A stretch of 64,000 bases of DNA from Planctomycetota bacterium (GTDB lineage Bacteria > Planctomycetota > UBA1135 > UBA2386), in contig JAJFFD010000005.1 in the NCBI GenBank assembly GCA_021776805.1, positions 1 through 64,000 on the forward strand, read 5' to 3'. The position numbers and the translations under genes are program-made. The notes below the pieces were generated by a model. That model saw nothing but the letters and a program-made list of their open reading frames with translations. It was not told where the DNA came from and made no database searches. Of the stretch, positions 1 to 64,000 are shown in pieces (the first letter of the stretch is position 1; each line of letters begins with the position of its first letter).

Positions 1-232
1 GATCGAGGAGCAGCAGGGAGGTGACATCGACCTGCTTGCGTACTTGCTGGCAGAGGTTGTCCACGGACCTGCCCTGGTCAGCGAGGCGAAGTCGGACCTT
101 GATCTGGGCATTGTCCGCAGCCATCTCTGCATGGGTCCCCAGAATTGGGAAGCCGCGCCGCTCCACCATGCTGAGCAGGCGCATGAGAGCTCCTTCACCG
201 GGGCGCAGGATCACTTCGAGTTCGTGCTGCAC
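1..232 (-). CDS. ilvN: Acetolactate synthase small subunit, ACT domain (IlvN/IlvM-like), 3' end outside window
   Basis: Minus-strand frame reads MQHELEVILRPGEGALMRLLSMVERRGFPILGTHAEMAADNAQIKVRL..., an ACT-domain start. It overlaps the ilvB 3' end. GTG start at 232 is inferred. Confidence 0.75.
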   Translation of the reverse strand, partial: MQHELEVILRPGEGALMRLLSMVERRGFPILGTHAEMAADNAQIKVRLRLADQGRSVDNLCQQVRKQVDVTSLLLLD

Positions 233-1890
233 GGCACCGCCTCGATCATGGTCGAATTCGATTGGTTGGGTGGCACCAGGGGCCAGACGTTGGCCGCCGC
301 ATCGATGCAGACGTGAAGCAGGGCTGGGCCGGCCTGGGCATCCAGCCAGCTGAGGGCCTCCTTGCAGTCAGCAGCTCGGTCCAAACGCCTGGCGGGGATG
401 CCGAAGGAGCGGGCCACCAGGGCAAAATCCGGATTGTCCGAGAGGTCCACCTCGGAGAAGCGACTGTCGAAGAAGCACTCCTGCCACTGGCGCACCAGTC
501 CCAGGCCCGAGTTGTCGAGGAGCATGATCTTGATGTCCAATTGGTAGCGACGAATGGTGGCCAGCTCCTGCAAGTTCATCATGAAGCTGCCGTCGCCGGA
601 GATTGCGAGCACATCTGCATCCGGTCTGGCCAGCTTCACGCCGATGGCTGCGGGGACACCGAAGCCCATGGTGCCGAGGCCGCCGCTGGAAATGTGTTGC
701 TCGGGCCTGGCAAAATGCGCGTGTTGCGCGACCCACATTTGGTGCTGCCCCACGTCACAGGTGATGGTCCAACGCCCGGGATCTTTGCTGCTGAGCTCAC
801 GAATGAGTGCTGGTGCATAGACTCCCGGACCCGGCGCGTCGTAGCGCGCCGAATGCTTCGCAGTGTTTCTGAGGCAAGTCCGTCGCCAGTCTGCGCAGGC
901 GGGAGGACGCATGGGCAGGGATGCGAGAGTCTTCTTCAAGTCGCCAGCCAAAGCCAAAGTCGGACGGCGGAGCTTGCCCAATTCGGCTGGGTCGATGTCC
1001 ATGTGGATCACCGCGGCCATGGGGGCGAAGCTGGCGAGCTTTCCCGTTGCTCGATCATCGAAGCGGGCGCCCATGCAGATGAGCAGGTCCGCGTCCTGCA
1101 CCGCGCGGTTGGCGGCCTGGTTGCCATGCATGCCGAGCATGCCGAGCAGGAGGGGATGTTCGCTGGGAAGCGTGCCGATGCCATTCAGGCTGGTGACCGT
1201 AGGGATCTGGCTTGCGGCCACATAGGCACGGAAGGCATCGACGGCCTGGCTGCTGAGGAGGCCGCCGCCGGCATAGAGAACCGGTCGTCGTGAGCGGGCG
1301 ATCATCATCGCCGCGTGGTGCAGATCTTCTGTCCTCGGGCCCGGCGCTTCCGGCGCCTGGGCACAGGTCTCCACTGTGGATTCCGGTTCGGGACTGAGGG
1401 CGCTGGCCACATCCTTGGGCAGGTCGATGAGCACGGGCCCGGGTCTGCCGGAATTGGCGATGTGAAAGGCCTCGCGAATCACCTGGCGTAGATCCTTGCT
1501 GTGGCGGACCAGGTAGCTGTGCTTCACCACCGGCATGGTGATGCTGAAGATGTCGACCTCCTGGAAGGCGTCTGTGCCGAGGACGGGAGTAGGCACCTGG
1601 CCGGTGATGGCCACAAGGGGTACCGAGTCGAGGAATGCGTCGGCGATGCCGGTGATCAAATTGGTGGCGCCGGGTCCGGAAGTGGCCATGCACACGCCGG
1701 TGCGACCAGTGGCGCGGGCATAGCCACCAGCAGCCAGGGCAGCAGCCTGCTCATGGCGCACGAGCACGTGCCGTAGACTGGATTCGGTGAGCGCGTCGTA
1801 CACGGGCATGATCGCGCCCCCCGGGTAGCCGAAGATGGTTTCCACACCCTGGGCTTCGAGTTCTTGGATGAGGACCTGGGCACCGTTCAT
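211..1890 (-). CDS. ilvB: Acetolactate synthase large subunit (ThDP-dependent)
   Basis: Protein from MNGAQVLIQELEAQGVETIFGYPGGAIMPVYDAL; GDGSFMMNLQEL ThDP motif; adjacent to ilvC and ilvN. Start trimmed from the ORF-track start at 2034. Confidence 0.95.
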   Translation of the reverse strand: MNGAQVLIQELEAQGVETIFGYPGGAIMPVYDALTESSLRHVLVRHEQAAALAAGGYARATGRTGVCMATSGPGATNLITGIADAFLDSVPLVAITGQVPTPVLGTDAFQEVDIFSITMPVVKHSYLVRHSKDLRQVIREAFHIANSGRPGPVLIDLPKDVASALSPEPESTVETCAQAPEAPGPRTEDLHHAAMMIARSRRPVLYAGGGLLSSQAVDAFRAYVAASQIPTVTSLNGIGTLPSEHPLLLGMLGMHGNQAANRAVQDADLLICMGARFDDRATGKLASFAPMAAVIHMDIDPAELGKLRRPTLALAGDLKKTLASLPMRPPACADWRRTCLRNTAKHSARYDAPGPGVYAPALIRELSSKDPGRWTITCDVGQHQMWVAQHAHFARPEQHISSGGLGTMGFGVPAAIGVKLARPDADVLAISGDGSFMMNLQELATIRRYQLDIKIMLLDNSGLGLVRQWQECFFDSRFSEVDLSDNPDFALVARSFGIPARRLDRAADCKEALSWLDAQAGPALLHVCIDAAANVWPLVPPNQSNSTMIEAVPCSTNSK

Positions 1891-2900
1891 GCTTTGGCCT
1901 CGGCCTTTGGCGGCGCATCCAACCAGCTCATGTCTGCACGTAGGCGAGAGCCCACTTCCTCGATGCTGTGGTTGAGGTCGGCTGCGAGCATGCGCTTGAA
2001 TTCTTTGCGGCCCGTGCGGTCCTCGTCGATCCATTCGCGCGCGAATTTCCCGGAGCGCACTTCGCCGAGGACTTGGCGCATGCGTTCACGGACGGCGCCG
2101 TCGATGACTCGAGGTCCGCGGCTGAGATCGCCGTACTTGGCGGTGTCACTGACGAAGCGGTGCATTTTGGCGAAGCCGCCTTCGTAGATCAGATCGACGA
2201 TGAGCTTCATCTCGTGCAGGCATTCGAAGTAGGCGATCTCCGGCTGGTAGCCGGCATCTTTCAGGGTCTCAAAGCCAGCAACGATGAGTTCGGTGACGCC
2301 ACCGCAGAGCACGGCCTGCTCACCGAAGAGGTCGGTCTCGGTTTCCTCAGCAAAGCTGGTTTCGAGGACGCCGGCGCGAGTGCCACCAATGCCGTGGGCA
2401 TAGGCGAGGGCACGCTGCTGAGCGGTTCCCGTGCTGTCCTGATGGACCGCGAGGAGGCAGGGTACGCCCTTGCCCTGCACGAACTGGCGACGGACGAGAA
2501 TGCCCGGACCCTTGGGGGCAACCATGGCCACGTCGTATTCGCTGCCGACTTGGATCGTTTCGTAGTGGATGTTGAAGCCGTGGGAGAAGAGCAACATGGC
2601 GCCGGGCTGCAAGGCAGCTTTGATCTCCTTCTCAAAGACTCTAGCCTGGGCTGTGTCGGGTAGGAGCATGGCAACAAGATCGCTGCCTTGGACTGCTTCT
2701 TGAATGGGCAGCGGGCTCCAACCGTCGGCGACCGCGGCGGCATGGCTCTCACCTCCGGCGCGGAGACCGAGTTGGACGCGAAGGCCGCTGTTGCGCAGGT
2801 TCATGGCCTGGGCGCGGCCTTGACTGCCATAGCCGATGACCGTGACTTGCTGGTCGGCGAGGGCGGCGGGATCGACATCGTCTTGGCGATACATCTTCAT
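1887..2900 (-). CDS. ilvC: Ketol-acid reductoisomerase
   Basis: VTVIGYGSQGRAQAMNLRNSG Rossmann motif; AMVAPKGPG; FECLHEMKLIVDLIYEGG; ~337 aa. ATGA overlap with ilvB. Confidence 0.97.
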   Translation of the reverse strand: MKMYRQDDVDPAALADQQVTVIGYGSQGRAQAMNLRNSGLRVQLGLRAGGESHAAAVADGWSPLPIQEAVQGSDLVAMLLPDTAQARVFEKEIKAALQPGAMLLFSHGFNIHYETIQVGSEYDVAMVAPKGPGILVRRQFVQGKGVPCLLAVHQDSTGTAQQRALAYAHGIGGTRAGVLETSFAEETETDLFGEQAVLCGGVTELIVAGFETLKDAGYQPEIAYFECLHEMKLIVDLIYEGGFAKMHRFVSDTAKYGDLSRGPRVIDGAVRERMRQVLGEVRSGKFAREWIDEDRTGRKEFKRMLAADLNHSIEEVGSRLRADMSWLDAPPKAEAKA

Positions 2901-2922
2901 GGTCTTCTTGCGGGCTAGGGGT

Positions 2923-4569
2923 TCAGTTTGAATTCGGGATAGTGACTGCGCCTTGCGCGGCGGAGCTCACCAGGGCGGCGTACTTGGCGAAGGCACCGCG
3001 GCTTGGAGTCTTTTTGCTTACGGCTGGACTGCGGCCGGCGAGCTTCGCGTCCGTGTCCAGGCGCTTCCTCTCCACATCGATGTGAATCAGGTCGCCGTCA
3101 CGGAGCAGGCCGATGGGACCTCCGGCGGCGGCTTCCGGGGCCACGTGTCCGACCATCAGGCCGTGGGTGGCGCCGCTGAAGCGGCCGTCGGTGATGAGGG
3201 CGACCCGATCGCCGAGGCCACGACCGATGAGGGCGGCGGTCACCGCCAGCATCTCGCGCATGCCGGGCCCGCCCTTCGGTCCTTCGCTGTGGATGACGAG
3301 CACTTCACCGGCTTGAACTTGACCCTGCTCGACGGCGGCGAAGGCCGCTTCTTCGCTGTCGAAGACTCGAGCCGGTCCACGAAAGGACTGCTGCTCAGCG
3401 CTGGAGAGTTTGACCACCGAGCCTTCGGGTGCGAGGTCGCCGAAGAGAATGGCAAAGCCTCCCTGGGCCTTTAGGGGGGAGTCCGGCGAGTAGAAGACCT
3501 GGTGGCCTTCGGGCTCAACATGTCCGGCGATGAGTTCGGAGAGGGGCTTGCCCTCCACGCCTGGGCAGTCGTGCAGGAGTCCGGCTGCGAGCAGCCGGCG
3601 GGCGAAGGCAGGGGTTCCTCCGGCATGAAACCAATCGACGGCGGTGAAGCGACCGGCGGGCTTGAGGTCGGCGATGACCGGTCGCGTGCAAAGATCGTTG
3701 AAGCGCTGAATCGGGAACTCGACCTCCGCCTCGCTGGCGATGGCTAGCAAGTGCAGCACCGCGTTGGTGGATCCACCGGAGCAGAGTGCGGCAGTGGCTG
3801 CGTTCTCCAGGGACTCACCGGTGATGAGATCACGGGGGCGGAGGTTCATCTCGAAGGCAGCCATGAGGGCTTCGCCGCAGCGCTGAGCTTCCGCATGCTT
3901 GTCCTCGTGAGTTGCCGGCAGGTCGTTGCTGCCCATGGGGGAGAGGCCGAGCATGCTGAGTGCCAGGGCCATGGTGTTGGCGGTGAACTGACCGCCACAG
4001 GCGCCGGCGCCCGGGCAGGCTCGGCTTTCCAATTGCCTGAGTCCGTCTTCACTGAGCGTGCCAGCCTGGCAGGCACCGACTGCTTCGAAGACATCTTGGA
4101 TGGTTACGTCCCTGCCCTCGAAGCGGCCGGGGGCGATGGAACCACCGTAGAGGATGAGCCCGGGCAGATTGAGGCGGGCCAGGGCCATGGCGGCGGCGGG
4201 CAGAGTCTTGTCGCAGCCCGCCAGGACCAGCACAGCATCCAGCATGTGCCCCGAGACGGCGAGTTCGATGGAGTCGGCGATGACCTCACGTGAAACCAGG
4301 GAAGCGCGCATTCCAGGGGTGCCCATGGAGATGCCATCGGAGACCACGATGGTGTTGAACTCGATGGCGGTGCCGCCGGCGGCACGGATGCCCGCTTTGA
4401 CCGGGTCGGCGAGTTCGCGCAGGTGGAGGTTGCAAGGAGTGACCTCACTCCAGGTATTGACCACTGCCACCAGGGGGCGGTCGATTGCAGAATCGCTCAG
4501 GCCCGTGGCTTTGAGCATGGCACGGGCGGGTGCGCGGCTTTTGCCTGTCTTGATTGCGTCGCTGTTCAT
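2923..4569 (-). CDS. ilvD: Dihydroxy-acid dehydratase
   Basis: ARAMLKATGLSD, AGCDKTLPAAAMALARLN, CPGAGACGGQFTANTMA, ITDGRFSGATHGLMVGHVAPEA; 548 aa. Confidence 0.97.
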   Translation of the reverse strand: MNSDAIKTGKSRAPARAMLKATGLSDSAIDRPLVAVVNTWSEVTPCNLHLRELADPVKAGIRAAGGTAIEFNTIVVSDGISMGTPGMRASLVSREVIADSIELAVSGHMLDAVLVLAGCDKTLPAAAMALARLNLPGLILYGGSIAPGRFEGRDVTIQDVFEAVGACQAGTLSEDGLRQLESRACPGAGACGGQFTANTMALALSMLGLSPMGSNDLPATHEDKHAEAQRCGEALMAAFEMNLRPRDLITGESLENAATAALCSGGSTNAVLHLLAIASEAEVEFPIQRFNDLCTRPVIADLKPAGRFTAVDWFHAGGTPAFARRLLAAGLLHDCPGVEGKPLSELIAGHVEPEGHQVFYSPDSPLKAQGGFAILFGDLAPEGSVVKLSSAEQQSFRGPARVFDSEEAAFAAVEQGQVQAGEVLVIHSEGPKGGPGMREMLAVTAALIGRGLGDRVALITDGRFSGATHGLMVGHVAPEAAAGGPIGLLRDGDLIHIDVERKRLDTDAKLAGRSPAVSKKTPSRGAFAKYAALVSSAAQGAVTIPNSN

Positions 4570-4610
4570 CAGGTTTGTGATCAGCGGTAGGAATCAGCAG
4601 GCCTCAAACG

Positions 4611-4643
4611 AAAAAAGCCCCGCATCCTCAGGGATGCGGGGCT
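4611..4643 (-). terminator. Intrinsic terminator/attenuator upstream of ilvD
   Basis: Minus-strand AGCCCCGCATCC-CTGA-GGATGCGGGGCT (perfect 12-bp stem) followed by TTTTTT; lies between the leader ORF and ilvD. Confidence 0.85.
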
Positions 4644-4670
4644 CTTCCGAGCGAGGCCGACTGTGTCTGC

Positions 4671-4814
4671 CTACCGCATCCCTTCCGGGCTGCTAATAAT
4701 AAGTACGAGGCTAATATCGAGTCCGAACACGGGGATCCCGGCGTCAGGGAGGGCGCGTCTCGCGCGGCTCACTTCGCAGTTTTGGTTCCGGTTGTCGAAG
4801 ACTCGGGAAGTCAT
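4671..4814 (-). CDS. Candidate branched-chain amino-acid leader peptide (47 aa from ATG at 4814, or 19 aa from GTG at 4730)
   Basis: MTSRVFDNRNQNCEVSRARRALPDAGIPVFGLDISLVLIISSPEGMR*. ILV-rich run (LDISLVLII) just upstream of the terminator. Absent from the ORF track because it is short. Confidence 0.7.
   Translation of the reverse strand: MTSRVFDNRNQNCEVSRARRALPDAGIPVFGLDISLVLIISSPEGMR
4674..4683 (-). promoter_or_regulatory. Predicted antiterminator strand
   Basis: AGGGATGCGG (minus, 4683-4674) is perfectly complementary to CCGCATCCCT (minus, 4639-4630), which overlaps the 5' arm of the terminator. Confidence 0.65.
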
Positions 4815-4851
4815 GGGCGGCAATCCTTAGTTGCTTTGCTGGGTACGGTCA

Positions 4852-4885
4852 AGGAGGGTCGAACAGTTTTCTGTTCGACCCTCCT
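4852..4885. terminator. Perfect 15-bp stem-loop, probable terminator between the S9 peptidase gene and the ilv leader
   Basis: AGGAGGGTCGAACAG-TTTT-CTGTTCGACCCTCCT; 40 bp past the stop codon of the minus-strand S9 gene. No strong U-tract. Confidence 0.6.
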
Positions 4886-4927
4886 AGTCGGGGAACTGTG
4901 GTGATCCGCAAGGATCCTGCAGTCGGA

Positions 4928-7807
4928 CTACTTGTCCTCAGTCAGATCCGGCGCCTTCGCCTTCTGATACTTCTCCGCAGCCCGCTCCGGGTACTTCACG
5001 TGGATGTCGAGCCATTCGACCCAGCGCGCCCACATGTCGAGGATGGTTTCCGCCCCTGCTGGGCCATGGGCCTCGTAGGGGTAGACATAGAGAGCCACGT
5101 CCTTACCCAGGCCATTCAGCGCCTGGAACATGCGCGGTGAGTTGATGGGGAAGGTGCCCGTATTGGCATCGTCCGCACCGTGATACATGAGCAGGGCGCC
5201 ATTCACCTGGTTGGCCCAGAAGAGGGGGGACATGCTCGTGTAGGTCTCCCGTGCATCCCAGAAGTTGCGTCGTTCCGATTGGAAAGACATGGGGGTCAGG
5301 GTGCGGTTGTAGTTGCCATCGCCAGCGATACCCGCCTTGAAGAAGGGGGTGTGGGCCATGGCATTGGCGGTGCTGAAGGCACCGTAAGAGTGGCCACCGA
5401 GGGCAAGGCGATCCCGGTCGATCATCTCGCGCTTGTCGAGCTCGTCGATGACGGCCCAGAGGCTATTCCGCAGGTCGGCGACGTAGTTGTCGTTCATCCG
5501 GCCTTCCTTGCCGATGATCGGGCAATCCGGCTCGACGACCGCATAACCGGCGAGGGTCATGAGCTGCATGGAGCGGTTGCGCATCATCGGGAAGCGATTC
5601 GGGTTCGGCTTGCGAACACCACGGTCATAGGCCTCCTGGGAGGTGTACTCTCGGGGGTAGAACCAGAACAGCGCGGGCAGCTTGACGCCGTAGCCGCGTG
5701 GGATCGTTACCGAGACCCAGAACTTGATGCCGTCCACACGGGTAACCTGGAAGCGATGACGCTCCGCATTGGTGACCTCGGGGGCCGGATCGATGTTGTC
5801 GGTCAGCTGGCGTAGTCGGCCGCTCGCCCTGTCAAGGAGATGGTCATTGGGGATCTCAGTGGCCGTCTGGCGATTGATCACCAGTTGGCTCATGTCGTCA
5901 TCGAGGATGGCGGCAATGGAATCCATGTGATCGCTGGATCCTTCCCAAATGCGTTCCTTCTCAGCGGAGCCGATGGCGATCTTGTCCATGTAGGGCTTGG
6001 GGCTGCCTTCTTCGCCTTCCTTCGGCTGATCCGTTCCGGCCATGTAGACCGAAGTACCGTCCGATGAAGTGCGCACAATGCGTCCGCCCATGGCGCCTGG
6101 CTTGGTGCTGAGGCCAGCACCGCCGCCACCGCCGCGTCGACCGCGACCACGGCCGCCGCCGCGTCCACCAGCGCCTTGGTTGCCATCGGTCTCCTGAATG
6201 GTGAGCTTCTTGCTCGGATCCTTCAGGTTGACCGCGAAGAGGTGCCGCTTGCCATCCTTGGTCTGGGTGATGTAGAGGGTCTGACAGTCCTGGGAGTATT
6301 GCACGCCCTGGATCGGGTCATCGCTTTCCCAGACCACCTTCTGGCTGTCATCGTCGAAGGGGGGCAGCCACTGCATGATGCGATCCTTGCGGGGCTTCTC
6401 CTCCTCGGCCTTCTCCTGCGGCTTGGCAGGTTCGCTGGCTTGTGCTGCTGCGGCCGGAGCGGCTGCTGCAGGTGCCGGAGGTTGAGCGCCAGCAGGACGG
6501 TTGGCGCGAGTGCCGGCACCACGCCGTGCACCGCCGCGACGGACTCCACCGCGCCTACCACCAGCACGGGTGCCAGCAGCACGGTTGCCACCGCGGCGAT
6601 TGCCGGCGCGGCGAGTCTGGTTGCCGGCGGCGGCGGGCTGATCAGCCTTGTCCGCATCCGCCTTCTTGGCGTCGTCCTTGGTTTCTTCCTTGGCTTCTTC
6701 CTTCTTGGGCTCGAGCTGCAGGAAGGACATGCCATTGCCGTCCGGGCGCCAGCTCAGGCTGCGACGACCGTCGTTTTGGTTGCCATTGCCGCCGCGTCCA
6801 CCGCGGCCACCGCCGCCGCGTCGCTGGCCTTCAACGAACTTGCGCTCGTTGAGCATGTTCAAGGGCATGCCCTCTCGGTCGATGATCTCTTCCTTCGTTC
6901 CGAAGGAGCTGCGCGGCGCGAAGTAGGAGAAGGGCCGCTGCATGCTGGTGACCCGGAAGTGCTGCGCGTCCGGGGACATGTTGACGCTGGTGTACATCGC
7001 CGGGGCGCCGACGTTGTGAACTTCGCCGCTCTCGCAGTCGAGGACGGCGAGCTGACCCGTGGTCAGATACTCGAGCAGATCCTTGTCGTAGGGAGTCTTG
7101 AGGAGGAAGCGGTAGGTGCGCGCTGGAGTCTCACCTTCGTGACTCATCCACACCGTCGGTTCGGTAGCGGTCACTGGGCGCTGTGGCATGGGGCCACGGC
7201 CATCTGGGATAACCACCGCCAGGAGTTGCTTGCTGTCGCCTGCCCAGGAGAAGTTGCCAACCAGAGACGCGTTCAGTGGGCGCTCGGAAACCTTGCGCGC
7301 CTTGGCGGACTCAACATCGGCCACGTAGAGGTAACTCGCGTCATCATGATTGCCGATGAAGGCGATCTTGCTGCCGTCCGGAGACCACTGGCTGCCGCTG
7401 ATGGTCATCTGCTCCGGCAGATTGATCCAACGTCGTTCGCCAGTCTTGTGTGAAACCAGCTTCATTCCGACGGTGTTGCCCGTGCTCAGGCGCCGGGAGC
7501 GGTTGGCCACATGGTCGATCGCTGTCTCGCCCAGATTGACATAGGGCCGACCCATGGCGGTGAGTGGGGTCATTCCCCGACTCTGATTGACCAGGAAGTA
7601 CTGACCGTCAGGGCTGAGGTTGCGCAGGTTCTCCGGATTGTGCATCGCATCCGAAGTGATCACGTCGGCGATCACCGGCTGTGGGCGAAGGTAGTCCTCC
7701 TGCGAGAGAACGACCTGTTGGGCGTTTGTGTTGCTGAGCAGCAGAACTGCCGTCAGGCTCGCAGAAAAGAGCGAGGACCGAGCGGCGAGACGAGTGGCCA
7801 TGGTCAT
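4928..7807 (-). CDS. Secreted S9-family (prolyl oligopeptidase-like) peptidase with RG/RGG-rich insertions
   Basis: Signal peptide MTMATRLAARSSLFSASLTAVLLLSNTNAQ; beta-propeller-like N-terminus; C-terminal hydrolase with LALGGHSYGAFSTANAMAHT, GADDANTGTFPINSPRMFQAL and AHGPAG. Start trimmed from 7930. Confidence 0.9.
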   Translation of the reverse strand: MTMATRLAARSSLFSASLTAVLLLSNTNAQQVVLSQEDYLRPQPVIADVITSDAMHNPENLRNLSPDGQYFLVNQSRGMTPLTAMGRPYVNLGETAIDHVANRSRRLSTGNTVGMKLVSHKTGERRWINLPEQMTISGSQWSPDGSKIAFIGNHDDASYLYVADVESAKARKVSERPLNASLVGNFSWAGDSKQLLAVVIPDGRGPMPQRPVTATEPTVWMSHEGETPARTYRFLLKTPYDKDLLEYLTTGQLAVLDCESGEVHNVGAPAMYTSVNMSPDAQHFRVTSMQRPFSYFAPRSSFGTKEEIIDREGMPLNMLNERKFVEGQRRGGGGRGGRGGNGNQNDGRRSLSWRPDGNGMSFLQLEPKKEEAKEETKDDAKKADADKADQPAAAGNQTRRAGNRRGGNRAAGTRAGGRRGGVRRGGARRGAGTRANRPAGAQPPAPAAAAPAAAAQASEPAKPQEKAEEEKPRKDRIMQWLPPFDDDSQKVVWESDDPIQGVQYSQDCQTLYITQTKDGKRHLFAVNLKDPSKKLTIQETDGNQGAGGRGGGRGRGRRGGGGGAGLSTKPGAMGGRIVRTSSDGTSVYMAGTDQPKEGEEGSPKPYMDKIAIGSAEKERIWEGSSDHMDSIAAILDDDMSQLVINRQTATEIPNDHLLDRASGRLRQLTDNIDPAPEVTNAERHRFQVTRVDGIKFWVSVTIPRGYGVKLPALFWFYPREYTSQEAYDRGVRKPNPNRFPMMRNRSMQLMTLAGYAVVEPDCPIIGKEGRMNDNYVADLRNSLWAVIDELDKREMIDRDRLALGGHSYGAFSTANAMAHTPFFKAGIAGDGNYNRTLTPMSFQSERRNFWDARETYTSMSPLFWANQVNGALLMYHGADDANTGTFPINSPRMFQALNGLGKDVALYVYPYEAHGPAGAETILDMWARWVEWLDIHVKYPERAAEKYQKAKAPDLTEDK

Positions 7808-8060
7808 GCGATGACTCCGGGAACAATGGGACTTGAGGGAGCTGGGGGGTACCAGCGGGCGAGTTTGCTTCCTTACGGAAACTGGGCTGACCCTGCTGAG
7901 TCTATCGATGCGCAGAACAATCGTCATCACGAGGCGGGGAAAACGCGGGCGGCCTAGATTGGAGCCAGCCCTGTAAGCCCCATACCTAGGCCCTCTTGTG
8001 ATCCTTCTTCTCTCCAGCGCAAAGGTGTCACGAGAGGGTATCCTGCCTTAGCGGCCTCCG

Positions 8061-10553
8061 ATGCTCGCCTCAGCCCCCATTCACATGAACTCGCGCCTTA
8101 GCACCATCAGCCTGTACGGCGGAGTCTTCCTGATCTCCGGAGTCACTTTGGGCCTCGAGATCCTGATGACTCGCATCATGGCACTGATGATGTGGCACCA
8201 CTTCACCTATGTGGTGATTGGCGTCGCACTGCTCGGCTTCGGAGCGGCTGGCAGCTATGTAATGCTGCGGGATGCCCGCGGTCAGAATCCCGTCGAAGGG
8301 GTCATGCGTCGGCTCTCGAGCTACTGCATCCTCTTCGCCCTGAGTATCCCATTCTGCTACGGAGCGATGATCCGTGTGCGCTTCGCCCCCCTGATGATGG
8401 GCGAGGATCCGAGCAACGTGATCGGGCTTCTGCTGATCTACCTGCTCATCGCCGGGCCCTTCTTCTGCGCCGGCTTGATCATCTGCGATGCCATTCAGTC
8501 CGCACGCGAACGGGTGGGCTCGCTGTACTTCTTCGATCTGCTCGGTGCGGGACTGGGAGCCATCGCGGTTGTCCTCTGCATGGAGAGTCTGACGGTCCCC
8601 GGTGCGATCATCGCTCTCTCGGTCTTGTCAGCCCTCAGTGCAGGGCTCTTTGCCCTGCCCGACATGCCCGGTATCCGCGCGCTGTGCAAGGGTCTCCTCG
8701 CCCTGGGCCTGGCGCTGCTCCTGGCCATGCAAGTTCTCCCTGCCGCCCGCGAAGGCAAGCTCGACCCACCCTTGGCGCCGAGTAAGGAGTTGGCGGACTT
8801 GCTCGCAGTCCCCATGAAGCTGGAACACAGCCTATGGAACCCGCTGGCACGCATCGATGTGAGTGAGGGCGTCCCTGGTCGTCCGACCATGGGTGGGGCG
8901 GCGCCGCCGAACACTCCCCTGCGCAAGATTCACTCCGTCTTTCAGGATGGTTCTGCACCGACCTTCTTCATCGAGTCTGTGGATCCACTGGTGGACATGC
9001 GCTTTCTGCGCGACTTCAGTGCTGCCTCAGGACACGTGATCCTCGAGGCCCGTGGCGCCAAGGACGTGGAAGAGGTAGCCATCGGCGTCGGTGGCGGCAT
9101 CGATCTGCTGATCGCTCTGCAATACGGCGTGAAGAAGGTCACAGGAGTGGAGATCAATGCCTCCACTCTCAAGCTCTTGCAGGAGGACTTCCTCGAGTTC
9201 ACCGGCGGCCTGGCGGGGCGCGCGGATGTGGAGCTGGTCAATGCCGAGGGGCGACACTTCGCCCGCTCCTCCGGTCGCAAGTTCGATCTCATTCAGATGT
9301 CCGGGGTGGACACGTACACGGCCCTGGCTTCGGGCGCTTACTCCCTCTCCGAGACCTATCTCTACACCAGAGAAGGAGTGGAAGAGTTCCTTGATGCACT
9401 CCGACCCGGTGGCGTTCTTAGCTACAGCCGCATCGTCTTTCCGAACGAGCCGCGGGAGAGTTTACGGCTGGCAGCGACGGCCCTCGAAGCCCTCGAGGGC
9501 CGGGGCATCGCCGATGCCAGTTCACACATCTTCATTCTGCGCGGTCAGTCCACTGCGCTTTGGGCATCGATCTTGGTCTCGCCTACGCCGCTGGAGGCCA
9601 CGGTGCTCACCGCCTTGCGCGAGTTTGCGGCTCGCAACGAATATGTAGTCGTCTTCGACCCTGAAGAGCCGCGTAAGAATCCCTTCGATGATCTGCTGCG
9701 TACGACTCCTGGGCAGCGGCCCGGGTTCTATGCGAACTACCCCTATCAAGTTCGGCCCTCCACCGACGACGAGCCTTTCTTCTTCAACTTCTTCAAGTGG
9801 AGGAGTCTGCTCGAGATTGGCGAATACGGTGGGCATGCCTATTCGAGCAAGTATCCGGTGGGGCACCTCTGCCTGGTGCTGAGTCTGCTGCAGACAGTGG
9901 TGCTCGGCGGACTCTTCATCCTGCGGCCCTTGCGTAGCCTGCCCAAGCTCGGAATGGGTGGTGGAACACTCTCTGCCTTTCTCTACTTCGCAGCTCTGGG
10001 GGCCGGCTTCATCGTGGTGGAGATCGTTCTCCTTCAGCGCTACGTGCTCTTCCTCGGGCATCCGACGATCTCATTGAGCACGGTCCTGCCGACCATGCTG
10101 ATCTCCGCCGGCCTTGGCAGCCTCAGTGTCCGCAGTGGCAGCAATGTGTATTCGCGCCTGCGCGGCCTGGCTCTCTGGATCCCATTGGCGATCGTCTTCG
10201 CCTGGCTCAGCTCTACCTACTTCCTGAACGCGATGATCGCGGCAGGTTTGGGCATGCGCATCGCCATCGCCGTGCTGCTGCTCTTTCCCGTAGGCTTCGT
10301 GCTTGGCATGGCCTTCCCCTGCGGCATCCGCATCATCTCTGTGGACCGACCTGAGTTGGTCCCATGGGCCTGGGGGATCAACTCCTTCTTGACGGTCTTC
10401 GGTTCCACGGCTGCGGTCCTCCTGGCCATGGAGTTCGGCTTTACCACGGTGATGCTCGCGGCGCTGCCCATCTACTTGCTCGGCATTCTGGCCCTACTGA
10501 GCGGCTACCGGCCCTCACGTAACCCGGCAGTGAGCTCAGGGGAAGTCGCCTAG
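8061..10553 (+). CDS. Multi-TM membrane protein with central spermidine synthase-like SAM-binding domain
   Basis: N- and C-terminal TM blocks; central VEEVAIGVGGGIDLLIALQYGVKKVTGVEINASTLKLL and DLIQMSGVDTYTALASGAYSLSETYLYT. Confidence 0.8.
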   Translation: MLASAPIHMNSRLSTISLYGGVFLISGVTLGLEILMTRIMALMMWHHFTYVVIGVALLGFGAAGSYVMLRDARGQNPVEGVMRRLSSYCILFALSIPFCYGAMIRVRFAPLMMGEDPSNVIGLLLIYLLIAGPFFCAGLIICDAIQSARERVGSLYFFDLLGAGLGAIAVVLCMESLTVPGAIIALSVLSALSAGLFALPDMPGIRALCKGLLALGLALLLAMQVLPAAREGKLDPPLAPSKELADLLAVPMKLEHSLWNPLARIDVSEGVPGRPTMGGAAPPNTPLRKIHSVFQDGSAPTFFIESVDPLVDMRFLRDFSAASGHVILEARGAKDVEEVAIGVGGGIDLLIALQYGVKKVTGVEINASTLKLLQEDFLEFTGGLAGRADVELVNAEGRHFARSSGRKFDLIQMSGVDTYTALASGAYSLSETYLYTREGVEEFLDALRPGGVLSYSRIVFPNEPRESLRLAATALEALEGRGIADASSHIFILRGQSTALWASILVSPTPLEATVLTALREFAARNEYVVVFDPEEPRKNPFDDLLRTTPGQRPGFYANYPYQVRPSTDDEPFFFNFFKWRSLLEIGEYGGHAYSSKYPVGHLCLVLSLLQTVVLGGLFILRPLRSLPKLGMGGGTLSAFLYFAALGAGFIVVEIVLLQRYVLFLGHPTISLSTVLPTMLISAGLGSLSVRSGSNVYSRLRGLALWIPLAIVFAWLSSTYFLNAMIAAGLGMRIAIAVLLLFPVGFVLGMAFPCGIRIISVDRPELVPWAWGINSFLTVFGSTAAVLLAMEFGFTTVMLAALPIYLLGILALLSGYRPSRNPAVSSGEVA

Positions 10554-10933
10554 CTCGGAACCTCGCTCATGAGGGCGAGGAGGTTGTTGTCCGGATCGCG
10601 GAGGAAGGCCATCCAGAGCTCCTGTTCCTCGGTCTTGTGAGCCAAGCCAGGCTTGCGTTCGAACTCCAGTCCCTTGGACTCGAGATCAGCGCAGGCCGCC
10701 TGAATGTCCTCAACCCGGTAATAGAGAATGGAGGCGGGGTGATCCAGTTCAGGTGAACTGGGCGGGCCAAGCATGAGGCGGACACCGCCGCAGTCGAAGA
10801 ATGCCATGTCGCCCGCTTGAAAGAGAAGCTTGAGTCCGAGTTGGTCTCGGTAGAAGGCGATGGCCCGATCCACGTCCTTGATGTTGATGGCGATTTGTCC
10901 GATGGCGCTAATGCTGCTCGCTTGTTCTGTCAT
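10550..10933 (-). CDS. VOC/glyoxalase-family protein
   Basis: IGQIAINIKDVDRAIAFYRDQLGLKLLFQAGDMAFFDCGGVRLML...LRDPDNNLLALMSEV. Confidence 0.88.
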   Translation of the reverse strand: MTEQASSISAIGQIAINIKDVDRAIAFYRDQLGLKLLFQAGDMAFFDCGGVRLMLGPPSSPELDHPASILYYRVEDIQAACADLESKGLEFERKPGLAHKTEEQELWMAFLRDPDNNLLALMSEVPS

Positions 10934-10969
10934 GGCCTTCCTTGTTCGATCTGCTCCGTCGATATATAG

Positions 10970-10982
10970 TTAGCTTAGCTAA
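10970..10982. promoter_or_regulatory. Candidate MarR operator (inverted repeat TTAGCT-T-AGCTAA)
   Basis: Perfect 6-bp inverted repeat with 1-nt spacer in the divergent VOC/MarR intergenic region, touching the marR-like ATG. Confidence 0.45.
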
Positions 10983-11455
10983 TGAAATCAAGAGCAGCCA
11001 ATGATCCTGGCAAAGCTGAGCGTGAACTCGCCGATCGCATCCACTCGGCGGCGATCCATCTCCTGCGCCGACTACGAGCGGTGGACCGCGCTTCGGGTCT
11101 CAGTGCTCCGCGGCTCTCTGCCCTCTCGGTCATCGTCTTCGCCGGGCCCATTCGGGTTGGCGACCTGGCGGAGGCGGAGCAGGTGCGGCCGCCGACCATC
11201 TCCCGCATGGTCAATGCCTTGGAAGATGAGGGCCTGGTGACGCGGATCTTGGATCCGCAGGACTCACGCGCCCAGCTTCTGCAGGCTACCGCCAAGGGCA
11301 GGCGTCTGTTGCAGGCAGGCAAGGAACGGCGGGTGGCTCAGCTGGCGGGGGAGCTGGTCGAGCTGCCCCAGAGGGAGCGTCGAGTTTTGCTACGGGCCGC
11401 CGGAATCCTCGAGTCGATCAGTCTTCCCCAGGGTCATCCCCGGCGACAGGGCTGA
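10982..11455 (+). CDS. MarR-family transcriptional regulator
   Basis: Winged-helix pattern LSVIVFAGPIRVGDLAEAEQVRPPTISRMVNALEDEGLVTRILDPQDSRAQLLQATAKGRRLL. Confidence 0.88.
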   Translation: MKSRAANDPGKAERELADRIHSAAIHLLRRLRAVDRASGLSAPRLSALSVIVFAGPIRVGDLAEAEQVRPPTISRMVNALEDEGLVTRILDPQDSRAQLLQATAKGRRLLQAGKERRVAQLAGELVELPQRERRVLLRAAGILESISLPQGHPRRQG

Positions 11456-11547
11456 GGCGCGCGGAGGTTTTTTTTTACAAGGGCGACGAACTCCCCTGGC
11501 GGCGTCGTCTTCAGGCCAAACAACCCGAGCGGGTACGAGGAACAAAC

Positions 11548-12333
11548 ATGAATACGATCACGAAACTGCCTTTCCTGGCCATCCTGAGCACTGTCGCAGT
11601 CCTGGGCAGCGAAGCCCTCGCCCAGGAGTCCAAGCAGGCCACTCCAGCCAACATCGCTGCCGACCCGGTAGTTAGCCTGGACTTCACTGGCGGCTCACTG
11701 GCTGACTTTGCTGCCGCCCTGCGCAAGGCCGGTAATGACATCAATATCGTCATGCCTGAGATCGCCGCCAAGGTGGAATTGCCTGCGCTCACTCTCAGCA
11801 AGGCTACTGTCGAGTCCGCTCTGCGCTCCATCGGCGCGATCACCTCAGAGGACACGCGAGTGCGGGTGGAGACCCTGCGCAGTGTGAAGGGCACCCCGGT
11901 GTATGCGGTGAGCGTCCAGATAAGGAATAGGCGATCCACAGGTGGCGGCCCTGTCACCACTCAAATGCCAGCGCCAAATCAAGAGGCAAGCCCTTTGCGA
12001 GTCTCAGTCTTCTCCCTGAAGTTTCTGACCGATACGGTGCCCGGCGATTCGGAGGCTGATGGGCTGACCATGAAACCCGAGACGATCCTCACTGCCATCG
12101 ATACGGGTCTAGGCGTGCGGGTCGGTGGCTCCAAACCCGAGTTCAAGTATCACGAGGACTCAGGCCTACTCTTCACCCAGGGTAATGCTCGCCAAATCGG
12201 GTTGGTGCAGAACATCATCCAAAGCATGGAGAGCGATATTCGACGCCTGCGTGATGCCACCAAGATGGAGGAAATGAACAAGCGTAACGAGGCTGCCAGG
12301 CAGAAGTCTGGAGGCGCCTCCACCGGTCGCTAG
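11548..12333 (+). CDS. Secreted protein with STN/secretin-N-like repeat
   Basis: Signal peptide; VVSLDFTGGSLADFAAALRKAGNDINIVMPEIAAKVELPALTLSKATVESALRSIG resembles STN/secretin short N-terminal domains. Confidence 0.55.
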   Translation: MNTITKLPFLAILSTVAVLGSEALAQESKQATPANIAADPVVSLDFTGGSLADFAAALRKAGNDINIVMPEIAAKVELPALTLSKATVESALRSIGAITSEDTRVRVETLRSVKGTPVYAVSVQIRNRRSTGGGPVTTQMPAPNQEASPLRVSVFSLKFLTDTVPGDSEADGLTMKPETILTAIDTGLGVRVGGSKPEFKYHEDSGLLFTQGNARQIGLVQNIIQSMESDIRRLRDATKMEEMNKRNEAARQKSGGASTGR

Positions 12334-12350
12334 ACCCAAGTGCACCTTGG

Positions 12351-12977
12351 ATGACTGTGGCCGTCCCATCCCAGCAAGAGCAGCGCCGAGCTCCTCTTCT
12401 CGCCGTGAGTAATCCGGTGGGAGGGGAGCTCGAGTCCGTTCAGCTAACCGCGGCCATCGCCCGTGGAGACGAGGGGGCATTCGCCGAGTTCTACGAACTG
12501 TGGTTTGATCGGGCCTTCGCCATGGTGCGCTCGCTGTCGCGACGGGACGAGTCCTTTTGCCTGGATGTGGTTCAGGACTGCATGATGAAGGTGGTGAAGT
12601 CCATTCGGCCCATGGCCAACGAGAAAGCCGTCACCGCATGGATGGGCAAGGTCGTCATGAACACCGCGGTGGATCATCTGCGCAAGGAAAAGCGCCGGCG
12701 TCAGCGTGAGGCGGAGGCGCAGGATGGCGAAGGGGATAGCAGCGGTCGCGAGACGGTCCCACAAGCCCTCGAGGATCAAGAGAGGCTCTTGTGGATGCAG
12801 AAGATGATCGCTGCTCTGCCTGAATCGGATCGCGAGCTCATCTTGCAGCGCTTTGGCAGTGGCAAGACTCTCGCGGCGGTGGGGGAAGAAGTAGGTATTA
12901 GCGGAAACGCGGCCCATGGCCGCATTCGTCGCATCCTGGCCAGGTGGCGAGAGACGGCGAAGGAGTACTTCTCATGA
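12351..12977 (+). CDS. ECF RNA polymerase sigma factor
   Basis: Sigma-70 region 2 (FYELWFDRAFAMVRSLSRRDESFCLDVVQDCMMKVVKSIRPM) and region 4 (LPESDRELILQRFGSGKTLAAVGEEVGISGNAAHGRIRRIL). Confidence 0.9.
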   Translation: MTVAVPSQQEQRRAPLLAVSNPVGGELESVQLTAAIARGDEGAFAEFYELWFDRAFAMVRSLSRRDESFCLDVVQDCMMKVVKSIRPMANEKAVTAWMGKVVMNTAVDHLRKEKRRRQREAEAQDGEGDSSGRETVPQALEDQERLLWMQKMIAALPESDRELILQRFGSGKTLAAVGEEVGISGNAAHGRIRRILARWRETAKEYFS

Positions 12978-13426
12978 GCTCCTATGAAGAGATGTTCGCA
13001 AAAAGTCTGCGCGATGAGCCGATGGCTTTGAGCTCAGCTGGGCAGGCGCGCCGTGATGCCATGCGCGCGATTCTCAGCGCCAAGGTGGTCAGCCGAAGGC
13101 GTCAGCGCCGGGCCATCCGCGCCTCTGGAGTCCTCGGCCTCGCCGCTGCCGTGATCTGGATGCTCATTCCGACCGCCGCTGTCGAAGTGGAACGGCCCGA
13201 GACCGCCGCCGGCTATCAGAACCTGGCGATCCATATGGTCCAGGATGACCCGGGACTTCTCGCGCGCCTCAGAGTGGAAGCGACTGCCCTTCCCAGCGGT
13301 ATTCGGATCAACGATGCACAACTCATCGACCTGCTCGAAGCTGCGCAGCAGCCCTCGGGCATCCTGCGCAGCGGTGGCCGGATCATCCTGACCGAAGCCC
13401 TGGTGACGGAAGAGCCGCCGGATTGA
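12974..13426 (+). CDS. Single-TM protein, possible anti-sigma factor, ATGA-coupled to the ECF sigma gene
   Basis: MSSYEEMFAKSLRDEP... with one hydrophobic helix (ASGVLGLAAAVIWMLI); ATG overlaps the sigma stop. Start trimmed from 12944. Confidence 0.6.
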   Translation: MSSYEEMFAKSLRDEPMALSSAGQARRDAMRAILSAKVVSRRRQRRAIRASGVLGLAAAVIWMLIPTAAVEVERPETAAGYQNLAIHMVQDDPGLLARLRVEATALPSGIRINDAQLIDLLEAAQQPSGILRSGGRIILTEALVTEEPPD

Positions 13427-13432
13427 TGCGGA

Positions 13433-14767
13433 CTACTTCTTCTCTTCCGCCTGCAGTTTCTTCGCGATGGCTTCGACCTCGGCCCAGACACGCAGAGTAT
13501 TGCCTGACCAGATCTTGTTGATGTCCGCTTCCGAGTAGCCGCGACGGACCAGCTCGAGGGTGACATTGAAGGTCTCGGCGGCGTTGTTCCAGCCCTTGAT
13601 GCCGCCGCCACCGTCGAAGTCGGATGAGATGGCCACGTGATCGATACCGATGAGCTTGACCATGTGATCGATGTGGTCGACGAAGTCCTTCACGTTCGCT
13701 TCGGGATACTTCTCATCAATCTGAACCATGCGCTCGGTGAAGATCTCCATGCGCTTGGCGCGCTCTTCCGGACTGATCTCTGGAGCGGCGTTCGCCTCGG
13801 AAGCCTGGCCACCGCGTCGGCCGCGACCGCCACGTCCGCGGCGAGGGATGCCCAGTTCTTCGCGCAGGGCAGCGATGGCCTGGTTACGTTCCGTGCCGAC
13901 CTTGACGAAGCTGCCCAGGGCAACCGACTGGACGACACCGCCGTTGGTCTTCATGGCCAGGAGTTGCTCATCATCCAGGTTGCGGGTCACGTCCGAAATG
14001 CTGCGCGCGCCCGAGTGCGATGCGATTACCGGCGCCTTCGAAGCTGACAGGGCCTGCATCATGGTCGGCTTGGCGGAGTGGGAGATGTCCACCATGATGC
14101 CGACTCGGTTCATCTCGGCGATGGCCTTCTTGCCGAGCTCGCTGAGACCGCCGTGGATACCTTCCGCCGGCGTGTGCGAATCACCGAGCTGGCTGTGCCG
14201 GTTGTGGGTGATGCCCATGTAACGCGCACCACGCTTTTGGAATTCGGCGATGAGCGAGAGATCCTCCCCCATGGGATAGCCGTTCTCGATGCCGATGCAG
14301 GCGACGAGCTTGCCTGCGCCAGCGATGCGACGAACGTCATCCGGGGTGTAGGCGATCTCGATGTCGTCCGGATAGTGCTCCGCCATGCGGTGGATGGCGT
14401 CGAACTTGAGGAAGGCCTGGGACTTGGCCCGATTGAATCCACCCGGATCATTCGCGCCCTGCCCCACATAGACGATGTAGAAGGCGACGTCGTAGCCGCC
14501 CTTGCGCATCTTGGGAAAGTCCACCTGATTGTCCCCGTCAACCGTGGGGTCGACGCGCCGTCGATAGGCTTCCCTTTCCGCAGGATCCTCAGGGAAGTTC
14601 TGCAGTGCCAGAGTTGGCGAGATGTCCTTGTGGGTATCCAGGGTGATCGCCTTGGCATGGATGGCCTTGGCCTTGGCGATCAATGCCTTTTCGGCCTCGG
14701 TCGGCACCTGGGCGCTGATGCTTGCGGTCAAGGTGGCGACGAGAATGGGCGAGAGCAAGTTCCGCAT
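13433..14767 (-). CDS. Secreted membrane dipeptidase (M19 family) with RG-rich insertion
   Basis: AITLDTHKDI, ACIGIENGYPMG, YMGITHNRHSQLGDS, GIMVDISHSA, PVIASHSGARS, DHVAISSDFDGGGG; insertion PRRGRGGRGRRGGQASEANAAPE. Confidence 0.9.
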   Translation of the reverse strand: MRNLLSPILVATLTASISAQVPTEAEKALIAKAKAIHAKAITLDTHKDISPTLALQNFPEDPAEREAYRRRVDPTVDGDNQVDFPKMRKGGYDVAFYIVYVGQGANDPGGFNRAKSQAFLKFDAIHRMAEHYPDDIEIAYTPDDVRRIAGAGKLVACIGIENGYPMGEDLSLIAEFQKRGARYMGITHNRHSQLGDSHTPAEGIHGGLSELGKKAIAEMNRVGIMVDISHSAKPTMMQALSASKAPVIASHSGARSISDVTRNLDDEQLLAMKTNGGVVQSVALGSFVKVGTERNQAIAALREELGIPRRGRGGRGRRGGQASEANAAPEISPEERAKRMEIFTERMVQIDEKYPEANVKDFVDHIDHMVKLIGIDHVAISSDFDGGGGIKGWNNAAETFNVTLELVRRGYSEADINKIWSGNTLRVWAEVEAIAKKLQAEEKK

Positions 14768-14889
14768 GGGGTCTCCTGGACTGGGGGGGAGGGCGACTAG
14801 GCCCGGGCTAGTGTGCAGCCGGGGAGGGTCCAGGACAACCGCCTATCGCCTTGGTACATCCCTGCGGCAAGCTGCGCGGATCTGTCTGG

Positions 14890-16437
14890 CTAGCCCGGCA
14901 TGGGCTTGCCCGTCGTATCGGCATAGCTGGCCCGGAGCTGCTTCAGGCGCGCGCGCAGCTCCACACGAATCTCCTCGTAGGCCGATTCCGCATAGAGATT
15001 GTGCATCTCGCCCGGATCCTCCTCCAGGTCGAAGAGCTCGAAGTAGTCGTGCTCCTCCTCATAGAAGTAGATCAGCTTGTACTGGCCCTTGCGGATGCCG
15101 TAGTGGGCCGCGACCCGGTGCGTCGCCCGGGACTCGTAGTAATGATAGTAGAGGGCGTCGCGCCAGTCCGCCGGTTGTTTACCTTCGAGCAGAGCCAGAA
15201 GGCTGCGCCCCTGCATGTCGGCGGGGACTGGCGCCCCTGCGAGCTCGAGGAAGGTCGGGGCGTAGTCGATGTTCTGCACGAGCTGGGAGATCTCGAGGGC
15301 GCTTTGAATCTGCTTCGGCCAACGCACGAGCAGAGGCATGGCAAATGACTCTTCGTACATCCAGCGCTTGTCATACCAGCCATGGTCGCCCAGGTAGAAG
15401 CCCTGGTCCGAGCTGTAGATCACAATGGTGTTTTCTTCGAGTCCGTTCGTGGCGAGATAATCGAGGATCTGGCCAACGCTGCGGTCGACGCCGGCAACGC
15501 AGCGCAGGTAGTTCTTGATGTAACGCTGGAACTTCCAACGGATGAGATCTTCGCCCGCGAGTCCGGCCTTGCGGAAGGCCTGGTTCTCCTCGAGGAAGGC
15601 TATGTCCCAGGCGGCCCGCTGCTGCGGGTTCATGCGCTTGAGTGGGTTCTCCCAGCTGCGGTCCGGTCCAGTTAGATTCTGCGACTCCTCGGGCGTCGGC
15701 TCGAGCTTGAGGTCATAGAACATGAACATGTGCCGATCGATTTCCATCTCCTGTTGGGCGGCAGCTGGACCACGCCCGAGGTAGTCATCGAAGAGTGAAG
15801 CTGGCTCCGGTATGTCCTCGTCCCGGTAGAGGCCAAGCTCTCTTGGTCCCGGCATCCATGAGCGATGTGGCGCCTTCTGCTGGCACATGAGCAGGAAGGG
15901 TTTGTTTGGATCGCGGCCTTCGCGTAGCCAGTCCAGGGCGAGCTCGGTGGTGATTTCGGTGACGTAGCCCGGAAGGCGCTTGCGCCCCTCGGCGTCGATG
16001 AAGTCAGGATTATAGTAGCTGCCTTGTCCCGGAAGGATGCGCCAGTAGTCGAAGCCAGTTGGCTCCGTTCCCAGGTGCCACTTGCCGATCATGGCCGTCT
16101 CATAGCCCGCCTTCTGCAAGAGCTTGGGGAAGGTCTGCTGCTCGCCGTCGAAGCGATTGCCGTTGCGCATGAAGCCGTTGGCGTGGGAGAGCTTGCCGGT
16201 GAGAACCGTGGCGCGAGAGGGGCCGCAGATGCTGTTGCCGCAGTAGGACGCCCGAAAGATCGCGCCCTCGGCGGCGAGGCGATCGATATTTGGAGTGCTG
16301 TTGATCTTCGAGCCGTAGGCGCTGATGGCATGCGGCGCGTGATCGTCGGAGAAGATGAAGATTATGTTCGGTCGCGAGCCGGCGAGGGCTTGTTGGGTTG
16401 CGGCGCTGCCTGCAAGGAGCAGGACGCCAAGGCCCAT
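14890..16437 (-). CDS. Secreted sulfatase (arylsulfatase-like, formylglycine-dependent)
   Basis: Signal peptide MGLGVLLLAGSAATQQALA; RPNIIFIFSDDHAPHAISAYG; formylglycine motif CGPSRATVLTG; ENTIVIYSSDQGFYLGDHGWYDKRWMYEES. Start trimmed from 16485. Confidence 0.9.
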   Translation of the reverse strand: MGLGVLLLAGSAATQQALAGSRPNIIFIFSDDHAPHAISAYGSKINSTPNIDRLAAEGAIFRASYCGNSICGPSRATVLTGKLSHANGFMRNGNRFDGEQQTFPKLLQKAGYETAMIGKWHLGTEPTGFDYWRILPGQGSYYNPDFIDAEGRKRLPGYVTEITTELALDWLREGRDPNKPFLLMCQQKAPHRSWMPGPRELGLYRDEDIPEPASLFDDYLGRGPAAAQQEMEIDRHMFMFYDLKLEPTPEESQNLTGPDRSWENPLKRMNPQQRAAWDIAFLEENQAFRKAGLAGEDLIRWKFQRYIKNYLRCVAGVDRSVGQILDYLATNGLEENTIVIYSSDQGFYLGDHGWYDKRWMYEESFAMPLLVRWPKQIQSALEISQLVQNIDYAPTFLELAGAPVPADMQGRSLLALLEGKQPADWRDALYYHYYESRATHRVAAHYGIRKGQYKLIYFYEEEHDYFELFDLEEDPGEMHNLYAESAYEEIRVELRARLKQLRASYADTTGKPMPG

Positions 16438-16445
16438 GGCGAGGA

Positions 16446-16550
16446 CTAGTTGATTCGCAGGGCCAGTGCAGCGTCTTGGTAGCATTGTGCGTAGAAGATA
16501 ACGCCCTGCAGCGCAGGATCATCGGGAATGGGGATGATCTGGTCTCTGGA
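16446..16550 (-). pseudogene. C-terminal fragment of a secreted protein (QIIPIPDDPALQGVIFYAQCYQDAALALRIN*)
   Basis: Resembles the terminal IP.D..L.G...Y.Q...D...IS motif seen at the end of the M14 protein in this window (QFVIPGDSGLIGLELWFCALTID...); no matching upstream gene body in frame. Confidence 0.4.
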
Positions 16551-16564
16551 TGGCCTTGGCGTAG

Positions 16565-17491
16565 CTAGTCCTTCTTGTCCCCTGCCTCGCGGGACTTCGC
16601 CAGGCTCTCGGCGATGATGCCGACCCACTGGTCTGGCTTCATGAAGCCCTTGCCCCATTGCGCATCGAATTCCTCGCTGGGCTTGGCGGCGACGACTTCT
16701 TCGACCGAGGCACCTGCCTCGAGAAGTTCCATCACTCGCTCGCGCATGACTTCGAGAACATCCAGGCTCGCCGCGAGCTCGGCGCGTGTTCCCAGTGTGC
16801 CGTGGCCTGGGATGATCTTGCTCTCTCCGTCGCTCATGCCCAGGACCTTCTTGGTCGAAGCGATCAGGCCATCGAGGGAGCCGCCGCTGGAGAGGTCGAT
16901 GTATGGGTAGTTGCCGTTGAAGAAGTTGTCACCCATGTGGAAGACGTTCGAGTCCACGAAGTGGATGATCGAGTCACCATCCGTATGGGCTCTCTCCACG
17001 TGAAAGACGCGGATCTCTTCGCCGTTCCAATGAAAAGTCACCTCGTCGTTGAAGGTGACTACAGGCAGGGCTTCTTTCGGAGCCGCGGGCACGGTCCGAT
17101 TGAAGGCAGCCTGAAACTGCTCGCTGGCCATGCGTTCGCGCACATTCTTGTGGGCGACGATGATGCTGCCTGACTTGCCGAAGTTCTCGTTGCCGCCGGT
17201 GTGGTCGCCGTGCCAGTGCGTGTTCACCAGGAACTTGACCTTGTTCTCGGAGACCTTGGCAACCGCAGCCTGGATCTTCTCGCTGAGAGGGGCGAATTGA
17301 TCGTCGATGAGGAAGGCACCGTCCTCGCCGATGCATAGGCCCATGTTCCCGCCCTGCCCCATCAGCATGAAGATGTTCTCCGTGACCTTGATGCTGCGGA
17401 TCTGCACATCGCCTTGGGCAGGCAGCCCACTGGCGAAGAGGGACGCGAGAAGACTGGCGGAGAGAATCGAGGGCAGTAACTGGGGGGTCAT
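16565..17491 (-). CDS. Secreted MBL-fold metallohydrolase
   Basis: Signal peptide; VKFLVNTHWHGDHTGGNENFGKSG zinc-binding motif; IIPGHGTLGTRAEL. Start trimmed from 17515. Confidence 0.9.
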   Translation of the reverse strand: MTPQLLPSILSASLLASLFASGLPAQGDVQIRSIKVTENIFMLMGQGGNMGLCIGEDGAFLIDDQFAPLSEKIQAAVAKVSENKVKFLVNTHWHGDHTGGNENFGKSGSIIVAHKNVRERMASEQFQAAFNRTVPAAPKEALPVVTFNDEVTFHWNGEEIRVFHVERAHTDGDSIIHFVDSNVFHMGDNFFNGNYPYIDLSSGGSLDGLIASTKKVLGMSDGESKIIPGHGTLGTRAELAASLDVLEVMRERVMELLEAGASVEEVVAAKPSEEFDAQWGKGFMKPDQWVGIIAESLAKSREAGDKKD

Positions 17492-17568
17492 GGTGGCTCC
17501 TTGTGCGGAGCGCAATTCTGGCCTCGATCCTCGCTCATGGCCAACAATACCGCTGGCCAGTGCCTCGC

Positions 17569-18360
17569 TTAGTTGATGCGCTTCTCCGGAGTTTCCTTGC
17601 AGGCAGCCTTCTTTGCCTCGTACATCTTCAGGCGCTGCATGTACTCACGGTCACCGCGGTTCTTCTTTAGAGCCCGCTTCTGCAGTTCGATTGCCTCGTC
17701 GACAAGGCCGCTGCGGAACTTTGCCAGGGCGATGGTATCCAGCATGTAGTGGTCGAGCTTGCGAGGCCGACTCGCCATGCGCTCCGCCAGCATCAAGGCC
17801 AAGTCATCATTCTTGCCCTTGTACTTGGACTTGGTGAGCAGGGCCCAGGTGTAGCTGTTGAGGCTGCTGTTGTTGTCCCCGACGGTCTCAGCCACATCCT
17901 TGGCGATGCGCTTGGCCAAGCGCTCGTTGCCGCTGCGGTTCAGGGCCTTGTCAAACTTGACCAGCATGGAGCGAGAAGGAGTGCAGTTGCGGTCGCCGCG
18001 ATTACGCCGGCTGTGCATCTCCTGGCAGTACTCGAGCTCTTCTTCCAGGTGAGCATTGCGGAGCTCCGCAGCATTGGCCCGGCGCAGCGCTGCTTCGAGT
18101 TGTTCACCTCCCTCGGCGACCAGATCGCCGAGCTCGGCAACTTCTCCCTGCAGGCGCCCGATCTCGCGACGGAACATGCTCAGGTTCTCCGAATCGCTGC
18201 GGTACTCGAAGAGGGGGTCCTTGAGATCCAACCGAGCCCCTTGATAGCCCGCCTGTTGATAACGCGGCTGCTGAGGGTCCTGAGCTGAATCCTTGGAGTT
18301 GATGGTGACAACAGCGCCTGAGGTGGCGAGGACTCCGACCAATAGGGTCTTTACGATCAT
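17569..18360 (-). CDS. Exported coiled-coil/TPR-like hypothetical protein
   Basis: N-terminal signal sequence, coiled-coil LRRANAAELRNAHLEEELEYCQEM, TPR-like FRSGLVDEAIELQKRALKKNRGDREYMQRL. Confidence 0.6.
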   Translation of the reverse strand: MIVKTLLVGVLATSGAVVTINSKDSAQDPQQPRYQQAGYQGARLDLKDPLFEYRSDSENLSMFRREIGRLQGEVAELGDLVAEGGEQLEAALRRANAAELRNAHLEEELEYCQEMHSRRNRGDRNCTPSRSMLVKFDKALNRSGNERLAKRIAKDVAETVGDNNSSLNSYTWALLTKSKYKGKNDDLALMLAERMASRPRKLDHYMLDTIALAKFRSGLVDEAIELQKRALKKNRGDREYMQRLKMYEAKKAACKETPEKRIN

Positions 18361-18520
18361 GCTTCCGGCTCCTGGGCAGGGGGGTTCGAGGATGGCAGGC
18401 TCTGTTGAGCGACTGCGCGTTGGTTCTGTGGAGAGTTATCCACGTCAACGAGGCAGTCGCTCGAGCCACAGGACCCGGATCAGTCTCGATCCGGTCTATA
18501 TTCCGGTGCCGTGAAAATAA

Positions 18521-19582
18521 TTATCGCGGCCTTCGCCGACTCTCGATTCGCTGCCGCCGCGCCTCGCGCTTCGCTTCCACCTTGGCGATCTGCGCGCGCT
18601 TCTTCCGTAGGGGGCGCAGGCTCCTGAACTCGATGCCACGACCATCGACCCGGCTGTTCAGGTCATAGAAGTACCGCCCATAGTCCACGAAGGCCGCCGT
18701 GTCGAAGTCCTCGAAGGCCAGGAAGGGTCTCGCCGCCATGCGCTCATGCACCAGGATGTTGATGGGCTTGAGCATCTGGGGCATGCCATCGACCGCTGGG
18801 TAGAAGGTGTCGCGAGGGCCCTTGGCCAGGCGATTCGCCTCGGCCCGGCTGTCAAAGCTCTGCCAGCCACTGCGGGCGCTGCTCAGCTCGGACTGGCGCT
18901 TGATCTCGTGCTTTTGCAGGCGACGAAACATGTCCTTCTTGTCTTCGATGCTGCGATCTTCGTCAGCCCAAAGGGTCGCCAGCACCTTGGCAAACTGGAG
19001 CTCCTGCGCCAGATCCTCCGGATGCCAGAAGCCAGGTAGTGCGTGCAGGACGACTCGGTCCGGAGAGAGCACGAACATCTGCACGTTGTGCGGGCCGGCG
19101 CCATTGGTAGTGCCGAGGGAGCTGTCCTTGGGTTTGTAGCCAAAGGAGTAGCCCACATATCGCTGCTTGCGGATGTCTTTCCAGCCGAGGACGAAGTCCC
19201 GTTCGAGCATGGGAAAGACCTGATCACTTGGAAGGGAAACTCCCCTCAAACTTTGCGCTGCGCTTCATGTGTAGCCGCTCAGTTTTCCCAGAGCCTGAAT
19301 CCAGAGAATCGGCTTGTTCTCTTTTCTGGCCTGAGCCGCAGCAGTTCCCAGGTTCGTGTGCCACTTGAGTTCCTTGCGCAGTTTCTTGACTCCGCTCGCG
19401 ACCTGCTTGCCGTCGAGGACGAGGTTTTGGAATGCGCGTGCTGCGCTATGTGCATCCTTGGACTCGCCGCTTTGGGTCTCTGTTGCCGGCGACAAGGAAG
19501 CGGCTTCGCAGGCGACCGGTTGCTGTGCGCCAGCCAGGGTAGAAAGAAAGAACGTGGTCAGTGCGAGCGACCTGCGTCTCAT
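18521..19582 (-). CDS. Candidate selenoprotein: exported thioredoxin-fold-like protein with in-frame TGA (19267-19265) read as Sec
   Basis: ORFs 19265..19699 and 18521..19249 share one frame. Continuous reading: MRRRSLALTTFFLSTLAGAQQ...KENKPILWIQALGKLSGYT-U-SAAQSLRGVSLPSDQVFPMLERDFVLGWKDIRKQRYVGYS.... A hairpin follows the TGA. Confidence 0.7.
19231..19247 (-). promoter_or_regulatory. Candidate bacterial SECIS hairpin
   Basis: GAGGGGA-GTT-TCCCTTC (7-bp stem including one G-U, 3-nt loop starting with G); loop begins 24 nt after the TGA. Confidence 0.55.
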
Positions 19583-19728
19583 AGGGCAATCTCCTCTTCG
19601 TTTCGGGGTCCTGGGGGCGGGCGCATTGTCCATCCCATGGTCGCTTTGGACAAGGGGCGTGGAGGGGGATGCGGTCAGGGAAGGCGCGCCTAGGATCATG
19701 ACATGAGTTCAGCGCGAGGAACTGGGCG

Positions 19729-21282
19729 ATGAGCAGGCCACAGGCCATGCTGCCGCGCTTGCTCGCTCTTCTCTCCTTCTTGGTGCAAGCCTTGGGCCTG
19801 GTTTTGGCAGTGCTAGTGGTCTTCGAGCTCGCGCGCCTAGAATCTCGCGGCAGTCACGTGCTGGGTGATATGCGCTGGCCAGTGATGCTTGCACTCAGTT
19901 TTGGAAGCTGCCTCTGCCTGGTCTCCGCGCTCCGCGACCTGAGCCAGAAGGTGGACATCCGTTCGCGAATGCTCCGTGACTTGCTCGTGCTCGGAGTGCT
20001 TGCCATCGCTGCTCAGGTTCTGCTGTCGCGCAACTTCAAGCCGATCCTCTGCCAGTCGTCCTTTGCCCTGGCCATCGGGTGCTTCGCCGGTCTACGTCTG
20101 CTCGAGTCGCGGCGAGAAAGCTGGAACGCGCAGGCATACTGCCGGCGCTTCGAGTTCATGCTCTGCAGTTTTTGTGCGAGCCTCGTGCTCCTCGAAGTGG
20201 GACTGCGGGTGAGCGCTCGACTATCCCAGTCCCCGTTCCTGGCGCGAGAAACCGAGACAGTCGAGGCTGCACTGGGGCGATTTCGCCTTCCACCTGGAGC
20301 CTTGCACTTCAGTTTCCCTTGCAACAGTGGCTCCCACTACGATCTGGAATTCGCTCCGGGCCGAGAGGCCACGGTAGTCAGCATCGGTGACTCCTTCAGC
20401 TTCGGAGTCGTGCCGCATCTCTACCACTACACGACGGTAGCCGAGCGCCAGTTGGAAGGGGTTGCGATCCACAATCTCGGCTATGCAGGCATCGGACCAG
20501 GGGGCTATCTACATATCCTCGAGAACCAGGGTCTCGACTTGCAGGCAGATCTGGTCCTGGTGAACTTCTTCATCGGCAACGATCTCTTCGAGGCGGCGCG
20601 CTGGAACGCAGAGCCTGACTTCATCACCTCCCTCTGTGATCGTCGCAACGTGCTCAGCTACCTCCTTCCCCAGCGGCTCTACCGCCTCGCCACCGGCGAT
20701 TCGGGTCTGGGGGTCTTGGGCAAGTCGGAGATGAAGATCCAAACCGAGGGCGAGGTCGTCAACGATGCCGAGAACTTGCTGCGCCAGTACCCATGGCTGG
20801 AGAATCCGAACCTGGAACCGGCTTCTCTTACTGCGCCGGCATTCCTGCAGATGGAGGTTGAACGGGCTGTTCTCAACGAGCAGGCCGATCAGTACGGTGG
20901 CTATGAGCTACTCTTCCGTTCCATCGATGAAATGCTTGGCATGCTGGGGGAAAAGCCCTTCTGCGTCATGCTCATCCCTGATCAGTATCAGGTCGATGAT
21001 GGTCTCTGGGATCGCATAGCGAGGGTTCTGGGCCGGAGCGACCTGGATCGCGACGAGCCGCAGCGCATGATCGGAGCCTGGTTGCGAAGGCGGGGGATCT
21101 CCTACTTGGATCTCTTGCCGAGTTTGCGAGAGCGGCCGCCCATGGCCGACGGCGAGCGTCACCTCTATCACCTGCGTGATACCCACTTCAATGCCAGGGG
21201 CAACGCTGTAGCCGGCAAAGCGCTTGCCGAGTTCCTCAAACTGCAGTTAGAGAAGGCGGGAAGAAAAGGCGCAGGCCACTGA
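19729..21282 (+). CDS. Membrane-anchored SGNH/GDSL hydrolase-like protein
   Basis: N-terminal TM helices; VSIGDSFSFGVVPH (GDS block), INLGYAGIGPGGYL-like block, DTHFNARGNAVAGKALAEFL (DxxH block). Confidence 0.75.
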   Translation: MSRPQAMLPRLLALLSFLVQALGLVLAVLVVFELARLESRGSHVLGDMRWPVMLALSFGSCLCLVSALRDLSQKVDIRSRMLRDLLVLGVLAIAAQVLLSRNFKPILCQSSFALAIGCFAGLRLLESRRESWNAQAYCRRFEFMLCSFCASLVLLEVGLRVSARLSQSPFLARETETVEAALGRFRLPPGALHFSFPCNSGSHYDLEFAPGREATVVSIGDSFSFGVVPHLYHYTTVAERQLEGVAIHNLGYAGIGPGGYLHILENQGLDLQADLVLVNFFIGNDLFEAARWNAEPDFITSLCDRRNVLSYLLPQRLYRLATGDSGLGVLGKSEMKIQTEGEVVNDAENLLRQYPWLENPNLEPASLTAPAFLQMEVERAVLNEQADQYGGYELLFRSIDEMLGMLGEKPFCVMLIPDQYQVDDGLWDRIARVLGRSDLDRDEPQRMIGAWLRRRGISYLDLLPSLRERPPMADGERHLYHLRDTHFNARGNAVAGKALAEFLKLQLEKAGRKGAGH

Positions 21283-21326
21283 ATTCCTCCTGCGTTCTCG
21301 TCGGCCTTGAGCCATAACATGAGCCC

Positions 21327-22493
21327 ATGTCGGTTATGGAGGCAGGTGTGGGAGCAGCTCAGGATGGTTCTGAGGCTCCGCTAGGAGAGGCGCAGGTAGA
21401 TTCCGGATTCCTGGAGCGGATGGATCAGTTCTTCGAGGAATGGATCCCGCAGCCAGCGCTGCAGGTTCTGGCGATCATCGTCGTCTTCCTGGTCATCGCC
21501 AAGCTCAGCGATTGGTTGCTCTGTGGCATGGTGCGGAATTGGGCCAAGCGAACCCGTTTCGCCTTCGACGACCAACTGGTGGAGCTGCTTCACTCGCCGC
21601 TCTTTCGCACGGTCTTGGTGCTCGGCGTGGAATTCGCCGCTCTGCGATTGGATCTGGACGAGGAAGTGCATGCTCAGACCCAGCGCATTCTGAACACGAT
21701 CATCCTCCTGATCTGGACGATTTTTGCCTTTCGGCTGGTGCAGGCGTTCCTCCACACCGCCTTGAATCGTGAAGATCGCTTTCGATCCATCGAGCATCGG
21801 ACCTACCCGCTCTTCGACAACCTGGGCAAGGTTCTGGTGGCAGGGCTCTCGATCTATCTCTTCATCGAGATCTGGGGGATCAGCACCACCGGCTGGTTCG
21901 CTTCCGCAGGAATCGTCGGCATCGCTCTTGGATTTGCTGCCAAGGACTCCCTGGCCAACCTGATTACCGGGGTGTTCATCGTCACCGACGCGCCCTATCG
22001 GGTCGGTGACTTCATCGTTCTCGAGGATGGAACCCGTGGGCAGGTGCAGCACATCGGCCTGCGCTCAACCCGGATCGTCAGCCGAGACGATATCGAGATC
22101 ACCATCCCCAACAACGTGCTAGGCAATACGAGAATCACCAACGAGACCGGTGGCAGTCACTCCAAGCGAAGAATCAGGATCAAGCTCGGTGTGGCCTACG
22201 GTTCGGATATCGACAAGGTTCGCCAAGTCTTGCTCGCGGTCGCGGCGGCGGAGGAGCAGGCCTGCAAAGAGCCTGAGCCCAGGGTTCGCTTCCGCTCCTT
22301 CGGTGAATCGGCTCTCGACTTCGAGCTGCTCTGCTGGATTCCTGAGCCCATTCTGCGCGGGCGCGTCACTGATGCTCTCAACTGCGCGATCTACAAGCGC
22401 TTCGCTGCCGAAGAAATCGAGATCGCCTTTCCGCAGCGCGACCTGTACATCAAGGAGATGCCGAGCGCCAAGAGAACAGCGGATGCCTCATGA
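21327..22493 (+). CDS. MscS-family mechanosensitive ion channel
   Basis: GWFASAGIVGIALGFAAKDSLANLITGVFIVTDAPYRVGDFIVLEDGTRGQVQHIGLRSTRIVSRDDIEITIPNN. Confidence 0.92.
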   Translation: MSVMEAGVGAAQDGSEAPLGEAQVDSGFLERMDQFFEEWIPQPALQVLAIIVVFLVIAKLSDWLLCGMVRNWAKRTRFAFDDQLVELLHSPLFRTVLVLGVEFAALRLDLDEEVHAQTQRILNTIILLIWTIFAFRLVQAFLHTALNREDRFRSIEHRTYPLFDNLGKVLVAGLSIYLFIEIWGISTTGWFASAGIVGIALGFAAKDSLANLITGVFIVTDAPYRVGDFIVLEDGTRGQVQHIGLRSTRIVSRDDIEITIPNNVLGNTRITNETGGSHSKRRIRIKLGVAYGSDIDKVRQVLLAVAAAEEQACKEPEPRVRFRSFGESALDFELLCWIPEPILRGRVTDALNCAIYKRFAAEEIEIAFPQRDLYIKEMPSAKRTADAS

Positions 22494-23632
22494 GGATTCG
22501 GGTCGGTCTGGATGCGCGCGAAGGATTTCGTCAGAACCCGCGCGGTATCGGACTGTACTGCCGCCATCTGATGCGGGAGTTCGGTGCCATGGCGACCGAG
22601 CTCGAAGTTCTCGCCTATCACGAGCATCCGCGCCCCGCGGACCTGCCCGAGCTGGCTGAGAATATTCATCCCAAACGCTGCGAGATGAAGGGCAGCCGCT
22701 TCCACCTATGGGAGAAGCTGCGCATGCCTTGGCAGATGCGTCGGGACAGGGTGCAGGTCTACCACGGCACCTACAATACTTTGCCTCCGCGCTGGAGCCG
22801 TTATCGCTCTCCGGCCATGGTGGTCAGTCTGCATGACGTGGTCGTGACCTGGTGGGACAAGGGGCAAGGTGACAGCTATGTGGACCATGTGCGGCGAGTG
22901 ACCGCTCGGGTTTGCCAGGAGGCGGACAAGATTCTCACGGTCTCCGAGTTCAGCAAGCAGGACATCTGCACTCGCTTCGACGTCTCACCTGCCAAGGTCG
23001 AGATCTTCTACAATGGGATCCCGCCGGTCTTCCTACAGGACTTGCCAGCGGGATCCGCAGAAGCGGCGAGAGAGCGATTTGCCCAAGGGCAGCGCTACCT
23101 CTTCTCCATCGGATCGCCCATCAATCGAAAGAACACTCGCGGCTTCATCGATGCCCTGCAGATCCTGGCAGGCCAGAATCGCCTGGACCGGCGTGTGGTC
23201 ATCACCGGTCTCCTGGGCGCCGACTTGGAGACTCTGCGCGCCTATGCTGCGGAACGAGGCCTCGCCCAGCAAATTGATTTTCATGGCTATCTCGATCATG
23301 CGGAGCTCGCCACTGTCTACGCGGGGGCGGATCTGATGGTCTATCCCTCCTTCGCGGAGGGCTGGGGGATCCCGGTTCTCGAGTCCTTCGCCATGGGGAC
23401 TCCGGTCGCGGCCAGCAAGGCGACCTCGATTCCCGAGGCCGGAGCAGGAGATGCGAGTTACTTCGATCCGGCGGATGCAGAAGAGATGGCGGCGGTGATT
23501 CTGGACTGCCTGGATCATCCGGAAGTCTTCGCGGCCAAGAAGCAGGCCGCCCAGGAGCGCGCCCGCGGGTTTACCTGGCGTGCCGCGGCAGAGAAGACTC
23601 TGCAGGTCTACCGTGAGGTCGTCGACCCATGA
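22490..23632 (+). CDS. Glycosyltransferase family 4 protein
   Basis: ADKILTVSEFSKQDICTRFDVSPAKVEIFYNGIPP...YPSFAEGWGIPVLESFAMGTPVAASKATSIPEAGAGDASYFDPAD. ATGA overlap upstream. Confidence 0.93.
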   Translation: MRIRVGLDAREGFRQNPRGIGLYCRHLMREFGAMATELEVLAYHEHPRPADLPELAENIHPKRCEMKGSRFHLWEKLRMPWQMRRDRVQVYHGTYNTLPPRWSRYRSPAMVVSLHDVVVTWWDKGQGDSYVDHVRRVTARVCQEADKILTVSEFSKQDICTRFDVSPAKVEIFYNGIPPVFLQDLPAGSAEAARERFAQGQRYLFSIGSPINRKNTRGFIDALQILAGQNRLDRRVVITGLLGADLETLRAYAAERGLAQQIDFHGYLDHAELATVYAGADLMVYPSFAEGWGIPVLESFAMGTPVAASKATSIPEAGAGDASYFDPADAEEMAAVILDCLDHPEVFAAKKQAAQERARGFTWRAAAEKTLQVYREVVDP

Positions 23633-24642
23633 GCCGCAAGTCCCTGTTCTTGACGGCGACACGGGCGCTCGGCATGCAGGCCTACGCTCAGTGGCTGTAC
23701 CGAGATCGGCTCATGATCCTCTGTTATCACGGTGTTGTTTCCGGGGACCATAGTGGGAACGCCTACCTGTACCGCAACACCGTGAGCCTCGCCGAGTTCA
23801 AGAGTCATCTAGATCAGCTCAGCGGCTGCAATCTGGTCTCCTTGCAGCAAGTGCGGGCCTGGCTGGGCGGCGAGGCGAAGCTACCCAAGCGCTCGGTCTT
23901 GATCACCTTCGACGACGGCTACCGCAACAACCTCTTTCCAGCGGCGGAGGTCTTGGCCCAGCGTGGGCATCCGGCGTTGGTCAGCGTCGCCGTGGATTAC
24001 ATCGGCAGCGATCGGCAACTTTGGCCCATGGAAGTCGATCTCCGGGTCTTGCATTGGCCGGGGAGTAAAGTTCCCATGCCTGGCGGTGGGGAGCTGAGGG
24101 TGGACAATCGCGGCCAGCGGGAGGCGGCGGCTGCTGAGTTGCGGCGCAGGTGCAAGTCCCTGCCCGATGCGGAGCGAAGAGACTTTCTCAGGACCCTGTT
24201 CGGAGAGCAGGCCTTGCCGCCGGCGGCGCTCGCTGACGAAGAGCTCTGGCGCTTCATGAACTGGGACGAGTTGCGCCAATTGCGCGCTATGGGAATCGAC
24301 ATCGCCTCCCATACTTGCTCACATCCGATTCTCAGTCGTCTAGAAGCCAAGGATCTCGAGCAGGAACTCGTCGATAGCCGCGCACGGATCGAGGCGGAGT
24401 TGGGAGAGCCCTGCAGGACTCTGGTCTATCCCAATGGCGGACCAGAAGACGTTACGGAAGCGGTACTCGCCGCTGTCGGTAAGGCCGGCTACGAGCTGGC
24501 CTTTACCCTCATGGACGGAGTGAGTGCCAAGAAGCCCGATCCCCTCGCAATTGACCGCATCGGCATCCCCGGCCATTGCAATCCGGAAGCATTCGCCCTG
24601 CGCAGCTCCGGCCTGCACAGCCTGCTTGGATTTCTGCGCTGA
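23629..24642 (+). CDS. Polysaccharide deacetylase family protein
   Basis: MILCYHGVVSGDH; KRSVLITFDDGYRNNLFPAAEVLAQRGHPALVSV; IASHTCSHPILSRL. ATGA overlap with GT4. Confidence 0.9.
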   Translation: MSRKSLFLTATRALGMQAYAQWLYRDRLMILCYHGVVSGDHSGNAYLYRNTVSLAEFKSHLDQLSGCNLVSLQQVRAWLGGEAKLPKRSVLITFDDGYRNNLFPAAEVLAQRGHPALVSVAVDYIGSDRQLWPMEVDLRVLHWPGSKVPMPGGGELRVDNRGQREAAAAELRRRCKSLPDAERRDFLRTLFGEQALPPAALADEELWRFMNWDELRQLRAMGIDIASHTCSHPILSRLEAKDLEQELVDSRARIEAELGEPCRTLVYPNGGPEDVTEAVLAAVGKAGYELAFTLMDGVSAKKPDPLAIDRIGIPGHCNPEAFALRSSGLHSLLGFLR

Positions 24643-24680
24643 GCCGGACTCGCGTATACTCCGCCGCCCAGAGGATCTTC

Positions 24681-27155
24681 ATGAACGCATACCTTCTTCC
24701 CTGTGTCTCCATTCTCCTCAGCGTCTTGCCTGCACAGCAGGACACCAAGCAAGCGAGTTCTGCCATCACCCTCGAGCGGATCATGGCGGATCCGGATTGG
24801 TTCGCACGTTCGCCGGGCTCTCCGTACTGGGCAGATGACTCCCAGTCCTTCTACTGGTCGCAGAAACGGCCAGGCTCTGCGGAGCGTGATCTCGTTCAGA
24901 GTGATCTCGAGGGGAGAGAGCTTCGCCGTGTCAGCGATGCCGAGCGGCCGATGGTTGACCTGCCCGGGGGGCGTTACAGCGAGGATCGGAGCCGCAAGGT
25001 CTTTAGTCGAAACGGCGATCTCTACATCAAGGACTTGCGTGGGGCGATGGCCGGCAAGGTCACCCAACTGACCCGCAGCGCGAGCGCCGAATCGCAGGCC
25101 TTCTTTCTAACTGGTGATCGTCGCATCGCCTTCAATCGCGGCGGCCAGTGGTTCTTCCGTGACTTGGACAGCGGGCTCGAGGCGCAACTTGCTGACATCA
25201 AGACCGGTGATGATCCGGATGCGGAGGAAGACGAGGACGACTATCTGGAGCGGCAGAACCGCCGGCTTTCCAAGTTCCTGCAGAGGCGAAAGGAGCGGCG
25301 CGAAGCGGCGGAGGCGCGTCGTAAGGCCCAGCGCAAGTTGGATCCCAGTGCTGCCCCCCAACCCTTCTACCTTGGCAAGGGCAAGAATGCGCAGAGCACG
25401 GCGCTGTCCCCGGATGGCCGCTGGATGATTCTCAGCTACGGTGGGCGCAGAGATTCTGGCAAGCGCGACAACATGCCGGTCTGGGTGACCGACTCCAGCT
25501 ATGTAGAGCCGCGGCCGGTGCGCAGTCTGGTGGGCACGGGCAAGGCGCAGCCGGCGAAGCTGGCGCTACTCGACCTGCAAGGACATCGCCGCTACGAAGT
25601 CGATCTGGATGCATTGCCGGGGATCAAGGAGGATCCCCTGGCGGCGATCCGCGCCAGCAGCCGCAGCAAGGGCGACCCCAAGGAATCCAAGGCTGACGAC
25701 AGCAAGGCCGAAGCCAAGGAAGCGGACAAGAAGAAGCCAAGCAAGCCGAAGGCCCGGGCCGTGAGCTTGCGCGGCCTCCGCTGGAACTCGGACGGCAGCC
25801 GTTTCTCCGTCCAGGCCTCTTCCGCGGACAACAAGGATCGCTGGACCTTCACCATCGCCCTGGCCGATGCCAAGCTCGAGAAGGAGAAGCCGGCGACCTT
25901 GCAGCCTACCCTCGTGGAGCGCCGTAGCGACTCAGCCTGGATCGGGCGAATCGCCAACAATTCCGGTTGGCTTGATGACGGTCGTTTCTGGTTTCAGTCC
26001 GAGGCGAGCGGCTACTCACATCTCTATCTGCACGATCCAGCGAGCAAGGAGAACCTGCAGCTGACTTCCGGATCCTTCGAGGTCACAGCTGTCAGTCCTG
26101 ATCCCAGTGGGCGCTATCTGTACTTCCGAGCAAACCTGGACCACCCTGGAATCACCGAGATTCATCGCCTGGAAACGGCGACGCGCAAGATCGAGCAGAT
26201 CACCAATCTGGGAGGCATGAACACTGCGCAGATCTCGCCGGATGGCAGCAAGCTGTTGATCACCCATTCGGCCCTGCTCGAACCGCCGGAGATCTATGTG
26301 CAGGATGCAGCGCCGACAGCCCAGGCTGTTCGCCTGACCCATACCACCAGCGATGAGTTCGAGAGCCTGCCCTGGGTCAAGCCGCAGATCGTCGAGGTGC
26401 CGAACGAGAATGGTCGGCCAATTTACACGCGGCTCTACTTGCCCCCGGGAGATGCGGACTCGACCGTCAAGCGACCGGCGGTGTTCTTCGTCCATGGTGC
26501 TGGCTACCTGCAGAACTCCCACCAGGGTTGGTCCAACTACTTCCGTGAGTTCATGTTTCATTCCATGCTGGCGCATCGCGGCTACGTGGTCATGGACATG
26601 GACTATCGGGCGAGCGCGGGCTACGGACGGGACTGGCGCACGGCGATTTATCGGCAGATGGGCACTCCCGAGCTTGCCGACCTCAAGTCCGGAGTGAGCT
26701 GGGCCGTTGCGAATCATGGTGTCGATGCGGAGAGCATCGGTGTCTACGGCGGCAGCTACGGTGGCTTCATGACCCTCATGGCCATGTTCCGCGCCCCCGG
26801 TCTCTTTGCGGCCGGTGCAGCCTTGCGGCCAGTGACCGATTGGGCGCACTACAACCATGGCTACACCAGCAACATCCTCAACAATCCGGAGGATGATCCG
26901 GAGGCCTACGAGGTCAGCAGCCCGATCGAGTTCGCCGAGGGCCTGGAGGGCAACCTGCTCATCTGCCACGGCATGCTCGACGACAATGTCTTCTTCAAGG
27001 ACTCAGTGCGCCTGGCTCAGCGCCTGATCGAGTTGGAAAAGGAGAACTGGGAGATGGCGGTCTATCCCGTCGAGCGCCACGGTTTCCAGGAGCCGAGTTC
27101 CTGGTTGGACGAGTATCGCCGGATCTACAAACTCTTCGAGACCAGCCTGCGCTAG
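24681..27155 (+). CDS. Secreted S9-family peptidase (DPP4/prolyl oligopeptidase-like) with Lys-rich insertion
   Basis: Propeller-like N-terminus; VFFVHGAGYLQNSHQGW; VDAESIGVYGGSYGGFMTLMAMFRAPGLFAAGAA; ICHGMLDDNVFFKDSVRLAQRLIELEKENWEMAVYPVERHGF. Start trimmed from 24576. Confidence 0.93.
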   Translation: MNAYLLPCVSILLSVLPAQQDTKQASSAITLERIMADPDWFARSPGSPYWADDSQSFYWSQKRPGSAERDLVQSDLEGRELRRVSDAERPMVDLPGGRYSEDRSRKVFSRNGDLYIKDLRGAMAGKVTQLTRSASAESQAFFLTGDRRIAFNRGGQWFFRDLDSGLEAQLADIKTGDDPDAEEDEDDYLERQNRRLSKFLQRRKERREAAEARRKAQRKLDPSAAPQPFYLGKGKNAQSTALSPDGRWMILSYGGRRDSGKRDNMPVWVTDSSYVEPRPVRSLVGTGKAQPAKLALLDLQGHRRYEVDLDALPGIKEDPLAAIRASSRSKGDPKESKADDSKAEAKEADKKKPSKPKARAVSLRGLRWNSDGSRFSVQASSADNKDRWTFTIALADAKLEKEKPATLQPTLVERRSDSAWIGRIANNSGWLDDGRFWFQSEASGYSHLYLHDPASKENLQLTSGSFEVTAVSPDPSGRYLYFRANLDHPGITEIHRLETATRKIEQITNLGGMNTAQISPDGSKLLITHSALLEPPEIYVQDAAPTAQAVRLTHTTSDEFESLPWVKPQIVEVPNENGRPIYTRLYLPPGDADSTVKRPAVFFVHGAGYLQNSHQGWSNYFREFMFHSMLAHRGYVVMDMDYRASAGYGRDWRTAIYRQMGTPELADLKSGVSWAVANHGVDAESIGVYGGSYGGFMTLMAMFRAPGLFAAGAALRPVTDWAHYNHGYTSNILNNPEDDPEAYEVSSPIEFAEGLEGNLLICHGMLDDNVFFKDSVRLAQRLIELEKENWEMAVYPVERHGFQEPSSWLDEYRRIYKLFETSLR

Positions 27156-27191
27156 GCTACTGATTGCAGGCCTGCATGGCGCGGGAAGTGA

Positions 27192-28409
27192 TTAACCCTT
27201 CACGCAAACAACCTGGCGAAGGCGATGCACGATCTCCACCAGATCCTCCTGGGCAGCCATCACCGCATCGATGTCCTTATAGGCCATGGGCGTCTCGTCG
27301 AGCACTCCCGAGTCTTTGCGACACTCGATCCCCGCGGTTGCAGCCTCGTGTTCTTCCACACTGAATTTGCGCTTGGCAGCCCCACGTGAATGCACCCGGC
27401 CGGCGCCGTGGCTGCAGGAATGAAAGCTCTCCGGGTTGCCCTTGCCGCGGACTATGAACGAGCGCGCACCCATGGATCCCGGGATAATGCCGAGTTCTCC
27501 TTCTCGTGCGCTGACCGCACCCTTGCGGGTGAGGAAGACTTCTTCGCCGTAGTGAGTCTCACGCTGCACGTAGTTGTGATGGCAGTTCACCGCCATCTTG
27601 CCGGTTTCCACCTTGGGCAGTTCCTTCGAATCCTGCAGGCAGTCGAGAATCGCGGCCATCATCAATTCTCTGTTGATCCGCGCGTAGCGCTGCGCCCAGT
27701 CCACGGCGAAGCTGTACTCCTCGAAGTGCTCGGCCCCTTCTTCGAAGTAGGCGAGGTCCCTGTCCGGTAGATTGGCAAGGTGCTGCTTCATGTCCTTCTG
27801 AGCGAGGCTGATGAAGTGCATGCCGATGCGATTGCCAACTCCACGCGACCCGCTGTGCAGCATGAGCCAGACTCGATCGGCCTCGTCGAGGCAGACTTCG
27901 ATGAAGTGGTTGCCGCCACCCAAGGTGCCGAGCTGGGTCATGTGCTTGCCGCGGTCGAGGCGTTCGTGGCGAGCGACGATTTGTTCGTAGCCCGGCCTCA
28001 GTTTCTTCCAGGCCTTCTCGATCCTGGCGCTGACCTTGTTCCAGGAGCCGCGATCCTTCCTGCCGCCATGATCCGATCGCCCGTGGGGAACCGCGTTCTC
28101 GATAGCCTTGCGTATCTTGCGCAGGCTGTCCGGAAGTTGCTCGGCCCGGAGATTGGTCTCCAGGGCCATCATCCCGCAGCCAATGTCCACGCCGACGGCG
28201 GCGGGGATAATCGCGCCTTTTGTCGGGATAACGCTGCCGACCGTGGCGCCGATGCCGAAGTGGACATCGGGCATGGCCGCGACCCACTTGTGCACGATCG
28301 GCAGGCTGGCCACGTTCTTCAGCTGTTGGATGGCGTTCCAGTCCGCTGGCACCCCACGTGTCCAAGCCTTGATAGGCACTCCGTCGGTCTTCAGGCGCTG
28401 GTAGCTCAC
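27192..28409 (-). CDS. rtcB: RtcB-family RNA ligase
   Basis: MPDVHFGIGATVGSVIPTKGAIIPAAVGVDIGCGMMA; LGTLGGGNHFIEVCLDE; MLHSGSRGVGNRIG; NCHHNYVQRE; SFHSCSHGAGRVHSRGAAKRKF. Confidence 0.95.
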   Translation of the reverse strand: MSYQRLKTDGVPIKAWTRGVPADWNAIQQLKNVASLPIVHKWVAAMPDVHFGIGATVGSVIPTKGAIIPAAVGVDIGCGMMALETNLRAEQLPDSLRKIRKAIENAVPHGRSDHGGRKDRGSWNKVSARIEKAWKKLRPGYEQIVARHERLDRGKHMTQLGTLGGGNHFIEVCLDEADRVWLMLHSGSRGVGNRIGMHFISLAQKDMKQHLANLPDRDLAYFEEGAEHFEEYSFAVDWAQRYARINRELMMAAILDCLQDSKELPKVETGKMAVNCHHNYVQRETHYGEEVFLTRKGAVSAREGELGIIPGSMGARSFIVRGKGNPESFHSCSHGAGRVHSRGAAKRKFSVEEHEAATAGIECRKDSGVLDETPMAYKDIDAVMAAQEDLVEIVHRLRQVVCVKG

Positions 28410-28506
28410 GGCTACTCTATACCAGAGCAGAGGTCCGAGTTGGCCTGGGCAAATCCCTGCTTGGGTGTGGAACAGCTGCGAAAATCCGCTAAAGATTCTC
28501 GCTCCA

Positions 28507-28581
28507 TACCCCGTGGTGTAATTGGTAGCACCGGTGCTTTTGGTGCATCTAGTTCAGGTTCGAGTCCTGGCGGGGTAACCA
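28507..28581 (+). tRNA. tRNA-Gln(TTG), CCA encoded
   Basis: Acceptor TACCCCG/CGGGGTA, D-arm GTG TAATTGGTAG CAC, anticodon stem-loop GGTGC-TTTTGGT-GCATC (anticodon TTG), T-arm TCAGG-TTCGAGT-CCTGG, discriminator A, then CCA. Confidence 0.93.
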
Positions 28582-28582
28582 T

Positions 28583-28607
28583 CACCGCCCGCTTCTTGCG
28601 GGCGGTG
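28583..28607 (+). terminator. Stem-loop immediately after tRNA-Gln
   Basis: CACCGCCCGC-TTCTT-GCGGGCGGTG, perfect 10-bp stem starting 1 nt after the CCA; weak U-tract. Confidence 0.55.
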
Positions 28608-28628
28608 GCCCTCGGGGTTTGCGGCGAA

Positions 28629-29126
28629 TTAGAGCGCCAGTGCCTGCAGGATGTCCATGGTGCTGATCAGGCCGACATGCTTCTTGTTTTCCTGCACGAG
28701 CACCCGGTGGATGCGATGCTTGGTCATGGTCTTGGCGATTTCGTCGAGACTCGCCCCGACCTCGACCGAATAGACCTCTGCGGTCATGACCTGGCCGGCT
28801 GTTTCCTCGGCTTCGGCAGGGACCTCGAAGGAATCGAAGTCCTCTTCCAGCAGTTCTCGCGTGGACAGGTGGTAGAAGCCCGCGCCACGTCGTGGTTGTG
28901 AGTCATTGTCCTGGCTGTAGAGCTCGAGGAGATCGCGCATGGACAGGACGCCTGCGATGTGGCCGGCCTCGTCGGTGACCGGGATGCCACCGATGCGATG
29001 CTCGCCTAGCAGGCTCTCCACATCGGAGAGCGGCGTGCTCGTGGCAACCGTCAGGATCTCGGTCTGCATGATATCCCGGGCGGTTAGAGCCGCCCAGGTC
29101 TTGGCTTTATGGCTGATGGTGGTCAT
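28629..29126 (-). CDS. CBS-domain protein
   Basis: TARDIMQTEILTVATSTPLSDVESLLGEHRIGGIPVTDEAGHIAGVLSMRDLLE and AGQVMTAEVYSVEVGASLDEIAKTMTKHRIHRVLVQENKKHVGLISTMDILQAL. Start could be 29159. Confidence 0.92.
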   Translation of the reverse strand: MTTISHKAKTWAALTARDIMQTEILTVATSTPLSDVESLLGEHRIGGIPVTDEAGHIAGVLSMRDLLELYSQDNDSQPRRGAGFYHLSTRELLEEDFDSFEVPAEAEETAGQVMTAEVYSVEVGASLDEIAKTMTKHRIHRVLVQENKKHVGLISTMDILQALAL

Positions 29127-29204
29127 CGTAATCGTCCTCACCGGAGCCAACTCAGGCATGCAGCTACGAATTGCCGGATTCCTCAGGCTTTTCGGAGGGA
29201 ACGA

Positions 29205-31031
29205 TCAGTTGCTGAGCACGAGCTTCAGATTCTCGCTGATGCCCTTGATGCCGAGGAGATACTCGAAGTCGATGGTCAGGGCGCAGAACCAGAGTTCGAG
29301 ACCAATCAAGCCGCTGTCACCCGGGATCACGAACTGGGCGGTGGCCTGGCCGTTGTTGTCCAGGTTGCCGACGGAGTCGACGAAGATATTCGGCAGGCTC
29401 GTCACTCTGCTGAGCAGTGGGGTCAAAGCCAGGGGGATTTCTCGATCCAGGATCTTGATGGTCGGGCTCGCTGCGCTGGAAGCGGGCACAAAGTAAACCA
29501 TGCCCGCGTCTTCGCTGCTTTCCACCAGGAGGTCGACGCTGCTGCCGATGCTCGGCGTGCCAACTGCCGTGAGCGTGGTTGCGGCGGCGATGGGCTCGAG
29601 GGCGACGTCACGCTCGAAGCTGCTGCCGTCCACCAAGCTTGCTGGGACCGTGAGGGAATGATGGCCAGCTGCGGAAAAAGTGACGTCATAACTGCCAGGT
29701 CCCATCCAGACCGAGTAGCGACCATTCTGTCCGCGGGAGCGGATGGTCTGTCCGTCTTGGAAGGCTTGGCCGCTGACTGTAATGCTGGCATCGAGGGGCT
29801 GCAGATTGCGCAGGGAAAGAACGCGCCCCCGCATGGGTGCGGGCTTGGTGAGAAAGAGCAGGATGCCTGGCCACATGCGATCGAGTTCGGTGAGGGTCTC
29901 GCTGTAGACCGGTTGGAAGGCCGTACCCATTTCGATGAGGAAGGCCATGCTGCCGTTCACGTTCTGATGCCATTCCATGTGCGTCCCACAGCAGCATGAG
30001 GTGTTGGGCGAGTAGCTCATGGCCGAGGAGAAGGCCAGATGCATGGGGTTGTAGAAGTTGGTAACCCCGCTCGGCAGGTTGGGCCGAACCAGGGAGTTGA
30101 ATGGGGTGCGCACATCGCGACCAGAGCTGTGCACGTCGAGCATCCGTTCCAGACCCTCGGCCTCGATGAAGGCCAGCATGGCCTGGGATTCTTGTTCGGA
30201 GGCAGCGCCTGGCCCATGGTAGACATTGCTCGAGGTGTTCGTGCTGCTGCCGCAGAGGGACCAGAAGTACGGGTAGTTGCGATTGAGGTCGACGCCGAAA
30301 CTGCCGTTCAGGTTGTCGCGTCGGTTCTTGCGCCACATGTTGTCCGCGTTCCAGACCTGATTGAGACCATCAGGATTCATGCTCGGCACGATCCAGATTT
30401 GGTTCTTGTTGACCAGGTCCGTGAGGGTCGCATCGCTGCCGTGCCCGTTGAGCAACTTGTCCGCGACGTAGAGAGAAACCTCGATGGTGTTCAGCTCGCG
30501 ACTGTGGTTGTTGGTGAAAAGCATGATGTTGGGCTCATCCTCGTCCACTGTCGGATTGTCGGAGATGCGCAGCAGGGGGATGTTCTCTCCCAGGTGCGTC
30601 AGAGGCGTGCCGTAGCGCGATTGAAAGTCGTAAACCTTGGCGAGCTGGGGGAAGTTGCTCTCCATGTCCGCCAGGGCCTGGCGAATTTCTGCCAGGGTTC
30701 GGTAGCCGACATCCGGCATGTCCGTTCCCAGTGCCTGTTGTCGCTCCGCCTGAATCTCACTGAAGGGACGGGAGCGCTCGGTGATCAGGAAGGGCAGTCC
30801 CGTGGTCATGCTGCGCAGGCGGTCCAAATCAGAAGCATGAATGATGGTCTCCACCAACTCGCCGGCTGCACTGGGAGAGTCGATGCGCCAGGCATCGAAG
30901 CCCTCGTTCGCGAGCAGATCGCTGAATCCCGCAGGCCCCAGAATCATGATGCGCATGGAGCCCGGGTCCTCCTGAGCCGGCAGACTTGGGAGGGAGATAG
31001 AGAGCAGGAGTGCGAGCAGGGTTGTGCGCAT
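29205..31031 (-). CDS. Secreted M14-family zinc carboxypeptidase
   Basis: Signal peptide MRTTLLALLLSISLPSLPAQ; TNNHSRELNTIEVSLYVADKLL; NKNQIWIVPSMNPDGLN; NRNYPYFW; AFIEAEGLERMLDVHSSGRD. Start trimmed from 31232. Confidence 0.9.
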   Translation of the reverse strand: MRTTLLALLLSISLPSLPAQEDPGSMRIMILGPAGFSDLLANEGFDAWRIDSPSAAGELVETIIHASDLDRLRSMTTGLPFLITERSRPFSEIQAERQQALGTDMPDVGYRTLAEIRQALADMESNFPQLAKVYDFQSRYGTPLTHLGENIPLLRISDNPTVDEDEPNIMLFTNNHSRELNTIEVSLYVADKLLNGHGSDATLTDLVNKNQIWIVPSMNPDGLNQVWNADNMWRKNRRDNLNGSFGVDLNRNYPYFWSLCGSSTNTSSNVYHGPGAASEQESQAMLAFIEAEGLERMLDVHSSGRDVRTPFNSLVRPNLPSGVTNFYNPMHLAFSSAMSYSPNTSCCCGTHMEWHQNVNGSMAFLIEMGTAFQPVYSETLTELDRMWPGILLFLTKPAPMRGRVLSLRNLQPLDASITVSGQAFQDGQTIRSRGQNGRYSVWMGPGSYDVTFSAAGHHSLTVPASLVDGSSFERDVALEPIAAATTLTAVGTPSIGSSVDLLVESSEDAGMVYFVPASSAASPTIKILDREIPLALTPLLSRVTSLPNIFVDSVGNLDNNGQATAQFVIPGDSGLIGLELWFCALTIDFEYLLGIKGISENLKLVLSN

Positions 31032-31116
31032 GAGCGGCGGGGGAGGGGTGAAGATAGGAGGGGGCGCGTCGAGGTGTATTGTGACCCGCGAGGAGGGATC
31101 TGACCAGCCGATCGGA

Positions 31117-33129
31117 TCAGTCGCCGAGATCGGCGAGAAGGGCTTCTGCTTGTTGGCGGAACGCCGGGCGAATGCTCTGGTCATCGCGGATTTCTTCCAG
31201 AACCTTGCGGGCCTCTTGATTGCGCTTGGCATTTTTCAGGGCCAGGCCAAGGCGGAGCTTGGCGAGAGAGCGCTCGTCTCCGGGGGGAATCTCGCGAGCT
31301 GCGATCTCCAGATCGGCGATGGCATCTTGGTACTGTTGATAGTCATTGGCCATCCGCCCGCGTACGGATCGCCAGATCAGTGGCTGCCTGCTCGCACGCA
31401 TGAGCTCGCCAAGCACCGTACGGAACCATGCATAGTCGGCGATCTGCGCATACTGCGGCATGCTGCGGATGAGCTTCTCAGCGAGCTTTTGCTCGCTGAG
31501 TGTCACGGCGCGAAGGAGAACCTCGCGGGCGTTCTCGAAGTCCTTTTCCTGCAGATAGAGGCCAAAGAGATTGGTGGCGAGGATGAAGCGGGTTTCGTCG
31601 GGACAATTGCGCGCACCGAGGCCGCGGCGAAAGCTCTCGAAGGCCGCGCTGATGTCACCGGCCTCCACCTGCATCTTGCCGATCTCATTCCACACTTCCG
31701 CAAGTTCTGGATACTGGGCGTTGGCCCGCTCGAGTAGTTCGCGCTTGAGCATGAACTTCCCCTCCTTGCCGTGGATGAGAGCGAGTTCGTAGAGAGCGCG
31801 GGAGGGAGCGCCATCCGCCTTGCCGTCAGCTCGTGCCAGACTGGAGTTGTCGTGCCACGCGGCGTTGCGATCGAGGATGACCCAGGCATTGGTGGCGCAC
31901 CATAGAGCGAGCAGCCCGCCAGCGAGGCGTCGCAGGTTCTGTGATCCTGCCATGCGGAGACTCAGCCAGGCGATGAGAAAGCTCATCCCCAGGCTTGGGA
32001 TGTAGAAGAGTCGCTCGCCGAAGATCGTGCCGATCAAGCGCGGAACATTGCTGGTGATGAAGCTGAAGCCCATGAAGCTGGCCATGGCCAGAAACAGCAG
32101 GGGTTGCCTGCGCAGCACCAGGCAGCCGCCGACGGTGATGCCGATCAGGATCAAGGCTGAGGCGAGGAAGGCCGGATCGAAGGCCGAGTCCACCGCCTGG
32201 AAGAATGGTGCGCTGTATTCGCTGCGCAGAGAGAAGGGGAAGAGCGTCTTCAGCAGGCCATAGCCCCAGATCTTCACCGCGGTGAAGAACTGGGCAGCTG
32301 CACTCAGATCGACCAGGAAGTTCACCGCCGGCGCCGTCTGTGCTTCCCCGAGGTCGCCGACGGCGATCTGGCGAAGGGCGAAGAAGAGCAGAATCGCTGG
32401 CCCGGCGAGGATGCCGACTCGCTTGCCCGCAGCCAGCAGACTCGCGCGCAAATCGAAGTTCGGGTCGAGCTTGGCGAGGCGTCCAAGATCGAAGACCAGC
32501 ATGAAGGGTGCCCAGGCCAGGGCGCTCTCCTTGGAGCAGAAGGCCAGGAAGAGGCATGCGCTGGCAGCGACCTTCCGACGCATGTCCCCGCCGAGAGCGA
32601 GCAGCAGGGCGAGGGCACCGAGGCAGAAGGAGAGGAGTTCCGCACGGCCGACGATGCCCGCCACGACTTCGCTGTGGATGGCGTGCAGGCCAAAGACCAG
32701 TGCAGCGAGCAGGGCCGGTCCGCGCGGGATGAGCAGGCGTCTCACGAGCAAGTAGCACAACCAGGTCCCAAGCAGATGCAGGAGGACATTGAAGAAGTGC
32801 TGCGGAATCGCCTCGTCGGCTTCATCACCGGCGCTGCCAAAGCCGTGATAGAGCAGCGCATAGCTGAGGATGGTCACCGGCCGATAGAGTGGGTCCGGAG
32901 CCTCCTTGATGTCTTCGTTGCTGCCCCAGTACGAGCTGGTGAAGTAATCGCCGAGGCTACCGAATTCGTAGACCGGGCGATTGACCGTCCCATCGTCGAA
33001 GATGGAGATGGCGATGAAGCGATCGTCCTTGGCGAAGAGATTGCCCAGCGAAGGCGCGTAAAGGCCGAAGCTGAGCAGGCAGATCGCCAGGAGCCACTTG
33101 GTAGCAGATGTTCGGTTCACGGAGCGCAA
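31117..33129 (-). CDS. Polytopic membrane protein with TPR-like C-terminus, TMTC/O-mannosyltransferase-like
   Basis: FAKDDRFIAISIFDDGTVNRPVYEFG...DPLYRPVTILSYALLYHGFG...HFFNVLLHLLGTWLCYLLVRRLL...LVFGLHAIHSEVVAGIVGRAELLSF, then many TM helices and TPR-like repeats. Confidence 0.75.
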   Translation of the reverse strand: MRSVNRTSATKWLLAICLLSFGLYAPSLGNLFAKDDRFIAISIFDDGTVNRPVYEFGSLGDYFTSSYWGSNEDIKEAPDPLYRPVTILSYALLYHGFGSAGDEADEAIPQHFFNVLLHLLGTWLCYLLVRRLLIPRGPALLAALVFGLHAIHSEVVAGIVGRAELLSFCLGALALLLALGGDMRRKVAASACLFLAFCSKESALAWAPFMLVFDLGRLAKLDPNFDLRASLLAAGKRVGILAGPAILLFFALRQIAVGDLGEAQTAPAVNFLVDLSAAAQFFTAVKIWGYGLLKTLFPFSLRSEYSAPFFQAVDSAFDPAFLASALILIGITVGGCLVLRRQPLLFLAMASFMGFSFITSNVPRLIGTIFGERLFYIPSLGMSFLIAWLSLRMAGSQNLRRLAGGLLALWCATNAWVILDRNAAWHDNSSLARADGKADGAPSRALYELALIHGKEGKFMLKRELLERANAQYPELAEVWNEIGKMQVEAGDISAAFESFRRGLGARNCPDETRFILATNLFGLYLQEKDFENAREVLLRAVTLSEQKLAEKLIRSMPQYAQIADYAWFRTVLGELMRASRQPLIWRSVRGRMANDYQQYQDAIADLEIAAREIPPGDERSLAKLRLGLALKNAKRNQEARKVLEEIRDDQSIRPAFRQQAEALLADLGD

Positions 33130-33269
33130 TGCCTTCGCATGGTCGGTTGCTGGGACTGGGCAGGGTAGCGGCTCTGTCGGGGCGCCGGAATTGTCCCTTT
33201 GGGGCAGCTCGATTTTTGGGCGGTCAGTAACTAGGGTACCCCTTGCCTTCGACCGACGAAGGAACCCCC

Positions 33270-33386
33270 ATGAAACGAACGAGCTATCGCCTCGCGCAGG
33301 TCTTCGGCCTCGCTCTCAGCATCCAAAGGTCCGTCTCGACGCAAGACCCGGATCCGAAGCTCCTCAGCTCAGTTGGGGGCAAGTGA
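33270..33386 (+). CDS. Candidate 38-aa small ORF coupled by GTGA overlap to the THUMP methyltransferase
   Basis: MKRTSYRLAQVFGLALSIQRSVSTQDPDPKLLSSVGGK*; its TGA overlaps the GTG at 33383. Confidence 0.35.
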   Translation: MKRTSYRLAQVFGLALSIQRSVSTQDPDPKLLSSVGGK

Positions 33387-34516
33387 GCGCCGAACAGGGG
33401 GGTAGTTTCGAGCTCTTCGCTTCCTGCCTGCCCGGGCTCGAGCCACTTCTCGAGGCGGAGTTGAAGGGGCTGGGTGTTGAGGATCTGCAGCGCGAGGCCG
33501 GTGGCCTGTCTCTGCGTGGGGATTTGCGACTGATCTATCGCATCAATCTCTGTTCCGGGATCGCCAGTCATCTGCTCTTGCGGGTGGCGAAGTTCCCCGT
33601 ACGCCAGTTGTCGCAGTTGCGCGACAAGGCGGATGCCATTCGCTGGTCCCGCTATCTCGAGGCCGGTGCCTTCACCAACCTGAAGGCCAGCTGTCGTCGT
33701 TCCAAGCTCTACCATTCAGGTGCGGTGGAGGAGAGGGTTGCCGAGTCCATCAAGGCCCAGCTCGGCGATGAACCCCGGCCAGGAACCATGGAGATCCCCA
33801 TTCAGGTACGCATGTTCGAGGACATGTGCAGCATCTCCATCGATACGAGTGGGGAGCCACTGCACCGGCGCGGTTGGCGTCTCGCCGCGGCGAAGGCCCC
33901 CCTGCGCGAAGATCTTGCGCTCGCACTCATACTGGCCAGTGGGTGGGACCGGCGCTCGCCCCTCCTCGATCCGATGATGGGTTCGGGCACCATACCCATC
34001 GAAGCGGCCGGGCTGGCCCGCGGACTTCCCCCGGGGCGTGGCCGGGGATTCGCCTTCGAGTCCATGACCATCCTCGACGCAGATCTCTGGGCAGAGGTTC
34101 GTGGGTCGGCGGAGAGCAAAGCCCTGCCAGACCTCAGCTTCGAGATTCATGGCAGCGATCGGGATGCGGGCGCCCTGCGCTTCGCCCAAGAGAATGCCGA
34201 ACGGGCGGGAGTCGCTCCTGACCTGAAGCTGCAGCAGACGCCCCTGGGCAAGGCAGAGTTCTTGGCGGCACCGGAGCAGGCGCCCATCGCCGGAGCGGTG
34301 GTGAGCAACCCGCCTTTCGGCAGGCGTGTCGGTGGGGGCAAGGACCTGCTGCCCCTCTATCAGAGCCTGGGGCAGCGCCTCTCCCTGCTTCCTGAGGGCT
34401 GGTGCTGTGCCCTCCTCGCCGCCGATCGGCGCCTCGCTCTGCGCACCGGGCTGGAACTGCGCACGGCCTTCCTGAGTACCCATGGCGGTATGAAGGTCCG
34501 CGCCCTGATCAGTTAG
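33383..34516 (+). CDS. THUMP-domain class I SAM-dependent RNA methyltransferase (RlmL/Trm14-like)
   Basis: FELFASCLPGLEPLLEAELKGLGVEDLQREAGGLSL; PLLDPMMGSGTIPIEAAGLARGLPPG; GAVVSNPPFGRRVG (NPPF motif). GTG start inferred. Confidence 0.9.
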   Translation: MSAEQGGSFELFASCLPGLEPLLEAELKGLGVEDLQREAGGLSLRGDLRLIYRINLCSGIASHLLLRVAKFPVRQLSQLRDKADAIRWSRYLEAGAFTNLKASCRRSKLYHSGAVEERVAESIKAQLGDEPRPGTMEIPIQVRMFEDMCSISIDTSGEPLHRRGWRLAAAKAPLREDLALALILASGWDRRSPLLDPMMGSGTIPIEAAGLARGLPPGRGRGFAFESMTILDADLWAEVRGSAESKALPDLSFEIHGSDRDAGALRFAQENAERAGVAPDLKLQQTPLGKAEFLAAPEQAPIAGAVVSNPPFGRRVGGGKDLLPLYQSLGQRLSLLPEGWCCALLAADRRLALRTGLELRTAFLSTHGGMKVRALIS

Positions 34517-35607
34517 CGCCCGAGAAGCTCGAGCACCCGATCGATGGGCAGAGCGTCTACCTGGTGCCCCGCGCGCCCCTGGGTGCTTTCTGCTCTGAAC
34601 ATCGAATTCAAGATTGCCTCCTCCGTGGCCTCCGCAGCCGCGCGAAAGAGGGGGCTCATGGCATCGTTGCTCAGGATCTCGCCACCGCTGCGTCGCTGCC
34701 CGGCGCGAATGCGCTGGGTCTCGGCAGTTGAGAAGGCGATCACATAGTCCCCGCTGCCGTTCGAAAAGCTCGCGCCGATACGCGCCATGCCCGCTGGCGC
34801 ACGTTTCGCCAGGCGCAGCAGGAGACGACTGTCCAGAGGTGCGTTGGTGGCGATGACGATCATGCATGACCCCGCTTCCTCGTCCTCTTCGTCGCGGCCG
34901 CGGTTGTTCGGACGCAGCTCGCGCATGTCCTTGCCGGCAATACGCAGATCGCCGCCGAAGTTGCTCTGCACCAGGACACCGAGAGTGAATCCGGAGACCT
35001 TGCGAGAAGCGGTGCCGATGCCACCTTTCCAGCCAAAGCAGATCGTACCTGTGCCTGCGCCCACCGCGCCCTCAGTCACCGGCCCGTCCTTGGCAGATGC
35101 CAGCGCCGCCAGGACGTGTTCCGCATGCACCGGTCGGCTTCGGATGTCGTTCAGGTAGCCGTCATTGGTCTCGCCCACGAGCACGTTGACCGAACGCAGC
35201 TCCTCGTTGCCGTCCAATTCGAGCATGTGGCCCACCAGAGCATCGGCGACCAGGCCCACATTGAGAGTGCTGGTCAGGGCGATGGGGCTCTCGATCTCCC
35301 CCAGTTCGATGACCTGAGTCGAACCGAAGAGCTTGCCGTAGGCATTCATCACATGCACCGCGGCGGGCACCTTCTCTCGGTACAGATTCCTTGCATGGGG
35401 CAGGATTACGGTCACCCCAGTACGGATCGATTCGCCGGTTTTGACCGTGCTGTGCCCGACGAGCACGCCAGGCACGTCCGTGATGGCGTTCTCTGGCCCC
35501 GTGGGTAGACGGCCGATGACGATACCTGCATCCCGTGCCCGTGGTCGGCCCACCGAATCCTGCTGTGCGAAAGGAAGGAGAAGGGCTGCCAGGACGAAGC
35601 TGAACAT
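34513..35607 (-). CDS. Secreted P1-family peptidase (DmpA/L-aminopeptidase-like)
   Basis: NAITDVPGVLVGHSTVKTGESIRTGVTVILP; VGETNDGYLNDI; GAVGAGTGTICFGWKGGIGTASRKV; SCMIVIATNAPLDSRLLLRLAKRA. Start trimmed from 35658. Confidence 0.9.
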   Translation of the reverse strand: MFSFVLAALLLPFAQQDSVGRPRARDAGIVIGRLPTGPENAITDVPGVLVGHSTVKTGESIRTGVTVILPHARNLYREKVPAAVHVMNAYGKLFGSTQVIELGEIESPIALTSTLNVGLVADALVGHMLELDGNEELRSVNVLVGETNDGYLNDIRSRPVHAEHVLAALASAKDGPVTEGAVGAGTGTICFGWKGGIGTASRKVSGFTLGVLVQSNFGGDLRIAGKDMRELRPNNRGRDEEDEEAGSCMIVIATNAPLDSRLLLRLAKRAPAGMARIGASFSNGSGDYVIAFSTAETQRIRAGQRRSGGEILSNDAMSPLFRAAAEATEEAILNSMFRAESTQGRAGHQVDALPIDRVLELLGR

Positions 35608-35769
35608 CCCTGCATGCTGACGCTCATGGTTCCGAGGGTCAAAGGAAGATTGTGCCAAGGGCTGGGCTCAGGCTCGCATTCTTGGGATGCTCTCCGTAGC
35701 AGGCCCTGCCGCGAATCCCCCCGCTGCGCTCTTCTCCGCAGCCTCACCCAAGACAAGAAGGATTGAGCC

Positions 35770-37578
35770 ATGAGACTCGCCCTAGTCCCCGTACTCGCAT
35801 TCAGCTTTCTCTGTCCCTCACAGCTAGATGCTCAGGTGTCTCCCGAGATGGCTGCCGCCATCAAGCGAGAAGGCCTGGAGAACAGCAATGTGATGGGCTA
35901 CCTCGACACTCTCACCAATGAGATCGGTCACCGACTCACTGGCTCGGACAACTATGTCGACGCCACTCTTTGGGCGAAGAAGGAGTTCGAGAAGATGGGC
36001 CTGAGCAATGTCCACCTGGAGAAGTGGGACACATGGCCCGTGGTTTGGAACCGCGGCCAGTGGCAGGGTCGTGTGCTCACCCCCGCGCCCATGGAGTTGC
36101 ACATCGCCACTCCGGCGTGGACCGCGGGCACCAAGGGTCTCGTTCAGGGTCGGCTCTTGCTGGCCCCCAAGAACCAAGCGGAGCTCGACCTGATCAAGGG
36201 CAAGATCGAAGGCGCCTTCCTCTACAAGGAGCCGATTCCCCGCGCCGCTCGTGGTGGTCGTGGACGCCGTGGTCGCGGCGGCCGTGGGCAGCAGGCCCCG
36301 GAGCCCACCGAAGAGGAGCGCAAGGCTGCCGAGAAGGCCGCGGAAATGGCAGCGGCCATCCGCGCCTTTCAGAACGGTCCTCTCGCCGACTTCGTCGAGG
36401 CCAATCCCATCGCTGGCTGGGTCGAGAGTTCTAGCGGTGATCAGAAGAACCCGAACCGCATCCGCGTCTTCGGCCGCCGCAGCATGAGCGCGGAGAACCT
36501 GCCCACTGTTCCGCAGATCGTGATCCGCCGCGACCAGGCCGTCGAGGTCTTGAAGATGCTCAAGTCCGGTGAAGAGGTCACCATGGAGTTCGACATTCGC
36601 AATCGCTTCCGCGCCGAGCCGGTTGAACTCAACAACGTCATCGCCGAGATCCCCGGCACGGAGAAGCCCGGTGAAGTCATCATCGTCTGCGGCCACCTGG
36701 ACTCCTGGCACCAGGCGACGGGCACCACGGACAACGGCACGGGGGTCACCTCGGCCATGGAAACCGCGCGTATCCTGGCCGCCGTCGGCGCCCGCCCGAA
36801 GCGCACCATTCGCTTCATCCTCTGGGGTGGTGAAGAGCAGGGTCTGCTCGGCTCCGCCGGTTACGTGAAGCGCCACCGCACGGACATGCCCAACGTTTCC
36901 GCCGTTCTCAACCACGACTCGGGAACCAACTGGGCCCATAGCCTGCGGGTGAACACGCCCAACCACGAGGCCATGAAGTTGGTCATGCAGCCGGTCATGA
37001 GCATGACCGCACCGGATGAGGATCATGAGGGCGAAGTCTTCGTCCTCAATCACGCGGAGACCATCTCCGGCGGTGGTGGCAGCGACCATGCCTCCTTCAT
37101 CGCCGCCCGCGTGCCGGCCTTCTCCTGGGGCCTCACCGGCCGCAGCGACTACTTTGGGTACACCTGGCACAGTCAGTGGGACACCTATGACGCGGCCATC
37201 CCCGAGTACCAGCGCCATAACGCTACTGTCTTCGCCCTGACCTCCTTGGGCATCGCCAACCTGCCGGAGAAGCTCTCCCCAGAAGGCATCGAGCCCAGTC
37301 GCGGCCGCCGTGGCGGCACCCTGAAGCCGAGAATCGAGGGTTTCCTCGGTGTAGATCTCGGTGGCAGGAACGATCTGGAAGTGACCAAGGTCAACGAAGG
37401 CGGCAGCGCGGCAAAGGCTGGACTCAAGAAGGGCGACATCATCACTGCGGTAAACGACGAGAAGGTTGCCAGCCTGGTGGAAGCCATGGAGCAGCTGCGC
37501 GCTGGTGGCATGGCCGAGGCCACCTTTACGGTGAAACGCGGCGAAGAAACCGTGCAGGTGAAGCTGGGCGGCTCCTAA
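35770..37578 (+). CDS. Secreted M28-family peptidase with C-terminal PDZ-like domain and RG-rich insertion
   Basis: EVIIVCGHLDSWHQATGTTDNGTGVTSAMETARIL; RTIRFILWGGEEQGLLGSAGYVKRH; C-terminal FLGVDLGGRNDLEVTKVNEGGSAAKAGLKKGDIITAVNDEKV; insertion ARGGRGRRGRGGRGQQAPEPTEEERK. Confidence 0.92.
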   Translation: MRLALVPVLAFSFLCPSQLDAQVSPEMAAAIKREGLENSNVMGYLDTLTNEIGHRLTGSDNYVDATLWAKKEFEKMGLSNVHLEKWDTWPVVWNRGQWQGRVLTPAPMELHIATPAWTAGTKGLVQGRLLLAPKNQAELDLIKGKIEGAFLYKEPIPRAARGGRGRRGRGGRGQQAPEPTEEERKAAEKAAEMAAAIRAFQNGPLADFVEANPIAGWVESSSGDQKNPNRIRVFGRRSMSAENLPTVPQIVIRRDQAVEVLKMLKSGEEVTMEFDIRNRFRAEPVELNNVIAEIPGTEKPGEVIIVCGHLDSWHQATGTTDNGTGVTSAMETARILAAVGARPKRTIRFILWGGEEQGLLGSAGYVKRHRTDMPNVSAVLNHDSGTNWAHSLRVNTPNHEAMKLVMQPVMSMTAPDEDHEGEVFVLNHAETISGGGGSDHASFIAARVPAFSWGLTGRSDYFGYTWHSQWDTYDAAIPEYQRHNATVFALTSLGIANLPEKLSPEGIEPSRGRRGGTLKPRIEGFLGVDLGGRNDLEVTKVNEGGSAAKAGLKKGDIITAVNDEKVASLVEAMEQLRAGGMAEATFTVKRGEETVQVKLGGS

Positions 37579-37709
37579 GCGCCTTGGGAGCGGTCCATCG
37601 GAGACAGCCCGCGGGCGTCCCGGTGACCGCTCCTTCCCTGGGCCGCGGGTGATATAGTTCCGATGGCAGCAGGGCTTGCCTAGCTTGGTCGGGCGAGTCC
37701 GGCCGCTCC

Positions 37710-39293
37710 ATGAAGATTCAACTCATCCATCCACCGGTCTACATCAACGAGAACGGGCTGACCGCGCTCCGGCCAAGCCTCCCTCTTGGCTTGGCCTACA
37801 TCTGCGCCGTGCTCATCGAAGATGGCCACGATGTGCATGTGATCGATGCCCTCGGTGAAGCTCCCGAGCAGATGATGCCCGAGGGCGATATCTGGCGCAT
37901 GGGTCTCAGCGCCGACGAAGTCGTCGCCCGCGTCCCCGATGATTGTGACGCCATCGGCGTCACCAGCATGTGGTCCTACTCCTGGCCCATCGTCCGCGAA
38001 CTCATCCACAAGCTCAAAGAGCGCTTCCCGGACAAGCCTCTGGTCTGCGGTGGTGAACACTTCACTGCGGTCGCCGAGCGTTCCATGCAAGAAGCGCCTA
38101 TCGACTACATCGTCGCCGGTGAAGGCGAGGACACCGCGGTGGCACTCTTCCGCGCCCTCGAACTCGCTGCGGACTGCAGTCTCATTCCCGGCACCTACTA
38201 CCGCGACCAGTCCGGCAACATCGTCAAGAACGAGAGCCGCGCCCGCATCAAGGAGATCGACAAGATCCCCTGGCCCGCATGGCATCTCTTCGATGTGCGT
38301 GCCTACGACGCGAACAAGTTCGTCACCGGTATCCACTACGGGCTGACCGTGCCCATTCTCGCCACCCGTGGCTGCCCCTATCAGTGCACCTACTGCTCCT
38401 CGCCGGGTATGTGGACCACGCGCTGGTACGCTCGTGAGCCCAAGGATGTGGCCAACGAGATTCAGCGCTACGTGGAGACCTACGGCGCCAACAACTTCCC
38501 CTTCCAGGACCTCACCGCCATCCTCAAGCGCGATTGGGTGGTGGACTTCACCAAGGAGATCCTCGCCAGGAAGCTCGCGATCACCTGGCAATTGCCTGCC
38601 GGCACCCGCTCGGAGATCATCGACGAAGAGGTTGCCAGCCTCCTGGTTGCCTCTGGCTGCCGCTCCCTCAACTTCGCCCCAGAGTCGGGCTCGGAGCGCA
38701 CGCGCAAGCACATGAAGAAGATGCTCACGGATGAGAAGCTCTTCCGTGCAGTGCGCGCCTCAGTCAAGAGCGGCCTCAACATCGGCGTCTTCCTCGTGCT
38801 CGGCTATCCCACGGACGAGAAGGAGGACATGCAGGCCACCGTTCGCATGATCCGCCGCCTGGCTCGGGCCGGGGTGGACGATGTCTCCGCCGGCTTCTTC
38901 TTCCCTCTGCCGAACACGGAGATCTACCGCGAACTCGAAACCGAGGGGAAGGTCGAACTCACGGACGACTTCCTCAAGCTGCCCATCTATGTGCACAACA
39001 AGTACATGACCGATGCGCGCAACTACTGCCGTGTGCTGACTGCGAAGCAGATGACGCGCTGGAAGTACTGGATCGTCGCCAACTTCTACTTCAACTGCTT
39101 CCTCTTCCACCCGGGCAAGCTGTTCCGCATCCTGTGGAACTTCATGCGTGGCCGGGAGACGAGCAAGATGGAGAGCTTCCTGCAGGAGACCCGGCGGAAG
39201 TTGACCCTGCGGAAGAACCGGAAGGTGCAGGTGGCGGTGGAGGCGGTGGAGGAGAAGGCGAGGTTGGCGGAAGAGCAGGTTAGTAGTACCTGA
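37710..39293 (+). CDS. B12-binding-domain radical SAM protein
   Basis: N-terminal cobalamin-type domain (LGLAYICAVLIEDGHDVHVIDALGE); radical SAM motif LATRGCPYQCTYCSSPGMWTTRWYAREPKDVANEI. Confidence 0.93.
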   Translation: MKIQLIHPPVYINENGLTALRPSLPLGLAYICAVLIEDGHDVHVIDALGEAPEQMMPEGDIWRMGLSADEVVARVPDDCDAIGVTSMWSYSWPIVRELIHKLKERFPDKPLVCGGEHFTAVAERSMQEAPIDYIVAGEGEDTAVALFRALELAADCSLIPGTYYRDQSGNIVKNESRARIKEIDKIPWPAWHLFDVRAYDANKFVTGIHYGLTVPILATRGCPYQCTYCSSPGMWTTRWYAREPKDVANEIQRYVETYGANNFPFQDLTAILKRDWVVDFTKEILARKLAITWQLPAGTRSEIIDEEVASLLVASGCRSLNFAPESGSERTRKHMKKMLTDEKLFRAVRASVKSGLNIGVFLVLGYPTDEKEDMQATVRMIRRLARAGVDDVSAGFFFPLPNTEIYRELETEGKVELTDDFLKLPIYVHNKYMTDARNYCRVLTAKQMTRWKYWIVANFYFNCFLFHPGKLFRILWNFMRGRETSKMESFLQETRRKLTLRKNRKVQVAVEAVEEKARLAEEQVSST

Positions 39294-39321
39294 GGGGTCT
39301 CTGGCTCCGTGCTCGTGGAGT

Positions 39322-39367
39322 CGACCACCACTTTTCTGCAGGTCGGACTACCACTTTTCTGCATCAC
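39322..39367 (-). mobile_element. Solo IS21-family-like terminal repeat remnant
   Basis: Two perfect direct copies of ACCACTTTTCTGCA (39327-39340 and 39350-39363). On the minus strand: TGATGCAGAAAAGTGGTAGTCCGACCTGCAGAAAAGTGGTGGTCGAC. No transposase nearby. Confidence 0.45.
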
Positions 39368-40556
39368 CCTGCGACGAGCCCAGCAACTCCGAGTACCGCG
39401 CCACCTGCTCCCGCGCCAGCGCCCGCGCATCCAGACTCTCCTCCGCCCAAGCCCGCGCCGCCCGACCCGCCTGCGCAGCATTCTCCGCATCCGTAAGCAG
39501 CGGCAGTATCACCCGCGACAACTCGTCCGCCGTCTCCCCCTTCACCAACCCCGGCGCCCCAGCACTCACCCCCAGACTCCCCAAGTCATTGCTCACCACA
39601 GGCAGCCCATGCGCCAGCGCCGTCAACACCTTGATCCGGCTACCTCGTCCCGAAAACACCGGACAAACCAAACAGCGCACCTGCCCCAGCAATCCCGCCA
39701 GGTCCGCAACGAAGCCGAGGAAGCTGACTCCCGGCAACTCGCCCAGCGCCTGCACCTCTGCACCAGCTCGCCGACCGGCGATCAGAAGCTCCACTTCCGG
39801 TAGCCCTTCCCGCAGCAGAGGCAGTACCTCCCGCGCCACGAATCTCGCCGCCTCCGGGTTCGGGTGATGGCTGAAGTCGCCCATGAACAGGATGCGCGCC
39901 GGTGCTTCCCCCGGCTGCATGGTCACCGCCGGCAGATCCACCAAGGCAGGCCTCACCTCCACCGGCCGCGACAGCCTCTTCGCCAGCACTGCCGCATCCT
40001 CCGCATTCAGAGTCTGCAGCAGATCCGCCATGGGAAAGTAGCGCCGCACATAGGCATCCCAGAGCCGCGCATCCCGCGACCTTCCCAGCTCACCGAGAAT
40101 CCCCAAGGGGACCGGACTCCCTGCTTCATGATCGACCAGCACCGTCTTCTGGCCCGTGAAGAGGGGCAGGTACTGGGCCATCAGGTCCATCTCCAGCAGG
40201 CAGACATCCGGCCGAAAGCTCTGCAGGTTCTTCTGGATCACGCTGGCCATGGCCGGAGACCAGAACTTGGCGACGAGGAGGGGCTTGGCTTGCAGAGCCC
40301 AAAGCCGGGCCATGCGTAAACGGTGACTGATCTTCTGCAGATGACCGAGCTCGGCGAGTTGCCGGTGATAGATCAGCTCGGCTCGATTGGCGAGGGCGGC
40401 GGGCAGGGGATGTTCGAGTTCTTCCCGGCTCGCCAGGCTGATCAGCCGGAGCTCGGATTCCTGGGCGAGGGCGCCGAGAAAGGAGCGCAGATACAGCGCC
40501 GCCCCGTGGGCAGAGCGTTCATGGGCTAGGAATGCTGTTGCTACGAGGATGCGCAA
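39348..40556 (-). CDS. Glycosyltransferase (GT4/GT1-type)
   Basis: MRILVATAFLAHERSAHGAALYLRSFLGAL; ARILFMGDFSHHPNPEAARFVAREVLPLL; SRIKVLTALAHGLPVVSNDLGSLGVSA. Confidence 0.85.
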   Translation of the reverse strand: MRILVATAFLAHERSAHGAALYLRSFLGALAQESELRLISLASREELEHPLPAALANRAELIYHRQLAELGHLQKISHRLRMARLWALQAKPLLVAKFWSPAMASVIQKNLQSFRPDVCLLEMDLMAQYLPLFTGQKTVLVDHEAGSPVPLGILGELGRSRDARLWDAYVRRYFPMADLLQTLNAEDAAVLAKRLSRPVEVRPALVDLPAVTMQPGEAPARILFMGDFSHHPNPEAARFVAREVLPLLREGLPEVELLIAGRRAGAEVQALGELPGVSFLGFVADLAGLLGQVRCLVCPVFSGRGSRIKVLTALAHGLPVVSNDLGSLGVSAGAPGLVKGETADELSRVILPLLTDAENAAQAGRAARAWAEESLDARALAREQVARYSELLGSSQGDAEKW

Positions 40557-40668
40557 GGGCGTATTGATTTGGGGGCCGATTGCCGGCCTTCCTGGGACGA
40601 ACTTCGCTTATCCGACTTTTCCACCGCCTAATGCGGTCGAGCCCTGATTCGCCTGTGCAGGCGGAACC

Positions 40669-40755
40669 ATGGGCTTTTTCAAGTACTTAGGTTCTGCTAT
40701 CCGGGACCTTTCAAGGGGTTTTCCAGAACTCCTGCGCTGGCCAAGACATCTGTGA
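40669..40755 (+). CDS. Candidate 28-aa cationic amphipathic small ORF
   Basis: MGFFKYLGSAIRDLSRGFPELLRWPRHL*, SD-like AGGCGG 4 nt upstream of the ATG, inside an otherwise empty intergenic region. Confidence 0.3.
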   Translation: MGFFKYLGSAIRDLSRGFPELLRWPRHL

Positions 40756-40819
40756 TCTGACATAATCCGCGCCGGTTGGCACCGTTGACCTGGGCCGCCA
40801 CCATGCAAACCACGGCTCT

Positions 40820-42424
40820 ATGAACGAGACCCTAAAGTCGATCCTAGAGATTCTGGAGGATAGTAAACCGGAGCTCCAGATCGCTGCAGTACAAGTCCTT
40901 GGGGAATTGCGCCCCAAGGATGCAGCGGTTGCCTCCAGTCTCGCCACCCTTCTGCATCGCGGTGAGGATTTCCTCAACCGTTATGTGCTGGTTGCCCTCT
41001 CCCAGATCGCCACCCCGCCGGCGTTGCAGGAGTTGGTCACTTGTCTGGTGGAGGGTCCGCCTTCCTCAGACCTGGCGGCGCATCTCCTTTGTGATGTGGG
41101 GGAGTCCGCGGTCGGGCCACTCTGCGAGTCCTTCGCGGGGGCGGACGCGGCTGGCCGGGAGAGGATCCTCGGCATCCTGAATCGGATCGCTAGCGTCGAA
41201 GGCCTGCCCGTGTTGGAGGAGGCCCTGTTCATCCCCGCTCTCTGCCACTTGGCAGCTGAGGGCATGCAGGCCTCGACCCTCGAGCAGCTCGACGGCCGCC
41301 GTCTGCGCGCCTTGAAGACACGGATCAGCAAGGCCCTGGATGATGCGGAGATCGAGGATCACGTTCTCGCTCAGGTCCTGCGGGTACTTGGCAGTGTGGC
41401 GGGGGGGGAATCGCGTACGACCCTGCTGAAGTTCAGCAAGCCGGATCACGGCGCTGAGGTTCGCCAGGCTGCCCTCGAATCCCTGGTCGGCGTAGACCTG
41501 ACTCCGGCGCAGTCCGAGTCGCTGCTGGAATACCTGACCGAAGACAACCTCGAACAAGTCGTCGAGCCGAGCATGGTCCTGCTGGCGGATGTGAGCAGCT
41601 GGCGCGAGAGCGCGCAGCAGGTGCTCCGCAAGTTGCTGTCTTCGCGGCGTGAGCATCTGCGGCTCTTTGCTCTGAAGAGCATGAAGGGCATCAAGTCTGC
41701 CGAGCTGGTCAAGCCACTGGTGAACCACCTCCTCGGGCCTTCGGAGGAGATGGCATCCGCTGCCGCCGAAGCGCTCAGTGAGAATCCGGCAGCTCTCGAG
41801 CCCATGCTGCGCTCCTTCCAGCTGGAGAAGAATCCGGACCGTGCCAAGCTCATGTCCATTCCGCTCACCAAGCTCGGTGAGAAGCTGAGCGCTGCTCAGA
41901 TCAAGAGCTTGGGTGAGAAGGGCTGCAAGCAGCTCATCGCCCAGGATGCCATGGGTGAGGTCCTCCTGGATCTGCTCATGCGGGCGCAGCCGAGCAAAGG
42001 CCCGGCCTTTGCGGTCGACAAGGCCCAGCGCATGCGGCGAGCCCGCAAGCTGCCAGAGTGCCTCGCCATCCTGGTCTTCCTCGCTCAGGGCGAATACCTT
42101 GACGATGAAGGCAGCTACCAATTGGCCGTGACTCGCCTGCTCATCGATGATCAAGCGACGCGCGATCCTGGGCAGGTCGGTGATGCGACCATGGGCTACT
42201 TCGCCAAGCTCGTGCGCGAGGACTTCCCTCTCCTGGATCGACTCAAGAAGGAGAGCATGGTGACGCCGGAGGGTCTGCTGCGGGTTGGCAGCCACTTCGC
42301 CGAGGGTGTAAGCAATGAGCGGCGCTTCGGCGCAGACATGCTGCACTATGTCTCGGAGAAGCACAGTCGCCATCGCGCCGGTGAAGAAGCCTTGAGCATG
42401 CTCAAGACTGGCGGCCTGATCTAG
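40820..42424 (+). CDS. HEAT-repeat-like protein
   Basis: Repeating alpha-helical pattern: LEDSKPELQIAAVQVLGELRPKDAAVASSLATLL, VRQAALESLVGVDLT, HLRLFALKSMKGIKSAELVKPLVNHL. Confidence 0.75.
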   Translation: MNETLKSILEILEDSKPELQIAAVQVLGELRPKDAAVASSLATLLHRGEDFLNRYVLVALSQIATPPALQELVTCLVEGPPSSDLAAHLLCDVGESAVGPLCESFAGADAAGRERILGILNRIASVEGLPVLEEALFIPALCHLAAEGMQASTLEQLDGRRLRALKTRISKALDDAEIEDHVLAQVLRVLGSVAGGESRTTLLKFSKPDHGAEVRQAALESLVGVDLTPAQSESLLEYLTEDNLEQVVEPSMVLLADVSSWRESAQQVLRKLLSSRREHLRLFALKSMKGIKSAELVKPLVNHLLGPSEEMASAAAEALSENPAALEPMLRSFQLEKNPDRAKLMSIPLTKLGEKLSAAQIKSLGEKGCKQLIAQDAMGEVLLDLLMRAQPSKGPAFAVDKAQRMRRARKLPECLAILVFLAQGEYLDDEGSYQLAVTRLLIDDQATRDPGQVGDATMGYFAKLVREDFPLLDRLKKESMVTPEGLLRVGSHFAEGVSNERRFGADMLHYVSEKHSRHRAGEEALSMLKTGGLI

Positions 42425-43200
42425 CTGGGCAAGTCCTCGCCCATGCGGACCTTCCGCTCCGGGTCGAGGTTACGGATCTCAGGTTTGCCCGGGCCAAGGG
42501 CGAAGACGGTGGTGGAGCCAAAGCCGAATCGACCGAGTTCATCGCCGGCTGCCACTTGATCCCCATGGCTGACGCTCACACTGGTGTCGCCCACATTGAG
42601 CGCGGCGACCATGACCAGCGCAGCTGAGCGGCCATCGGGAAGTTTGAGTCGGAAGACCACCCGCGCATTGCGCAGAAAGAGCTGGTCAATGCATGCGACC
42701 GCCGGTGGATTGACCGGGAAATAGCTGCCGGGGAGTTTGCGGATCTCGAGAACCTGGGCCGCACAAGGGGAATGGACCCGGTGGTAGTCTCCGGGTGCCA
42801 GGTAGACCGTGGCTTGAGAGCCGTCGGCGATCTCAGCGGCGAGCTCGCGATCGCCGAGCAGGTCAGCGAGGGAGTAATCCTGCCCCTTCACCTGCGGGAT
42901 CAGGTCGCCCCGGATCCCACCGCCGGTGACCACCTTGCCGTCGCAGGGCCAGACCAGGGGAGATGCAGCCAGGGGGCGAGCGCCCTCGCGCAGGGGGCGT
43001 TGGAAGAAGGCGGCCAAGCTTCTGTAGTCCTCGAGTTCGCCGGCCACCTGCTCGAGTTCCACGCCGTAGCGTCGCGCAAAGCGGCGGTAGAAGGGGGCGC
43101 GCAATCCTCGGGGCAAGGGGATGCGTGTGATCAGACCGGTGAGTCGAGAGACTGCTAACTTGGGCAGGAGAGTGAGAAGGAGTCGGCGCACGGTCTTCAC
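42421..43200 (-). CDS. psd: Phosphatidylserine decarboxylase proenzyme
   Basis: LVWPCDGKVV; ATVYLAPGDYHRVHSPCAAQV; LPGSYFPVN; ALVMVAALNVGDTSV; GRFGFGSTTV cleavage-site-like GST. GTG start at 43200 inferred. Confidence 0.9.
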   Translation of the reverse strand: MKTVRRLLLTLLPKLAVSRLTGLITRIPLPRGLRAPFYRRFARRYGVELEQVAGELEDYRSLAAFFQRPLREGARPLAASPLVWPCDGKVVTGGGIRGDLIPQVKGQDYSLADLLGDRELAAEIADGSQATVYLAPGDYHRVHSPCAAQVLEIRKLPGSYFPVNPPAVACIDQLFLRNARVVFRLKLPDGRSAALVMVAALNVGDTSVSVSHGDQVAAGDELGRFGFGSTTVFALGPGKPEIRNLDPERKVRMGEDLPS

Positions 43201-43270
43201 GGTGATCTCTCTGTAGCTCCAACGCAACGGTTTCGTTGTGTTCTCTGGCTCTCCATGGCAAGATGCCCAG

Positions 43271-43714
43271 ATGGGCGTCCGCATCTTTTTGCTTGCGGTG
43301 CTGGGTGGTCTTGCTGGGGCCCTGGCAAGCTGTAGCGCAGAACAAGCGCCACAGCCGGTCAGCGATGTCCTTGTTCTCGAGTTGGGTGGGAATCACAAGC
43401 CCCTGCGCCGCACACTCCGCATGGAGGAGCCGCAGCGTCGTCTGAAAGTCGAGCGACCGGAGTCGAAGAGTCTGGGTGGCCTGGAGCAGCGCAGCGTTCC
43501 CGAGCAGGCGACGCAAGCGGTCGCTGCCTCGAGGCCACAGGCGCCGCGCTATCGGGAGGTGCAGATGCGCTCGGGCCAGTCCCTCTACGAGCTCTGCCGC
43601 CTGCACCTGGCGGATCCGAGTCGCTGGCGTGAGGTCATGCAGCTCAATGGCATCGCAGAAGAAGATGTCGGCAGGATTCCTGCGGGTCGATTGATTCGCC
43701 TCCCCGAGCGCTGA
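43271..43714 (+). CDS. Lipoprotein with LysM domain
   Basis: MGVRIFLLAVLGGLAGALASCS lipobox; C-terminal YREVQMRSGQSLYELCRLHLADPSRWREVMQLNGIAEEDVGRIPAGRLIRLP. Confidence 0.75.
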   Translation: MGVRIFLLAVLGGLAGALASCSAEQAPQPVSDVLVLELGGNHKPLRRTLRMEEPQRRLKVERPESKSLGGLEQRSVPEQATQAVAASRPQAPRYREVQMRSGQSLYELCRLHLADPSRWREVMQLNGIAEEDVGRIPAGRLIRLPER

Positions 43715-43717
43715 GCC

Positions 43718-44908
43718 ATGCGCAGCTTCGAGGTTCTCCTCATCGTTGCCAACCTACTGGCCCTGCTATGGCCCCTGATGAGCGGGCCCATGCGCCGTCA
43801 GTGGTTGGTCTTCGTGCCGGGGATCGCCTTCCTCCTGCTCTTTGCTCACATTGCATGGGAGGGCTACCGCTGGCAGATGCTGCCCGCCTATCTCTGCACG
43901 GCAGTGCTCTTCATCGGTGGGCAGCTGCGTTTTTGGTGGTTCAAGTCCTTGCCGAATGCGCGCCGTCGATGGGCTCTTGCGGTGGCAGGTAGCAGCCTCG
44001 GGATGCTGCTTCTCTGTCTCGCTACTTTGGCCTCGAGTCTCGTGCCTATCTTCGAGTTCCCAGCACACAGTGGGCCCTTCGCTGTGGGTAGGCGGAGTCT
44101 GGCAGCGGTTCCTGGTGGCGATCCCTGGTTGCAGCTGTGGTATCCGGCCAAGAAGGGATCGGAGCAGCTGGCTCCCTACCTCTTGGACTTGGATCGGCCT
44201 GCCTCGGCCTTTCCTTCTCTCTCGCATGCTTTCTTCCGGCACTTCCAATTGCTCCGCAGCCAGTCCACGGAAGGCTCGGAACTGCACGCGCCAGATGGTC
44301 CTCTGCCGCTGATCGTCTTCTTCCAACATCGGCAATTGCCCCTGGGCTGGAGCTCATTCCTCTGTGAGGACCTGGCGAGCCAGGGTTTCGCGGTGCTCGG
44401 CGTGGATAACGTGGCGGGTTTCGGCGTCGGTGCACAAACCCTGGCGGTGGCGATCGAAGAGCTGAAGCGGCAGCCGGAGGCGGCGAGCCTGGCAATGCAG
44501 CGCTTCGCCATCCTCGGCCAGGGCGAAGGGGCGGCGGTCGCCAGTCATGCTTTGTCCTCGCCATCAGCTCTGGCCGCGCTCTATCTCTCACCTGCGGGAG
44601 AGCTGCTGCCAAGCGCTGAGAAACCCTGCATGGTCATGGCGGGCGCGGGCTTGGAGACCGAGTTGCCGTCTGGCATTCGCTATCGTCTCAAGCTCCTCGA
44701 CTTCGAGCCCTTGGACTTTACGGATCTGACCTTGATGACCAGTCTGGAGATCGATGGGCTGCACGGTGCGGTCGATGGGGAACGCTGCTTACAGATCGTC
44801 GCTGCCTATGCCCGGGCCTTCTTTCGCGAGCAACTCCTCGAGCAGGAGGAAGCTCTCCTGTCGGGAGCCAGCGAGGACTATCCGGAAGTCAGCTTCTCGG
44901 GCGGCTAG
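43718..44908 (+). CDS. Membrane protein with C-terminal alpha/beta-hydrolase-like domain (PAF-acetylhydrolase-like, atypical nucleophile elbow)
   Basis: N-terminal TM helices; LPLIVFFQHRQLPLGWSSFLCEDLASQGFAVLGVDNVAGFG; elbow region FAILGQGEGAAVASHAL. Confidence 0.6.
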   Translation: MRSFEVLLIVANLLALLWPLMSGPMRRQWLVFVPGIAFLLLFAHIAWEGYRWQMLPAYLCTAVLFIGGQLRFWWFKSLPNARRRWALAVAGSSLGMLLLCLATLASSLVPIFEFPAHSGPFAVGRRSLAAVPGGDPWLQLWYPAKKGSEQLAPYLLDLDRPASAFPSLSHAFFRHFQLLRSQSTEGSELHAPDGPLPLIVFFQHRQLPLGWSSFLCEDLASQGFAVLGVDNVAGFGVGAQTLAVAIEELKRQPEAASLAMQRFAILGQGEGAAVASHALSSPSALAALYLSPAGELLPSAEKPCMVMAGAGLETELPSGIRYRLKLLDFEPLDFTDLTLMTSLEIDGLHGAVDGERCLQIVAAYARAFFREQLLEQEEALLSGASEDYPEVSFSGG

Positions 44909-45879
44909 TCGGAGAAGAGCCCCGGCCCGGCCAGGGCCTGGCGCAGATAGTCCCGGGTGATGTTGGCGCCGGTGACCAGTATTGCCAGGCGCTTGCCTTG
45001 GACCTTATCCCGCCGAGCAGCTGCGGCTGCCAGGCCCGCTGCGGCGGAGGGTTCGCAGAGGACTTGAGCATCGAGAAGCATGCTCTGCACCGCCGCGAGA
45101 ATCTGGCTGTCCGGCACGAGCATGGCCGCATCCACGTTGGCGAGCATTGCTTGCAGAGCTAGCTCCGCCGGCACTCGGCAGGCGAGTCCGTCGGCACAGG
45201 TGTCGATGGGGCGCTCGATGGCGCGTTTGGCAAGGTAGCTTTCGGTCATGGCGGGCGAGCCTTCGGCTTGCACGGCGATTACCTGGCAGTTGGGCTGGCT
45301 GGCATGGAGAGCGACCGCGACCCCGGAGACCAGGCTGCCGCTACCGGTGGGGGCGAAGACCAAGTCCAGATTCTCGACCTGGGTGGCGAGTTCGAGCCCG
45401 AGGCAGCCCGCCCCCTCGATGACATCCAGGCTCTCGCCATCGTCCACGAAGCAGAGTTCATGTATCTCGGCGTAAGTTCTGGCCGCATCCTTCGCTTCAT
45501 CCAGGTCCCGGCCGATCTCGTGGATCTCGGCGCCCAGGCTGGCGATGCGATCGCGTTTCAGTGGATTCGGGTCGACTTGCAGAAAGATGTGGCAGGGGAT
45601 CTGTAACTGACGGGAAGCCCAGGCGACGCCTAGGCCGTGGTTCCCTGTCGATGAAGTGACTGCGCCCCGCAGGCCGCCTTTGGCCTTGGCTTTCAGGAGG
45701 GCATTCACGGCGCCGCGCAGCTTGAAGGAGCCGACCGCCGAGAGAGTCTCCAGCTTGAGGTAGACCTCCGCCTGTAGCCGGCGGGACAGTCCCTCCGAGT
45801 GTAGGACCGGGGACTCGAGCCCGCTGCCTGCAAGTCGCTCTGCGGCAGCACGGATTCCTGACAGGCTCGGCAGCTTCAT
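44905..45879 (-). CDS. PLP-dependent threonine/serine dehydratase-like enzyme
   Basis: EVYLKLETLSAVGSFKLRGAVNALL (PLP Lys), AVTSSTGNHGLGVAWASRQLQIPCHIFL, VFAPTGSGSLVSGVAVAL. Confidence 0.88.
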   Translation of the reverse strand: MKLPSLSGIRAAAERLAGSGLESPVLHSEGLSRRLQAEVYLKLETLSAVGSFKLRGAVNALLKAKAKGGLRGAVTSSTGNHGLGVAWASRQLQIPCHIFLQVDPNPLKRDRIASLGAEIHEIGRDLDEAKDAARTYAEIHELCFVDDGESLDVIEGAGCLGLELATQVENLDLVFAPTGSGSLVSGVAVALHASQPNCQVIAVQAEGSPAMTESYLAKRAIERPIDTCADGLACRVPAELALQAMLANVDAAMLVPDSQILAAVQSMLLDAQVLCEPSAAAGLAAAAARRDKVQGKRLAILVTGANITRDYLRQALAGPGLFSD

Positions 45880-45929
45880 GCGCTCAGTGTGGCCAATCCA
45901 GTCCTCTGGGTCGATGATGGATCCACATC

Positions 45930-46547
45930 ATGAGCAAGCGCCCCATGAACGTCGGCATCCTCATCTTTCCCGATGTGGAGGTCCTGGATTTTGCCGGTCC
46001 CTTCGAAGTGTTTTCGCGCACTCGGCTGGAAGCGGGACCTGCATCACGACGATCCGAAGAGACCGCGCCCTTCCGTGTCTTTACCTTCGCGCAGCAGGCC
46101 GGACCGATCCTCGCCACAGGAGGTTTGGAAGTCGCCGCCAAGTTCGGATTCGCAGACCTTCCTGCCCTGGACATTCTCCTGATTCCCGGCGGCTTCGGAT
46201 CTCGCGCCCTTCTCGAAGACGAGGCCCTGCTTGCCTGGCTACGGGAGGCAGCGCCGCGGGTTCGGCAACTGTGTTCGGTCTGCACCGGTTCTTTGGTATT
46301 GGCCAAGGCGGGGTTACTGAAAGGCTGCAAGGCGACGACACATTGGGGAGCGCTCGATCTTCTGGAGTCCATCGATGCGGATGTGGAAGTGATGCGTGAT
46401 CGACGGGTGGTGGTCGATCGGGTGGTCAGTTCCGCTGGTGTTGCCGCCGGCATCGACATGGCCTTCTGCCTGGTCGAGGAGTACTGCGGCAAGGAAGTCG
46501 CGGATGAGACCGCGCGATACATCGAGTACAGACGGACACCGATCTGA
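45930..46547 (+). CDS. DJ-1/PfpI-family protein
   Basis: NVGILIFPDVEVLDFAGPFEVFSRT; DILLIPGGFGSRALLEDEALLAWLREAAPRVRQLCSVCTGSLVLAKAGLLKGCKATTHW. Confidence 0.92.
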   Translation: MSKRPMNVGILIFPDVEVLDFAGPFEVFSRTRLEAGPASRRSEETAPFRVFTFAQQAGPILATGGLEVAAKFGFADLPALDILLIPGGFGSRALLEDEALLAWLREAAPRVRQLCSVCTGSLVLAKAGLLKGCKATTHWGALDLLESIDADVEVMRDRRVVVDRVVSSAGVAAGIDMAFCLVEEYCGKEVADETARYIEYRRTPI

Positions 46548-46761
46548 GAATTCGGGTCGGAATTCACCTGCGCAATCGACAGTCCTTCCCCTGTTCTCTG
46601 GGTCGACCTGCCCTGCCACCTTGGGGATATCAGCGACCGAGTTGCCGGCCGATCCGGCTCGATTAGAGCTGGCTCGATGGGCAACTGCGCCCCTTACGTG
46701 AGGTCTGAGGCAGGTGGCATTTCTTACCTGTCACCTCTTTCTACTCAATGAGGAGATTTCG

Positions 46762-48045
46762 ATGATCGAGCTTCATCAAGCTCTGGGGGCCTTTGCCCTC
46801 ACGCTCTCTCTACCGCTAAGCCTGGCTGCTCAGGGACCTCAGGGTTGCATCGGCGACGACGGCTTGAACATCACCTGGTGCCAGCCGGTGGTGAACATCA
46901 ACCTGCCTGTGATCCCTCCCATGCAGGTGTCCGGCGACTACTGCTGTATCAAGGACTGTGCCCTCGAAGAGAGCTACTCGGTCCGTACCAGCATCAACCA
47001 CATCCCCGTCGGCTGTGATCTTGCCCTCATCCAAATCCTCGTCGCTCCGGGTTCACCGGGTGCCCCAGGTTACTCGGGTCTGTTGCTCGCCAAGTACGCT
47101 CGTACCTGGGTCGAGCGGGTTACGGATGCCAGCGGCCAGTCCTTCGAGCGGCAGGTTTGGCGTTTTCTGGTCAATGGTGACCTGACGCCCACCAACGGTA
47201 CTAGCCCCTGCCCGATCCCGGTGCACGCGGATCCGAACCTGGCTGACGATGTGCGAGTGCATTTTACCGGACACATCGACTACGCCTGCGACCCGAATCC
47301 GTTGGTGCCGCCGATGGTGAACAAGTTCGCCATCAATCTCAATCACGAGGTCGGCTGCATCTCGCACAACGCCTTCAGTGCCTCACCCTTGCCGGTAGCC
47401 AGCGGTCACCATGATCGTAGCTATCACCTCTTTGGACCTGCCGGCTTCAAGTGCACGCCGGTCCCCGAGCCCATTGGCCAGACCCCCTATGAAGCGGTGC
47501 GCAGCACTCGCCTGCCCAATCCCTTCGTCTGTCTGGGCGAGGCACCCATTCTGCAGGGGGCGATCGACACGGTTAAGGAGGACTGTCTTTGCGCGCCAGG
47601 AGTCTTTGGGCCGATGCTCTACAAGCACCAGGTCTTCCAGGGCACCATCGACTGCGGTCCCCAGGGAACGAACAGCTATTCGAGCTTCCCACTCAATGCC
47701 CCACCTGTGCTGCCCTTCCCCACCGGGATGACCGCTCATCCGCTTGGGCTCTGGACCCTGGCTCCGGAAGACTTCCCGGGCACGAGGGAATTGACCACCT
47801 ACTTCGGCTTCATGCTCTTCAAGGACGACTGCAATCCCAACGACTTCCCTGTGAAGGTCGTGACTGGCGTCGGCACCAATCGGGCGGCAGGGGGCATCCT
47901 CTTCGGCGGCAAGGAGCCCGGTGCGAATGTGCCGGTCTTTATCGACCTGGAAGACATGGTCTTGCCCAACTCTGCCTTCGGACCCTACCAGCTCGGCTGG
48001 GGGACTCTCTTCCTCTCCAAGGTGGTGTGGAACATCAATATCTGA
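46762..48045 (+). CDS. Cys-rich secreted hypothetical protein
   Basis: SD AGGAG, signal peptide MIELHQALGAFALTLSLPLSLAAQ, about 15 Cys (e.g. DYCCIKDC, KEDCLCAPG). No family recognised. Confidence 0.7.
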   Translation: MIELHQALGAFALTLSLPLSLAAQGPQGCIGDDGLNITWCQPVVNINLPVIPPMQVSGDYCCIKDCALEESYSVRTSINHIPVGCDLALIQILVAPGSPGAPGYSGLLLAKYARTWVERVTDASGQSFERQVWRFLVNGDLTPTNGTSPCPIPVHADPNLADDVRVHFTGHIDYACDPNPLVPPMVNKFAINLNHEVGCISHNAFSASPLPVASGHHDRSYHLFGPAGFKCTPVPEPIGQTPYEAVRSTRLPNPFVCLGEAPILQGAIDTVKEDCLCAPGVFGPMLYKHQVFQGTIDCGPQGTNSYSSFPLNAPPVLPFPTGMTAHPLGLWTLAPEDFPGTRELTTYFGFMLFKDDCNPNDFPVKVVTGVGTNRAAGGILFGGKEPGANVPVFIDLEDMVLPNSAFGPYQLGWGTLFLSKVVWNINI

Positions 48046-48173
48046 TGAGTGCATGATTCGCGACGGTCCCTGTGCGCAGCGAAAACCCAGAAAGATCCTT
48101 CCCTATCCATGATCGCTGTGCGTAGGACTGTCGCCTGCGGGTTTCGAGCCCGCCTGGATCAAGCAGAGTACCC

Positions 48174-48788
48174 ATGAAGATTCTCATCAGACTCAGTCCT
48201 CTTCTCCTCCTCGTCGGCGCTGCCTTCCTCGTCGAAGCTCCTCAGCCTGTCGCTAGCAGCCAGGCTCCTGGCGGCGAAAAGGAAACCTGGCAGGTCGATC
48301 GGGTGCATAGCTCCCTGGTTTTCCGCATCAAGCACGTGGGGGCTTCCCACTTCTACGGTCGCTTCAATCACATCGAAGGGCAGATCGTCTACGACCCGGA
48401 GCTGCCCGAGGAGGCTGAGGTCTCCTTCCGCATCAAGGCGGACAGCGCGGATACCAACGCGGAAGGTCGTGACCGGCACGTGACCGGCCCGGACTTCCTC
48501 GACGCGAAGCAGTTCCCCTGGATCAGCTTCACGGGTACCGAAGTCGCGGAGACCGGGGAGAACGAATTCACCGTCGAAGGGGAGTTTGAGATGGCTGGTG
48601 CCAGCAAGCCCATCAGCATCGTTGTGACCAAGACCGGTGAGGGTGAGTTCCGCGGCAGTCCAAGGCGTGGCTTCGAGGCCATCTTCACCATCGACCGCCG
48701 GGAGTTCGGCATGACCTATGGTCTGGAGCAAGGCATCCTCGGTCCGGACATCAAGATCATCGTCGGTCTGGAGATGACCAAGCAGTAG
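48174..48788 (+). CDS. YceI-family protein
   Basis: ETWQVDRVHSSLVFRIKHVGASHFYGRFNHIEGQIVYDPELPEEAEVSFRIKADSADTNAEGRDRHVTGPDFLDAKQFPWISF. Confidence 0.93.
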   Translation: MKILIRLSPLLLLVGAAFLVEAPQPVASSQAPGGEKETWQVDRVHSSLVFRIKHVGASHFYGRFNHIEGQIVYDPELPEEAEVSFRIKADSADTNAEGRDRHVTGPDFLDAKQFPWISFTGTEVAETGENEFTVEGEFEMAGASKPISIVVTKTGEGEFRGSPRRGFEAIFTIDRREFGMTYGLEQGILGPDIKIIVGLEMTKQ

Positions 48789-48797
48789 CCTCTGCCC

Positions 48798-49640
48798 ATG
48801 GGTCTGGTCGAGCTCTTCCTGGACGGGGTGTTGCCGCCACTGGTCATCGCGGCGCCACCCCTGGCTCTGGCCTGGAAGCCATGGCGGCGTGATGCGGGCC
48901 CGGGGAGAGACTGGGGGATGATCCTGGCGCTTGCCGCCGCGCCCATCGCGGCCTCCGTTTCCCTGGAGGGACTACCGCCATTGATCCCGGTGAAGGGCAC
49001 CCAGTGGCTCTGGATCTGCCTGCTGGCGGCAGCGCTTTATGCGATCGTGGATGAGCGTCGGCGATTGACCCACTACTACCTGGGCAGTCTGCCTCTCCTT
49101 CTCTTGACCCCGCTGCTGATCTTCCAAAGGCTCATGGAGAACAGCTGGGACTGGACCGACAGCCTCAACCATCTAGGGGTGGCCAGCCTGCTCTTGCTTG
49201 TCCCAGTCCTCTACCTGCCACGCATCATGTCGCAGGGGCCGGGTCCTCTGCTGCCCATAGCGCTCACCCTGGTCGCGTCGACGGCGGGCTTCGTTCTCTT
49301 TGGCGGCGGCAGTGCGGTCTTTGGCCAGCTCGCCGGAGCTCTGGCAGCAGCGCTCGGCCTCTCTGTCGTGGTCGCCTTCCGCAAGCCTGAGTTTGTCTTC
49401 GGCCGTGGCTCCTTACTGGTATTCAGCATGGCTCTCGTCGGTCTGTTGCTCTGCGGACATCACTTCTCCGATTTGGATCGGACGGTCGGTCTGTTGATTT
49501 GGGCAGCACCTCTCAGTCTCGCGACCTTCATCCTGCCAGTCTTTCACAAGCGACCTATCCTGGCCCTGATCCCCTGTGTCTTAGTCTTGGCCTTGGCCGC
49601 CTACCTCGGTGCGCCCGTCCCGGATCCCTATGGCTACTGA
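48798..49640 (+). CDS. Polytopic membrane protein, unknown function
   Basis: Continuous series of hydrophobic helices, 280 aa; follows the YceI gene by 9 nt. Confidence 0.65.
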   Translation: MGLVELFLDGVLPPLVIAAPPLALAWKPWRRDAGPGRDWGMILALAAAPIAASVSLEGLPPLIPVKGTQWLWICLLAAALYAIVDERRRLTHYYLGSLPLLLLTPLLIFQRLMENSWDWTDSLNHLGVASLLLLVPVLYLPRIMSQGPGPLLPIALTLVASTAGFVLFGGGSAVFGQLAGALAAALGLSVVVAFRKPEFVFGRGSLLVFSMALVGLLLCGHHFSDLDRTVGLLIWAAPLSLATFILPVFHKRPILALIPCVLVLALAAYLGAPVPDPYGY

Positions 49641-49652
49641 GAGAGCAGCTCT

Positions 49653-50399
49653 GTGATCATCAGCCGCAGCATGCACCCGGATTGGTTATCCAATACTTGG
49701 CTGGTAGCGGATCGGGAGGGGGGCAAGGCGGTGATCATCGATACGGGCGGGCCCATGGCTCCCATCCTCAGCAAGATCGAGGAATTGCGGCTCGAGCTCA
49801 GTCATGTGCTCTGCACCCATCACCACTACGACCACGTGGAGAACAACGCGGCGTACCGGCAGCGCTTTGGTTGCCCAGTCTGTGGGCATGGAGCGGAGCG
49901 AGATCTCTTCGGGGAGCTCGACCTAGAGCTCTCGGATGGCGACGAATTGCGGGTGGGCGACCTGCACATCCGGGCGCTGCATCTCCCCGGACACACTCTT
50001 GGTCAGCTCGGCTTCCTCATCGATGAGAAGCGGGTCTTTACCGGGGATACTCTTTTTCGCGGCAGCATCGGGGGGACGCGTGCGCCGGGGCATACGAGCT
50101 TCGAGGACCTGCGCCATTCGCTCATGGATGTGTTGATGGTCCTGCCCAAGGAGACCCTGGTGCATCCGGGACACATGGCGGAGAGCAGCATCGGCGAGGA
50201 GTGGCAAGAAAACCCCTTTATCCGGGCCTTCCGTGGATTGGATCAGCCTGGAGAACAGCCCTGTCTGGCCTACGGTCAGCCGGCGAGCCTGCTCCTCAGC
50301 GCCCGCGATTATGACGGCGGGCAAAAGTGTTGGGTTCGTTTCGAGGCAGGGCGGCGGCTGGATGTGGTGCCCGGCTCGCGGGTGAGCTTCCCCGAATAG
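49653..50399 (+). CDS. MBL-fold hydrolase (glyoxalase II-like)
   Basis: THHHYDHVENNAAYRQRFGCPVCGH; IRALHLPGHTLGQLGFLIDEKRVFTGDTLFRGSIGGTRAPG; LVHPGHMAESSIGEEWQENPF. Confidence 0.92.
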   Translation: MIISRSMHPDWLSNTWLVADREGGKAVIIDTGGPMAPILSKIEELRLELSHVLCTHHHYDHVENNAAYRQRFGCPVCGHGAERDLFGELDLELSDGDELRVGDLHIRALHLPGHTLGQLGFLIDEKRVFTGDTLFRGSIGGTRAPGHTSFEDLRHSLMDVLMVLPKETLVHPGHMAESSIGEEWQENPFIRAFRGLDQPGEQPCLAYGQPASLLLSARDYDGGQKCWVRFEAGRRLDVVPGSRVSFPE

Positions 50400-50545
50400 C
50401 TCTTGTCCTCTGGGCAGTTCAGATCGGTGGCGTTTTCTTCCCAGTGAAAACTTCGCTGGCCAGGGGTCTTGTTCTAACCTGATGGCAACTCTCAGGTTTG
50501 GTGCCCACTCCCGGCCTGCGGGATTGCCGCCAGCCAGGTGCTGCC

Positions 50546-51730
50546 ATGAAAGCCAGCGGACTACCTCGCCCCTGCCTCCTGCCCCTTCTCCTGCTCATCG
50601 CCTGTGATGATCCGGGCCCGGTTGCGCCGCCGCCACCGCCCGAGGTCGTCGTGCAAGCGGTGGTCGCCGAAGACGTGCCCTTCTACATGGAGTTCGTCGG
50701 CGAGACTGCTGGCGTCCTCGATATCCAGATCAGGGCCCGCGTCGATGGAGTCATCGAGGAGGTTGCCTTCAAGGAGGGCAGCCAGGTCAAGAAGGGTCAG
50801 CTGCTCTACAAGATCGATCCGGCTCCCTTCGAGGCCAAGCTCCGCGAGGCCAATGGTCAGCTGGCGGAGGCGACCGCACGCTTCGTCCGAGCCAAGTCGG
50901 ATCTCAATCGAGTCGAGCCCCTGGTGAAGATCGATGCACTCAGCAAGCGCACCCTCGACGACGCCCAGGCCGAGCACGATGCGGCGAAGGGCCTGGTCGA
51001 CGCCGCCGAAGCTCTGGTGGAGAGTGCCAAGATCGATCTTAGCTACACGGAGCTGCGCTCGCCTATCGATGGACTGATCGGCATCTCTCAGGCCTACGAA
51101 GGCGATTATGTCGGCCGCTACCCCAATCCGGTCGTACTCGCCACGGTTTCGGATCTCGACCCAATCAAGGTGCGGTATTCGATCTCTGAACGCGACTACC
51201 TGCAGTTCGTGCATGAGGTCAGCGAGCGTGCGAAGGCGGAGGGCAAGACCCTGTCTGAGATGGAAGAAGATAAAGCGAGGATCCCCCTCGAGCTCTACTT
51301 CTCGGATGGCTCGAAGCACCCAGAAATCGGCTACCCGGATTTCGCGGACCGAGAGATCGACGCGACCACCGGTACCCTCATGATCGAGGCGACTTTCCCC
51401 AATAAACAGGAAGCCGTCCGCCCAGGTCAGTTTGCTCGCATCCGTGCCTTGATCCGCATGATGGAGGGCGCCGCCATCGTGCCGCAGAGCGCTGTGCAGG
51501 AGATCCAGGGCACCTACCAGGTCATGGTGGTAGACGCGGAGAACAAGGTGAGCGCTCGGCGCATCGTGCCTGGCATCAGACTGGAGGAGCGCTGGGTGAT
51601 CGACGAGGGTTTGAAGGTAGGCGAGAGGATTATCGTTGAGGGGCTGCATCGAGCCCGCTCGGGAATGATCGTCGCGCCGATAGCGCCGGACGCCAAGAGC
51701 CCTGAGCAGAACGGAGAAACTGGCCGTTGA
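50546..51730 (+). CDS. RND efflux periplasmic adaptor (membrane fusion protein)
   Basis: Lipoprotein signal LLLLIACDD; VDIQIRARVDGVIEEVAFKEGSQVKKGQLLYKIDPAPFEAKLREANGQLAEATA; AAIVPQSAVQEIQGTYQVMVVD. Start trimmed from 50498. Confidence 0.93.
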   Translation: MKASGLPRPCLLPLLLLIACDDPGPVAPPPPPEVVVQAVVAEDVPFYMEFVGETAGVLDIQIRARVDGVIEEVAFKEGSQVKKGQLLYKIDPAPFEAKLREANGQLAEATARFVRAKSDLNRVEPLVKIDALSKRTLDDAQAEHDAAKGLVDAAEALVESAKIDLSYTELRSPIDGLIGISQAYEGDYVGRYPNPVVLATVSDLDPIKVRYSISERDYLQFVHEVSERAKAEGKTLSEMEEDKARIPLELYFSDGSKHPEIGYPDFADREIDATTGTLMIEATFPNKQEAVRPGQFARIRALIRMMEGAAIVPQSAVQEIQGTYQVMVVDAENKVSARRIVPGIRLEERWVIDEGLKVGERIIVEGLHRARSGMIVAPIAPDAKSPEQNGETGR

Positions 51731-54700
51731 GCTACTTTGCCCATCGTCCGGTCTTCGCGATCGTGATCTCGATCGTGATCGTCATCATCGGCCTGGTCGC
51801 CATGCAGGGGCTGCCGGTGGCCCAGTACCCGGCGATCACTCCACCGGAGGTCGAAATCCGAGCGACCTACACCGGCGCCAGCGCCATCGACGTCGAGTCA
51901 TCCGTCGCCACGCCCATCGAGCAGAAGGTCAACGGCGTCGAGCAGATGATCTACATGACGTCGATCAACTCCAGCGACGGTACCCTGGCGATCAAGGTCG
52001 CCTTCGAGGTGGGTGCGGACCTGGACATGGCCAATGTGCTGACTCAGAACCGCCTCTCCGAGGCCATGGGCAGTCTGCCGGAGGAGGTCACTCGGCAGGG
52101 CGTCACGGTCAAGAAGAAGCTCGCCTTCCCCCTCATGCTGGTGGCGCTGTCGTCGCCGAATGGTACCTACGGCTCTGACTTTCTCAGCAACTACGCCAAC
52201 ATCAACATCGTCGACGCCCTCTCGCGGGTGCGCGGTGTCGGCTCGGTCACCCTCTTCGGTGGCAGTGACTATGCCATGCGCATCTGGATCCAGCCGGACC
52301 AGTTGGCGCGGGTCGGGCTGACGGTTTCCGATGTGATCAATTCGATCGAGGCGCAGAACGTGATCGCGCCCGGTGGCAAGCTCGGTGGTCCCCCGGCGCC
52401 GCCTGGGACCGAGTTTACCTACACCGTGCGCACCAAGGGTCGCCTTTCCACGGAAGCTGAGTTTGCCAACGTCGTCCTGCGTTCCAATCCCGATGGCTCG
52501 CAGGTTCGCATCAAGGACGTCGCCCGGGTTGAGCTCGGCAGTCAGCTCTATGACTCGAACGGACGTCTCAAGAAGGCCGGGGACGAGGGGCCAGCCAAGG
52601 AGGCGGCGGTCATCGCTCTGTACCAGTTGCCGGACGCCAATGGCCTCGACGTCGCCAATCAGGTCAAAGGGATCATGGCGGAGATCGAGCCGCGCTTTCC
52701 CGAGGACTTGATCTACGACGTCTCCTTGAACACTACCGACGCGGTGGTGGCCGGTATGGAGGAGATTCTGATCACCCTCGCCCAGGCCCTGGGGCTGGTC
52801 ATTCTGGTGGTCTTCCTCTTCTTGCAGGATTGGCGGGCAACCATGATCCCGCTGTTGGCGATCCCGGTGGCGCTGATCGGCACCTTCGCCTTCTTTCCCC
52901 TCCTCGGCTTTTCCATCAACGTGCTCTCCCTGCTGGGCCTGGTCCTGGCCATCGGCATGCTGGTGGACGATGCCATCGTCATCGTCGAGGCGGTTTCGGT
53001 GCATATCGAGGCGGGTATGTCGCCGAAGGATGCCACGGTGAAGGCCATGGAAGAGGTGGCAGGGCCGGTGGTAGCGACCTCGCTCATCCTCATGGCGGTC
53101 TTCGTGCCGGTGGGCTTCATGGGCGGCATCACTGGACGCCTGTACCAACAGTTTGCCATCACCATCGCCATCTCGGTGGCGGTGTCGACGATCAATGCCC
53201 TGACTCTGAGCCCGGCGCTGAGTGCCTTGCTGCTGCGGCCGAAAGGTGAGAGCAAGGGCTTGCTGGCCAAGGGCTTCGCCGTCTTCAACCGATGGTTGGA
53301 CAAGAGCACCAATGGCTACATGCACATCGCCGGCTTCCTCACCAGGCGGCTTGTGCGCGGCACCCTGCTCGTTGGCATCGCCATAGGTCTGGCGGCAGTC
53401 CTGGGCATTCGTCTCCCCGGTGGATTCGTGCCAGAAGAAGATCAAGGTTATCTGATCGTCAACTGCCAGTTGCCCGATGCTGCGTCTCTGCAGCGGACGG
53501 ATGAGGTCTGTCGCAAGATCGAGGACATCTTCGGCAGGGTCGATGGCATCAAGACGGCGACGACGGTTAACGGCTACAGCCTGCTGAGCGGTTCCTACTC
53601 GTCGAACACGGCCTTCTTCTTCGTCGAACTCGAGCCCTGGTCGGATCGCCCTGCTGATCAGGTCAGCATGGAACTCGTTCGCAAGCTGAACACTCAATTC
53701 GCTGCGAACATTCCCGAGGCCATGGTGATCGCCTTCGGCCCGCCGCCTATTCCAGGATTGGGAACCTCCGCCGGTTTCAGCATCATGATCCAGGATCGCA
53801 GTGGTGGCGAGCCGGTTTTCCTGCAGGAAGAAACCGACAAGTTCATCGCTGCTGCGAAGGCACGGCCCGAGATCGGCAACGCCTTCTCCCTGTATCGAGC
53901 TACGGTGCCGCAGGTCTTTGCCGACATCGACACGGACAAGGTTCTGAAGCTTGGCCTGTCCATGACCGCGGTCAATCAGACCCTGGGTGCCTTTCTCGGT
54001 GGCTCGTACATCAACGACTTCAATCGTTTTGGACGCCTCTACAAGGTGTACGTCCAGGCCGAGCCCGAGTACCGCATCAATGCGGACCAGCTGCGCTTCT
54101 TCTACGTGAAGGGCCCCAACGGCGAGCGAGTGCCCCTGGATACCCTGGTCAAGGTCACGCAGACGAGTGGGCCCCAGTACACCAATCGCTTCAACCTCTT
54201 CCGCGCGGCGGAGGTGACTGGAGCGCCTGCGCCGGGCTACAGCTCTTCCCAGGCCTTGGATGCCTTGGAGGAAGTGGCGGCTGAGGTCTTTCCACCGGAG
54301 ATCGGCTACGCCTGGAACAACATTTCCTACCAGGAGAGATCGGCGGGAGGTGCGGCGACCGCGACCTTCATCCTGGCCATGCTCTTCGTCTTTTTGATCC
54401 TTGCCGCCCTCTATGAGAGCTGGAGCTTGCCGTTCTCCGTGCTGCTGGGCACACCCTTCGCAGTGCTTGGATCCTTCGGCTCGCTCTGGCTTGCGCGAGT
54501 GCTAGTCAGCGAGTCATACCTGAACAACGTCTTCGCTCAGATCGGATTGGTGATGTTGATCGGTCTCTCCGCCAAGAACGCCATTCTGATCGTGGAGTTT
54601 GCCCGTGCGCGTCGAATGGATGGTTTGGACGCGACTACAGCGGCGCTCGAGGCAGCGAAGTCACGCTTTCGCCCGATCCTGATGACCGCCTTCTCATCTC

Positions 54701-54918
54701 TGCTCGGCTTCATGCCGCTCCTGATCGCGACCGGTGCCGGCGCCGAGGCCCGCAAGGTGATCGGTATGGGTGTCTTTGGCGGCCTGCTGGCGGCCACGAT
54801 CCTCGGGGTCTGCCTCGTGCCCATGCTCTACGTGCTCATCGAAAAGCTCAGTGGCTCGGACAAGGGGAGCACAGCCGGGGCAGTGCCAGCTACAGCAGCG
54901 GAGGGGTCCGATGGTTGA
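51727..54918 (+). CDS. RND efflux permease (AcrB-like, HAE1 type)
   Basis: FAHRPVFAIVISIVIVIIGLVAMQGLPVAQYPAITPPEVEIRATYTGASA; GFSINVLSLLGLVLAIGMLVDDAIVIVEAV; 1063 aa. TTG start overlaps the upstream stop. Confidence 0.96.
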   Translation: MSYFAHRPVFAIVISIVIVIIGLVAMQGLPVAQYPAITPPEVEIRATYTGASAIDVESSVATPIEQKVNGVEQMIYMTSINSSDGTLAIKVAFEVGADLDMANVLTQNRLSEAMGSLPEEVTRQGVTVKKKLAFPLMLVALSSPNGTYGSDFLSNYANINIVDALSRVRGVGSVTLFGGSDYAMRIWIQPDQLARVGLTVSDVINSIEAQNVIAPGGKLGGPPAPPGTEFTYTVRTKGRLSTEAEFANVVLRSNPDGSQVRIKDVARVELGSQLYDSNGRLKKAGDEGPAKEAAVIALYQLPDANGLDVANQVKGIMAEIEPRFPEDLIYDVSLNTTDAVVAGMEEILITLAQALGLVILVVFLFLQDWRATMIPLLAIPVALIGTFAFFPLLGFSINVLSLLGLVLAIGMLVDDAIVIVEAVSVHIEAGMSPKDATVKAMEEVAGPVVATSLILMAVFVPVGFMGGITGRLYQQFAITIAISVAVSTINALTLSPALSALLLRPKGESKGLLAKGFAVFNRWLDKSTNGYMHIAGFLTRRLVRGTLLVGIAIGLAAVLGIRLPGGFVPEEDQGYLIVNCQLPDAASLQRTDEVCRKIEDIFGRVDGIKTATTVNGYSLLSGSYSSNTAFFFVELEPWSDRPADQVSMELVRKLNTQFAANIPEAMVIAFGPPPIPGLGTSAGFSIMIQDRSGGEPVFLQEETDKFIAAAKARPEIGNAFSLYRATVPQVFADIDTDKVLKLGLSMTAVNQTLGAFLGGSYINDFNRFGRLYKVYVQAEPEYRINADQLRFFYVKGPNGERVPLDTLVKVTQTSGPQYTNRFNLFRAAEVTGAPAPGYSSSQALDALEEVAAEVFPPEIGYAWNNISYQERSAGGAATATFILAMLFVFLILAALYESWSLPFSVLLGTPFAVLGSFGSLWLARVLVSESYLNNVFAQIGLVMLIGLSAKNAILIVEFARARRMDGLDATTAALEAAKSRFRPILMTAFSSLLGFMPLLIATGAGAEARKVIGMGVFGGLLAATILGVCLVPMLYVLIEKLSGSDKGSTAGAVPATAAEGSDG

Positions 54919-56344
54919 GGCCAAGCATCTCACATTGGCGTCCCTCTGTGTTCTCGGCGGCTGTCTGGTCGGCCCCGACTTCGAACCGCCTGTGGTTGAG
55001 GTCCCAGATAGCTTCTTGGAGAGCGATGTTGATGGGCTTTCCATCGCCAATATCCCCTGGTGGGAGCTCTTCGAGGATGAGATCTTGCGCAATCTCATCG
55101 ATCGAGCCCTGCAGGAAAACAAGGACATCGAGATTGCCCTCGCACGCATCTCCGAAGCGCGAGCAGCCTTGGGTTTCGTGCAGACGGACCAATACCCGAG
55201 CTTCGGCATCAATGGTGGTGCTGTCCGCTCCGACCCGGGTGATGAGACGAACCTCGGCACAACTGGACCGAGTAATGACTTTCGTGGCGGTGCGGATGTC
55301 TTCTTCGAGCTCGATCTCTGGGGCAAACTGCGGCGGGCAAGCGAGGCGGCGCGGGGTGATCTCCTGGCGACTGAGTGGGCACATGTAGCAACTGCCATCT
55401 CCCTGGTTGCCGAGGTCGCCAATACCTACCTGCTGCTCCTCGACCTGGATGAACGCCTGGCGATTACCCAGCGCACCTATGAGAGTCGGCAGCGCTATAC
55501 ACGGATCATCCGTGATCGCTTTCAGGGTGGCATCGTGGCCAGACTCGATGTCCATCAAGCGGAGATCGAGGAGTATCAAACCGAGGCTGGAGTGGCCCTC
55601 TTTCAGCGTGAGATTGCTCTCGCCGAATACTCCCTGCGTGTGCTGCTTGGACAGACCCCTGGAAGGATCCCACGAGGAGTCAGCCTGCCCGAACAGATCG
55701 ATGTGGAGATTCCCGTCGGCCTCCCATCGGAGCTCCTTCGCCGTCGACCGGATATTCGGGTGGCGGAAAGCGTGGCCGCCGCGCAGACGGCCCGCATCGG
55801 AGTCGCTACGGCTCTGCTCTTTCCCAGCCTGAGCCTCACGGGCAGCTTGGGTCTGGCCAGCGATGACGTGGATGACCTGCTGACCAACCGGGCGAAGTTC
55901 TGGTCGGTTGGCGGCCAATTCACCGGCCCGCTCTTCGAGTTCGGTCGCAACATCCGCCGCATCGAAGTGGAGGAGGCGATTACGGAGCAGGCGGTACTCG
56001 AGTACGAGCGCACGGTCTTGCAAGCTTTCCGGGAAGTGGAGGATGCCCTCGCCAGCGTGCGCACATACCGCGAGGAGTATGCGGTCCGTGCCAAGCAGGT
56101 GGCCGCAGCTCGAGAGGCGGCACGCCTGGCGCGTGCCCTCTATGATGAGGAGTTCACCAGCTATCTAGAAGTGCTGGACACGGAACGCTCGCTCCTGGAT
56201 GCGGAGCTGGAGCAGTCGAGAGCCCTGCGCGAGTCCTTGCAGGCCACAGTGCGCCTGTACAAGGCCCTGGGTGGTGGTTGGGTTCCCGCTCCCGAGTCTA
56301 CCGAAGCGGACTTGCCAGCCGCTCCCGCCGACGAATCCAAGTGA
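54911..56344 (+). CDS. RND outer-membrane factor lipoprotein (NodT/OprM-like)
   Basis: LASLCVLGGCLVGPDFEPPVVEVPDSF; FFELDLWGKLRRASEAARGDLLATEWAHVATAISLVAEVANTYLLLLDLDERLAITQRT; LRRRPDIRVAES. Start trimmed from 54770. Confidence 0.94.
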   Translation: MVEAKHLTLASLCVLGGCLVGPDFEPPVVEVPDSFLESDVDGLSIANIPWWELFEDEILRNLIDRALQENKDIEIALARISEARAALGFVQTDQYPSFGINGGAVRSDPGDETNLGTTGPSNDFRGGADVFFELDLWGKLRRASEAARGDLLATEWAHVATAISLVAEVANTYLLLLDLDERLAITQRTYESRQRYTRIIRDRFQGGIVARLDVHQAEIEEYQTEAGVALFQREIALAEYSLRVLLGQTPGRIPRGVSLPEQIDVEIPVGLPSELLRRRPDIRVAESVAAAQTARIGVATALLFPSLSLTGSLGLASDDVDDLLTNRAKFWSVGGQFTGPLFEFGRNIRRIEVEEAITEQAVLEYERTVLQAFREVEDALASVRTYREEYAVRAKQVAAAREAARLARALYDEEFTSYLEVLDTERSLLDAELEQSRALRESLQATVRLYKALGGGWVPAPESTEADLPAAPADESK

Positions 56345-56411
56345 GCGGGGGGCGGCCCGACCGCCACTCTGTTACCATCCCCGCAACACCTGTCCAAGCA
56401 TCGGAGATTCC

Positions 56412-58397
56412 ATGTTGCCACGTCTCGTACTCGCCATTCTGGCCCTTTCCGTAGCTCTCGTGGGTCAGGACCCACAGGCCGGCAAGAGCGACGAATTTGT
56501 TCTCCGCGTCACCCCGACTGAGCTGACTCTACCCATCGGTGAGAAGGCTCAGCTAACGGCAGAACTCGTCGACATCGGCGGTCGGCCGGTGGAGGGGAAG
56601 GTGCTGTATTTTTCCCGAGCCCGGCGCTCCCTGCGCATCAACGAGACCGGTGAAGTCGAAGCCCTGCAGGCCGGCACCTTTCAAGTTATCGCTCGCTCCA
56701 CGATTGGTGATGAGCGGGGACCGCAGGCGATGGTCACCGTGACCGTCCCGCACCCGGAGCCAGCCAGCATTGCCCTGCGCGGAGCGCCGAAACAACTCCA
56801 CGTTGGCACGACTACCCGGCTCGTCGGCGAAGTACTCGATCTGAACCAGGTGGTTCGTAGCGACCTCGAGGTCTCGATCAGCAGCAGCGATGCCTCGGTG
56901 GCCAGCATCGATGCCTTCGGCCATGTGACCGGCACCGCTCCGGGCCAGATCGTTCTTCTCGCCAAGGGCGGTGGGCTCAGTCAGGAGTTCACCCTGGAAG
57001 TTCTCGCCAACCCGGTGAGCGCCATCGAGATCGGCGCATCGGCGACGGTGGCCCGCACCGGTGACGTGGTCACCTTCACCGCCAACACGACCGATGCCTC
57101 GGGCAATGCGGTGGAAGGTGTGCCAGTCGAATTCACTTTCCATGCGGCGCCCGATGACAGCTTGGGCAACGCCGCCACGGGCCAGATCGAGCAGGACGGG
57201 CGCTTCGTTGCCGAAACCCCTGGCCTCTACACGGTGGTCGCGACATGCGGAACGGCAACGGATCGCATGACCATCCGCGCCAACAAGCGCTTCGAGAAGA
57301 AGATGAAGCTCGAGAAGATCGGGCATGGGGAAGTCTTCGACGTGCACACATCCGACCTTTGGGTCTGGGAGGGTGTCGATGGTCGCGACTACGCGGTGAC
57401 GGGCACCTGGGGTGCGAATGGCGACGCCATCTTCTGGGACGTGACCGACCCCGCGAACATGGAGCGCATCGCCACGGTGCAGGTGGACGCACGCACGGTC
57501 AACGACGTCAAGGTCAGCGAAGATGGTCGCCTTTGCATCATCAGTCGCGAGGGTGCCTCCAATCGCAAGAATGGCTTGGTGGTGCTCGACGTGCAAAACC
57601 CACGGGAGCCGAAGCCGGTCTCCATCTTCGATGATGAGCTAACCGGCGGTGTGCACAACGTGTTCATCGACAAGGGCTATGTCTATGCCCTCAGTGCTGG
57701 CCGTCGTTACGACGTGATCGACATCAACAACCCGGCGACTCCTTCGCGGGTTGGATCCTTCCAGCTCTTCGAGCCAGGAGCTTCCATTCACGATGTGTGG
57801 ATCGAGGACGGCATCGCCTTCTCCTCCAACTGGCGCTACGGCCTCCGGCTCGTGGATGTGGGCAACGGTGTCGCTGGCGGTTCGCCATCCAACCCGGTGG
57901 AGTTTGCCAACTACGCCTATCCCAATGGCTGGAACCACGCGGCATTCCCCTGGAAGAGCCCGGACACGGATAAGTTCTATGTGCTTGCCGGCGACGAGGC
58001 CTTCCCCTTCGGACTGAGTACAGAAGACAACCCGACCTATGCCCGCGGTTGGATCCACTTCGTGGACTTCACCGACCACAAGAGTCCGCGGGAAGTGGCG
58101 CGCTACGAGGTCCCAGAGGCCGGCACCCACAACCTCTGGGTCGAAGGCAACACCGCTTACGTGGCCTACTACAACGGTGGCCTGCGAGTGGTCGACATCT
58201 CCGGCGATCTCATGGGCGACCTCTATCGCCAAGGTCGTGAGCTAGCCTTCTTCCTCCCGACCCACCCCAAGGGCAAGGTGAGCAACGCACCGATGGTTTG
58301 GGGCCCGCAGCCCTACAAGGGGAAGATCTTCTTCTCCGATTGGAACACGGGTCTATGGTGCGTTGAGCTGGTCGAAGATCAGGGGCGTGGTCGCTGA
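56412..58397 (+). CDS. Secreted protein with bacterial Ig-like (Big2) repeats and LVIVD-type propeller repeats
   Basis: Signal peptide; Ig-like SDLEVSISSSDASVASIDAFGHVTGTAPGQIVLLAKGGG; repeats GLVVLDVQNPREPKPVSIFD, YDVIDINNPATPSRVGSFQL, LRVVDISGD. Start trimmed from 56199. Confidence 0.8.
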   Translation: MLPRLVLAILALSVALVGQDPQAGKSDEFVLRVTPTELTLPIGEKAQLTAELVDIGGRPVEGKVLYFSRARRSLRINETGEVEALQAGTFQVIARSTIGDERGPQAMVTVTVPHPEPASIALRGAPKQLHVGTTTRLVGEVLDLNQVVRSDLEVSISSSDASVASIDAFGHVTGTAPGQIVLLAKGGGLSQEFTLEVLANPVSAIEIGASATVARTGDVVTFTANTTDASGNAVEGVPVEFTFHAAPDDSLGNAATGQIEQDGRFVAETPGLYTVVATCGTATDRMTIRANKRFEKKMKLEKIGHGEVFDVHTSDLWVWEGVDGRDYAVTGTWGANGDAIFWDVTDPANMERIATVQVDARTVNDVKVSEDGRLCIISREGASNRKNGLVVLDVQNPREPKPVSIFDDELTGGVHNVFIDKGYVYALSAGRRYDVIDINNPATPSRVGSFQLFEPGASIHDVWIEDGIAFSSNWRYGLRLVDVGNGVAGGSPSNPVEFANYAYPNGWNHAAFPWKSPDTDKFYVLAGDEAFPFGLSTEDNPTYARGWIHFVDFTDHKSPREVARYEVPEAGTHNLWVEGNTAYVAYYNGGLRVVDISGDLMGDLYRQGRELAFFLPTHPKGKVSNAPMVWGPQPYKGKIFFSDWNTGLWCVELVEDQGRGR

Positions 58398-59476
58398 TGA
58401 TGCGTGGAGTCTGCATGCTGGGGGCTCTGGCCCTCAGCTCGGGCCTCCCTGCCCAAGAGGATTCGGCGGAAGCTACCAGCATCTACCGGCTCTATGTCGC
58501 CTGTGAGTCGGTGGATGAGATTCATCGCATCGCCTTCGACGGCCAGGAGGCAGTGGTCGATCGGGTCATCCGGGTTGGCTACCAGCCAACCGAAGTCGAA
58601 GGTCCCCATGGCCTGACGGTTGGGCCCAAGGGCGAATACTGGTACGTCTCCATAGCTCACGGCAAGCCCTTCGGCCTGCTCTACAAGTACCGCACTTCCG
58701 ATGACGAGCTCGTCGGCGAGTGCGAACTCGGCATGTTCCCAGCAACCATGCAGATATCACCCCTCACCGGGCTGCTCTACTGCGTGAACTTCAACCTGCA
58801 TGGACGGATGCTGCCGAGCACGATCTCGATCGTGGATCCGGATGCCATGGTTGAGGTTGGCCGGACCCAGACTGGTCCCATGCCGCACGGCTCGCGACTC
58901 TCGTCGGATGGCCGCTTTCATTACTCCTGTGCGATGATGTCCGGGCATCTCTTCGAGATCGATGCCAGCAACTTCAAGGTGACGCGCGATCTGCAGCTCG
59001 ATATCGAACCGCCAGAGGGCCATCAGTCGGAGGCCAAGCCGACCTGGGTGCATCCGCATCCGAGCAAGCGGCTGGTCTACTGCGCCTTGAATGCCAAGGG
59101 TGTAATCGCTGAGGTGGACCTTGATCGCTGGGTGACCGTGCGCCGATTCGAGACCGACAAGGGCCCGTACAACCTGGAAGTGACTCCGGACGGTTCCATG
59201 CTCGTAGTCAGCTACAAGACTGCTGGCAAGATCGGCGTCTGGGATCTGGAGAAGGGCGAGGAGGTTGCGCGCATCACCGCTACCCGTGGCGTTACCCATG
59301 GGGTCGCCATCAGCCCGGATAGCCGCTACGCCTTCGTCTCATCGGAGGGCAAAGGTGCCGAGCCCGGGGTAGTCGACGTGATCGACCTGGAGACCTTGAA
59401 GAAGGTCAGCAGCGTGGATGTCGGCTTACAGGCTGGCGGCATCGCCTTCTGGAAGATCGAAAGCCTGGACCGCTAG
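58397..59476 (+). CDS. Secreted YncE/cytochrome-D1-like beta-propeller protein
   Basis: TGLLYCVNFNLHGRMLPSTISIVDPDAMVEVGRTQTGPMPHGSRLSSDGRFHYSCAM; GVTHGVAISPDSRYAFVSSEGKG. TGATG overlap with the preceding gene. Confidence 0.75.
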   Translation: MMRGVCMLGALALSSGLPAQEDSAEATSIYRLYVACESVDEIHRIAFDGQEAVVDRVIRVGYQPTEVEGPHGLTVGPKGEYWYVSIAHGKPFGLLYKYRTSDDELVGECELGMFPATMQISPLTGLLYCVNFNLHGRMLPSTISIVDPDAMVEVGRTQTGPMPHGSRLSSDGRFHYSCAMMSGHLFEIDASNFKVTRDLQLDIEPPEGHQSEAKPTWVHPHPSKRLVYCALNAKGVIAEVDLDRWVTVRRFETDKGPYNLEVTPDGSMLVVSYKTAGKIGVWDLEKGEEVARITATRGVTHGVAISPDSRYAFVSSEGKGAEPGVVDVIDLETLKKVSSVDVGLQAGGIAFWKIESLDR

Positions 59477-59484
59477 GTCCAGGC
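59463..59484. terminator. Stem-loop overlapping the stop codon, possible bidirectional terminator
   Basis: GCCTGGACC-GCTA-GGTCCAGGC, perfect 9-bp stem between convergent genes; no U-tract. Confidence 0.4.
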
Positions 59485-59505
59485 AGGCCTAGTTCCAAGC
59501 AGCCG

Positions 59506-60945
59506 CTACTTCCAGGCAGCCAGCAGGCGCTTGCATTCTTCGAGGAGAAACTCGGTCTCCATGAAGGGCTGAGCGCTGACGTCCTGCCAGATGATGCGAC
59601 CCTGTGGATCCACCAGGTAGGTGCCATGCAGGGCTTCGTCCTTGAACTGGTCCCAGGCCCGCCAGGCCTTGAAGCTCTCGCCCGCCGGATCACAGAGCAC
59701 ATCGAAGTGCAGGGGATCGATCCCGTTCTCGATGGCCATTTGATGTGAGGCGCGCACCTGCTGCGCCGTGTCCGTGCCGATGGTGATGACCTCGATGCCG
59801 GCCTCGCTGAAGCGATTCGCCATTGGGTCCAGATCACCGAGCTGGGCGATGCAGTGGACACAGCCAAAGCCGAGGAAGAAGACCACGAGCAGGGGCTTCC
59901 CCCGGTAGTCCTCATAGGAACGCGAGCCACCGAGGCCGCGTTCCAGGTCAAATCCTGCGGCGCTCGGGGGTTCCCAAGTCGAGGGACCGAGCTCGATCAG
60001 GTCGGGACGGGAGATCTTGTTGGCCTTGGTGGTCAACAAGGTGTTGTCGCCCTCTTCCGATTGGAAGTGCGGGTGGCGAGGAAGGCGGTTGAGGAAGGCC
60101 TGGGGAACCGGGTAGTTGCTCTCTTCTCCCTCGAGCATGGCCGTCAATGCGATCAAATGCTCCACGTCCTGGCGGTAGCCTGGAATCAGGAAGGGCATGA
60201 CCTTCTCGTAGGAGAGATAGTGGTTGTGACTCCGGACTGCGGCGTATGCGAAGTGCATCGCCCGACTCTTGTCGGACTCGCTGGCTGCAAGGGCGAGGCC
60301 AGCAGATCTCCAGGCAGCTCCCAGGGCAGGTGCGAAGCGATCGCCAAGCTCCAGGCTCGCCGGGCCATTGGCGCTGGCGAGAATGGCCGCTTCGAGTTTG
60401 GCGAGGCCAAGGGCCAGCGGTGACTGGGGATACTCACCGGAGATAGAAGCCAATTCCTTGCTGAGAACGAGCCGTCGCTGCGGGCTCGGCGGCTTGTCGA
60501 AGCGCTCATCCGCTTCGTCCGGTCGGGCCTTGACGTCAAAGTATCGGCCGTACGCGGCGACGATCGCCTGGCCCGCTGCTGAGGCATTCTTCTGGCGGGC
60601 AACTGCAAACCATGCCTGCTTGGCGGCGGCGCGAGGATACTCGCGCATACTCAATGCCATGCCGAGATAGCCGATGGGTGAGTTCGAGTCCCGGTGCTGG
60701 ACCTCGCGAAAGTTGCGTCCAGCTTCCCAGTGCCAGCCGGCCTGGAGGAGCATCAGCCCTTGGCCAACGAAGACCGGGATCTGCGGATCGGCGGCCTTGA
60801 TCATGATGGCTGGAGCGCCGTAGCCTGGAACGATCATCGCCCGGCGATAGGGCAGATCGAGGGAACGGTCTTGGGCCAGGCAAGTGGAGGCGAGGCTGCC
60901 GAGAAAGACTACGAGTAGCGAATAGCTCTTCTGCAGTTGGAGCAT
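59506..60945 (-). CDS. Secreted redoxin/AhpC-TSA-domain protein with N-terminal helical region
   Basis: YRGKPLLVVFFLGFGCVHCIAQLGDLDPMANRFSEAGIEVITIGTDTAQQVR (CxxC motif); signal peptide at N-terminus. Confidence 0.85.
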   Translation of the reverse strand: MLQLQKSYSLLVVFLGSLASTCLAQDRSLDLPYRRAMIVPGYGAPAIMIKAADPQIPVFVGQGLMLLQAGWHWEAGRNFREVQHRDSNSPIGYLGMALSMREYPRAAAKQAWFAVARQKNASAAGQAIVAAYGRYFDVKARPDEADERFDKPPSPQRRLVLSKELASISGEYPQSPLALGLAKLEAAILASANGPASLELGDRFAPALGAAWRSAGLALAASESDKSRAMHFAYAAVRSHNHYLSYEKVMPFLIPGYRQDVEHLIALTAMLEGEESNYPVPQAFLNRLPRHPHFQSEEGDNTLLTTKANKISRPDLIELGPSTWEPPSAAGFDLERGLGGSRSYEDYRGKPLLVVFFLGFGCVHCIAQLGDLDPMANRFSEAGIEVITIGTDTAQQVRASHQMAIENGIDPLHFDVLCDPAGESFKAWRAWDQFKDEALHGTYLVDPQGRIIWQDVSAQPFMETEFLLEECKRLLAAWK

Positions 60946-60970
60946 GGGGGGTGATCATAACTCACCCCCC
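60946..60970 (-). promoter_or_regulatory. Stem-loop abutting the start codon of the redoxin gene
   Basis: Minus strand GGGGGGTGA-GTTATGA-TCACCCCCC, then ATG directly; perfect 9-bp stem. Confidence 0.5.
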
Positions 60971-60994
60971 GAGCCCAGCCAGGGCCTAGTGCTC

Positions 60995-62026
60995 TCAGTC
61001 CCGCTTCTCGCAAATCAGCGCTGGGAGGGCCTCGGGCGAGCAGCTCGCCAGGTCAAGGCTACTCAGAAGCGGCCTGACTTCCGCTGCATCGAGAACCTGA
61101 GCCAGACCCTCTTCCTGCAGCCATTCGCGGATGGAGGTAATGGGCGTGATCAGACCCATATGCGATACGACCTTGCCGCCACTGGTGTAGACCTTGGAGT
61201 AGACGCCGATCAGTTCGCGACCGTCTGCGAGGAAGATGCCGCCACCGGAGTTTCCGAAGTAGGCAGGTGCATTGATCATCCAGTAGTTGGCGCCCATGAC
61301 CATGTTGCGCAGACTGGAGATCTGTCCGCTGGTGGGGATGGGGTCGCTACCCAGAGGGCATCCCACGCAGTACACCGGTGCCCAGATATCGATGTCGCAG
61401 TACTGTTCGCTGCTCAGCACCTTGGCCACGTAGGGGAAGGTCTCCTCGCTGTTGAATTGCAGGAGTGCTGAGTCAAGGCGGGCATTCTTCACCACTAGTT
61501 CGGCGGGAAGATCGATCTTCTCATCGCCGGGTTGGTAGATCGTGACGATGATCTCACCCGAGCCTTCGCGGAGAATATCGCGCACCACGTGCCAGGCGGT
61601 CAGGACGTAGTTGATGACTTCGCCGCTCTGCGGATCGATGAGCGATTGGATCAAGGTTCCCGAGCCCACGGATTCGTCGCCGTTGATCTGCACTGCCGGA
61701 GCCAGAAGTTCATCGGACAGTGAGCTTCTGTTCGGCGTGAGGTGCTCACTCAATTCGCCGATTGCGGACCTCGACAACCTGCTTTCCTCGTCGACTGCGG
61801 TCCATAGTTGTCCGAGTTGGTCTCCGACTCTGCCTACGCTGCGTCGGGATTCGCTGTCGACGCGGTCGATCTCCTGCTCGAACTGGGCGATTCTCTCATG
61901 CGCCTCGTGCAGTTCGCGCATCTGGCCTTGCAGGCGCGCGTTTTGTTCGTCGTATGCAGCGAAGAGGGATAGCGCCAAAAAGCCGCCTGCGCTCCCTAAC
62001 CAGATCTGTCTCTGCTTCGCGTTCAT
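60995..62026 (-). CDS. Membrane-anchored trypsin-like serine protease with coiled coil
   Basis: N-terminal TM helix and coiled coil; NYVLTAWHVVRD (His), LDSALLQFNS (Asp), PAYFGNSGGGIFLADGRELIGVYSKV (Ser). Confidence 0.88.
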   Translation of the reverse strand: MNAKQRQIWLGSAGGFLALSLFAAYDEQNARLQGQMRELHEAHERIAQFEQEIDRVDSESRRSVGRVGDQLGQLWTAVDEESRLSRSAIGELSEHLTPNRSSLSDELLAPAVQINGDESVGSGTLIQSLIDPQSGEVINYVLTAWHVVRDILREGSGEIIVTIYQPGDEKIDLPAELVVKNARLDSALLQFNSEETFPYVAKVLSSEQYCDIDIWAPVYCVGCPLGSDPIPTSGQISSLRNMVMGANYWMINAPAYFGNSGGGIFLADGRELIGVYSKVYTSGGKVVSHMGLITPITSIREWLQEEGLAQVLDAAEVRPLLSSLDLASCSPEALPALICEKRD

Positions 62027-62190
62027 GTTTCCGTCCTAGTTGGTGATCTCCGCCAGCGAAGACTCAAAACAGTCTCTCGCTGACAGGATTGCTAGTCGGG
62101 AAGGGCAGCGCTGCAACACACCAGTCACAGGGGATAACCCGTGCTTTCGTCTGCTTTTAGCAAAGAATGTCCGGTGCTCGGGGGCTCTGC

Positions 62191-64000
62191 TTAAGGGGAA
62201 TCCGGGCGCAGGGCGTCCTCGGCCAGGATCTCGGCCATCAGGCCGAGCACCCTTTGCAGCTCTTCTTCGCTGATCACCATCGGCGGCTTGAACTTGAGCA
62301 CGTTGTGATCCGGACCATCCGTGCTCAAGAGCACGCCGCGCTCACGCAGGCGCTCGACGAGCTGGCTCGCCTGGCGCGCTGCCGGCTCTCGGCCATCGGG
62401 ACTGTGCACGAGTTCTGCTCCGAGAAACAAACCATGTCCTCGCACCTCGCCGATGAGGGGGAAGTCCGCCGCCAGCTGCTGGAGTCCATCCTTCAGGATC
62501 CCTCCGACATGCCTGGCGTGCTCCTGCAGGCCTTCGGTTTCTATGACATCGAGCACGGCTTTGCCTATGGCTGCCGACACCGGGTTGCCGCCGAAGGTGT
62601 TGAAGTACTCCATGCCGTTGGCAAAGGACTCGGCGATCTCCCCTGTCGTGACGACCGCCGCCAGTGGGTGGCCATTACCGATGGGCTTGCCGAGGGTGAC
62701 GATGTCGGGGATGACATTCTGGGTTTCGAAGGCCCAGAAATGGCTGCCGACGCGCCCGAAGCCGACCTGCACTTCATCCCCTATGCAGACTCCGCCGGCG
62801 GCGCGGACCGCCGCGAACAAGCCCTCGAGGTAGCCAGGTGGAGGTACGAGCTGGCCGCCGCAGCCCAGCAGGGGCTCGGCGATGAGCGCGCCTGGACTGC
62901 GACCCGCTGACTTGATCCCTGCCAGGACTTCACGGGCTTCCTGCAGATAGGCCTGGGCCGAGTCCTCTCCCCGGTGCCGGCCCCGGTAGGGATCGGGCAT
63001 GGCGAGCTTGTGCACCCATTCTGGTCGACCCCTGCCCCCTGGCCCGTCGTGCTTGTACGGGCTGGCATCCACCAGGGCCTGAGTGTTGCCGTGGTAGGCG
63101 CCGTCGAGGACGAGGAGTTCGGCGGAGCCGCTGTGGCAGCGGGCCATGCGCAGGGCCAATTCGTTGGCTTCGCTGCCTGAGCAGACAAGGAAGGCCACGG
63201 ACAAGGGGTCGGGGAACTTCGCCGTCAGGTCTTCGCAGTAATCGAGGATGTTCTCGTGGAGGTATCTGGTGTTGGTGTTTAGCAGGCCCATCTGCTTGCG
63301 CGCGGCTGCGAGCACCTGCGGGTGAGAGTGACCCACGTGGCAGACGTTGTTGACCAGATCGATGTAGCTCTGAGCACTGGAGTCGAAGAGCCTTGCCCCG
63401 CGACCGCGGACGATGTGGAGGGGGCTGCGGTAGGAGAGGCTGAGTGAAGGGCCGAGTATTTGCTTCCGGCGCTCGCGGAGTGCGGGCAATTGTGGCGCCG
63501 GAGCCGGGGTCAGGTTTTCGAAGGCCAGGATCAGGTTCGGATCGAGGCAGAGGCTGAGCCAGAGCTTGGACTCGCTGGGGCGGGCGACTCCGGGGAAATC
63601 GCCATGCTTCCCGAGCATGTCCGCCATGATCTGGAAGTGCAGATGCGGCGGCCAATTGCCGTTGATTGGCGGTGCACCCATCCAGGCGATGCACTGTCCC
63701 CTGCGAACCTCGTCACCGGCCTGCAGCTCAGAGAGGGACTCTCGGCTGAGGTGTCCATAGAGAGTGTAGAAGGGCTGATCCGCAGGGCCGGCGTGCTCGA
63801 GGATGATAGTCGGCCCGTAGTCGAGGTCGGCGGCGTTCTCCTGCAGGCTGTGAACTCGCCCAGCCAGGGGAGCATGGACGGGGGTTCCAGCAGGCATGAA
63901 CAGATCGACCCCGAGGTGCAGGCTTCTGCTCTCAGGGAAGTCGTCGCCTTCGGCAGCGAAGCCCGCGGAACGGTAGAGGCCGCGATGCTCCGCATAGCGT
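62191..64000 (-). CDS. M23 peptidase-like domain fused to class III aminotransferase; 5' end outside window
   Basis: Frame stays open to 64000: [49 protein letters not shown]...HLHFQ (M23), then class III aminotransferase [54 protein letters not shown]...[19 protein letters not shown]. Confidence 0.92.

Follow-up and report, generated by a model that had tools for sequence, protein, structure and literature searches.

For ilv operons, control by leader-peptide attenuation is an established mechanism in Proteobacteria and has been reported in Actinobacteria (PMC1183508, PMC1262725, PMC10272879), and according to a survey from 2010 leader-peptide systems had not been demonstrated beyond these two groups before its own case from Firmicutes (PMC2965389). 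In the ilvB leaders of Actinobacteria (PMC1262725), including the ilvB-II motif of Corynebacterium (PMC10272879), an upstream ORF rich in branched-chain amino acid (BCAA) codons precedes a terminator/antiterminator, as it does at the locus described here, but their operon, ilvBNC, and their RNA structure differ from ours. In Escherichia coli K-12, the ilvL attenuator of ilvXGMEDA (NC_000913.3, positions 3950322–3950420) encodes the leader peptide MTALLRVISLVVISVVVIIIPPCGAALGRGKA, in which GTGCGGGG, situated in the codons for PPCGA, is complementary to CCCCGCAC of the terminator.

The locus lies at the start of the 64,000-nucleotide stretch of planctomycete DNA analysed here (the window; its genome is denoted G000). 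On the evidence of sequence comparison, it is very probably a ribosome-mediated attenuator of the ilvL (ilvGMEDA) type that would control an ilvD-C-G(-M) operon, the operon itself probably having been acquired from a donor near Myxococcota/Pseudomonadota. Its features, all on the minus strand, are as follows.

4847–4852, minus strand: putative -35 box TTGACC; the leader ATG follows after 38 nt
4824–4829, minus strand: putative, weak -10 box TAAGGA, read from the sequence
4671–4814, minus strand: leader peptide ORF of 47 codons, with counterparts in genomes G013 (locus L002/L106) and G360 (L109) and at other loci
4695–4721, minus strand: control codons for LDISLVLII (CTC GAT ATT AGC CTC GTA CTT ATT ATT)
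4674–4683, minus strand: strand A, the 5' strand of the antiterminator, AGGGATGCGG, in codons 44–47 up to the stop codon
4654–4672, minus strand: inner helix 1 of the antiterminator three-way junction (computed fold; similar in G013)
4641–4652, minus strand: inner helix 2 of the antiterminator, GCTC GGAA GAGC (computed fold; similar in G013), overlapping the base of the terminator
4630–4639, minus strand: strand B, CCGCATCCCT, common to the antiterminator (A:B) and the terminator (B:C)
4613–4646, minus strand: hairpin of the intrinsic terminator
4611–4616, minus strand: T6 run of the terminator
2923–4569, minus strand: ilvD, dihydroxy-acid dehydratase (PRK00911, above cut-off)
1887–2900, minus strand: ilvC, ketol-acid reductoisomerase (KARI; NCBIfam, above cut-off)
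211–1893, minus strand: ilvG, large subunit of an acetolactate synthase II (AHAS-II) type (PRK08978, 845.7 bits, above the cut-off of 738)
1–225, minus strand: ilvM-like ACT-type small subunit, read by eye and truncated by the start of the contig

The leader ORF (4814–4671), which opens with a putative ATG, translates as MTSRVFDNRNQNCEVSRARRALPDAGIPVFGLDISLVLIISSPEGMR and has the C-terminal end GLDISLVLIISSPEGMR. Seven of the nine residues in LDISLVLII are isoleucine, leucine or valine, as the initial annotation had stated, so that the ORF carries the end-product codons typical of leader-peptide attenuators. The same annotation had called the AT-rich control codons unusual, and this is borne out by codon usage in 19 genes of the window, where ATT accounts for 12% of Ile codons, GTA for 4.3% of Val codons and CTT for 4.8% of Leu codons. 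Leader residues N-terminal to the control codons show little conservation across relatives. Between the leader ORF and the first structural gene stands an intrinsic terminator (4646–4611) whose GC-rich arms, AGCCCCGCATCC and GGATGCGGGGCT, pair perfectly over 12 bp around a CTGA loop and precede T6; the ORF, hairpin and T-run had all been recognised ahead of ilvD, with a gap of 28 nt that measures 27 nt from the stop codon to the start of the hairpin. The reported complementarity between the last leader codons and the 5' side of the terminator is exact, AGGGATGCGG (4683–4674) and CCGCATCCCT (4639–4630, in the 5' arm) forming a perfect 10-nt inverted repeat. When both strands of the 64-kb window were scanned for hairpins with a dG ≤ -18 followed by T5, two were found, of which only the ilv hairpin comes after a short ILV-rich ORF. 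The operon had been annotated as ilvDCBN; ilvD and ilvC stand, and in place of ilvB and ilvN there is the AHAS-II-type ilvG followed by the truncated ilvM-like gene.

Compared to E. coli ilvL, the window has the same arrangement of an ILV-rich leader with the antiterminator strand (GTGCGGGG in ilvL) placed in leader codons, and a terminator with a T-run, as in CCCCCGCACC...GGTCCGGGGG plus U-run of ilvL. The G-rich strand in the leader codons matches a terminator arm of the CCCCGCA type, and the acetolactate synthase is likewise of the ilvG type. E. coli ilvL controls both AHAS-II (ilvG) and ilvD, and the window operon has both of these, although ilvD is its leading gene and it also includes ilvC. 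The window leader is also longer, with fewer ILV codons, its strand A abuts the stop codon, and its start is probably near-leaderless. As to common descent, a comparison by layout, motif and Rfam model shows the two leaders to share only architecture and a core motif. The ilvD-C-G attenuators of Lysobacteraceae and Myxococcota (L010, L042, L047 and L015) resemble the window in their downstream genes, in a similar promoter-to-start spacing, in a CCCCGCACC-type core of the terminator and in a strand A within the last codons; they belong to other phyla, and the order of the window genome differs from them in having the core GATGCG and a leader that ends in GMR before the stop codon.

Structured RNA ahead of a biosynthetic operon could also be a ligand-binding riboswitch, a T-box or a protein-binding leader, but this would leave the ILV codons and their placement unexplained, and we consider its probability practically negligible. 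At the Rfam gathering score, the 64-kb window yielded one tRNA only and all matches to the leader were sub-threshold, so that no Rfam riboswitch, T-box or leader family was recognised there. The E. coli leader region falls under the Rfam model RF02744, which matches one of the relatives (L085) and not the window.

The two competing folds, whose comparison had been proposed with the initial annotation, were computed with a ribosome footprint assumed to extend 15 nt, counting from where the P-site codon begins. With strand B just transcribed, C not yet made and codon 39 or 40 occupied by the ribosome, A:B encloses the two inner helices in a fold of -31.6 kcal/mol; when the ribosome has reached the stop codon, the terminator is the sole possible fold, at -31.2 kcal/mol. 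When the last ATT is in the A site, the edge of the ribosome is two bases short of strand A, and at TAG all of strand A is covered. The antiterminator is thus mutually exclusive with the terminator, exposed by a stall and masked at the stop codon, in a geometry that follows from the standard footprint. Where charged Ile, Val and Leu tRNAs are ample, the leading ribosome would reach the TAG (4673–4671) and mask strand A, B would pair with C, and RNA polymerase would halt at the T-run. Where one of these tRNAs is scarce, the ribosome would stall on the CTC-GTA-CTT-ATT-ATT codons just short of strand A, A:B could pair while C is still untranscribed, and with no terminator formed the operon would be transcribed. 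With C transcribed, equilibrium favours the terminator, so that the switch depends on kinetics: the antiterminator has to assemble earlier and then hold, and we infer that it does so here as it does in other attenuators. Taken singly, the window locus has an A:B duplex that outscores dinucleotide shuffles by only a modest margin (p 0.037).

We scanned eighty IlvD loci of named genomes together with loci of the window's own phylum. The 23 distinct attenuators analysed, with duplicates counted once and E. coli K-12 ilvL added, span Myxococcota, Acidobacteriota, Pseudomonadota (including E. coli), Melainabacteria and Planctomycetota. L106, which is locus L002 again, was left out, as were L018, L049 and L056 (nearly the same as L013, L047 and L064, respectively); an automated match at L073 was spurious (p 0.385) and was also left out, and G360 (L109), L024 and L035 are among further attenuators seen by eye that stand outside the 23. 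Strand A starts within the leader ORF in 23/23, and in 15 of these it lies wholly in sense codons and ends before the stop; leaders often end in GCGPP or similar, which is the plain reading of the G-rich strand. The initial annotation had regarded an antiterminator strand inside the coding region as unusual, but both the relatives and E. coli ilvL have it, so that the layout is not new and is shared with the textbook ilv leader; the practical caution is that an ilv leader with an antiterminator inside its codons is nothing out of the ordinary. Genes downstream of the attenuators are conserved among relatives. In L037, L056 and L064, from Acidobacteriota, a variant core GGATGATG replaces GGTGCGGG and strand A spans the leader stop codon.

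Pairing of at least 7 A:B positions occurs in 22 of the 23 attenuators, with a mean z of -3.8 that is biased upward since A is the best-pairing stretch. The best test of A and B evolving together was to swap terminator arms between loci: strand A reached 0.683 of maximal pairing with its own terminator arm against 0.547 ± 0.018 with permuted arms, and none of 20,000 permutations reached 0.683 (p about 5e-5), in a statistic that takes A as the best-pairing stretch of each locus and ignores shared ancestry. These sequence data indicate that A co-varies with B. The conservation and compensatory change that relatives had been expected to display were thus found, and with 23 recurrences the comparative evidence lends good support to the claim of ribosome-mediated attenuation. 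A plain intrinsic terminator, serving the upstream peptidase gene or stray transcription beside a chance ORF and with no regulation, would suit a hairpin that is strong by itself (-29 kcal/mol) and the lack of an attenuator at some IlvD relatives; the peptidase gene, however, has its own perfect 15-bp inverted repeat (4852–4885), and the combination of an ILV-rich leader with strand A and a terminator is met again in several phyla with A co-varying with B, and we judge this explanation extremely unlikely.

The 16S gene of the window genome has 0 mismatches to the PLA886 site and 1 mismatch to the PLA46 site, which places it in Planctomycetota with fair confidence. PF07596, tried as a planctomycete marker, matched neither the window genome nor the controls and was uninformative. 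KARI was found in 2/41 genomes of the window's order, compared to 14/14 control genomes, and among the same 41 genomes ilvD and ilvG of the window type were confined to G000 and G013; sampling across the phylum brought in G360, from the same order. In the IlvD tree, G000, G013 and G360 form a clade (SH-aLRT 97) amid Myxococcota, Lysobacteraceae and Alphaproteobacteria; the foreign IlvDs around it mostly bear attenuators, with some forks partly weak and G360 on a long branch. The IlvDs of most other planctomycetes are far from this clade and had no attenuator in the stretches examined. Two other planctomycete families, f81 and f15, also have the same kind of operon with attenuators (L108, L111 and L112). 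Because KARI is so rare in the order and its IlvDs nest among attenuator-bearing foreign IlvDs, the simplest reading is that operon and attenuator were probably acquired together, from a donor that would lie near Myxococcota/Pseudomonadota. As a separate observation, leuA was present in 5/41 genomes of the order and KARI in 2/41, and most of the order looks to be devoid of BCAA synthesis by the usual route.

The window genome has a second, similar predicted attenuator on another contig, where leuA (L139, G000:C215) is preceded by the leader MTKLNESLPRTRLSERARLLIGMGLGLVVLRAIETDRPSG, in whose codons GACAGGCCC is set against GGGCCTGTC of a terminator with T6 (duplex p 0.026). leuA of G013 (L142) has the same layout (duplex p 0.006), and that of G014 (L141) has a weaker leader duplex (p 0.16) and is perhaps a further case. 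The horizontal origin of the ilv operon would suit an attenuator that came with the operon as a relic and no longer switches in this host, for instance where transcription and translation are loosely coupled. We nevertheless think this very unlikely: strands A, B and C are still matched in both G000 and G013 despite IlvD divergence to about 70% identity, A:B in G360 carries one mismatch, and the leuA leaders in the same family share the design.

No consensus sigma-70 promoter was found upstream of the leader. Among the 17 attenuator loci with an upstream TTGAC, 13 have an in-frame leader start codon 33–40 nt after it, a spacing for which random placement would give about 2.4 of 22 loci. Because this spacing recurs in 13 loci, transcription likely starts at, or a few bases before, the leader start codon, which would make the leader mRNA near-leaderless. 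Alternatively, AAGGA may be a ribosome-binding site, with the promoter farther upstream. Leaderless or nearly leaderless mRNA may thus be the template for many ilv leader peptides, such as those of L029, L010 and L042.

The comparison made here extends the predicted range of leader peptides of BCAA operons to Planctomycetota, Acidobacteriota and Melainabacteria, partly through operon and switch being transferred jointly. Searches of the open literature on attenuation in Planctomycetota gave no ilv case, although the 2004 and 2010 surveys of Vitreschak et al. and Lopatovskaya et al. may hold earlier predictions; within that literature, the statement of the initial annotation that no experimental case is described in this lineage stands, and the phylum seems to be without an earlier description of such attenuators. 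The new points are predicted leader-peptide attenuation in Planctomycetota and a leader mRNA that is probably near-leaderless. Attenuation requires the ribosome to be close behind RNA polymerase, and a working planctomycete attenuator would therefore bear on the suggested separation of transcription and translation in this group. Such a separation is reported for Gemmata obscuriglobus, as cited in PMC5394234 and PMC5287468. We give about even chances to the broader proposition that these are the first leader-peptide attenuators of Planctomycetota, on near-leaderless mRNAs and serving an acquired ilv operon and leuA, and that their upkeep implies tight coupling of transcription and translation there.

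The perfect 15-bp inverted repeat at 4852–4885 has a 4-nt loop and no U-run, lies directly past the peptidase stop codon and ends at the putative -35 box, and is perhaps a terminator or an operator. The peptidase gene itself (4928–7888, minus strand) encodes a prolyl oligopeptidase of the S9 family, whose catalytic domain is preceded by long stretches of low complexity in which Gly, Arg, Ala and Pro abound.
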